From Alphaproteobacteria bacterium (GTDB lineage: Bacteria > Pseudomonadota > Alphaproteobacteria > CAAHEQ01 > UBA3637), in assembly GCA_017533325.1 (NCBI GenBank), contig JAFXIF010000027.1, positions 1 to 33,093 on the forward strand: DNA of 33,093 nucleotides, given 5' to 3'. The position numbers were made by a program, and so were the translations under genes. The first letter of the stretch is position 1. Each line of letters opens with the position of its first letter. The notes below the pieces were generated by a model. That model did no database searches, had not been told where the DNA came from, and was given only the letters and a program-made list of their open reading frames with translations. Below, in pieces: positions 1 to 33,093 of the stretch.

Positions 1-23
1 CATTCTTCTTCGTTGAGTTTCAT
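1..23 (-). CDS. 5' end of a minus-strand gene leaving the window (MKLNEEE...)
   Basis: Only seven complete codons (MKLNEEE) are inside the window. An ATG at 23-21 has a Shine-Dalgarno-like AAGGAAA at 34-28, with GGA ending six bases before the ATG. A perfect 12-bp hairpin lies directly upstream of that site. Too little protein is visible to name it. The competing reading is a plus-strand frame open from 3 and stopping at TAA 87-89 just before a terminator. That peptide (…SFFALTPAI) is unconvincing, but it cannot be excluded from this end of the sequence. Confidence 0.35.
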
Positions 24-34
24 TGGCTTTCCTT

Positions 35-65
35 GAAAGAAATGTCGCTTTTGGACATTTCTTTC
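35..65. repeat. Perfect 12-bp inverted repeat with 7-base loop
   Basis: GAAAGAAATGTC (35-46) and GACATTTCTTTC (54-65) are exact reverse complements around the loop GCTTTTG. Read on the minus strand, the hairpin would sit in the 5' untranslated region just ahead of the Shine-Dalgarno of the edge gene. Neither side has a T-run, so it is not a simple terminator. Confidence 0.7.
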
Positions 66-87
66 TTCGCGCTCACTCCCGCCATTT

Positions 88-114
88 AAAGACCGCATCC
101 GCGGTCTTTTTTTT
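88..114 (+). terminator. Rho-independent terminator (plus strand)
   Basis: AAAGACCGC (88-96), loop ATCC, GCGGTCTTT (101-109), then more T to 114. The uninterrupted T-run is on the plus-strand side, so it ends a transcript coming from the left, whose gene is not identifiable in the window. Confidence 0.75.
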
Positions 115-193
115 ATGCGTGAAAGAACTCTCACCCAAGGGTTCTCGTCCAATTCCAACTATCAACTTGCTAGTTAAAATTCTTTAATATCTT

Positions 194-253
194 TGAACAG
201 TAAAATTTTCTTATTTTTGCCTATTATCGTAAAAAACAATAAAATACTGTTCA
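194..253. repeat. Spaced 9-bp inverted repeat upstream of the helicase gene
   Basis: TGAACAGTA (194-202) and TACTGTTCA (245-253) are perfect reverse complements about 42 bases apart, in the otherwise featureless AT-rich 220 bases before the helicase gene. It could be a regulatory element (two operator half-sites or a looped mRNA leader) or chance. Apart from this and the left-edge hairpins, nothing else is seen in 115-336. Confidence 0.4.
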
Positions 254-336
254 TTCAACACCTCATTTTTCATAAAAAAAGATTGTTTAAATTTAAAAAA
301 AATGATACTTTATGATCACAGGCAAACGAGTAAAAC

Positions 337-2469
337 ATGACAAACAGTTTATTAAATAGTCTAAATCCCGATCAACAAATTTGTGTTCTTGAAACAGAAG
401 GCTATATCAGAATCATAGCTGGAGCAGGAAGCGGAAAAACAAAAGTTTTAACACACAGGTATGCGCACCTTGTCCAAAATTTAGGCATTCCAACAAAAAG
501 TATTCTTTGCGTAACTTTTACTAATAAAGCAGCACAAGAAATGAAAAATCGCATTAAAAACCTAATTGGCGATCACGATACTGCCTACATTTCGACATTC
601 CACTCTTTCTGTGTAACCATTTTACGAGAAGATATCCACACACTCAATTACCCAAAACAATTTTTTATTATAGATAACGAAGATAAAAAAACAATTCTAA
701 GAAAAGTATATGAGGATTGCCAGCTTTCACAAAGTGACATTACATTCAAAAATGCTATTGATTTCATATCCAAAAATAAAGATATTGATTTTTTAATTAA
801 TTCAAATACAAGTGAGATATCAAAAAAATATAATCTCGCAAAACAAAATCCTGATCCTCATAATAAAATATTATATGGGTACATCTATGAGCAAAAGAAA
901 GCATTTGGCCTAGATTTTGATGATCTAATTTATTTTACACTGTATATATTCAGAAATTTTAAAAAAATTTTAAAAAAATGGCAAGAACGTCTTCAATATA
1001 TTATGGTTGACGAATTTCAAGATGTATCAGAACGTCAATATGACTTAGTATCTTATTTAAGCCAACACCATAAAAACCTATTTATTGTTGGTGATCCAGA
1101 TCAAACCATTTATTCTTGGCGCGGATCCCGGCAAAATTTCATTTTAGATTTCAACAATCAATTTAAAAACGTTAAAACCTTTGTTTTGAATAAAAATTAC
1201 AGGTCAACGCAAAATATTTTAGACGTTGCAAATTCACTTATTTCAAACAACAAAGATAGAATAAAAAAAGATTTATCTGCCGTTAAAACTCTAACAAATC
1301 CAGTCATTTATAATCATCTAAAAACGTCAAAATTAGAAACTGATTGGATTATAAAAGAAATCAAAAAACTCAAAAAACAAAAAGCAAACTACAAGGATAT
1401 TGCTATTCTATACAGAGCTCATTATTGTTCGAGAACACTTGAAGATGACCTAATAAGAGCAAAAATTCCCTACACTATTTACAGTGGAATCAGCTTTTAT
1501 GAACGAAGAGAAGTAAAAGATATACTGTCTTATATGAGATTCCTTTTATATAAAGATGATATTTCTTTTTTAAGAATCATCAACACCCCAAAACGAGGTA
1601 TTGGGAAAAAAAAGATTGAACTAATTCAAAACACTGCAAATCAAAATTCGTGCTCACTATACTCTGCTTTAATCAAAAACATAAAAGAAAATAGATTAAC
1701 CAACACTCATGCTATGAATTTTGTTAAATTATTTAATACAGCAGAAAAAAAATTAAAAACAGCAAAATTAACAGACATATTAGAATTTTTATTAACAAAA
1801 AGTGGCTATCAAGAAGAACTAAAAAGGGATGGAGATCAAGAACGACTTGATAATTTAGCTGAGCTCAAACAATCAATCATTGAGTATGAAAGTCATTTTG
1901 GCGAGAAACTTGAACTTACTGAATATTTACAACAAATATCATTGCTAACAAATCAAGATAAAAAAACAACTGATCAAAATTCCATTAAACTTATGACTAT
2001 CCACACCGCAAAAGGATTAGAGTTCCCTTATGTATTTCTTTGCTCACTATCTGAAGGTATTTTTCCATCTTATAATGTCAAAAGCAATACAGAACTTGAA
2101 GAGGAACGACGACTTGCTTATGTTGCAATTACAAGAGCTGAACTCAAATTATTTTTATCTGATTCAGAAGGCCTGAATTTTGATAATTCATTCAGATATC
2201 CATCTCGCTTTATTTTAGAAATAAATCCAAAGCTATTAACATTTATTACCAAACTAGATGAAGAATACAAAAATCAAACAAAACAACAAATCACAAGAAT
2301 CGATGCATTTATTAACAACACACAAATGCATAATTATGAAGTTGGCTCTACTATTAACCATAAATATTTAGGAAAAGGCACTCTTATTGAATATAACCCA
2401 AACGATAATACCGGACTAATTAAATTTGAAAATATTGAAACACCGAGATTAATCAAAATTAAATCATAA
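337..2469 (+). CDS. uvrD: UvrD/PcrA-type superfamily 1 DNA helicase
   Basis: An ATP-dependent 3'-5' DNA helicase of the UvrD/PcrA/Rep group, expected to unwind DNA in nucleotide excision and mismatch repair and to clear replication-transcription conflicts. All SF1A motifs are visible: Walker A AGAGSGKT (about 28-35), motif Ia VTFTNKAAQEM, Ib TFHSFC, Walker B VDEFQD (about 224), motif III VGDPDQTIYSWRG, motif IV NYRST, motif V TIHTAKGLEFPYVFL and motif VI EERRLAYVAITRA. The 710-residue length is normal. The last 45 residues (YEVGSTINHKYLGKGTLIEY) resemble the tudor-like C-terminal domain of PcrA that contacts RNA polymerase. The ribosome site is weak. Codon use (AAA, AAT, ATA) looks even more AT-rich than in the neighbouring atp genes, by eye. 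It stands alone. Whether it is functionally UvrD, PcrA or a Rep paralogue cannot be decided from the sequence. Confidence 0.93.
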   Translation: MTNSLLNSLNPDQQICVLETEGYIRIIAGAGSGKTKVLTHRYAHLVQNLGIPTKSILCVTFTNKAAQEMKNRIKNLIGDHDTAYISTFHSFCVTILREDIHTLNYPKQFFIIDNEDKKTILRKVYEDCQLSQSDITFKNAIDFISKNKDIDFLINSNTSEISKKYNLAKQNPDPHNKILYGYIYEQKKAFGLDFDDLIYFTLYIFRNFKKILKKWQERLQYIMVDEFQDVSERQYDLVSYLSQHHKNLFIVGDPDQTIYSWRGSRQNFILDFNNQFKNVKTFVLNKNYRSTQNILDVANSLISNNKDRIKKDLSAVKTLTNPVIYNHLKTSKLETDWIIKEIKKLKKQKANYKDIAILYRAHYCSRTLEDDLIRAKIPYTIYSGISFYERREVKDILSYMRFLLYKDDISFLRIINTPKRGIGKKKIELIQNTANQNSCSLYSALIKNIKENRLTNTHAMNFVKLFNTAEKKLKTAKLTDILEFLLTKSGYQEELKRDGDQERLDNLAELKQSIIEYESHFGEKLELTEYLQQISLLTNQDKKTTDQNSIKLMTIHTAKGLEFPYVFLCSLSEGIFPSYNVKSNTELEEERRLAYVAITRAELKLFLSDSEGLNFDNSFRYPSRFILEINPKLLTFITKLDEEYKNQTKQQITRIDAFINNTQMHNYEVGSTINHKYLGKGTLIEYNPNDNTGLIKFENIETPRLIKIKS

Positions 2470-2507
2470 AAATAACAGCCTTATTGATTTAACAACTTAA
2501 AATAATT

Positions 2508-2993
2508 TTAATTAACTTGGAAAACACTTTCGGCAATATCTGATTTTTGGAATTTTAAGGTTTTTAAATATTCCACAATCTGTTCATCATTATTAAGTGC
2601 TGCAATTGAAAAAATATTTTCACCATAAAAATTTGCCAATTCAACATGAATCCCCGGTTGACGCAACAAAAATTTCATCAATTCATAACGATTGTTTTCA
2701 ACAGCGCACAAAAGAGCCGTATTGCCAAATGTATCCTGCGCATTGATATCGCAACCAACTTCAAGCAAAAATTTAACCACATCTACAGAACCATGTTCAG
2801 CAGCATAAACCAAAATAGGCTTTGCCAATTTACGCTCCGTTTCTTCATCCATTTCAACAAAAAAGATTCGTTTCACATCCAATAAAGAGGCACAATCTTG
2901 AAGCTCAATCAAATCCCCCGCATCAATCGCACTTTGGATACGATGCGCCATTAAAACCTGAATGTTATCTCTTTCAATTTCTTCTTCAATCAT
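2508..2993 (-). CDS. Ankyrin-repeat protein
   Basis: 161 residues without a signal peptide, so probably cytoplasmic. Two clear ankyrin repeats are visible at about 58-91 (PILVYAAEHGSVDVVKFLLE, then INAQDTFGNT) and 92-124 (ALLCAVENNRYELMKFLL), with a degenerate third at about 125-145 (NIFSIAALNNDEQIVEYL). An acidic N-terminal helix region precedes them. Ankyrin repeats bind proteins and the partner is unknown. The start is set by AAAAGGGG about nine bases before ATG 2993. A strong sigma-70 promoter lies upstream, and the gene is divergent from lexA. It converges on the helicase gene with only 38 bases between stops and no clear terminator. Short plus-strand frames inside this gene are shadows. 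Confidence 0.85.
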   Translation of the reverse strand: MIEEEIERDNIQVLMAHRIQSAIDAGDLIELQDCASLLDVKRIFFVEMDEETERKLAKPILVYAAEHGSVDVVKFLLEVGCDINAQDTFGNTALLCAVENNRYELMKFLLRQPGIHVELANFYGENIFSIAALNNDEQIVEYLKTLKFQKSDIAESVFQVN

Positions 2994-3030
2994 CTTTCTT
3001 AACCCCTTTTATCTTCATGTGCTAAATATT

Positions 3031-3059
3031 AGTATAACTTAAAATAACGAAAAAGTCAA
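3031..3059 (-). promoter_or_regulatory. Sigma-70 promoter for the ankyrin gene
   Basis: On the minus strand, TTGACT (3059-3054), a 17-base spacer, then TATACT (3036-3031). Transcription would begin near 3024, about 30 bases before the ATG at 2993. Confidence 0.75.
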
Positions 3060-3116
3060 ATATTTCAAGAAAAAAAGGATATAACACTCTCTTTTTTCAC
3101 TATTAAATTTTTTTTA

Positions 3117-3162
3117 TTGACAAAGAATTTTTTTTATTTTAGGATAAGAACAAAAGTAGAAT
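3117..3162 (+). promoter_or_regulatory. lexA promoter with overlapping SOS-box-like operator
   Basis: TTGACA (3117-3122), a 17-base spacer and TAGGAT (3140-3145) form a good sigma-70 promoter with a start near 3152. Across that start lies GAAC-N7-GAAT (3148-3162), one mismatch from the alphaproteobacterial LexA operator GTTC-N7-GTTC read on the other strand. The position fits classic LexA autorepression. The box assignment is inferred from known family sites. Confidence 0.7.
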
Positions 3163-3186
3163 ATCTTAAACTTGGAGGGCTTATTT

Positions 3187-3870
3187 ATGCTGACGCAAAA
3201 ACAATATTTACTCTTAACGTTTATTAATGATACGATTAAAGAAAAAGGTGTTTGTCCGTCATTTGATGAAATGAAAGAAAAGTTAAATCTTCATTCAAAA
3301 TCAGGAATTCACCGAATCATCAGTGCATTAGAACAAAGAAAATTCATCAGAAGAGCTCCCAATCGCGCCAGAGCTATCGAAGTTTTAACCATGCCAGCTG
3401 AAAAATATGTTGCCCCCGTCAAGGTAATGGGAAAAAATAAAACAAAAGGTTTTTCTCAATCCGTTTACAATGTTGTGAATGATAATTCAATTGAGATTCC
3501 TTTATTTGGAAAAATTGCTGCCGGTGTTCCCATTGAAGCAATCCGCAACCCAAATGATATGGTAACAGTTCCATCTCACATGATGGGCACCGGTGAACAT
3601 TATGCCCTTAAAATTGAGGGCGATTCAATGATTAACGCCGGCATTATGGATGGCGATACAGTTATTATTAAACGCGCTGATTATGCCCCCAACGGATCCA
3701 TTGTTGTCGCACTAGTGGATGGATTTGAAGCCACACTTAAACGTATTCAAGTTAAGGGGCGGCAGGTAACTCTTATTCCCGAAAATCCAGCTTACGAACC
3801 AAGAACTTTAGACATAACCAGAGTGGAAGTGCAAGGTTTATTGGTCGGATTAATGCGCGCTTATCATTAA
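3187..3870 (+). CDS. lexA: LexA SOS repressor (S24 self-cleaving protease)
   Basis: Transcriptional repressor of the SOS regulon, inactivated by RecA-stimulated self-cleavage after DNA damage. The N-terminal winged helix begins [15 protein letters not shown] and contains the recognition-helix stretch [15 protein letters not shown] (about 38-52). The cleavage bond is A112-G113 (IAAGVP). The catalytic dyad is S147 (EGDSM) and K185 (ATLKR). The 227-residue length is typical of alphaproteobacterial LexA. The start chosen is ATG 3187, preceded by GGAGGG at 3174-3179. A TTG 15 bases upstream in frame would use that ribosome site as codons and is rejected. The gene is single, with its own promoter, operator and terminator. 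It is likely autoregulated. Confidence 0.96.
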
Positions 3871-3885
3871 GTGGCGCCCCTTAAG

Positions 3886-3944
3886 AAAAAAGCAGCTTCT
3901 TCTCCCTAAAAAAAGAAACTTCCTCTATTGCTGCTTTTTTCTTA
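3886..3944 (+). terminator. lexA terminator with long pyrimidine-rich loop
   Basis: AAAAAAGCAGC (3886-3896) pairs with GCTGCTTTTTT (3930-3940), giving an 11-bp stem ending in a T-run. The 33-base loop is unusually long and carries two pyrimidine-rich patches, TTCTTCTCCCT and CTTCCTCT, which look like anti-Shine-Dalgarno sequence. Confidence 0.75.
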
Positions 3945-4237
3945 TTTTTTTAAGAATCAGTAAAATTAAAATAATCCTTATATTTCAATATATTATAAGA
4001 TACACATAAGAAAATTTTGCGAATCTGATTAATAATTTGTTAATTTTTACTCCAAAACACTCTTTTTTGCTCGATTTTTAATGAATTTTAATAAAAAAAA
4101 TTTTTTTCAAATTCCTATATTTTTATTCATTTTAAGAAAGAAGAATTTTTTCAAAATTAATAACACACTGATTTTAAAGAATATTTTAAATATATTTCTT
4201 ATTAAAATTCTTTTGTCAATTTATTTATAAAAAAGTG
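3945..4237. other. AT-rich intergenic spacer, no gene seen
   Basis: About 290 bases of very AT-rich sequence between the lexA terminator and the small-RNA promoter. I found no open frame with a ribosome site, no tRNA-like fold and no strong inverted repeat. Confidence 0.6.
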
Positions 4238-4266
4238 TTGACATTTTTTTAAAAATAAGATATAAT
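4238..4266 (+). promoter_or_regulatory. Perfect consensus sigma-70 promoter for the candidate small RNA
   Basis: TTGACA (4238-4243), exactly 17 bases, TATAAT (4261-4266). Both hexamers match consensus fully. The expected start near 4273 falls at the first base of a hairpin. Confidence 0.88.
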
Positions 4267-4272
4267 GCACCT

Positions 4273-4430
4273 ATCATCAAGAGGTGATGATCAAGGTGTT
4301 TGAGTTATTTTTTAGTCTCCCTATTTTTGTGAAACCAAACACCATTGGGAAAGAGTGAACCTGTCCCCCCCCCTTTTTTCATTGTTCCTCTTTCCGCTAG
4401 GGGCCCTGCAAGGGCCCCTTTTCTTTTTTT
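4273..4430 (+). ncRNA. Candidate small regulatory RNA with C9 loop
   Basis: A roughly 155-nt non-coding transcript is predicted between a consensus promoter and a perfect terminator, with no convincing open frame inside. Hairpin 1 is ATCATCA/TGATGAT (4273-4291). Hairpin 2 is GGTGTTTG (4295-4302) with CAAACACC (4336-4343), and its loop contains TCTCCCT (4316-4322). Hairpin 3 is GGAAAGAG-T-GAAC (4348-4360) with GTTC-CTCTTTCC (4384-4395), and its loop carries nine C then six T (4365-4379). Hairpin 4 is the terminator. Exposed pyrimidine loops suggest an anti-Shine-Dalgarno regulator, like the cuckoo or CcsR-type RNAs of other alphaproteobacteria, but I do not recognise the family. It is not SRP RNA or tmRNA, and the chain of separate hairpins does not look like 6S RNA. 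Confidence 0.7.
4400..4430 (+). terminator. Small-RNA terminator
   Basis: GGGGCCCT (4400-4407), loop GCA, AGGGCCCC (4411-4418), then TTTTCTTTTTTT. A perfect GC-only-cored stem in a very AT-rich background. It abuts the stop codon of the converging metallopeptidase gene. Confidence 0.92.
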
Positions 4431-5103
4431 ATTTAATTTTCATTAAATCAGCTCCATTTTTGCGAAGCCAATTCGATGCTTTCGCTTGTTCTGTCTCCAT
4501 TAAAGCAACCGTTTGCCAAAATGCCGCAGAATGATTCATTTCTTTTAAATGCGCCACTTCATGCGCTATTAAATAATCAATAACAAAAATCGGAGCAAAA
4601 GCCAATTTAAAGCAAAAATTCAAATTTCCTTTTGAAGAGCAACTCCCCCATCTTGATGAAACATCTTTAAGTGTAATCTTATTAATTTTTTTATCGATTA
4701 ATGCGGCATAAGAAGAGGATTTTTCATAAATATATTTTAATAACTCTTTTTTCGCAAAATTACAAATTCTCCTGTGCAAAAATTCCTTCTCTCCACCAAC
4801 AAACAATACCCCGTCTTTTACAAGAATTCCTCCTTTTTGTTTTTCATCATGAATAATTTTATAAATCTTACCCAAAATAAAAACCTCATCATTATTTTGA
4901 AATACTTTTGATTTTTGCTTTGCCAACTCCGTTAAAATCCATTCTTTATGCTCATTCACAAACAAAAGTGCTTTTTTTTCAGAATAAAAATAAGGCATAC
5001 TTACTTTTACTTCGCCTTTTTTTAAAATTGTTATTCGAAGCGTTTTTTGATTTATTTTTTTTGAAAAACTCAATTTAAAATCAAAATTTTTTATTTTTTT
5101 CAT
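4429..5103 (-). CDS. YgjP-like zinc metallopeptidase (M48/DUF45 family)
   Basis: 224 residues with the YgjP/DUF45 signature near the C-terminus: HEVAH at about 181-185 followed by NHS and FW (HEVAHLKEMNHSAAFW). The HExxH histidines should bind zinc and the glutamate should activate water. SRWGSCSSKGNLNFCFKLA upstream is also characteristic of the family. No signal peptide or membrane segment is seen, so it is probably cytoplasmic. Substrates of this family are poorly known. The start is ATG 5103. An upstream TTG adds two residues but has no better ribosome site, and no strong Shine-Dalgarno is visible for either. The gene converges on the small RNA, whose terminator T-run overlaps its stop. 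Confidence 0.88.
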   Translation of the reverse strand: MKKIKNFDFKLSFSKKINQKTLRITILKKGEVKVSMPYFYSEKKALLFVNEHKEWILTELAKQKSKVFQNNDEVFILGKIYKIIHDEKQKGGILVKDGVLFVGGEKEFLHRRICNFAKKELLKYIYEKSSSYAALIDKKINKITLKDVSSRWGSCSSKGNLNFCFKLAFAPIFVIDYLIAHEVAHLKEMNHSAAFWQTVALMETEQAKASNWLRKNGADLMKIK

Positions 5104-5179
5104 TTGCAATATTTGTTTTTTTCTTATACAGTCGACTTATTATGAACTATTTTTCAAATAAATGAAAGGGTAAAACATC

Positions 5180-5494
5180 ATGGATTTTGATAAAATTAAA
5201 AAAATGACAGTCGCTCTAGCCATTCACGTTGCTGAATTTCTTATCATTGCATGGATTTTATTAGGAATGAATCCGTTTGACGTTTACGATAAAGCAAAAT
5301 ATCAAATGACACAATATAAAAACGTTATGGGACAACAATTTCATTTATTCTTTGACGCTTCTTCAAGGCTGGGAGATAAAGCGAATAAATATGGTTTAAA
5401 TGAAGCTAAAAGTGTCAGAGACGGAAAAGATCCTTATCAAGATGGCTATATGATGCAAATTGATGAAGAAATTAAGCAAAATATAGGGCGATAA
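5180..5494 (+). CDS. Small single-pass membrane protein of unknown function
   Basis: 104 residues with one hydrophobic segment at about 10-29 (TVALAIHVAEFLIIAWILLG). A basic, polar C-terminal part ends IDEEIKQNIGR. GAAAGGG about nine bases before the ATG is a reasonable ribosome site. It has its own terminator and precedes the F1 ATP synthase operon. The position invites comparison with an AtpI-type accessory protein, but AtpI has more membrane helices and no similarity is apparent. I do not recognise it. Confidence 0.75.
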   Translation: MDFDKIKKMTVALAIHVAEFLIIAWILLGMNPFDVYDKAKYQMTQYKNVMGQQFHLFFDASSRLGDKANKYGLNEAKSVRDGKDPYQDGYMMQIDEEIKQNIGR

Positions 5495-5515
5495 TTTTAT
5501 TTTTTGTTTTTTTAA

Positions 5516-5544
5516 GGCATACAGATAACTGTGTGCCTTTTTTT
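5516..5544 (+). terminator. Terminator before the atp operon
   Basis: GGCATACAG (5516-5524), loop ATAA, CTGTGTGCC (5529-5537, one G-U pair), then seven T. It separates the small membrane protein gene from the atp operon. Confidence 0.85.
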
Positions 5545-5562
5545 ATTAAAAAATAATGCATC

Positions 5563-5591
5563 TTCACTTGCAAGAAAAGGATAATTATGAT
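5563..5591 (+). promoter_or_regulatory. Possible atp operon promoter
   Basis: TTCACT (5563-5568), a 17-base gap, then TATGAT (5586-5591). This is the best sigma-70 match between the terminator and atpA but it is not strong. Transcription would begin near 5598, leaving a leader of about 27 bases. Confidence 0.4.
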
Positions 5592-5624
5592 AAAAGAAAG
5601 CATTATTTTTTTTCAAAGGATTAA

Positions 5625-7417
5625 ATGATTATGACAAACACTTTAGATAAAACAAAACTCATCGAAGTTGAATCTGCCGTCAGCTTATCTGAAAAACAGC
5701 TAAAAACCCTAAAAACAAGATTAACAGATATCTTAAAAACAGATAATTTTATCTTACAGGTTAAGGTTAATTCTTCTCTTTTAGGTGGCCTTAAATTAAA
5801 TGTTGATTCATTATTGATTGATGCCTCAGTTAAAGGACAGCTTTCAAATTTTCAACAAGAAATCGAAAAAAGAGTTGCAAGAGCCGTTGATGTAACAAAA
5901 ATTGCAGAAGTTTTTTCTGATACCGTTTCTAATTTCGAAGAAAAAAAAGAAATTAAAGAAGTCGGAAAAGTGTTATCCGTTTCAGACGGGGTAGCAAGAG
6001 TTGAAGGATTAAAATCGATTGCTTCAGGAGAACGCGTTATTTTTGAATCCGGTCAAACAGGTATGGCTCTAAACTTAAATCCGGATGTTGTTGATATCGT
6101 TATTTTTAATGATGCGCAAAACATCAAAGAAGGCGCAAGCGTTTCAAGAACTAATCAAATGAATACTGTTCCTGTCGGGATGGAATTATTAGGTCGTGTT
6201 CTCAATCCGCTTGGAAAACCCATTGACGGAAAAGAAGGATTTGAAAATTTACCTCAACACCCTGTTATGGCGCCGGCCCCCGGTATTATTGCAAGAAGTT
6301 CCGTCAACAAACCGATCCAAACGGGGATTAAAGGAATTGACGCCCTTGTTCCAATCGGAAGAGGTCAACGCGAACTTATTATCGGCGATCGTCAAACCGG
6401 AAAAACCGCCATTATTTTGGACACAATTTTAAGCCAAAAAGAAAAAAATGCCGTTTTACCGGATTCTGAAAAATTATTCTGTATTTATGTTGCAATCGGT
6501 CAAAAACAATCAACCGTTCGCGACATTATGCGCATTTTGGAAGAAAATGGCGCTATGGATTATACAATTATCGTTTCTGCAACAGCTTCTGACAGTGCAG
6601 CCATGCAATATTTAGCACCATACGCCGGATGCACAATCGGTGAATATTTCAGAGATAATTCCATGAATGCCATTGTGTTTTATGATGATTTATCTAAACA
6701 CGCCGTTGCTTATCGCGAAATGAGCTTGTTGTTAAAACGCCCAACCGGTCGCGAAGCATATCCGGGGGATGTGTTTTATTTGCACTCCAGATTATTAGAA
6801 CGCGCCGCTCAACTCAGCAAGGAATACGGGAGTGGCTCTTTAACAGCTTTACCTGTCATTGAAACTCAAGAAGGCGACGTTTCCGCTTATATTCCAACAA
6901 ATGTTATTTCCATTACTGACGGGCAAATTTTCTTGGAAACAAATCTTTTCTTACAAGGCGTTCGTCCGGCTATCAATGTTGGGTTATCGGTTAGCCGTGT
7001 GGGTTCTGCCGCACAAAGCAAAGCAATGAAAAAAGTCGCCGGTTCTTTAAAATTAGACTTGGCTCAATACCGCGAAGTTATGAACTTTTCTCAATTTGCT
7101 TCAGATCTTGACCCTGCAACTCAATCACTTTTAAATCGTGGTTCCAGATTAACGGAGATCATGAAGCAAAAACAATATCGTCCTTATTCTATGGCTGAAG
7201 AAGTTGTTTCAATTTTTGCCGGCGTTAACGGGTATTTAGATACTGTTCAACTATCCGATATTTCAGCTTTTGAATCAAAATTGCATGAAGTCATTGAAAA
7301 AGAACATCCGGATATCTATGAAAGCATTTTAAAAACAAATGACTTAACCGAAGAGACAAAATCTAAACTTATCGAGGTTCTTAAAGTATTATCCGAAACT
7401 ATGGGAAAGAGTGACGA

Positions 7418-7421
<4 letters not shown>
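5625..7421 (+). CDS. atpA: F1 ATP synthase alpha subunit with N-terminal delta-subunit (OSCP) C-terminal domain
   Basis: Non-catalytic nucleotide-binding subunit of F1, on the cytoplasmic face of the inner membrane. At 598 residues it is about 85 longer than usual. Residues ~15-85 match the C-terminal domain of the delta subunit: [17 protein letters not shown], then [15 protein letters not shown] and [13 protein letters not shown]. These parallel the family pattern of an L-x-E-x-Q-LxxL helix, D/N-xSLLGGL and IDxSxRxxL. Alpha proper begins about residue 91 ([16 protein letters not shown]) with the beta-barrel ([17 protein letters not shown]). The P-loop GDRQTGKT is at 254-261 and the arginine finger SRVGSAAQ at about 457 (R458). 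The usual atpH gene is absent upstream. AAGGA (5616-5620) serves ATG 5625 or ATG 5631. The stop overlaps atpG (ATGA). The delta domain is inferred from the sequence pattern. Confidence 0.95.
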
Positions 7422-10507
<3,086 letters not shown>

Positions 10508-10521
10508 TTATATGAGGAAGC

Positions 10522-12054
10522 ATGAAACAGATTTTCAATTTTTTTAGAACAAAGCTCTTTGCTCTTTCAATTTTAAAAAAATCTGTTTTACTATTTATTC
10601 TCGGAAGCCTTTCCGCTCTTTCATTCGCACCTTATTATATCCTGCCATTAATTCTAATTGGTCTTTGGATTTTAATGTATTGTTTAAATTTGGCAACAAA
10701 TAAAAAACAAACAGCTCTTTTTTCATTTTCATTCGGTGCGGGACTTGGTATTTTTTCGCTTAAATGGATTACAAATGCTTTTTTAATTGATGGAGGGGCT
10801 TTTTCATTATTTATACCCTTTGCTTTGCTTGGATTTGCTTTATTTATGGGCATCTTTTTTATGATTCCCGCCCTTATATCATTCCCATTTAAAAAAGGCA
10901 CTGCAAGATGGCTTGCTTTTTCTTGTTTTTTTGTTTTTTTTGAATGGATTCGTTCATGGATATTTACCGGATTTCCATGGAATCAACTTGGTAATATTTG
11001 GACGTGTTTTTTACCGGTTTTACAAACAGCTTCACTCATCGGCGTTTTGGGTCTTTCTTTGCTTACAATGTTGTTTTTCACATCATTTTCGCTATTACCC
11101 CAAAAAAAATACGTTACTTCTTTTATCGTTTTATTTGCGCTTTTAACATTTGGTGGTTTTTTAACTCTTTTGGAAAATAAAAATGAAACTGTTTGGGGGG
11201 TTAATTTAAGATTGGTTCAACCAAATATCCCTCAATCATATAAATGGGATAAAAATAAAGCGCAGGATAATTATAATCGATTACTTTTATTATCAAGAGA
11301 AAACAATCAAAATATTACTCATGTTATTTGGCCCGAATCAGCCATGCCTTTTTATCCTGAAATTGATGAAATTGAAAGAATGCGATTAATGGGAGCTTTA
11401 AGACAAGGCTCAATTTTATTAAGCGGTGGAATGCGTATTGTAAATTTAAGCAAAAGAGAACTTGCAAATTCCTTATTTGTTTTTGACCACCTTGCAAATA
11501 TTATCGGATATTATGACAAATCCCATTTGGTGCCATTCGGTGAATATGTACCCTTTAGAGAAACGCTTCAAATTGATAAAATTGTTCCAATCCCAGCTGA
11601 TTTCAAAAAAGGGAAAGGACTTCAAACACTTTTGATTCCTAAAGCTCCGCCTGTTTCCCCATTGGTTTGCTATGAAGTTATTTTTTCAGGCAAAGTTGTT
11701 AACAAAAATAAACGACCGGAATGGCTTTTAAATATCACAAATGATGCTTGGTATGGATTATCTGCCGGCCCTTATCAACATTTAAGCATTGCTCAAATGC
11801 GGGCCGTTGAAGAAGGATTACCCCTTGTTCGTGCAACAAACAATGGCGTCAGCGCCGTTATTAATCCTTATGGAGAAATCATTGCCTCATTAGAACTTGG
11901 AAAACAAGGAGTTTTAGACTCAACTCTTCCCAGAGCTAATCCGCCAACCTTGTTTTCAAAATATGGAAATAACATCCCTCTTTTAATGATTTTTATTGTT
12001 TTCATCCTTTCAATTTTAACCTCAAAGAAAGAAAAAAGATATCAAAATCAATAA
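10522..12054 (+). CDS. lnt: Apolipoprotein N-acyltransferase
   Basis: Inner-membrane enzyme that adds the third acyl chain to the N-terminal cysteine of lipoproteins, the last step of lipoprotein maturation in Gram-negatives. About six membrane segments occupy residues 15-225. The periplasmic nitrilase-fold domain carries the triad E272 (WPESAMPFY), K333 (YDKSHLVPFGEY) and C383 (VCYEVIF). A last membrane helix lies near 485-502. The 510-residue length is typical. GAGGAAG precedes ATG 10522, and the gene starts 14 bases after atpC, so it probably belongs to the atp transcript. No terminator is evident between atpC and lnt. A plausible client, the small lipoprotein at 25151-25279, is in this window. 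Confidence 0.95.
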   Translation: MKQIFNFFRTKLFALSILKKSVLLFILGSLSALSFAPYYILPLILIGLWILMYCLNLATNKKQTALFSFSFGAGLGIFSLKWITNAFLIDGGAFSLFIPFALLGFALFMGIFFMIPALISFPFKKGTARWLAFSCFFVFFEWIRSWIFTGFPWNQLGNIWTCFLPVLQTASLIGVLGLSLLTMLFFTSFSLLPQKKYVTSFIVLFALLTFGGFLTLLENKNETVWGVNLRLVQPNIPQSYKWDKNKAQDNYNRLLLLSRENNQNITHVIWPESAMPFYPEIDEIERMRLMGALRQGSILLSGGMRIVNLSKRELANSLFVFDHLANIIGYYDKSHLVPFGEYVPFRETLQIDKIVPIPADFKKGKGLQTLLIPKAPPVSPLVCYEVIFSGKVVNKNKRPEWLLNITNDAWYGLSAGPYQHLSIAQMRAVEEGLPLVRATNNGVSAVINPYGEIIASLELGKQGVLDSTLPRANPPTLFSKYGNNIPLLMIFIVFILSILTSKKEKRYQNQ

Positions 12055-12061
12055 AAAGCGC

Positions 12062-12090
12062 TTGACAAACTTTTTTTTATTATATATAAT
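12062..12090 (+). promoter_or_regulatory. Perfect consensus promoter of rpmJ
   Basis: TTGACA (12062-12067), 17 bases, TATAAT (12085-12090), only eight bases after the lnt stop. A consensus promoter suits a ribosomal protein gene. Confidence 0.88.
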
Positions 12091-12132
12091 GCCGTTACTT
12101 GTCTTCTAAAAGTTTAAAGAAAGGGTCGTATC

Positions 12133-12258
12133 ATGAAAGTTCGTTGTTCATTAAAATCAGCCAAGATGCGCGATAAAGATTGTATTGTTGTGCGTCGTAA
12201 AGGCAGTGTTTACGTTATTAACAAGAAAAAGCCAAAATTAAAAGCTAAACAAGGTTAA
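12133..12258 (+). CDS. rpmJ: 50S ribosomal protein L36, zinc-free type
   Basis: 41 residues, starting [20 protein letters not shown] and ending [11 protein letters not shown], matching bL36. The CxxC…C…H zinc ligands of the C+ form are not in place. The pattern RDKDC-VVRRKG-VYVINKK is that of the C-minus form usual in Alphaproteobacteria and of YkgO. AAAGGG lies just upstream of the ATG. It is a single gene with its own consensus promoter and terminator. Confidence 0.95.
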
Positions 12259-12275
12259 TCGAAACAGTTAGAAAA

Positions 12276-12305
12276 AACTCAAAGGCATTTCCTTTGAGTT
12301 TTTTT
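12276..12305 (+). terminator. rpmJ terminator
   Basis: AACTCAAAGG (12276-12285), loop CATTT, CCTTTGAGTT (12291-12300), then five more T. Confidence 0.88.
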
Positions 12306-12380
12306 ATATCTTTTATTTTATCAGAAATACCATTAAACCAATTTTTTATCAAAAGTATTTTCTTTTAGCTAAGAATATGC

Positions 12381-12386
12381 TATAAT
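12381..12386 (+). promoter_or_regulatory. Extended -10 promoter of the small secreted peptide
   Basis: TATAAT preceded by TGC forms an extended -10. No good -35 is visible 17 bases upstream. The ATG is 33 bases downstream. Confidence 0.55.
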
Positions 12387-12418
12387 AAATAGAGATAGAA
12401 TAAGAAAAGGAGGCTCCT

Positions 12419-12568
12419 ATGAAAAAACTTTTACTCGCATTGATTATGGGTATTTGCATGATGTTAAGCGTCTCTTCTTGGGCATATAGTTTTGCTCAAA
12501 GAACAGAAGATACCTTAAGAGAAGGCAACACTGACAGTGTCGGTCTTGGCGATACTTGGAAGGAATAA
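12419..12568 (+). CDS. Small secreted peptide (49 residues)
   Basis: MKKLLLALIMGICMMLSV then SSWAYSF is a good Sec signal peptide with likely cleavage after SWA. It leaves a mature peptide of about 26 acidic residues (…RTEDTLREGNTDSVGLGD…). AAGGAGG at 12407-12413 is a perfect Shine-Dalgarno six bases before the ATG, and it forms a short palindrome, AGGAGGCTCCT. A promoter and terminator frame it, so it is a real monocistronic gene. I know no family. Its job is unknown. Confidence 0.78.
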   Translation: MKKLLLALIMGICMMLSVSSWAYSFAQRTEDTLREGNTDSVGLGDTWKE

Positions 12569-12584
12569 TCTTCTTTAGCAAAAA

Positions 12585-12616
12585 AACAAGTTCTTTTATC
12601 TGGAACTTGTTTTTTT
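12585..12616 (+). terminator. Terminator after the secreted peptide gene
   Basis: AACAAGTTC (12585-12593) and GAACTTGTT (12603-12611) around a nine-base loop, followed by T to 12616. Confidence 0.85.
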
Positions 12617-12641
12617 CATTTAAGACCCTTAAGAAATAACA

Positions 12642-13454
12642 TCACCCTTTTTGCAGTATTTCTTTTGAAAAATAATCTTTTAAATACATATACATATCCG
12701 TTTTATTAAACTTTCCGTCATAAGAATCATCTTTTCCAAATCGAATACCGCTCAAAAGAGCTTTCTTTGAAATCCAAATACCGGTATTTTCATCAATCAA
12801 CCATTTAATCGGCAACACTTCAATCCAATAAGGTTCACCGATTTGAACATCTTTTCCATTTGAAAGAATCGAATCACTATCAGCCGGTCGCCCTTCAACA
12901 CGGATATATTTTCTTTCATCATGAATATAAACAAAATAACGCTTTGGCTTAAAACCTTGCTCATAATCAGTTAAGCCGGCTGTGTCAAAAGTATAAAATT
13001 CTTTTGTTTTTTTAAGCTCCCTGTTATGATACATTTTTTCAAGCAATTCACTTAATTTAACTTTAACCGATTTTTGAGGATACTCACCAAAATAAGCAAT
13101 TTTAACTTCCAAATCGTTCGGTAACAACACCTTCTTTATTTTTGGATTTTTTATTCTATCCGTTACTTTTTTAGGCAAAACAGGACGAACACCGTCACGC
13201 CGTCTGTTGGGGTAATAATAACAAAAATCGCCGGCATGAGTAATTGTTCGAACCAAACCTAAATCATGTAAAGCTGAAGCTGTCCAAATATAACCGGAAC
13301 GGTCCCCTTCAATTGTTGTGCCGGCACTTCCAAGCCAACCGCCTAAAACAATTGCCAAATCACTGAGTGCTACTTTCGTCCCGTATTTTTTAATCACTTC
13401 AAGGGAATTTTCTCCCCAAATTTGATCTTCCGTTAAAAGCGTTGCCTGAACCAT
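12642..13454 (-). CDS. Hypothetical protein, DUF6273-like module
   Basis: 270 residues from ATG 13454, chosen because AGGAGGGG lies directly upstream. A longer frame to 13496 lacks such a site. No signal peptide is seen. Residues ~55-100 (SGYIWTASALHDLGLVRTI … RRRDGVRPVL) resemble the W-x-S … GVRPV/A pattern of DUF6273-type modules, common in gut bacteria. The C-terminal third (IKWLIDENTGIWISKKALL … YLKDYF) is also typical of those proteins. The function is unknown and the assignment tentative. A five-base-pair hairpin (CCTAT-AAGA-ATAGG) abuts the ribosome site in the mRNA. The region downstream is shared with the peptide terminator. Confidence 0.7.
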   Translation of the reverse strand: MVQATLLTEDQIWGENSLEVIKKYGTKVALSDLAIVLGGWLGSAGTTIEGDRSGYIWTASALHDLGLVRTITHAGDFCYYYPNRRRDGVRPVLPKKVTDRIKNPKIKKVLLPNDLEVKIAYFGEYPQKSVKVKLSELLEKMYHNRELKKTKEFYTFDTAGLTDYEQGFKPKRYFVYIHDERKYIRVEGRPADSDSILSNGKDVQIGEPYWIEVLPIKWLIDENTGIWISKKALLSGIRFGKDDSYDGKFNKTDMYMYLKDYFSKEILQKG

Positions 13455-13530
13455 AAGAACCCCTCCTATTCTTATAGGATAACACTTTTTCATCATTTTG
13501 ACAATAAGAAAAAATTTTCAGATTAAAGCT

Positions 13531-13896
13531 TTAAGATCTCTGATGATTGACAAGCAAATTAATTTTTTCAAATTTTCCTACAGGCAATACCACATAAGCA
13601 ATCTCACTAAATATTGCAAAATAAGCATCTAATTTTTTTTAAGATACACGAGGGAACTCAATATTGATTAATTCACCAAAAACTTTTTCCACACGCTTGT
13701 TCAATTTACCAATTTTCCGACAAGCATTTATCTTGGTTTCAACTTCATCTTTATTATTATAAGGCAAATATTTAGTTTTTAAAATCTTAAAGATGTTATC
13801 AGATGCAAAGGCTAATTCTTGTTCTTCTAAATAAGAGCGAAGAGGGGTATATTCTCCTGATAATTCAATGGCAATAAAACCCCGAACATTAAAAAA
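13531..13896 (-). pseudogene. Decayed gene remnant with in-frame stop
   Basis: On the minus strand a frame without any ATG encodes FIAIELSGEYTPLRSYLEEQ and ends at stop 13641-13639 after GELINIEFPRVS. The same frame continues for 35 more sense codons (KKLDAYFAIFSEIAYVV…) to a second stop at 13533-13531. The composition looks protein-like (amphipathic, charged helices), but the start is missing and the frame is interrupted. I read it as the 3' remnant of a dead gene. No family is recognised. It fills most of the 450-base gap between its neighbours. Confidence 0.5.
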
Positions 13897-13909
13897 TTAA
13901 CATTCGGGG
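13880..13909 (-). terminator. Weak terminator after the YgiW-like gene
   Basis: CCCCGAA and TTCGGGG (outer 7 bp, plus inner TTAA pairing) followed on the minus strand by TTTTATT. Confidence 0.55.
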
Positions 13910-13949
13910 TGGGGGAGATTTCTAATTTAAAGAGTTTGTTTTTTTAATC

Positions 13950-14327
13950 TTATTTCTTTTCGATTCGATCGACATCAATTTCGGGCGAATGCATAATTTC
14001 TTTATCCACTTCCCCATAAATCGTAACCGTATCAGCCGGAGTTACCGTTAAACCATTCCAATCATCATTATCAATTTCAATAATGATGGCTCCGGTTGAA
14101 TCTCTAAATTGATATTTTTCTTTTGCCGTTTCTTTTTCAATATGCCCTGTTAATTGAACAAGCGTATCATCTTTTGCATTTAAAGCTGCAGCAACTGTTG
14201 TTATTCCATCAGTCGGGCCCTTAAATCCGCCTTGAGATGCCGGTGCATTCGGTTCAAAGCCGGCACTAGCACCACAAGAAACTGCGATTGAAAGAGCAAA
14301 AAGTGATGTATAAATAATTTTTTTCAT
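13950..14327 (-). CDS. YgiW/YdeI-family periplasmic BOF (OB-fold) protein
   Basis: 125 residues with a Sec signal peptide (MKKIIYTSLFALSIAVSCGA then SAG). The cysteine at 18 is followed by GASAG, so a signal-peptidase I site is preferred to a lipobox. The mature part matches the bacterial OB-fold (BOF) family: GPTDGITTVAAALNAKDDT, then VQLTGHIEKE, YQFRDSTGAIIIEIDNDDW and VTIYGEVDKE. Members are small periplasmic stress-tolerance proteins (peroxide, metals, antimicrobial peptides in enterobacteria) without known enzymatic activity. AAGGAG precedes the ATG. A Fur-like palindrome overlaps its promoter, suggesting metal control. It is monocistronic. Confidence 0.87.
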   Translation of the reverse strand: MKKIIYTSLFALSIAVSCGASAGFEPNAPASQGGFKGPTDGITTVAAALNAKDDTLVQLTGHIEKETAKEKYQFRDSTGAIIIEIDNDDWNGLTVTPADTVTIYGEVDKEIMHSPEIDVDRIEKK

Positions 14328-14340
14328 TTGAACTCCTTAA

Positions 14341-14373
14341 TAATAATAGTTATCATTAACAATAATGACTATA
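14341..14373 (-). promoter_or_regulatory. Fur-family-like operator over the -10 of the YgiW-like gene
   Basis: An imperfect 27-bp palindrome spans 14346-14372: ATAGTTATCATT-AAC-AATAATGACTAT, 10 of 12 positions symmetrical. On the minus strand TGATAACTATTATTA (14355-14341) differs from the Fur 7-1-7 core TGATAATnATTATCA at two positions. A minus-strand TATAGT (14373-14368) lies at the palindrome edge and could be the -10, so a bound regulator would block transcription. Which family member (Fur, Mur, Zur or other) is not decidable here. Confidence 0.55.
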
Positions 14374-14482
14374 CAAGAAAAATAAATAAAAAAAAAGATA
14401 TTTTTTTAATTTTTTTTCTTGTTTAACAATTCTGTAATAAAAAAATGACGTTTTTTTAACAAATTTTCAAGAGGGAAGACAT

Positions 14483-14510
14483 AAAAAAAACGGGCAAAAA
14501 GCCCGTTTTT
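14483..14510 (-). terminator. pheST terminator
   Basis: On the minus strand AAAAACGGGC, loop TTTTT, GCCCG and eight T, 17 bases after the pheT stop. The plus-strand side also has a short T-run. Confidence 0.88.
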
Positions 14511-14526
14511 CTTTTGAAATATATTT

Positions 14527-16887
14527 TTAAGCTCTTAACTCAGCACCGGTCATCTTTTGAACAGCGCTAATAATTTGAACACTTAAAATTTCAATTTCTT
14601 TATCTGTCATTGTTTTTTCAAATGGTGAAACCGTTACTTGAATTGCCAATGATTTCTTATCAGCCGGCAATTTATCACCTTCATAAACGTCAAAAACTGT
14701 TACATTCGTGATTTTTTCTTTGTCAACACCTGAAATTGCGGCAATCACTTTTGCGGCATCAACATCTTTATCCATCACAAAGGCAAAATCTCTTGTAAAC
14801 GGCATTAAATTAGACATTTTTAACAGTTTTTGAGATTTTGATTTAGATCTTGGTTGAGGAACATTATCCATATAAACTTCAAAGGCAACAACCGGTGTTT
14901 TAATATCAAAAACTTTCAAAATAGCCGGATGAATTTCTCCAAAGTGAGCAACAATGTTTTTACCCAAAACAAATGAACCCGAACGCCCCGGATGATACCA
15001 TGACGGAGCTCTTCTTGCCACTTGCAGATTTTTTGGAGCGTCAATAGCCCCTAAAGCATCTAAAGCATCTGCTTTTGCATCAAAAACATCAACCACTCTA
15101 TTATCGCTTAAGAAATGACGCGGATTAAAAGCCCCTGCTCTTACCCCACAAGCAACCATACGTTGCTCATTTGGAACGGTTGAATAAAATTCAGGCCCTA
15201 CTTCAAATAATTGAACATCTTTAATGCCTCTATCTTGATTCCTCTTAACGGCAGAAAGCAAGTTGGGCACCAAACTTGGGCGCATTTCATCTAAATCAGA
15301 GGCAATCGGATTTGCAATTAAAATGCCTTTTGAACCAAAATATTTTGCCAATTTTGAATCCATAAATGACCAAGTAATTGCTTGATTTAACCCTCTGGCT
15401 GCCAAAGCTCTTCTGATTGCGATTTCTCTTTTTTGATGAGGCAACAAAATACTTGTTGTAAGTTGTTCCGGTCTTAACGGAGCCTCAGGCAATTCATCAA
15501 GACCGTAAATTCTGACAACTTCTTCAACAATGTCAGCTTTTAAGCGAACATCATTTGTGCGCCAAGAAGGCACTTTTATTTTATTTCCATTTACCTTAAA
15601 ACCCAAATTTTCCAAAATTTGAACAGCTTTTTCTTGAGGAACTTCAAATCCGCACAAACGTTTAATTTCATTAAAATCGAAATCAATTTCATGTTCCCAG
15701 TTAACGCCTTTACCAACAACGATAAGTTCAGAAGCCTCACCACCGCAAATATCTAAAATAAGTTGGGTTGCGCGTTCATTACCGCTTACTTGAGAATCGG
15801 CATCAATACCGCGTTCAAATCTCGTTCTTGAATCAGATTCGGCATTTAAAATTCTTCCCGTTGAAGCAATTGAAATCGGATTAAAATAGGCTGACTCTAA
15901 GAAAACATTAACTGTTTCTTCTGAACAACCGGTTTCTTCACCACCCATAACACCCGCAATACTTTGCGCCTTTTCGCTATCGGCAATCACAAGCATGCCT
16001 TCTTGTAATTGATATTCTTTTTCATCCAAGGCTTTTAATGTTTCGCCTGTTTTTGCTGAACGAACATATAAGTCGCCTTTCAATTTATCTGCATCAAAAA
16101 CATGAAGCGGACGGCATTCTGCCAAATTTAAATAATTGGTAATATCAACCAAAGCTGAAATCGGGCGAAGGCCCATTGAAATTAAGAAATCTTGCATCCA
16201 TTTCGGACTTGGTCCATTTTTAACATTTTTGATATAGCGACCGGCAAATTCTAAACAGTTATCATCTTCAATATGAACATTAATCGGCGATTTAAAAGAG
16301 CCTTCAATTTTTTGAGGTTCTTCATAAATATACTCACCGATACCGGTAGCCGATAAATCTCTTGCAATTCCTTTAACGCCAAAACAATCCCCACGGTTCG
16401 GCGTCACGTTTACATCAAAAATAACATCCGTATTAAAAAGTTCCGTTACCGGTGTACCGGCAGGCAAATCAGTTTTTAAATCCATAATACCTGAATGATC
16501 CGTCCCTAAATTTAATTCTTTTTCGGAACACATCATCCCGCAACTTTCAACACCACGGATAACGCCCTTTTCCAAACGTTCCCCATAACAAGGAATCATC
16601 ACACCCGGTTCAGCCAAAACAGACTTCATTCCTTCATAAACATTTGGAGCACCACAAACAATTTGCAGGATTTCTTTTCCGTTTGACACGCGCAATATAT
16701 GTAATTTATCTGCGTTCGGATGATTTTCAACCGCTTTAATTTCCCCGATAACAAACCCTTTTAATTCAGCGCCTTTATCAATTACTTCTTCAACTTCTAA
16801 CCCAATAGAAGTTAATGTATCTGAAATTTCAGAAACTGAACTTTGAGTTTTTAAATATTTTTTTAATGCACTTAATGAAACTTTCAT
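14527..16887 (-). CDS. pheT: Phenylalanyl-tRNA synthetase beta chain
   Basis: Large chain of the alpha2-beta2 enzyme that charges tRNA-Phe. It contributes tRNA binding and the editing site. 786 residues, normal length. Domains in order: N-terminal MKVSLSALKKYL, an OB-fold tRNA-binding domain at about 40-150 (VIGEIKAVENHPNADKLHIL, then VCGAPNV), B3/B4 editing (DVNVTPNRGDCFGVKGIARD; MGLRPISALVDITNYLNL, HVFDADK), B5 (IVEEVVRIYG), a catalytic-like core (NPIASDLDEMRPSLVPNLL) and the C-terminal ferredoxin-like anticodon domain (FTRDFAFVMDKDVDA … DKEIEIL). Its start overlaps the pheS stop by four bases, so the two chains are probably translationally coupled. Confidence 0.97.
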   Translation of the reverse strand: MKVSLSALKKYLKTQSSVSEISDTLTSIGLEVEEVIDKGAELKGFVIGEIKAVENHPNADKLHILRVSNGKEILQIVCGAPNVYEGMKSVLAEPGVMIPCYGERLEKGVIRGVESCGMMCSEKELNLGTDHSGIMDLKTDLPAGTPVTELFNTDVIFDVNVTPNRGDCFGVKGIARDLSATGIGEYIYEEPQKIEGSFKSPINVHIEDDNCLEFAGRYIKNVKNGPSPKWMQDFLISMGLRPISALVDITNYLNLAECRPLHVFDADKLKGDLYVRSAKTGETLKALDEKEYQLQEGMLVIADSEKAQSIAGVMGGEETGCSEETVNVFLESAYFNPISIASTGRILNAESDSRTRFERGIDADSQVSGNERATQLILDICGGEASELIVVGKGVNWEHEIDFDFNEIKRLCGFEVPQEKAVQILENLGFKVNGNKIKVPSWRTNDVRLKADIVEEVVRIYGLDELPEAPLRPEQLTTSILLPHQKREIAIRRALAARGLNQAITWSFMDSKLAKYFGSKGILIANPIASDLDEMRPSLVPNLLSAVKRNQDRGIKDVQLFEVGPEFYSTVPNEQRMVACGVRAGAFNPRHFLSDNRVVDVFDAKADALDALGAIDAPKNLQVARRAPSWYHPGRSGSFVLGKNIVAHFGEIHPAILKVFDIKTPVVAFEVYMDNVPQPRSKSKSQKLLKMSNLMPFTRDFAFVMDKDVDAAKVIAAISGVDKEKITNVTVFDVYEGDKLPADKKSLAIQVTVSPFEKTMTDKEIEILSVQIISAVQKMTGAELRA

Positions 16888-17975
16888 CGTTTTGATCCTC
16901 CGTTCAAACTCAATCCGCTTGTGTTTGTCGGAATATCAAGCGGCAAGAAACCATAATGTTTAATCCAACGCATATCGGCGTCAAAGAAACTTCTTAAATC
17001 AGGAATTCCATATTTTAACATGGCAAATCTGTCAATACCGCATCCAAAGGCATATCCTTGATATTCATCCGGATCTAATCCGCAATTTTTAAGAACATTC
17101 GGATGAACCATTCCGCATCCTAACAATTCGCACCAACCGGCGCCGGATTTAATTTTAAATTCGCCATTTTCCCTTGAACAACCGACATCTGCTTCATAAG
17201 ATGGTTCCGTAAACGGAAAGTATGACGGACGGAAACGCAAAGACACATCATCTGTTTCAAAAAAGAGTTTCATAAATTCAACCAATGTTGTTTTCAAATT
17301 GGCAAGATTTGTTTTTTTATCAATAACAAGCCCTTCAATTTGATGAAACATCGGTGTATGAGTCATATCATAATCGCGTCGATACGTGCGCCCCGGAGCA
17401 ACAATTTTAATCGGTGGCTTTTTCCCTTCCATTGTTCGAATTTGAACGCCGGATGTTTGTGTGCGCAACACTTTGTCCGTTGTGTTTTGCATAAAGAATG
17501 TTGCTTGCATTTGACGAGCCGGATGAGAAGGCGGAATATTAAGGGCTTCAAAATTATGAAAATCATCTTCAATATCCGGTCCTTCGGCCAAATCAAATCC
17601 CATTTGCGCAAAAATAGAAAGCATTTCTTCCATCACTTGGGAAACCGGATGAATTCTTCCCATTGAAGTTTCCGGACGCACCGGTAAAGTTACATCAATT
17701 CGCTCCGAATTCAAGCGATCATTTAATTCTTTTTCTTCCAATAAAGCTTTCTTTTCTTCAATTAAGCCGGCAATTTCTGTTTTAAAAACATTCAAAAGCT
17801 GACCCATTTGTTTTTTTTCTTCAACAGGTAAAGCCCCTAACTCTTTCATTAAACCTGTTACAGAGCCGCTTTTTCCCAATGTTTTAACTCTTACTTCATC
17901 TAAGGTAACCAACGTATCCGCCGCAGCCAAAGATGCATTGATTTCTTCGCGCAAATTTGAAATTCTTTGTTCCAT
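16884..17975 (-). CDS. pheS: Phenylalanyl-tRNA synthetase alpha chain
   Basis: Catalytic chain of phenylalanyl-tRNA synthetase. 363 residues with an N-terminal coiled coil (about 1-90; KTLGKSGSVTGLMKELG) and a class II core. The core shows GRIHPVSQVMEEMLSIFAQM, motif 2-like TYRRDYDMTHTPMFHQIEG, FRPSYFPFTEPSYEADV, the glycine-rich GAGWCELLGCGMVHPNVL and motif 3 GYAFGCGIDRFAMLKYGI. AAAGGG stands upstream of ATG 17975. It heads the pheS-pheT operon. No classic attenuator leader (Phe-rich short frame) is evident upstream. Confidence 0.97.
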   Translation of the reverse strand: MEQRISNLREEINASLAAADTLVTLDEVRVKTLGKSGSVTGLMKELGALPVEEKKQMGQLLNVFKTEIAGLIEEKKALLEEKELNDRLNSERIDVTLPVRPETSMGRIHPVSQVMEEMLSIFAQMGFDLAEGPDIEDDFHNFEALNIPPSHPARQMQATFFMQNTTDKVLRTQTSGVQIRTMEGKKPPIKIVAPGRTYRRDYDMTHTPMFHQIEGLVIDKKTNLANLKTTLVEFMKLFFETDDVSLRFRPSYFPFTEPSYEADVGCSRENGEFKIKSGAGWCELLGCGMVHPNVLKNCGLDPDEYQGYAFGCGIDRFAMLKYGIPDLRSFFDADMRWIKHYGFLPLDIPTNTSGLSLNGGSKR

Positions 17976-18102
17976 AAAACACCCTTTATTTAATTTATTT
18001 TTTCTTTCATAAAAAAGATTTTTATTATCTTTATTTATAACGCCTTTTATATCATATTTTCTTTAAAAAATAAAGGATAAAATCAAAATTAGAGCAAAAC
18101 AT

Positions 18103-18131
18103 TTGACACATTATTCTTTTTTTGCTATGTT
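18103..18131 (+). promoter_or_regulatory. Promoter of the 68-residue protein
   Basis: TTGACA (18103-18108), 17 bases, TATGTT (18126-18131). The start is expected near 18138, about 32 bases before the ATG. Confidence 0.72.
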
Positions 18132-18169
18132 TAAGAAAAGTAACGCTTAAAATCATATAGGGAATAACA

Positions 18170-18376
18170 ATGACAGCTAATGAAAAAAGACCATTGCTTT
18201 CCACTTTAACGCGTATTTCTGATTCAGAAGAAATTCGCTCTTATGAGCGTTCTTTTTTAAAAAAATATGCTAAAATTCAAAATAATAGATATAATTTCAT
18301 TATCAATCGGCAAAAGGCTGAACAACAACCCTTACCAAGCGATCTGTTTTCTCTTTTTAATCAAAAAGACAATTAA
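18170..18376 (+). CDS. Small hypothetical protein (68 residues)
   Basis: A polar, basic, probably cytoplasmic protein (MTANEKRPLLSTLTRISDSE … FLKKYAKIQNNRYNFIIN). No signal peptide or membrane segment is seen. It has a good promoter, an AGGG ribosome site and a terminator shared with kdsB, all of which support a real gene. No family is recognised. Confidence 0.65.
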   Translation: MTANEKRPLLSTLTRISDSEEIRSYERSFLKKYAKIQNNRYNFIINRQKAEQQPLPSDLFSLFNQKDN

Positions 18377-18392
18377 TCAAACTGAAATAAAA

Positions 18393-18416
18393 AAAAGAGA
18401 GGATAACCTCTCTTTT
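18393..18416. terminator. Bidirectional terminator between the 68-residue protein and kdsB
   Basis: AAAAGAGAGG (18393-18402), loop ATAA, CCTCTCTTTT (18407-18416), with T-runs on both strands. It serves both converging genes. Confidence 0.88.
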
Positions 18417-18419
18417 TTA

Positions 18420-19193
18420 TTAAAACAAAAAGTTTTGTGCTTCTGCCAGCTCCTCAGGAGTATTAATATCCGCGGGAGCCTCTTCAATTAACTTTACGCT
18501 ATCAACCAACAAAGCATAAATACTCATACCATTTTCAAGAGCGCGCAATTGTTCCAATTTTTCAATATTTTCAAGAACCCCGACCGGATAAGAAATAATT
18601 TCTTGCAATGCTTTTGCTCTATATACATAAATTCCGATATGCCAATAAGCAAAATTATAATCCTCAACATTATCTCTGTTAAACGGAACAGGTGAACGCG
18701 AAAAATAAAGGGCTCTACCAAAATTTTCACCTTCTCTTAATCCCATTGCAATTTTAACATGCGAAGGATCTAAAATATCTTTTTCATCCGTTATTTTCAT
18801 TCCGACAGTCACAATATCTGCACCTGTTTTTTCCATAACATCAACCAATTTCAAGTTTAATGCCGGATCGACATTAATACCATCTCCTTGAAACGAAATG
18901 GCAATATCATATTTTGTTCCGTCCGGATCAATTTCTTTTAATGCTGCTGCAATGCGATCCGTGCCACTTGGTAAAGACGGGTCCGTTAAAATCGCTTTAG
19001 CTCCGAATGTTTGGGCAACATCTATAATTTCTTGATCGCCGGCAGCAATATAAACATCTTCTTCAGGATGAACTTTAACCGCATGTTCATATACATGTTG
19101 AATCAAAGTTTTTCCATTAATGATTGCCAAGGGTTTATTTGGTAATCTTGTTGACTTTAAACGCGTCGGGATTAATACGGCTACTCTTGACAT
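18420..19193 (-). CDS. kdsB: 3-deoxy-manno-octulosonate cytidylyltransferase (CMP-KDO synthetase)
   Basis: Activates KDO with CTP for LPS inner-core synthesis in the cytoplasm. 257 residues. The N-terminal nucleotide-binding signature VLIPTRLKSTRLPNKPLAII is clear. IAISFQGDGINVDPALNLKL (the family QGDxP region, here QGDGI), RSPVPFNRD, HIGIYVYRAKALQEI and the C-terminal INTPEEL (family D-TPEDL) follow. This is the last gene of the ppa-HAD-HIT-kdsB chain. Its start overlaps the HIT gene by 13 bases. It shows the organism makes KDO-containing LPS. Confidence 0.95.
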   Translation of the reverse strand: MSRVAVLIPTRLKSTRLPNKPLAIINGKTLIQHVYEHAVKVHPEEDVYIAAGDQEIIDVAQTFGAKAILTDPSLPSGTDRIAAALKEIDPDGTKYDIAISFQGDGINVDPALNLKLVDVMEKTGADIVTVGMKITDEKDILDPSHVKIAMGLREGENFGRALYFSRSPVPFNRDNVEDYNFAYWHIGIYVYRAKALQEIISYPVGVLENIEKLEQLRALENGMSIYALLVDSVKLIEEAPADINTPEELAEAQNFLF

Positions 19194-19588
19194 GCTTCAA
19201 ACTCCTTCTTAATACGATTAATCACATCCTCTTTCGCTGTTCCCATATATGGCTTACCGGGCTGATTCCAAACAGTTCCCGGCCAATATGGATCCGTTTC
19301 ATAACGACAAATAACATGCACATGCAACTGAGGCGTTAAATTACCAATCATCGCCACATTTGTTTGAGTCGGGTGAAACAGCTTGGTCATCACTTTTTCA
19401 GCCAATTCAATCTCTTTCATTAAAGTTAAACGTTCTTCTGTCGTTAAATCCAACATATTGCGGACATTTGGTTTTCTAGGCACCAAAAAAATCCACGGAC
19501 AAAGAACATTATCTTCAATTAAAACGGTTGAAAAACCTAAATCACAAACATAAGATTTTTTTTGAAGCGAGGGATGAAGCTCGAACAT
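19181..19588 (-). CDS. HIT-family hydrolase/transferase
   Basis: 135 residues, histidine triad superfamily (nucleotide phosphoramidase or dinucleotide hydrolase-like). The active-site strand reads NLTPQLHVHVICRY. The first triad histidine is replaced by Q87 while H89 and H91 remain, a substitution common in the alphaproteobacterial subgroup with …NxxPQLHxHVIAR. The substrate is unknown. AGGAGGAATC precedes ATG 19588, inside the end of the upstream HAD gene (47-base overlap). Confidence 0.88.
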   Translation of the reverse strand: MFELHPSLQKKSYVCDLGFSTVLIEDNVLCPWIFLVPRKPNVRNMLDLTTEERLTLMKEIELAEKVMTKLFHPTQTNVAMIGNLTPQLHVHVICRYETDPYWPGTVWNQPGKPYMGTAKEDVINRIKKEFEACQE

Positions 19589-20501
19589 GATTCCTCCTGA
19601 TTTTAAAATTAAGGGAAAGACAAGAAAATTGATCTGTTATATAGGTGGGTTGAACATTGTTTTTTTGATATAACATATCCAAACTTCCACCTTGAGATAA
19701 AATGTCACCTGTAATACCGGTTTTTGTGACCAACAATGTTTTGAGTCCAGCATGAGAACCACCCAAAACATCCGTTTCCACAGTATCACCAACCATAATG
19801 CTTGTTTCTTTTTGAGCTTTTGTTTTTTCTAAAGCATAGTCAAAAATATATTTATACGGTTTACCGAACCAATGAATATCCGCCCCCATTTCTTCCGCAT
19901 ACCGGCCTAACGACCCTTGAACCAAGACTTGTTTTCCATGGCTCATAAAAGTTAAATCAGGATTGGCACAAACAATTGGTATCTTTTTTTGGATAATCGG
20001 ATTTAAAAGAGCGGCATATTCTTTAAAAATACGCTCTCCTTCTTCAGGAACAACGGCACCAAACCCGCTTAAATAAACACAGTCTGCCTGATTAATTATA
20101 TCTGTTTGATGTTCTGAAACCTTTTCAAACATCAATTTATTTTCCGTCCCAAGAACAAAATATTTATATTCCTTTTTGCCGGTTATTTTTTCAAAAAAAC
20201 CTTGATTTAAAACATGGCAAAAAGCTTCTCCTGACGTTATAACATCATCATAATGGCAACCGGCAATTAATCCCTTTTTAGCCTGACTTTGAATAAAAGG
20301 CTCTCTCAAAACGGTTGCATTTGAAAGAAGAATTATTTTTTTTCCACTCTCTTTAAGTGATTTTAAAAAATCAAGCGTTCCGTCATAAAATTTGTTTCCA
20401 TCCCAAAGAAGACCGAACATATCTAAAAAATAAGTTTCTACATTTTCAATTTCTGAGACAGAAGAAATTTTTTTGGGTTCAGTTTTATTATTTTTCGACA
20501 T
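19542..20501 (-). CDS. HAD-superfamily hydrolase, subfamily IIA (TIGR01459-like)
   Basis: 319 residues. HAD motif I reads DMFGLLWDG (27-35), with the nucleophile D27 and the second position F rather than D. This is in line with the TIGR01459 alphaproteobacterial group, where it is often DxWGVxxxG. Motif [10 protein letters not shown], a C2-type cap in the middle, the lysine region [15 protein letters not shown] and motif [22 protein letters not shown] are present. It is probably a phosphatase of unknown substrate. The C-terminal tail [20 protein letters not shown] looks like an unrelated extension, overlapping the HIT start by 47 bases. The start overlaps the ppa stop by 14 bases. Confidence 0.88.
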
Positions 20502-21039
20502 ACCCCGTTAATCCTTTTTTGCACAAATGATAGTTATCTTTGGCTTCGCGGATTAAACGGCGAGCTTCAGCCGGACCCTGCAAATTTTCAATTTTAACTT
20601 CTTTTTGTTCTAAAATTTTATAGTCTTCAAAAAAGCGTTGCAAAACTTTTAATAAATGCGGCGGCAACTGGTCAATATGTGCATAACAATTATATTCTTG
20701 ATCATCCACATTAATTGCAATAATTTTATCATCCGCTTCGCCACCGTCAATCATTTTCATCACACCAATCGGACGAGCTCTCATAATGCATAACGGAGTT
20801 ACCGGAAATTGGCTTAAAACCAAAATATCCAACGGGTCATTATCATCCCCATAAGTTTTTGGAATAAACCCATAGTTAGCCGGATAATGAACAGCGCTAT
20901 ATAAAATTCTGTCAACCTTCAATAAACCGCTTTTTTTATCCAACTCGTATTTAATTTGTGATCCTTTCGGCACCTCAATAATAGCCGGAATAATATCCGG
21001 AAAATCGGGGTAATGTTCAACTTCGTGCCATGGATGCAT
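20488..21039 (-). CDS. ppa: Inorganic pyrophosphatase (family I)
   Basis: Soluble magnesium-dependent hydrolase of pyrophosphate, which drives biosynthetic reactions. 183 residues, with [39 protein letters not shown] (metal-binding aspartates in DDNDPLD), [20 protein letters not shown] and HIDQLPPHL. It is the first gene of an overlapping four-gene chain that ends in kdsB. KdsB and tRNA synthetases produce its substrate. Confidence 0.96.
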
Positions 21040-21095
21040 AGACTTATCCTTTCAAAATAATTTAAAAAAACGCCACAAAAGGGCAAAATTAATGT

Positions 21096-21128
21096 ATTAT
21101 AGTTTACCATGTGCTTATATTTTGTCAA
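21096..21128 (-). promoter_or_regulatory. Possible ppa-operon promoter, long spacing
   Basis: Minus strand TTGACA (21128-21123) and TATAAT (21101-21096), both perfect hexamers but separated by 21 bases rather than 17. Either the -10 works with a poor -35, or an activator helps. Confidence 0.5.
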
Positions 21129-21218
21129 GTTTAAAAAAAGCAAAAAAGGGGCTTTTTATTTTTCTTTTTTCGTGTTATCAATATATATATTATAAAATTT
21201 TAAAAAAGGAGAAAAAAA

Positions 21219-21785
21219 ATGACTGTTTTACTCGGACTTGTTATTGTTTTAGTTGTTTTAGGTTTATACACTATTTCAATTTATAATTCTTTGGTTACCG
21301 GCAAAATGCAAACAAAGGAAGCATGGAGCACTATTGAAACTCAACTAAAACGCCGATATGATTTAATTCCGAATTTAATCGAAACGGTTAAATCTTATGC
21401 CAAACATGAATCTAAAACTCTTGAAAACGTTATCAATGCCCGAAATATGGCTATGAGTGTTAAAGATTCATCCGTTCAAAAAGAACAATATGAAAATATG
21501 CTTACCGGAACACTTAAATCTTTATTTGCCTTATCCGAAAATTATCCGGATTTAAAAGCCAATCAAAACTTTATGCAAATGCAACAAGATTTAAAAGATA
21601 CAGAAGATAAAATTCAAGCAACACGTCAATTTTATAACACAACAGTTATGGGATATAATACTGCTATTGCCGTTTTCCCAAAAAATGTGATTGCAAAATG
21701 GTTTAAATTTGAACCAGAAAGATTCTTCGAGTTAGAAGAAGGCGAAAAAGATGCTGTTCGCCAAGCTCCAAAAGTTCAATTTTAA
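21219..21785 (+). CDS. lemA: LemA-family membrane protein
   Basis: 188 residues with one N-terminal membrane segment (about 2-20, VLLGLVIVLVVLGLYTI) and a long helical domain. The family signature EAWSTIETQLKRRYDLIPNL is followed by VINARN. FYNTTVMGYNTAIAVFPKNV and WFKFEPERFFELEE are also typical. Its exact role is unknown. In many bacteria lemA lies next to htpX-type proteases, as here, suggesting membrane or envelope quality control. The ribosome site AAGGAG is strong. First of four plus-strand genes. Confidence 0.93.
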   Translation: MTVLLGLVIVLVVLGLYTISIYNSLVTGKMQTKEAWSTIETQLKRRYDLIPNLIETVKSYAKHESKTLENVINARNMAMSVKDSSVQKEQYENMLTGTLKSLFALSENYPDLKANQNFMQMQQDLKDTEDKIQATRQFYNTTVMGYNTAIAVFPKNVIAKWFKFEPERFFELEEGEKDAVRQAPKVQF

Positions 21786-21795
21786 GGAAAGTTAA

Positions 21796-22755
21796 ATGAG
21801 AAAAAACGTTTACGATCACATTCACGCAAATAACAGGAAAACCTTATTTTTGGTTGCCATGTTCCCTGTTTCTTTATTGGCAACATTTTTTGTTGTTTTA
21901 TATGCTTTACTCTATATAAATGCACAAACGCCTTTAGAAGAGGCATTCGTATTAGATACAACGCTTTATTATCTGAAACATTTTGCGTGGATTGTGATTG
22001 TAACGGGATTAACTTGGATGGGCATTTCTTGGCTTATCGGCGATAAAATGATGTTAGGCTTTGCAGGCGCAACCGAGCTTAAGAAAAATGATGAAAATAT
22101 CAATATTTATAATCTTGTTGAAAACACTGCTTTAGCTGCTGGCCTTCCTCGCCCTAAAATATTTATTATTGAAGATGACTCTTTAAATGCTTTTGCAACT
22201 GGTCGAGATCCAAAATCTGCTTCTGTTGCTCTTACAACAGGCATTATTAAAAAATTAGAACCTCTTGAATTACAAGGCGTTATTGCCCATGAAATGGCTC
22301 ATATTGGAAACCGAGATATTCGTTTAAATATGATGCTTATTTCCGGTGTTAGCATTTTTGGTTTTTTAGCAGAAATATTATTCCGCGCTGGAACTGCTAC
22401 TACTAGTGGAGAAAATAAATCACCACTTCCTCTTGTTTTATTTGCAACGGGAATAACCTTTTTTATTTTCAATTTATTAATTGCCCCACTTCTTCAAATG
22501 GCTGTTTCAAGAACAAGAGAATATGCCGCAGATGCAACTGCCGCTTATATCACAAGACATCCACAAGCATTGGCCGCTGCCTTAACTAAAATTAAAAAAG
22601 ATGCGCGCGTTGAAGCACTAGACAGTTCAAAAAAAATGGCTATTGCTTGCATTCATACCCCTCTTACAGAAGAAGCTGTTTCTCTTTTTTCAACTCACCC
22701 TCCTGTTGAAGACCGCATTAAAAGACTTCAACAAATGGCTGGCACAGGTTTTTAA
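21796..22755 (+). CDS. htpX: HtpX-like M48 membrane metalloprotease
   Basis: Zinc endopeptidase of the inner membrane, involved in membrane-protein quality control. 319 residues with two N-terminal membrane segments (about 17-40 and 62-82), a conserved RPKIFIIEDDSLNAFATG block, the zinc site HEMAH at 165-169, two further hydrophobic segments, the third zinc ligand E242 (SRTREYAADATAAY) and the C-terminal STHPPVEDRIKRLQQM. It starts ten bases after lemA, with AAGGAAAG as ribosome site. It is immediately followed by a catalytically dead paralogue. Confidence 0.93.
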   Translation: MRKNVYDHIHANNRKTLFLVAMFPVSLLATFFVVLYALLYINAQTPLEEAFVLDTTLYYLKHFAWIVIVTGLTWMGISWLIGDKMMLGFAGATELKKNDENINIYNLVENTALAAGLPRPKIFIIEDDSLNAFATGRDPKSASVALTTGIIKKLEPLELQGVIAHEMAHIGNRDIRLNMMLISGVSIFGFLAEILFRAGTATTSGENKSPLPLVLFATGITFFIFNLLIAPLLQMAVSRTREYAADATAAYITRHPQALAAALTKIKKDARVEALDSSKKMAIACIHTPLTEEAVSLFSTHPPVEDRIKRLQQMAGTGF

Positions 22756-22758
22756 TCT

Positions 22759-23748
22759 ATGTTAAATCTTTTTCGGTTCAAAATCTTTTATGCAATTGTT
22801 TTATTTTTATGTTGCTTAGCCATATTTTTATATGGAGTTTCTTGGGTAACTGTTTTATTTACTAATATCCATCGTTATGCCTGGACAAACATTCAATTAA
22901 TTCATTATAAAACCTTCATCATTTTACTTATTCCGATACTTATATGGGGTTGTTGGTGGTCTTTATATGTTTTAAAAAATCAAAATGAAATCGCAATTCA
23001 TAAAACAAAAGCTTCATTATTAGAGGCTTCAAGTCATGATGAAATTTACAAAAAAATTTCTCTTTTATCTTCAATGCTTAATATTCCCATGCCAAAACTC
23101 TATCAAGTTTCAGACATGGGAGTTAATTCTCTTTTAATTTCAAATTCAAAAAACGAATCTGCTTTAATTTTTTCTAGCTATATAATCAATTCAAATAATG
23201 TTAATCATATTATAAATATGGCAACATTCCATCTTGCATCCATTCAAACAAGAGCAAATGCTTTTAATACGTTTGTTATCGCTCTTACTTCTTGTTTTTC
23301 GCATTGGTTTGAAATAATTATGTTAAGATTTTTTAAAACACGAGAACTGCCATTTCATTTAGAAAGATTTCACCCCCTGCTTTATCCTATTCGTTTTGTT
23401 TTATTGCCATTAATCTCTATTTTAAGCATTTTTGCTTTATATGATCGTTTAATCGCACCCATTATCACTTTCTTATGCATTAAAGATTTAACTCTAAAAA
23501 AAGATAAAAAAGCCATTCTTTTACTTAAAACACCTCAAAAATATATCAACACACTTTATCTGGTTCAAGATAATCCAAGAGTATCTGCATTTGAAAATGG
23601 AGCCATGTTTATTTCTTGTTTTCAAGACCCAAGAGATCATTTAGTATTTTTAAAATTGATTGATACTCACCCTTCAATTGAAAAAAGAATTCAAAAAATT
23701 AAAAAGGAATTTAAAGCTTACTTTATTTATGAAAAGGAGGAAGAATGA
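22759..23748 (+). CDS. HtpX paralogue lacking the catalytic site (pseudoprotease)
   Basis: 329 residues, intact frame, three bases after htpX. The topology and landmarks of HtpX are kept: two N-terminal membrane helices (about 10-34, 53-70), LSSMLNIPMPKLYQVSDMGV against HtpX LAAGLPRPKIFIIEDDSL, a middle hydrophobic region and the C-terminal DTHPSIEKRIQKIKKE. In alignment the HEMAH zinc site becomes FHLAS (157-161), and the third ligand region (REYAAD) becomes KDLTLKKD without a suitable glutamate. It cannot be a normal zinc protease. It may regulate or scaffold HtpX or LemA. Many Ile, Asn and Lys codons suggest faster drift than its neighbours. Confidence 0.82.
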   Translation: MLNLFRFKIFYAIVLFLCCLAIFLYGVSWVTVLFTNIHRYAWTNIQLIHYKTFIILLIPILIWGCWWSLYVLKNQNEIAIHKTKASLLEASSHDEIYKKISLLSSMLNIPMPKLYQVSDMGVNSLLISNSKNESALIFSSYIINSNNVNHIINMATFHLASIQTRANAFNTFVIALTSCFSHWFEIIMLRFFKTRELPFHLERFHPLLYPIRFVLLPLISILSIFALYDRLIAPIITFLCIKDLTLKKDKKAILLLKTPQKYINTLYLVQDNPRVSAFENGAMFISCFQDPRDHLVFLKLIDTHPSIEKRIQKIKKEFKAYFIYEKEEE

Positions 23749-24251
23749 CCGAAGAAAAAACACAAGTTACTATTGAGGAAAATCCACGCCCGAGTTGGGA
23801 CGAATATTTTATGGATGTGATGCATGCTTTATCCAAAAGAGCAACATGCAATCGTGGAAAAACCGCCTGTTTACTGGTTAAAGACAATCATATTATTTCA
23901 TCCGGTTATGTTGGTTCTCCTTCAGGGTTACCTCATTGCGACGAAGTCGGCCATCTGATGAAAAAAGTTGTTAATGAAGATGGATCTATTTCCGAGCATT
24001 GTGTTCGCACCATTCATGCCGAACAAAATGCCATTTGCCAAGCCGCCAGAAGAGGCGTTTCCATTGAAGGAGCAACTCTTTATTGCAAACTTGCACCTTG
24101 TCGGACCTGCGCTATGCTTTTAATTTCTTGCGGTATTAAACGTATCGTTGCCGAATATAAATATCATAAAGGAGCCGAATCTGAAGAAATGTTTAAAGCA
24201 GTTGGTATTGAAATAAAATATATCAATGATGAAGTGTTGAAATATAAATAA
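23745..24251 (+). CDS. Deoxycytidylate (dCMP) deaminase family protein
   Basis: 168 residues, zinc-dependent cytidine/deoxycytidylate deaminase fold. The motif HAEQNAI supplies the histidine ligand and the proton-shuttling glutamate. PCRTCAMLLISCGI supplies two cysteine ligands. CNRGKTACLLVKDNHIISSG and SPSGLPHCDEVGHLM match ComEB-type dCMP deaminases, which make dUMP for thymidylate synthesis. It starts at ATG 23745, overlapping the previous stop (ATGA). A ribosome site AAGGAGG lies just upstream, inside the paralogue's last codons. The functional link with lemA-htpX is not obvious. Confidence 0.9.
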   Translation: MTEEKTQVTIEENPRPSWDEYFMDVMHALSKRATCNRGKTACLLVKDNHIISSGYVGSPSGLPHCDEVGHLMKKVVNEDGSISEHCVRTIHAEQNAICQAARRGVSIEGATLYCKLAPCRTCAMLLISCGIKRIVAEYKYHKGAESEEMFKAVGIEIKYINDEVLKYK

Positions 24252-24260
24252 CACACAAAA

Positions 24261-24290
24261 AAACACTCTGGTTGCTAACCAGAGTGTTTT
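24261..24290. terminator. Bidirectional terminator, deaminase and nucleotidyltransferase genes
   Basis: AAACACTCTGGTT (24261-24273), loop GCT, AACCAGAGTGTTT (24277-24289), T-run on each strand. The minus-strand stop codon TAG (24277-24275) lies at the hairpin tip, so the 3' arm of the minus-strand gene is coding. Confidence 0.9.
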
Positions 24291-24700
24291 TTTAAACTTT
24301 CACGGATGGCAGTTGTTGAACGAACAGGCAACAATTCTTTGGGGATTCTGTTACTCACAACATATTTTATTCCCAAATTTTCAACGAACGTTCTTTTTTC
24401 AAGACTGTCCCCATCTGTATTTACAAAAAAAATGTCAGGTTTTATGTCTTTAAGTTCTTTCTCAAAATCAAGCTTTCCAGAACCTTGAGCCACAAATGCA
24501 TGATGCACAAATTTTAATGAAGAAACCATATAAAGGCGTTCTTTTTCATTATATAGTGTTTCTCTATTTTTTAAATCTCGAATGGTTTTATCAGACCCAA
24601 TTGAAACATATAAATCACCCAATTGAGCAGCCTCTTCAAAAAAACGAATATGGCCGCTATGTAACACATCAAAACAGCCTGAAACAAAAACTTTTGGCAT
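24275..24700 (-). CDS. Cytidylyltransferase-like nucleotidyltransferase
   Basis: 141 residues, HxGH nucleotidyltransferase superfamily (TagD/RfaE C-domain/PCT-like). FVSGCFDVLHSGHIRFF has the HSGH motif at 14-17. YVSIGSDKTIRDLKNRE and the C-terminal RSTTAIRESL (family STT-type motif) are also present. It probably transfers CMP or AMP to a phosphorylated sugar or polyol. The substrate is not decidable. Start ATG 24700 is preferred because it has AGAGGTAAG upstream. A longer frame would run into the preceding pilin-like gene. Last gene of the argS-side minus-strand cluster. Confidence 0.85.
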   Translation of the reverse strand: MPKVFVSGCFDVLHSGHIRFFEEAAQLGDLYVSIGSDKTIRDLKNRETLYNEKERLYMVSSLKFVHHAFVAQGSGKLDFEKELKDIKPDIFFVNTDGDSLEKRTFVENLGIKYVVSNRIPKELLPVRSTTAIRESLKKHSG

Positions 24701-24719
24701 TTTACTTACCTCTAACAGA

Positions 24720-25136
24720 TTAAAAAACAAGCTGAACTTTTAAAATATTATATGTATAGCTTTGACCATTTACTTGATAGTCTGTATTCGTTTCTCTTGT
24801 AACGGGATAATTATATAAATTTTCAATTGTTTCAATCACTCCGTCTGTAATCTCATTTGGATTATGGTAAATTAAAACAACTTTATCCACAATTTGAACA
24901 TCCATTCTGTAAACCCCTTTTGGGACTTCCATTCTTTCATATTGAGTTGTGGTGTTATGCCCCTTTGTTCTGGCAACATTATAAATATTAAGAGCTACTT
25001 TCATTATCTCATTGGCTTGTTGGCGCTCTTTCATATAATCAAATCCGACAATACCTAATAATGATAACATAATAAAAATAACCAATACCGCCAACATTTC
25101 AATCATTGAACGGCCAGATTCATTTTGTTTTTTCAT
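24720..25136 (-). CDS. Type IV pilin-like protein with ESGRS prepilin motif
   Basis: 138 residues. The N-terminus MKKQNESGRSMIEMLAVLVI then FIMLSLLGIVGF is a class III prepilin signal: short basic leader, G8, E13 (the +5 glutamate) and a hydrophobic helix. The usual F at +1 is replaced by R9. The C-terminal domain (about 40-138) has no cysteines and is not recognised. It could be a minor pseudopilin or a member of the GRS-type pilins of uncultured alphaproteobacteria. No pilus assembly genes are nearby. Start ATG 25136 has AAAAAAGGGGG just upstream, overlapping the stop of the preceding lipoprotein gene. Confidence 0.8.
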   Translation of the reverse strand: MKKQNESGRSMIEMLAVLVIFIMLSLLGIVGFDYMKERQQANEIMKVALNIYNVARTKGHNTTTQYERMEVPKGVYRMDVQIVDKVVLIYHNPNEITDGVIETIENLYNYPVTRETNTDYQVNGQSYTYNILKVQLVF

Positions 25137-25150
25137 CAAATCCCCCTTTT

Positions 25151-25279
25151 TTAATTTTCAGATACAATATAAGAATGCGGATAGAACGAATCAACTGGTG
25201 GCGTTGGTTTAGAAACACGCCCACAACCACCAAGAACTAAAACACTAACAAAAAGCAAACAGAACAAAATGTTTCTCAT
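25151..25279 (-). CDS. Small lipoprotein (42 residues)
   Basis: MRNILFCLLFVSVLVLGGCG is a clear lipoprotein signal with lipobox LGGC (C19). The mature peptide is about 24 residues, proline-rich (VSKPTPPVDSFYPHSY). It resembles the tiny LPAM/LptM-type lipoproteins in size and proline content, but identity is not established. AAAAGGGGG precedes ATG 25279, and the gene starts 20 bases after argS. Lnt in this window would acylate it. Confidence 0.75.
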   Translation of the reverse strand: MRNILFCLLFVSVLVLGGCGRVSKPTPPVDSFYPHSYIVSEN

Positions 25280-25299
25280 TTTTCCCCCTTTTAGCTTTA

Positions 25300-27063
25300 T
25301 CACATTTTATCAGGCACTTTTAATCCCAACACATCAGCCATTTTAAGCGCCACGGATAATGTATATTTCGTAAGTGCCAAACGGGCTTTTTTCTCACTTT
25401 CAGAAGCATCCTTAATCGGACAATCATGATAAAAAAGATTAAAATCTTGCGCCAATTTAAATAAATAATCACAAATCACATGAGGCGCATTATTATCATA
25501 AGCTGTTTGAACGCTATCAGGCATTGCATATAACCTAAGTAAAAGTTTTCTTTCAGCCGAATCCGTAATAACCGGAACATCCTCTTTTTTCAAAATCAAA
25601 CTTTCACCAGATTTTTCAAGCAATGATTTCATTCGAACCATGGCATATAATAAATAAGGGCCTGTTTTTCCTTCCGTACTTGTTAACTTATCTTCATCAA
25701 AGATATAGTTTTTCATTCTTTCATTCATTAAATCGGCAAATTTAAGCGCAGAAACACCCACAATGCGTGAAATTTCTTCTTTTTCCGTTGGTGTTAAATC
25801 ACGACCCATTTCACCGGCATTCATTTTATCTAAAGCCGCATTTGTTGCCGTATCAATTAACATTCTGAGCGTCATCACGCCACCATCACGCGTTTTAAAC
25901 GGTTTATTATCTTTACCGTTGATCGTGCCGAAACCTAAATGCTTAACCGTTGTTTTTTTAAGTAACCCGATTTTTTCAGCCACATTAAAAACTTGTTCGA
26001 AGTGAAGAGATTGACGCGCATCAACAACATATAAAATTTCATCGGCATCAAATTCTTCAACTCTTTCTTCAATGGTTGCTAAATCCGTTGCCGCATACAT
26101 AACGGCTCCTTCCGAATTAATCATAATCATCGGAGGCAACTCATTCCCGCTTTTTGAAACACCGGCATCAATAATTTCAGCCCCATTGTCTTTATACATT
26201 GTTCCGTCTTTTCTCAAGCGGTCAATCATCTTTAAAAGACGATCATGAACATCTTTTTCCCCGCGCCACAATTCAAATGAAACCAATAATTCATCATACA
26301 TTTTTTTAATATCGGAAACAGACAAACGAACAAAACCGTTTAAAAGCTCCAACAAACCTTTTTCTTTATTTTGAAGGCGACGTGTAAAATCTTTTGCTTT
26401 TAATAAATATTGTGGATTTTCTTTTGATTTTTTGGAAGCAATCGGATACATGACTTCCAAATCTTTTCCGGTAAACGGCGTTTCAGAAGGATATTCACCT
26501 TGATAAGACGGATCAAAATAAACTAATTCGGGGGAACGCTCAAAAAGTTCGGCCATTAAAAGCCCCATTGGCAAACCCCAATCTCCTAAATGAACATCGC
26601 CAATCACTTCATCTCCGGCAAAAGCATGCAAACGTTTTAAAGCTTCCCCAATAATTGCCGGACGCAAATGACCGACATGCAGAGCTTTTGCAACATTCGG
26701 GCCACCATAATCCAAAACAACCTTTTTAGGAGGAGTCAATCGTTCATATCCTGATTTTTCCTGAGACAAAATATCATAAGCAATTTCACTTAAAGCTTGA
26801 TTTGAAATTGTCATATTAATAAAGCCTGGACCATCAACGGTGACCTTTTCAAAAAAAGCATCCTCTTTTAAATGAGAAACAATTGCCTCAGCAACCACTC
26901 TTGGATTTGTTTTTAATTGTTTGGCAAGCGGTAAAGCTCCATTTGATTGATAATCACTGATATCCGGTCTGTCAGACAATCGAACCAATAATTGCGCATC
27001 AGGATATCCGGCCTTTTCAAATGCGGTTTGAACTTTTTGATTGATAATTTGATTTAAATTCAT
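25300..27063 (-). CDS. argS: Arginyl-tRNA synthetase
   Basis: Class I synthetase charging tRNA-Arg. 587 residues, typical. The N-terminal additional domain (about 1-105) recognises the tRNA D-loop. DYGGPNVAKALHVGHLRPAI contains the HxGH signature (HVGH), GDVHLGDWGLPMGLL follows, YAATDLATI and VDARQSLHFEQVF are conserved core segments, and the C-terminal helical anticodon domain has ALKFADLMN and TGPYLLYAMVRMKSLL. The ribosome site AAAGGATGAAAA precedes ATG 27063. It is first in a minus-strand cluster with the lipoprotein, pilin-like and nucleotidyltransferase genes. Confidence 0.97.
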   Translation of the reverse strand: MNLNQIINQKVQTAFEKAGYPDAQLLVRLSDRPDISDYQSNGALPLAKQLKTNPRVVAEAIVSHLKEDAFFEKVTVDGPGFINMTISNQALSEIAYDILSQEKSGYERLTPPKKVVLDYGGPNVAKALHVGHLRPAIIGEALKRLHAFAGDEVIGDVHLGDWGLPMGLLMAELFERSPELVYFDPSYQGEYPSETPFTGKDLEVMYPIASKKSKENPQYLLKAKDFTRRLQNKEKGLLELLNGFVRLSVSDIKKMYDELLVSFELWRGEKDVHDRLLKMIDRLRKDGTMYKDNGAEIIDAGVSKSGNELPPMIMINSEGAVMYAATDLATIEERVEEFDADEILYVVDARQSLHFEQVFNVAEKIGLLKKTTVKHLGFGTINGKDNKPFKTRDGGVMTLRMLIDTATNAALDKMNAGEMGRDLTPTEKEEISRIVGVSALKFADLMNERMKNYIFDEDKLTSTEGKTGPYLLYAMVRMKSLLEKSGESLILKKEDVPVITDSAERKLLLRLYAMPDSVQTAYDNNAPHVICDYLFKLAQDFNLFYHDCPIKDASESEKKARLALTKYTLSVALKMADVLGLKVPDKM

Positions 27064-27098
27064 TTTTCATCCTTTAAAAACTTAATTCATTTTGCATT

Positions 27099-27127
27099 AT
27101 TATACAAAATCTTTTCAAAAAGCGCAA
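27099..27127 (-). promoter_or_regulatory. argS promoter
   Basis: Minus strand TTGCGC (27127-27122), 17 bases, TATAAT (27104-27099). It lies between the ffs terminator and argS, so argS does not depend on ffs transcription. Confidence 0.7.
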
Positions 27128-27146
27128 GTTTTAAAAAGGATAAAAC

Positions 27147-27243
27147 AAAAAAAGAAGACGGACAACCCGCCAAATAAAAATGGGCTGCTTTCTTCCGAAC
27201 CTGACCCGCTGTTTTTATTTAAAACGTCCATCCGTCTTCCGAT
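27147..27243 (-). ncRNA. ffs: Signal recognition particle RNA (4.5S RNA)
   Basis: The conserved SRP apical domain is on the minus strand at about 27183-27210: GGTCAGGTTCGGAAGAAAGC then AGCC, with the GGAA tetraloop and the asymmetric and symmetric loops that bind Ffh. The outer stem GGAAGACGGA (27240-27231) pairs with TCCGTCTTC (27162-27154), followed by seven T that end the transcript. Length is about 95 nt, the small bacterial type without an Alu domain. It works with Ffh and FtsY in co-translational targeting of membrane proteins. It was found by its sequence pattern; ends are approximate. Confidence 0.93.
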
Positions 27244-27250
27244 TAAAATA

Positions 27251-27279
27251 ATAATATTTTTTTTCAAAATTTGCAACAA
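27251..27279 (-). promoter_or_regulatory. Likely ffs promoter
   Basis: Minus strand TTGTTG (27279-27274), 17 bases, TATTAT (27256-27251). It is placed correctly for a start near 27243. Confidence 0.5.
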
Positions 27280-27301
27280 ATATTTTATTTATTAAAAATG
27301 A

Positions 27302-27330
27302 TTGTTTTTTTCTGAAATGTATATTATAAA
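27302..27330 (+). promoter_or_regulatory. Likely promoter of the second pilin-like gene
   Basis: TTGTTT (27302-27307), 17 bases, TATAAA (27325-27330), 28 bases before the ATG at 27359. Confidence 0.5.
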
Positions 27331-27358
27331 ATAAATAAATTTAGCAGGGAGATATAAA

Positions 27359-27835
27359 ATGCATAACGAATCAGGTCGATCACTTGTTGAAATATTTGCA
27401 GTTTTGGCCATTATCGGAATTCTATCTATTGCCGGCACAGTCGCCTATAAATTGGCCGTCTATCGTTATGTTGCCTCACAAGTGATTGACACAAACAACA
27501 AATTTGCATTTCTTATATATGAACGGTGTCGCAACATATATGAAGCCCACAACACATCTTTGCAATCCATTCAAAACTGCACACCCAACACACCGGGTAT
27601 TCCAACGTTTGAAGAAGCAAGAATCGGAAATTTTCCGGACTGCATTTTTAACAAAGGCATATATTTTCGCGAAATTTCACAGCCAGAAAATTCAACCTCC
27701 TACACAATTCATACTCAGCTAAGATTCAAAACAAAAGAGCATTGTCTGGCTGTCAAAAGCATCAAAAATCTTGATACCGGATGCAAGGGGTCCAGCGCTC
27801 CTTACACTCTTACTTTGGAAACCGTTGAAGATTAA
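27359..27835 (+). CDS. Type IV pilin-like protein with ESGRS prepilin motif
   Basis: 158 residues. MHNESGRSLVEIFAVLAIIG is a prepilin leader with G6, R7 at +1 and E11 at +5, then a hydrophobic helix. The C-terminal domain carries five cysteines (C57, C73, C99 and two near the end), suggesting disulphides in the periplasm or outside the cell. The leader matches the pilin-like gene on the opposite strand, but the rest differs, so the two are distant paralogues. The ribosome site AGGGAGA is at 27346-27352. No assembly machinery is in the window. Confidence 0.8.
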   Translation: MHNESGRSLVEIFAVLAIIGILSIAGTVAYKLAVYRYVASQVIDTNNKFAFLIYERCRNIYEAHNTSLQSIQNCTPNTPGIPTFEEARIGNFPDCIFNKGIYFREISQPENSTSYTIHTQLRFKTKEHCLAVKSIKNLDTGCKGSSAPYTLTLETVED

Positions 27836-27839
27836 AAAT

Positions 27840-28391
27840 TTAAATTAATGCGAGAGGATAATTTTCTTCAACCGTATAATATTTTCCCTCACCGTTTTCT
27901 CTGGCTCTGCTTGCAAACAGCGAAAAGGAATCCACCAAAAATTCTTTGGAATGAAAAAGATTATTTAAAGCTATATATTTAAACACCTCATCAATAGTTG
28001 AACCACGCAATCTTGCCAAACTGACATGCGGAACAAATTTAAATCTATCAGCATCACCTGCACCGGCACGCTTCACAGCCAAATCTATTTTTTGTTGCAA
28101 CTCTCCGATAATTTTCGGTTCAGATACACCTGTCCAGATATGATGAGGTATATTCTTTGTTGCAAAATAATGAATTTCTTTAAACGCCATATAAAAAGCC
28201 GGAAATCTGATATATCTAAGCTCTTTTAACACCTCTTCAGCAACCGGTTCTTCAACATTACCGACAAACCTTAAATTAAGAGTTAATTTATCCTTTGTAT
28301 GCCACTCTGCGCCTGGCAATCCACCTCTTAAAGCGTATAATTCTTCTTTAATATCTTCCGGCAAATCCAAACCAACGAATAGACGAATCAT
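27840..28391 (-). CDS. thpR: RNA 2',3'-cyclic phosphodiesterase (ThpR/LigT-like), first HxT motif degenerate
   Basis: 183 residues of the 2H phosphoesterase superfamily, which opens 2',3'-cyclic phosphates on RNA. MIRLFVGLDLPEDIKEEL is the family N-terminus. The second HxT/S motif is intact (FVPHVSLARLR, H122-S124). The first, normally L-HLT-L-x-F-x-G, reads L-TLN-L-R-F-V-G (36-44), so the histidine and threonine are gone and standard catalysis is doubtful. Start ATG 28391 is set by AAAGGAG seven bases upstream. The gene is divergent from def and converges with the pilin-like gene. Confidence 0.85.
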   Translation of the reverse strand: MIRLFVGLDLPEDIKEELYALRGGLPGAEWHTKDKLTLNLRFVGNVEEPVAEEVLKELRYIRFPAFYMAFKEIHYFATKNIPHHIWTGVSEPKIIGELQQKIDLAVKRAGAGDADRFKFVPHVSLARLRGSTIDEVFKYIALNNLFHSKEFLVDSFSLFASRARENGEGKYYTVEENYPLALI

Positions 28392-28403
28392 AAAAAAACT
28401 CCT

Positions 28404-28432
28404 TTGCAAAATTATTTATTTCAGTGTATAAT
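28404..28432 (+). promoter_or_regulatory. Promoter of the def-fmt-truA operon
   Basis: TTGCAA (28404-28409), 17 bases, TATAAT (28427-28432). The start is expected near 28439, about 19 bases before the def ATG. It overlaps the upstream region of thpR on the other strand. Confidence 0.72.
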
Positions 28433-28457
28433 AAAAAAAAACAAAAAGGAAGTGAAA

Positions 28458-28994
28458 ATGACAAAATTAAACGTAATCGAGATACCAAACCCTATTTTAT
28501 ATCAAAAAGCAAAAGAAGTTAAAGAAGTTACCCCTGAAATTCAAACACTGTTAAGTGATATGCTGGAAACTATGTATAAAACAAACGGTGTCGGATTGGC
28601 CGGCAATCAAGTGGGGGTTTTAAAGCGCGTTGTTGTGATCGATTGCGCAGCAAAAGATGAAGAGCCGGATCCAATCAAAATGGTTAATCCGAAAATTACT
28701 TTTAAATCCGAAGAAATGGTTTGCCATAACGAAGGATGCTTATCAATTCCAAGGGAATATGCCGATGTCATCCGTCATGAATCAGTGACAGTTGAGTATC
28801 TAGATGAAAACGGCCATAAACAAGAAAGAACGGCAACTGGTCTTTTAGCCATTGCCATCCAACATGAGCTTGATCATTTAGAGGGCATTTTATTTATTGA
28901 TCATTTATCTGCTTTAAAAAGAAAAATGCTCTTGAAACATTTAGAAAAAAGGCGTAAAAAACAAGCTCTCGAATCTCAATTATCAGAAGAATAA
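28458..28994 (+). CDS. def: Peptide deformylase
   Basis: Metalloenzyme removing the formyl group from new N-termini. 178 residues. All three motifs are present: GVGLAGNQ (44-51, family GxGLAAxQ with G for the second A), EGCLS (C94, metal ligand) and QHELDH (H136, E137, H140). Start ATG 28458 has AAAAGGAAGTG upstream. A longer frame from 28404 begins within the promoter and is rejected. First gene of def-fmt-truA, the usual pairing of deformylase and formyltransferase. Confidence 0.96.
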   Translation: MTKLNVIEIPNPILYQKAKEVKEVTPEIQTLLSDMLETMYKTNGVGLAGNQVGVLKRVVVIDCAAKDEEPDPIKMVNPKITFKSEEMVCHNEGCLSIPREYADVIRHESVTVEYLDENGHKQERTATGLLAIAIQHELDHLEGILFIDHLSALKRKMLLKHLEKRRKKQALESQLSEE

Positions 28995-29011
28995 TTTTTG
29001 AAAGGACATTT

Positions 29012-29923
29012 ATGAAAGTTGTTTTTATGGGAACCCCAGAGTTCTCCGTGCCAGTATTGGAATCGCTTGTAAAACACCATGAAGTCATTGCAGTTTATAC
29101 TCAACCGGCCAGACCTGCCGGCAGAGGGAACAAACTTATTCCCTCTCCTGTTCAGCAAAAAGCTGAAAGTTTCGGCATCCCCGTTTATACTCCTATTTCT
29201 TTGAGGAAAGGAACGGCAGCAGATGAATTTAAAGCTTTAAACGCTGATGTTGCCGTTGTATGTGCCTATGGCCTTATTTTGCCAAAAAAAGTTTTAGAGG
29301 CCCCAAAAAAAGGATGCATTAACATTCATGCTTCTTTATTACCTCGTTGGCGTGGAGCTGCACCTATTCAGCGCGCAATTGAAGCGGGAGACAAAGAAAC
29401 AGGAATCACCATTATGCAAATGGATGAAGGACTTGACACCGGAGATATGCTTTTAAAAGGCGTTGTTGAAATCACAAACGATACAACAGCTTCACAATTG
29501 CATGATGCTCTTTCACAAAAAGGGGCCGAATTGATTATTCGGGCTTTAGAAGAAAATCCAACTCCTCAAAAACAACCGCTTGAAGGCATTACCTATGCCG
29601 AAAAAATCCAAAAATCAGAAGCCTATATTGATTGGTTTATGGATGCCGAAAAAATAAAAAATAAAATCATGGCGTTTAACCCTTATCCGGCAGCACACTT
29701 TATCTATAAAGGTGAAAGAATTAAGGTTTTTAATGCAAGAGTTGAAACAACATCTTCCAAAGCACCGGCCGGTGAAGTCTTAGATTCAAATCTGTTAATT
29801 GCTTGTCGTGGTGGAACGGCTTTAAGATTAACCGAATTACAACGCGAAGGGAAAAAGAAAATGGCTGCCGAAGATTTTTTAAAAGGTTTTGAACTTAAAA
29901 AAGGAAAAAACATTGCGGTATAA
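29012..29923 (+). CDS. fmt: Methionyl-tRNA formyltransferase
   Basis: Formylates initiator Met-tRNA using 10-formyl-tetrahydrofolate. 303 residues. VVFMGTPEFSVPVLESL is the Rossmann start. The catalytic region INIHASLLPRWRGAAPIQRA has N104 and H106, and D142 is in EGLDTGDM. A C-terminal OB-like domain follows from about 205 (AHFIYKGERIKVFNARVE). GAAAGGAC precedes the ATG, 17 bases after def. The stop overlaps the truA start by 11 bases. Confidence 0.96.
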   Translation: MKVVFMGTPEFSVPVLESLVKHHEVIAVYTQPARPAGRGNKLIPSPVQQKAESFGIPVYTPISLRKGTAADEFKALNADVAVVCAYGLILPKKVLEAPKKGCINIHASLLPRWRGAAPIQRAIEAGDKETGITIMQMDEGLDTGDMLLKGVVEITNDTTASQLHDALSQKGAELIIRALEENPTPQKQPLEGITYAEKIQKSEAYIDWFMDAEKIKNKIMAFNPYPAAHFIYKGERIKVFNARVETTSSKAPAGEVLDSNLLIACRGGTALRLTELQREGKKKMAAEDFLKGFELKKGKNIAV

Positions 29924-30647
29924 ATTATTGATTGAATATGACGGCACAAATTTTGTTGGATGGCAACGCCAAAAATCCGGCCTTGCCGTCCAAGAAGTGA
30001 TCGAACAGGCATTAAAAACAGCTTTACGCGAAGAGGTGACTCTTTTTGGTTCCGGAAGGACGGATACAGGCGTTCATGCGCTAGGTCAAGTTGCACATTT
30101 TGAAACAAAACAAAATCTCAACCTGTTTAAAATCAGGGAATCTTTAAATGCTCTTATTCGTCCTCATCTGATTTCAATTCATGAAGTCACTCAAGTTTCA
30201 GATGATTTTCATGCGCGTTTCAGCGCTATAGAACGCTCTTACACATATCAAATATTAAACACACCATTTCCGCCGGCTCTTTTAAAAAATAAAGCTTGGT
30301 GGGTTCGCACCCCGCTTGATATAGAACAAATGCAAAAAGCAGCTGATTTATTGATTGGGAAACATGATTTTTCAACATTCAGAGCATCCGAATGTCAAGC
30401 AAAATCGCCTATCAAAACAATCAACTCCATTCATTTTGAAAAACAAAACGATATTATTAAAATGCATATCAGCGCAAAATCTTTTTTGCATCATCAAGTT
30501 CGAAACATCATCGGGTCATTAGTTCTTGTCGGTCAAAAAAAATGGAGTGTCAAAGATTTTGAAACAGCATTTAAAGGGAAAGACAGAAAACTGGGCGGAC
30601 CAACCGCTCCCGCTGAAGGGCTTTATTTTGTTTCTGTTCAATATTGA
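29913..30647 (+). CDS. truA: tRNA pseudouridine synthase A, TTG start
   Basis: Makes pseudouridine 38-40 in tRNA anticodon arms. 244 residues. RYKLLIEYDGTNFVGWQRQ is the family N-terminus, the catalytic D51 is in GSGRTDTGVHALGQV, and FLHHQVRNIIGSLVLVGQKK is conserved near the end. No ATG exists near the N-terminus. TTG 29913 has AAGGA (29901-29905) seven bases upstream and places RYKLLIEYDG at the start, so it is preferred to the upstream TTG at 29889. The start lies in the end of fmt, so translational coupling is likely. Confidence 0.94.
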   Translation: MRYKLLIEYDGTNFVGWQRQKSGLAVQEVIEQALKTALREEVTLFGSGRTDTGVHALGQVAHFETKQNLNLFKIRESLNALIRPHLISIHEVTQVSDDFHARFSAIERSYTYQILNTPFPPALLKNKAWWVRTPLDIEQMQKAADLLIGKHDFSTFRASECQAKSPIKTINSIHFEKQNDIIKMHISAKSFLHHQVRNIIGSLVLVGQKKWSVKDFETAFKGKDRKLGGPTAPAEGLYFVSVQY

Positions 30648-30675
30648 TTTTTCTCATAAAACCAAATAAATTATA

Positions 30676-30704
30676 TTGATTTTGTAAGATAATCTTCATA
30701 TATT
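30676..30704 (+). promoter_or_regulatory. batA promoter, start codon at or next to +1
   Basis: TTGATT (30676-30681), 17 bases, TATATT (30699-30704). Transcription would begin at about 30710-30712, and the batA ATG is at 30712, with no Shine-Dalgarno. A leaderless mRNA is predicted. Confidence 0.6.
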
Positions 30705-30711
30705 AAAAGCT

Positions 30712-31692
30712 ATGAACATATTTATTTGGCCGTTATCTTTTTTATTTTTACTTTTGCCGTTTGCGGTTTATTTTTTAATACCTAAAAAACAAAAAGACTT
30801 GAAAACTCAAGCCCTTAAAATTCCCTTTTTCAATCAAGTAGTTAAATTAAAAAAAACTTCTTCCATAGCCTTAAAAAAAGAAAAATTTAACCTTATCTTT
30901 TTATCGCTTGCTTGGATTTTTTTTGTGATTGCAGCAGCGCGTCCCGTTTGGTTTTTAAATCATAAAACGTTACCTATTGAAACAAGAAATATCATTCTTG
31001 CCCTTGATGTTTCCGGTTCAATGCAAGAACAAGACTTCATTGTTAATAACACTGCTGTTGACAGATTAACTGCCGTTAAAGAAGTTGTGGATAACTTTTT
31101 AAGCAAAAGAGTTGAAGACAATATCGCGCTTGTTTTATTTGCAGACGAAGCCTATACTTATGCGCCTCTTTCTTATGATAAAAAAACATTAAAATCACTC
31201 TTAAAAGAGATTAATCATGGTATTGCCGGCAATCAAACTGCCATGGGAGATGGGCTGGCTCTTGCTGTTCAAAATGCCATAAAGGTTCCTGCCAAAAGCC
31301 GAATTGTGATTTTACTTTCAGACGGTGAAGCCTCTCAAGGCCTTGTCGGATTAAATGAAGCCATTAAACTTGCCAAAGACAATCAAGTAAAAGTTTATAC
31401 AATCGGCATCGGGAACCCCGAAAATTATCAACAAGTTTTCGGCATGAAAATGGCTATCCCCAGCTCACTTGATGAACAAACCCTTTCCTTTATTGCAAAG
31501 GAAACGGGTGGCGAATATTTTTTAGCCCAAAATACGGATACACTTGAAAAAATTTATCAACAAATTGATAAACTTGAAAAAGATGAATCAGCTCAAAAAA
31601 GTGTTAAACCTAAAAAGGAGCTCTTTTTTATTCCTTTAGCACTCGGACTTATTTTTCTTTTTCCGGTTCTTTTAAAACGGAGGCCTGAATGA
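30712..31692 (+). CDS. batA: BatA-like von Willebrand factor A membrane protein
   Basis: 326 residues. Two N-terminal membrane segments (about 3-22, 61-80), a VWA domain at about 92-280 and a C-terminal membrane helix (about 304-320). The metal-ion-dependent adhesion site is complete: DVSGS (D99, S101, S103), the threonine in GNQTAMGDGL and LLSDGEAS. This is the aerotolerance (Bat) type, usually found with MoxR AAA+ ATPases and DUF58 proteins. None precede it here, as truA is directly upstream. The VWA domain faces the periplasm by topology. The stop overlaps the next start (ATGA). Confidence 0.9.
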   Translation: MNIFIWPLSFLFLLLPFAVYFLIPKKQKDLKTQALKIPFFNQVVKLKKTSSIALKKEKFNLIFLSLAWIFFVIAAARPVWFLNHKTLPIETRNIILALDVSGSMQEQDFIVNNTAVDRLTAVKEVVDNFLSKRVEDNIALVLFADEAYTYAPLSYDKKTLKSLLKEINHGIAGNQTAMGDGLALAVQNAIKVPAKSRIVILLSDGEASQGLVGLNEAIKLAKDNQVKVYTIGIGNPENYQQVFGMKMAIPSSLDEQTLSFIAKETGGEYFLAQNTDTLEKIYQQIDKLEKDESAQKSVKPKKELFFIPLALGLIFLFPVLLKRRPE

Positions 31693-33093
31693 TTTTTTTA
31701 AGACCTTGGTTTTTCCTTTTATTATTAGCACTCATCCCTCTTTATTATTTGTCATTAAAAAATGAAAAATATTCTTCATGGCAAAAATATATCAAAAAAG
31801 ATTTTATTCCTTTTTTGCTGACAAAAGGAAGTGAAAAAAAATCAAAGAACCGATCTTTTTTCAAAATTTCTCTCCTTTGGGTTCTTTTAACCCTTGCTTT
31901 AACAGGCCCTGCTTTTCAAAAAATACCGACTCAAGGTTCAAAACCTTTTGAAGGAACAGTTTTAATTGCGGATTTAAACAGCTTAAATCAAAACACATTA
32001 ACCCAATTAAAAATCAAACTGTCACAAGCCGTAAATTTGTTACCGGATGAAAAAATCGGCCTTGTTTTATTTGATGAAAAAGGATATACGGCTTTACCGC
32101 TTTCGGACGATAAGGAAGTTTTAAAAGAACTTATCGCCGTGTTAAATCCAAGTGTTTTACCTTTATCGGGGCAAAATTTTTCTGCTGCTTTTGAAAAAGC
32201 AAATGAACTCTTTTCAAATACCGAATTAAAAACAGGGCGTATTTTACTTTTCACAGGTGGCATTTTAGATAAGAACAAATCATTTAAAAACATCAAATTG
32301 CTTCCCTATCAAATCGGGATTATAGGCCTTGGAAATGAATCAACACCAACGCCTGTTTTAGATAAAAACGGCGCCTTTAAACGAGATGAGAATAACAATA
32401 TTTTATTAATTGCTCCTGACAAAGAAAAATTATCAAAATTAGGAAAATACACCGTTCAAACGCCCAATGATTCTGATATCAAAAATATGATTTTGCAAAC
32501 AAAAACTTTTACTCTTCCTTCAAAAAATTCTTTTGTTCCGGAGTCGTTTTTTAAAGTCGATGAATATCAGGATTTAGGAATTTATATTTTAATTTTTCTC
32601 ATGCCGTTTTTGGCTCTTTTGTTCAGAAGAGGCGTTCTTCTTATTTTAACAATCATGATTTTCGCCACACCCTCCCATGCTGATTTTTGGCAACGTGAAG
32701 ACCAAAAAATATATCAAACCACTCAAAAAGGGATTCAAGAATATAAAGAAAAAAAATATTTAGACGCCTTGGCAAGATTTCAAAAAGACACTTCAGCAAA
32801 CGGGCTTTATAATCAAGGAAATGCCAAAGCTCAGTTAGGAAATATTCAAGAAGCCATTCAACTTTATAATGAGGCTCTTAAAAAAAATCCGAATCATAAT
32901 GAGGCCGCTTTTAATAAAGCCTATCTTGAAAATTTGATGAATCAAAATAAAGAAAATCAATCTTCTGAAAACAATCAAAATCAAGAAGAAAACCAAAATT
33001 CAAATAATGAGGACAAAAATTCACCTCAGTCACAACAAGAAGACTCTTCAGATAAAAATAACACCAATCAGCAGGAACAACAACAACAACAAC
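31689..33093 (+). CDS. BatB/BatC-like fusion (VWA-like plus TPR), truncated by window end
   Basis: The frame stays open from ATG 31689 to the window end, 468 codons. Order: two N-terminal membrane segments (about 4-20, 60-78), a VWA-like domain at about 88-260, a pair of hydrophobic segments (about 295-332, ending in signal-like FATPSHA), a TPR region at about 355-415 (LYNQGNAKAQLGNIQEAIQL then YNEALKKNPNHNEAAFNKA), then a Gln/Asn/Ser-rich tail. This equals BatB fused to BatC. The MIDAS is degenerate: DxSxS reads D95-L-N-S-L, the threonine loop is SGQNFSAAF and the last aspartate loop is FTGGIL. It overlaps batA by four bases. Confidence 0.82.
   Translation, partial: MIFLRPWFFLLLLALIPLYYLSLKNEKYSSWQKYIKKDFIPFLLTKGSEKKSKNRSFFKISLLWVLLTLALTGPAFQKIPTQGSKPFEGTVLIADLNSLNQNTLTQLKIKLSQAVNLLPDEKIGLVLFDEKGYTALPLSDDKEVLKELIAVLNPSVLPLSGQNFSAAFEKANELFSNTELKTGRILLFTGGILDKNKSFKNIKLLPYQIGIIGLGNESTPTPVLDKNGAFKRDENNNILLIAPDKEKLSKLGKYTVQTPNDSDIKNMILQTKTFTLPSKNSFVPESFFKVDEYQDLGIYILIFLMPFLALLFRRGVLLILTIMIFATPSHADFWQREDQKIYQTTQKGIQEYKEKKYLDALARFQKDTSANGLYNQGNAKAQLGNIQEAIQLYNEALKKNPNHNEAAFNKAYLENLMNQNKENQSSENNQNQEENQNSNNEDKNSPQSQQEDSSDKNNTNQQEQQQQQ

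Follow-up and report, generated by a model that had tools for sequence, protein, structure and literature searches.

The third gene of the lemA–htpX cluster in the 33,093-nucleotide stretch of DNA analyzed here (the window), which comes from a gut alphaproteobacterium, encodes a paralogue of HtpX from which all of the zinc ligands of the HExxH and Glu helices are absent. Judged by its sequence, the product is well supported as a protein that is catalytically dead and yet selected. We propose that the gene is a tandem duplicate of htpX turned pseudoprotease, and that its product would tune HtpX by pairing in the membrane with HtpX or with HtpX substrates, a proposal that we believe has an even chance of being correct.

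The cluster is on the plus strand and opens with lemA (21219–21785; 188 amino acids; Pfam LemA, E = 1.3e-56), which is followed by an active htpX (21796–22755; 319 amino acids; Pfam Peptidase_M48, E = 8.1e-34) whose product carries the motifs HEMAH, SRTREYAAD, and THPPVEDR. Next come the gene for the paralogue (22759–23748; 329 amino acids), whose open reading frame, coordinates, and start were confirmed, a gene for a ComEB-like dCMP/cytidine deaminase (23745–24251; 168 amino acids), and, at the end of the cluster, a terminator-like hairpin (24256–24294, not assigned to a strand). The ATG of the paralogue gene lies 3 nt past the htpX stop codon, and no Shine–Dalgarno sequence was found upstream of it. 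At the other end, its TGA overlaps the ATG of the deaminase gene by 4 nt, and the Shine–Dalgarno sequence of the deaminase gene (AAGGAGG, 23734–23740) falls within the last codons of the paralogue. Given a gap of only 3 nt that is devoid of a Shine–Dalgarno sequence, the arrangement suggests that translation of the paralogue is coupled to that of htpX. The same junctions, including the 3-nt gap, are found in a second species, which is represented by contig JAGCKR010000061 of the yak-rectum metagenome-assembled genome RGIG9879.

The paralogue gene is also in the same frame as htpX, with only TAA TCT preceding its ATG (window positions 22753–22761; TAA TCC in the yak-rectum genome). Readthrough of the htpX stop codon would yield an HtpX–paralogue fusion, although a shared frame is expected by chance one time in three and may be meaningless.

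The first-pass annotation held that the third gene aligns with HtpX along its length, and three comparisons bear this out. BLASTP aligned the paralogue with the neighboring HtpX at 22% identity over 236 amino acids (E = 5e-14). The NCBIfam HtpX model NF003425 matched residues 43–316 (E = 9.5e-15), its cut-off being uninformative here because the active neighbor also falls below it (235.9 versus 355). Lastly, a profile alignment, which had been recommended as a check, was carried out with hhalign against a profile of 14 HtpX proteins and gave a probability of 99.7% (E = 3.2e-25) over 297 columns. Homology to HtpX over the full length, far beyond chance, is thus confirmed. With Pfam Peptidase_M48 (PF01435) the paralogue scored 13.1 bits, which is under the gathering cut-off of 20.3, as compared to 117.5 for the active HtpX; a low score is to be expected, since much of that model rests on the catalytic motifs, if these are lost. 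The HtpX-like membrane layout that had also been claimed is broadly kept, in that TM1, TM2, and TM4 are clear in the hydropathy profile, but TM3 is weak.

To compare individual residues, both paralogues were aligned with 42 active HtpX proteins. The two His residues and the Glu of the HEMAH zinc site (residues 165–169 of the HtpX of the window, 22288–22302), that is, H165, E166, and H169, are present in all 42, as is the third-ligand Glu, E242. The same four columns hold F157, H158, S161, and T245 (23491–23493) in the paralogue and F, H, E, and A in its yak-rectum relative, the HExxH columns reading FHLAS (residues 157–161, 23227–23241) and FHLSE, respectively. Both losses, of HEMAH to FHLAS and of the third ligand, had been called from the sequence at the outset, and both hold. 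An alternative alignment restoring HExxH, which had been named as grounds against a dead protease, was looked for; BLASTP, MAFFT, and hhalign all gave the same register, none restored the site, and a rescue by another register was rejected. Moreover, neither HExxH nor HE..H occurs anywhere in the open reading frame of the paralogue.

Other residues of the active site are retained in both paralogues: Asn123 (23125–23127), the counterpart of the Asn in the HtpX motif NAFA, which is found in 42/42 active HtpX proteins; Asp249 (23503–23505), the Asp of the ExxxD motif; and His304, Pro305, and Arg310. These are M48 motif residues that are invariant in 8/8 of the diverse sequences of the alignment used for structure prediction. 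The last three belong to the motif HPx4R, the so-called active-site plug, which a study of BepA described as conserved family-wide and in which the His is a fourth zinc ligand that caps the zinc and the Arg sits in the active site (PMC7950410). The motif is intact in both copies (HPSIEKR, residues 304–310, 23668–23688, in the paralogue and HPNIENR in the relative), in agreement with the C-terminal HtpX-like block THPSIEKRI noted in the first reading. Not all conserved positions were spared, however: the two paralogues both retain just 13 of the 50 columns that are near-invariant in HtpX. With His158 and His304 shared by the two copies, the paralogue might still be an enzyme that uses another metal site or mechanism. 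We regard this as exceedingly improbable, however, in view of the absence of HExxH, the absence of a third acidic ligand from the equivalent helix, which is nearly unconstrained, and the lack of conservation of the HLERFH stretch in the relative.

The paralogue has been freed at the metal site, and its C-terminus is held as tightly as in HtpX. Of the residues in the former HExxH helix, 13/26 are identical between the two paralogues, and of those in the former Glu helix, 10/24, as compared to 23/26 (88%) in the TM4 equivalent (residues 213–238, 23395–23472), 33/38 in residues 263–300, and 16/18 in the plug block, the C-terminal block of residues 263–318 (23545–23712) being strongly conserved at 87–89%. 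The contrast between the former zinc helices (23/50, 46%) and TM4 plus residues 263–318 (72/82, 88%) gave a Fisher p of 6e-7, for regions that were picked after the alignment had been viewed and for a single species pair. In the active HtpX of the same species pair, conservation peaks in the HExxH helix (22/22), and the plug block is identical at 16/18. For TM4 and the plug of the paralogue, dN/dS is about 0.06, and the third-ligand helix is near-neutral (dN 0.47, dS 0.59).

The retention of Asn123, His304, and Arg310 would also suit a decoy or substrate trap, in which the dead site binds and shields HtpX substrates and so lowers the output of HtpX, with HtpX itself left unbound. In BepA, the inactive mutant E137Q exerts a dominant-negative effect in a wild-type background (PMC7950410). 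Nonetheless, the cleft is lined by the HExxH helix, one of the least conserved parts of the paralogue, and a decoy is in our judgment improbable.

For the one available species pair, the window and the yak-rectum genome, dN of the paralogue is 0.26 and dS is 1.08, which gives a dN/dS of 0.25 (bootstrap 0.16–0.32), a comparison among relatives that the first-pass annotation had called for. At similar dS, the ratio for the same pair is near 0.08 for htpX (dN 0.09) and 0.04–0.06 for lemA and the deaminase gene, and the rate of evolution of the paralogue is roughly three times that of HtpX. The two paralogue genes contain no stop or frameshift, their only indel being a six-residue difference near the N-terminus; in selection-free simulations stops appeared in every run, even at 0.2 changes per site. 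Since dN/dS is 0.25 and stops are lacking at a dS of about 1, the paralogue is maintained by purifying selection in this species pair, and a pseudogene or neutral decay is rejected. The original view that an intact frame marks something other than a plain pseudogene therefore stands, the more so as the copy in the second species is intact. A relic that is slowly decaying after a tandem duplication would account for the faster evolution of the paralogue than of its neighbors (dN 0.26 versus 0.09 for htpX), its low GC content, its near-neutral third-ligand helix, and its absence from congeners. Set against a dN/dS that is well under 1 overall and near 0.06 for TM4 plus plug, and against a frame with neither stop nor frameshift at a dS of about 1, such a relic is very unlikely.

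An AlphaFold2 model of the paralogue, built from eight sequences, is of modest confidence, with a mean pLDDT of 66, core blocks at 75–88 and a poor stretch at residues 273–301, and the order of its elements is that of an HtpX control model (pLDDT 75). The top structural matches of the model were all M48/M56 proteases: Ste24p (Z 13.1; 236 residues aligned, rmsd 7.2), ZMPSTE24 (Z 11–12.2), BepA (Z 11.1), and the HtpX domain of Vibrio parahaemolyticus (Z 10.7; 95 residues aligned, rmsd 2.8). Because the alignment included HtpX sequences, which pull the model toward the HtpX fold, the model adds weakly to the sequence evidence for retention of the fold; the paralogue likely folds as an M48 protein. 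A search of PDB sequences with the paralogue returned no match.

Of the 43 genomes that represented the family, which was the only one sampled for its order, two contain the paralogue: the genome of the window and that from yak rectum. The copy in the latter is 65–67% identical, is intact, and lies in the same gene order; as this is an independent assembly, an assembly artifact was rejected. A disrupted copy in relatives, which had been named as a sign of neutral decay, was found in none of them, the gene being either intact or absent. In six genomes of the same genus (G001, G002, G005, G006, G008, and G009), htpX directly adjoins the deaminase gene with no room between them, and the paralogue gene is therefore a lineage-specific insertion. 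Its 3' end bears the Shine–Dalgarno sequence of the deaminase gene, much like the tail of htpX in one of the six, G002 (AAAAGGAGAATAAATGACTGAAGAA in the paralogue versus AAAAGGAGGAAGAATGACCGAAGAA). An insertion inside a conserved htpX–deaminase junction with a similar 3' end suits a tandem duplication of htpX, by which the paralogue probably arose. Two other genomes of the genus, G004 and G007 (92% and 77% complete), gave no htpX match; in these, htpX is perhaps dispensable or absent from the assembly.

The stem branch of the paralogue in the tree is saturated, at about 10 changes per column, and the placement of the paralogue is therefore uninformative and no proof of duplication. Neither a position as sister to the htpX of its own lineage (p-AU 0.11) nor one inside the genus (p-AU 0.19) was rejected, and the paralogue may instead have been acquired horizontally. 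Its amino-acid composition is distinct and lysine-rich and fails the composition test of the tree. Meanwhile, its GC content of 0.274 (0.19 at third codon positions) is the lowest among the long open reading frames of the window, most of which lie at 0.32–0.41. The very long stem, the lysine-rich, low-GC character (0.27 versus 0.37 for htpX), and the lack of evident acceleration in the active HtpX of the same species could all be explained by an independent membrane protein that has abandoned proteolysis and whose present task, be it the binding or chaperoning of membrane proteins or something else, involves no contact with HtpX. This explanation is possible but rather doubtful, as the paralogue has been kept right behind htpX, at a distance of 3 nt, in both species and retains the plug and other non-metal residues of the M48 active site.

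Searches with a profile (A1) of 385 genomes of the class and 398 of the phylum at E ≤ 1e-18 revealed no further member of the paralogue group. In a 100-genome sample of the phylum, inspection by eye found, among the matches listed, no other second HtpX-type match adjoining an htpX. Scans of genome contigs returned only the yak-rectum relative and a distant archaeal HtpX, and viral contigs contained no match to the paralogue; as a source of additional HtpX sequences for folding, viral contigs yielded only three distant ones. Unrelated dead HtpX proteins may exist elsewhere.

We also observed an independent tandem duplication of htpX in another genus of the family (genome G027, locus L098, 2178–3182 and 3155–4144). 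All zinc ligands are kept in both copies (HEMAH and HEIAH), but the branch of the second is long, at 1.26 changes per column, and this copy has the variants SYHPP and NAFTSG. In other genomes of the phylum (G454, G438, G460, G480, and others), many of the HtpX-type matches listed lie in frames of approximately 620–700 amino acids, which suggests M48B-like domains fused to long extensions.

How, then, might a zinc-less paralogue serve the cell? Of the original pseudoprotease reading, the part that describes a dead, intact, and selected protein is upheld by the loss of motifs in two species, the dN/dS of 0.25, and the conserved placement. The functional part, in which the paralogue would regulate HtpX, chaperone, or present substrates to it, is plausible on indirect grounds, namely, the adjacency of the paralogue to htpX, the 3-nt gap without a Shine–Dalgarno sequence, and the survival of TM4 and of HPx4R. 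Most likely it would act on HtpX or on HtpX substrates, and we infer that it may interact with HtpX or LemA. On the reading of a pseudoprotease that tunes HtpX, the paralogue would adopt the fold of an M48 membrane protein with no catalytic zinc bound, would be synthesized by translation coupled to that of htpX, and would be inserted beside HtpX. The conserved surface of TM4 and the C-terminal plug would then be the contact through which it pairs, within the membrane, with active HtpX or the substrates of HtpX, and it would tune HtpX either as an adaptor that holds substrates or as a restraining partner, dominant-negative or plugging in trans. Counting against a partner of HtpX are the lack of the paralogue in six congeners that have htpX and the possibility that the C-terminal block is conserved for folding alone.

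Pseudoproteases in general are well established, and what is new here is the setting of a known phenomenon, the HtpX operon of a bacterium. The open-access literature, which mostly leaves out subscription papers, yielded no report linking HtpX to a pseudoprotease or to a catalytically inactive M48 homologue. The paralogue resembles HtpX (M48B) in full-length homology, the N-terminal TM pair, TM4, the NAFA Asn, the ExxxD Asp, and the HPx4R plug, and differs from it in lacking HExxH and the third Glu, in being only about 22% identical, and in its Pfam M48 score below the cut-off. Inactive iRhom2 restrains ADAM17 (PMC11248996), and iRhom1 and iRhom2 are, like the paralogue, membrane pseudoproteases of protease ancestry with a membrane metalloprotease as target, the target being a proposal for the paralogue; the fold and the partner are different, and the interaction, demonstrated for the iRhoms, is inferred here (PMC11248996, PMC13277793). 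The chloroplast FtsHi pseudoproteases, which form a complex with FtsH12, are likewise selected paralogues of a metalloprotease in which HEXXH is mutated or missing, but they have an AAA+ ATPase domain and a role in protein import, whereas the HtpX paralogue has no ATPase (PMC8197885). A complex with the active paralogue is known for FtsHi and is proposed for the HtpX paralogue. Finally, Escherichia coli BepA shares the HPx4R plug with the paralogue, and its dead form interferes with the wild type; however, BepA is periplasmic with a TPR domain, and E137Q is a laboratory mutant rather than a natural paralogue (PMC7950410).

Among the genomes examined, the paralogue occurs in just two species, which limits the general weight of the finding. 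A more specific possibility, which we advance tentatively, is a two-part bacterial membrane metalloprotease, that is, a heteromer of HtpX and a dedicated zinc-less paralogue whose TM4 and HPx4R block act in trans to restrain HtpX or to hand over substrates. To our knowledge, the control of HtpX and its recognition of substrates are poorly known. If it exists, the heteromer would be a prokaryotic M48 counterpart of the iRhom–ADAM17 arrangement. A paralogue without metal ligands in which the plug and TM4 are strongly selected sets the regulatory parts of M48 apart from the catalytic ones, and together with HtpX it offers a concrete pair with which to test trans-regulation of a bacterial membrane protease.
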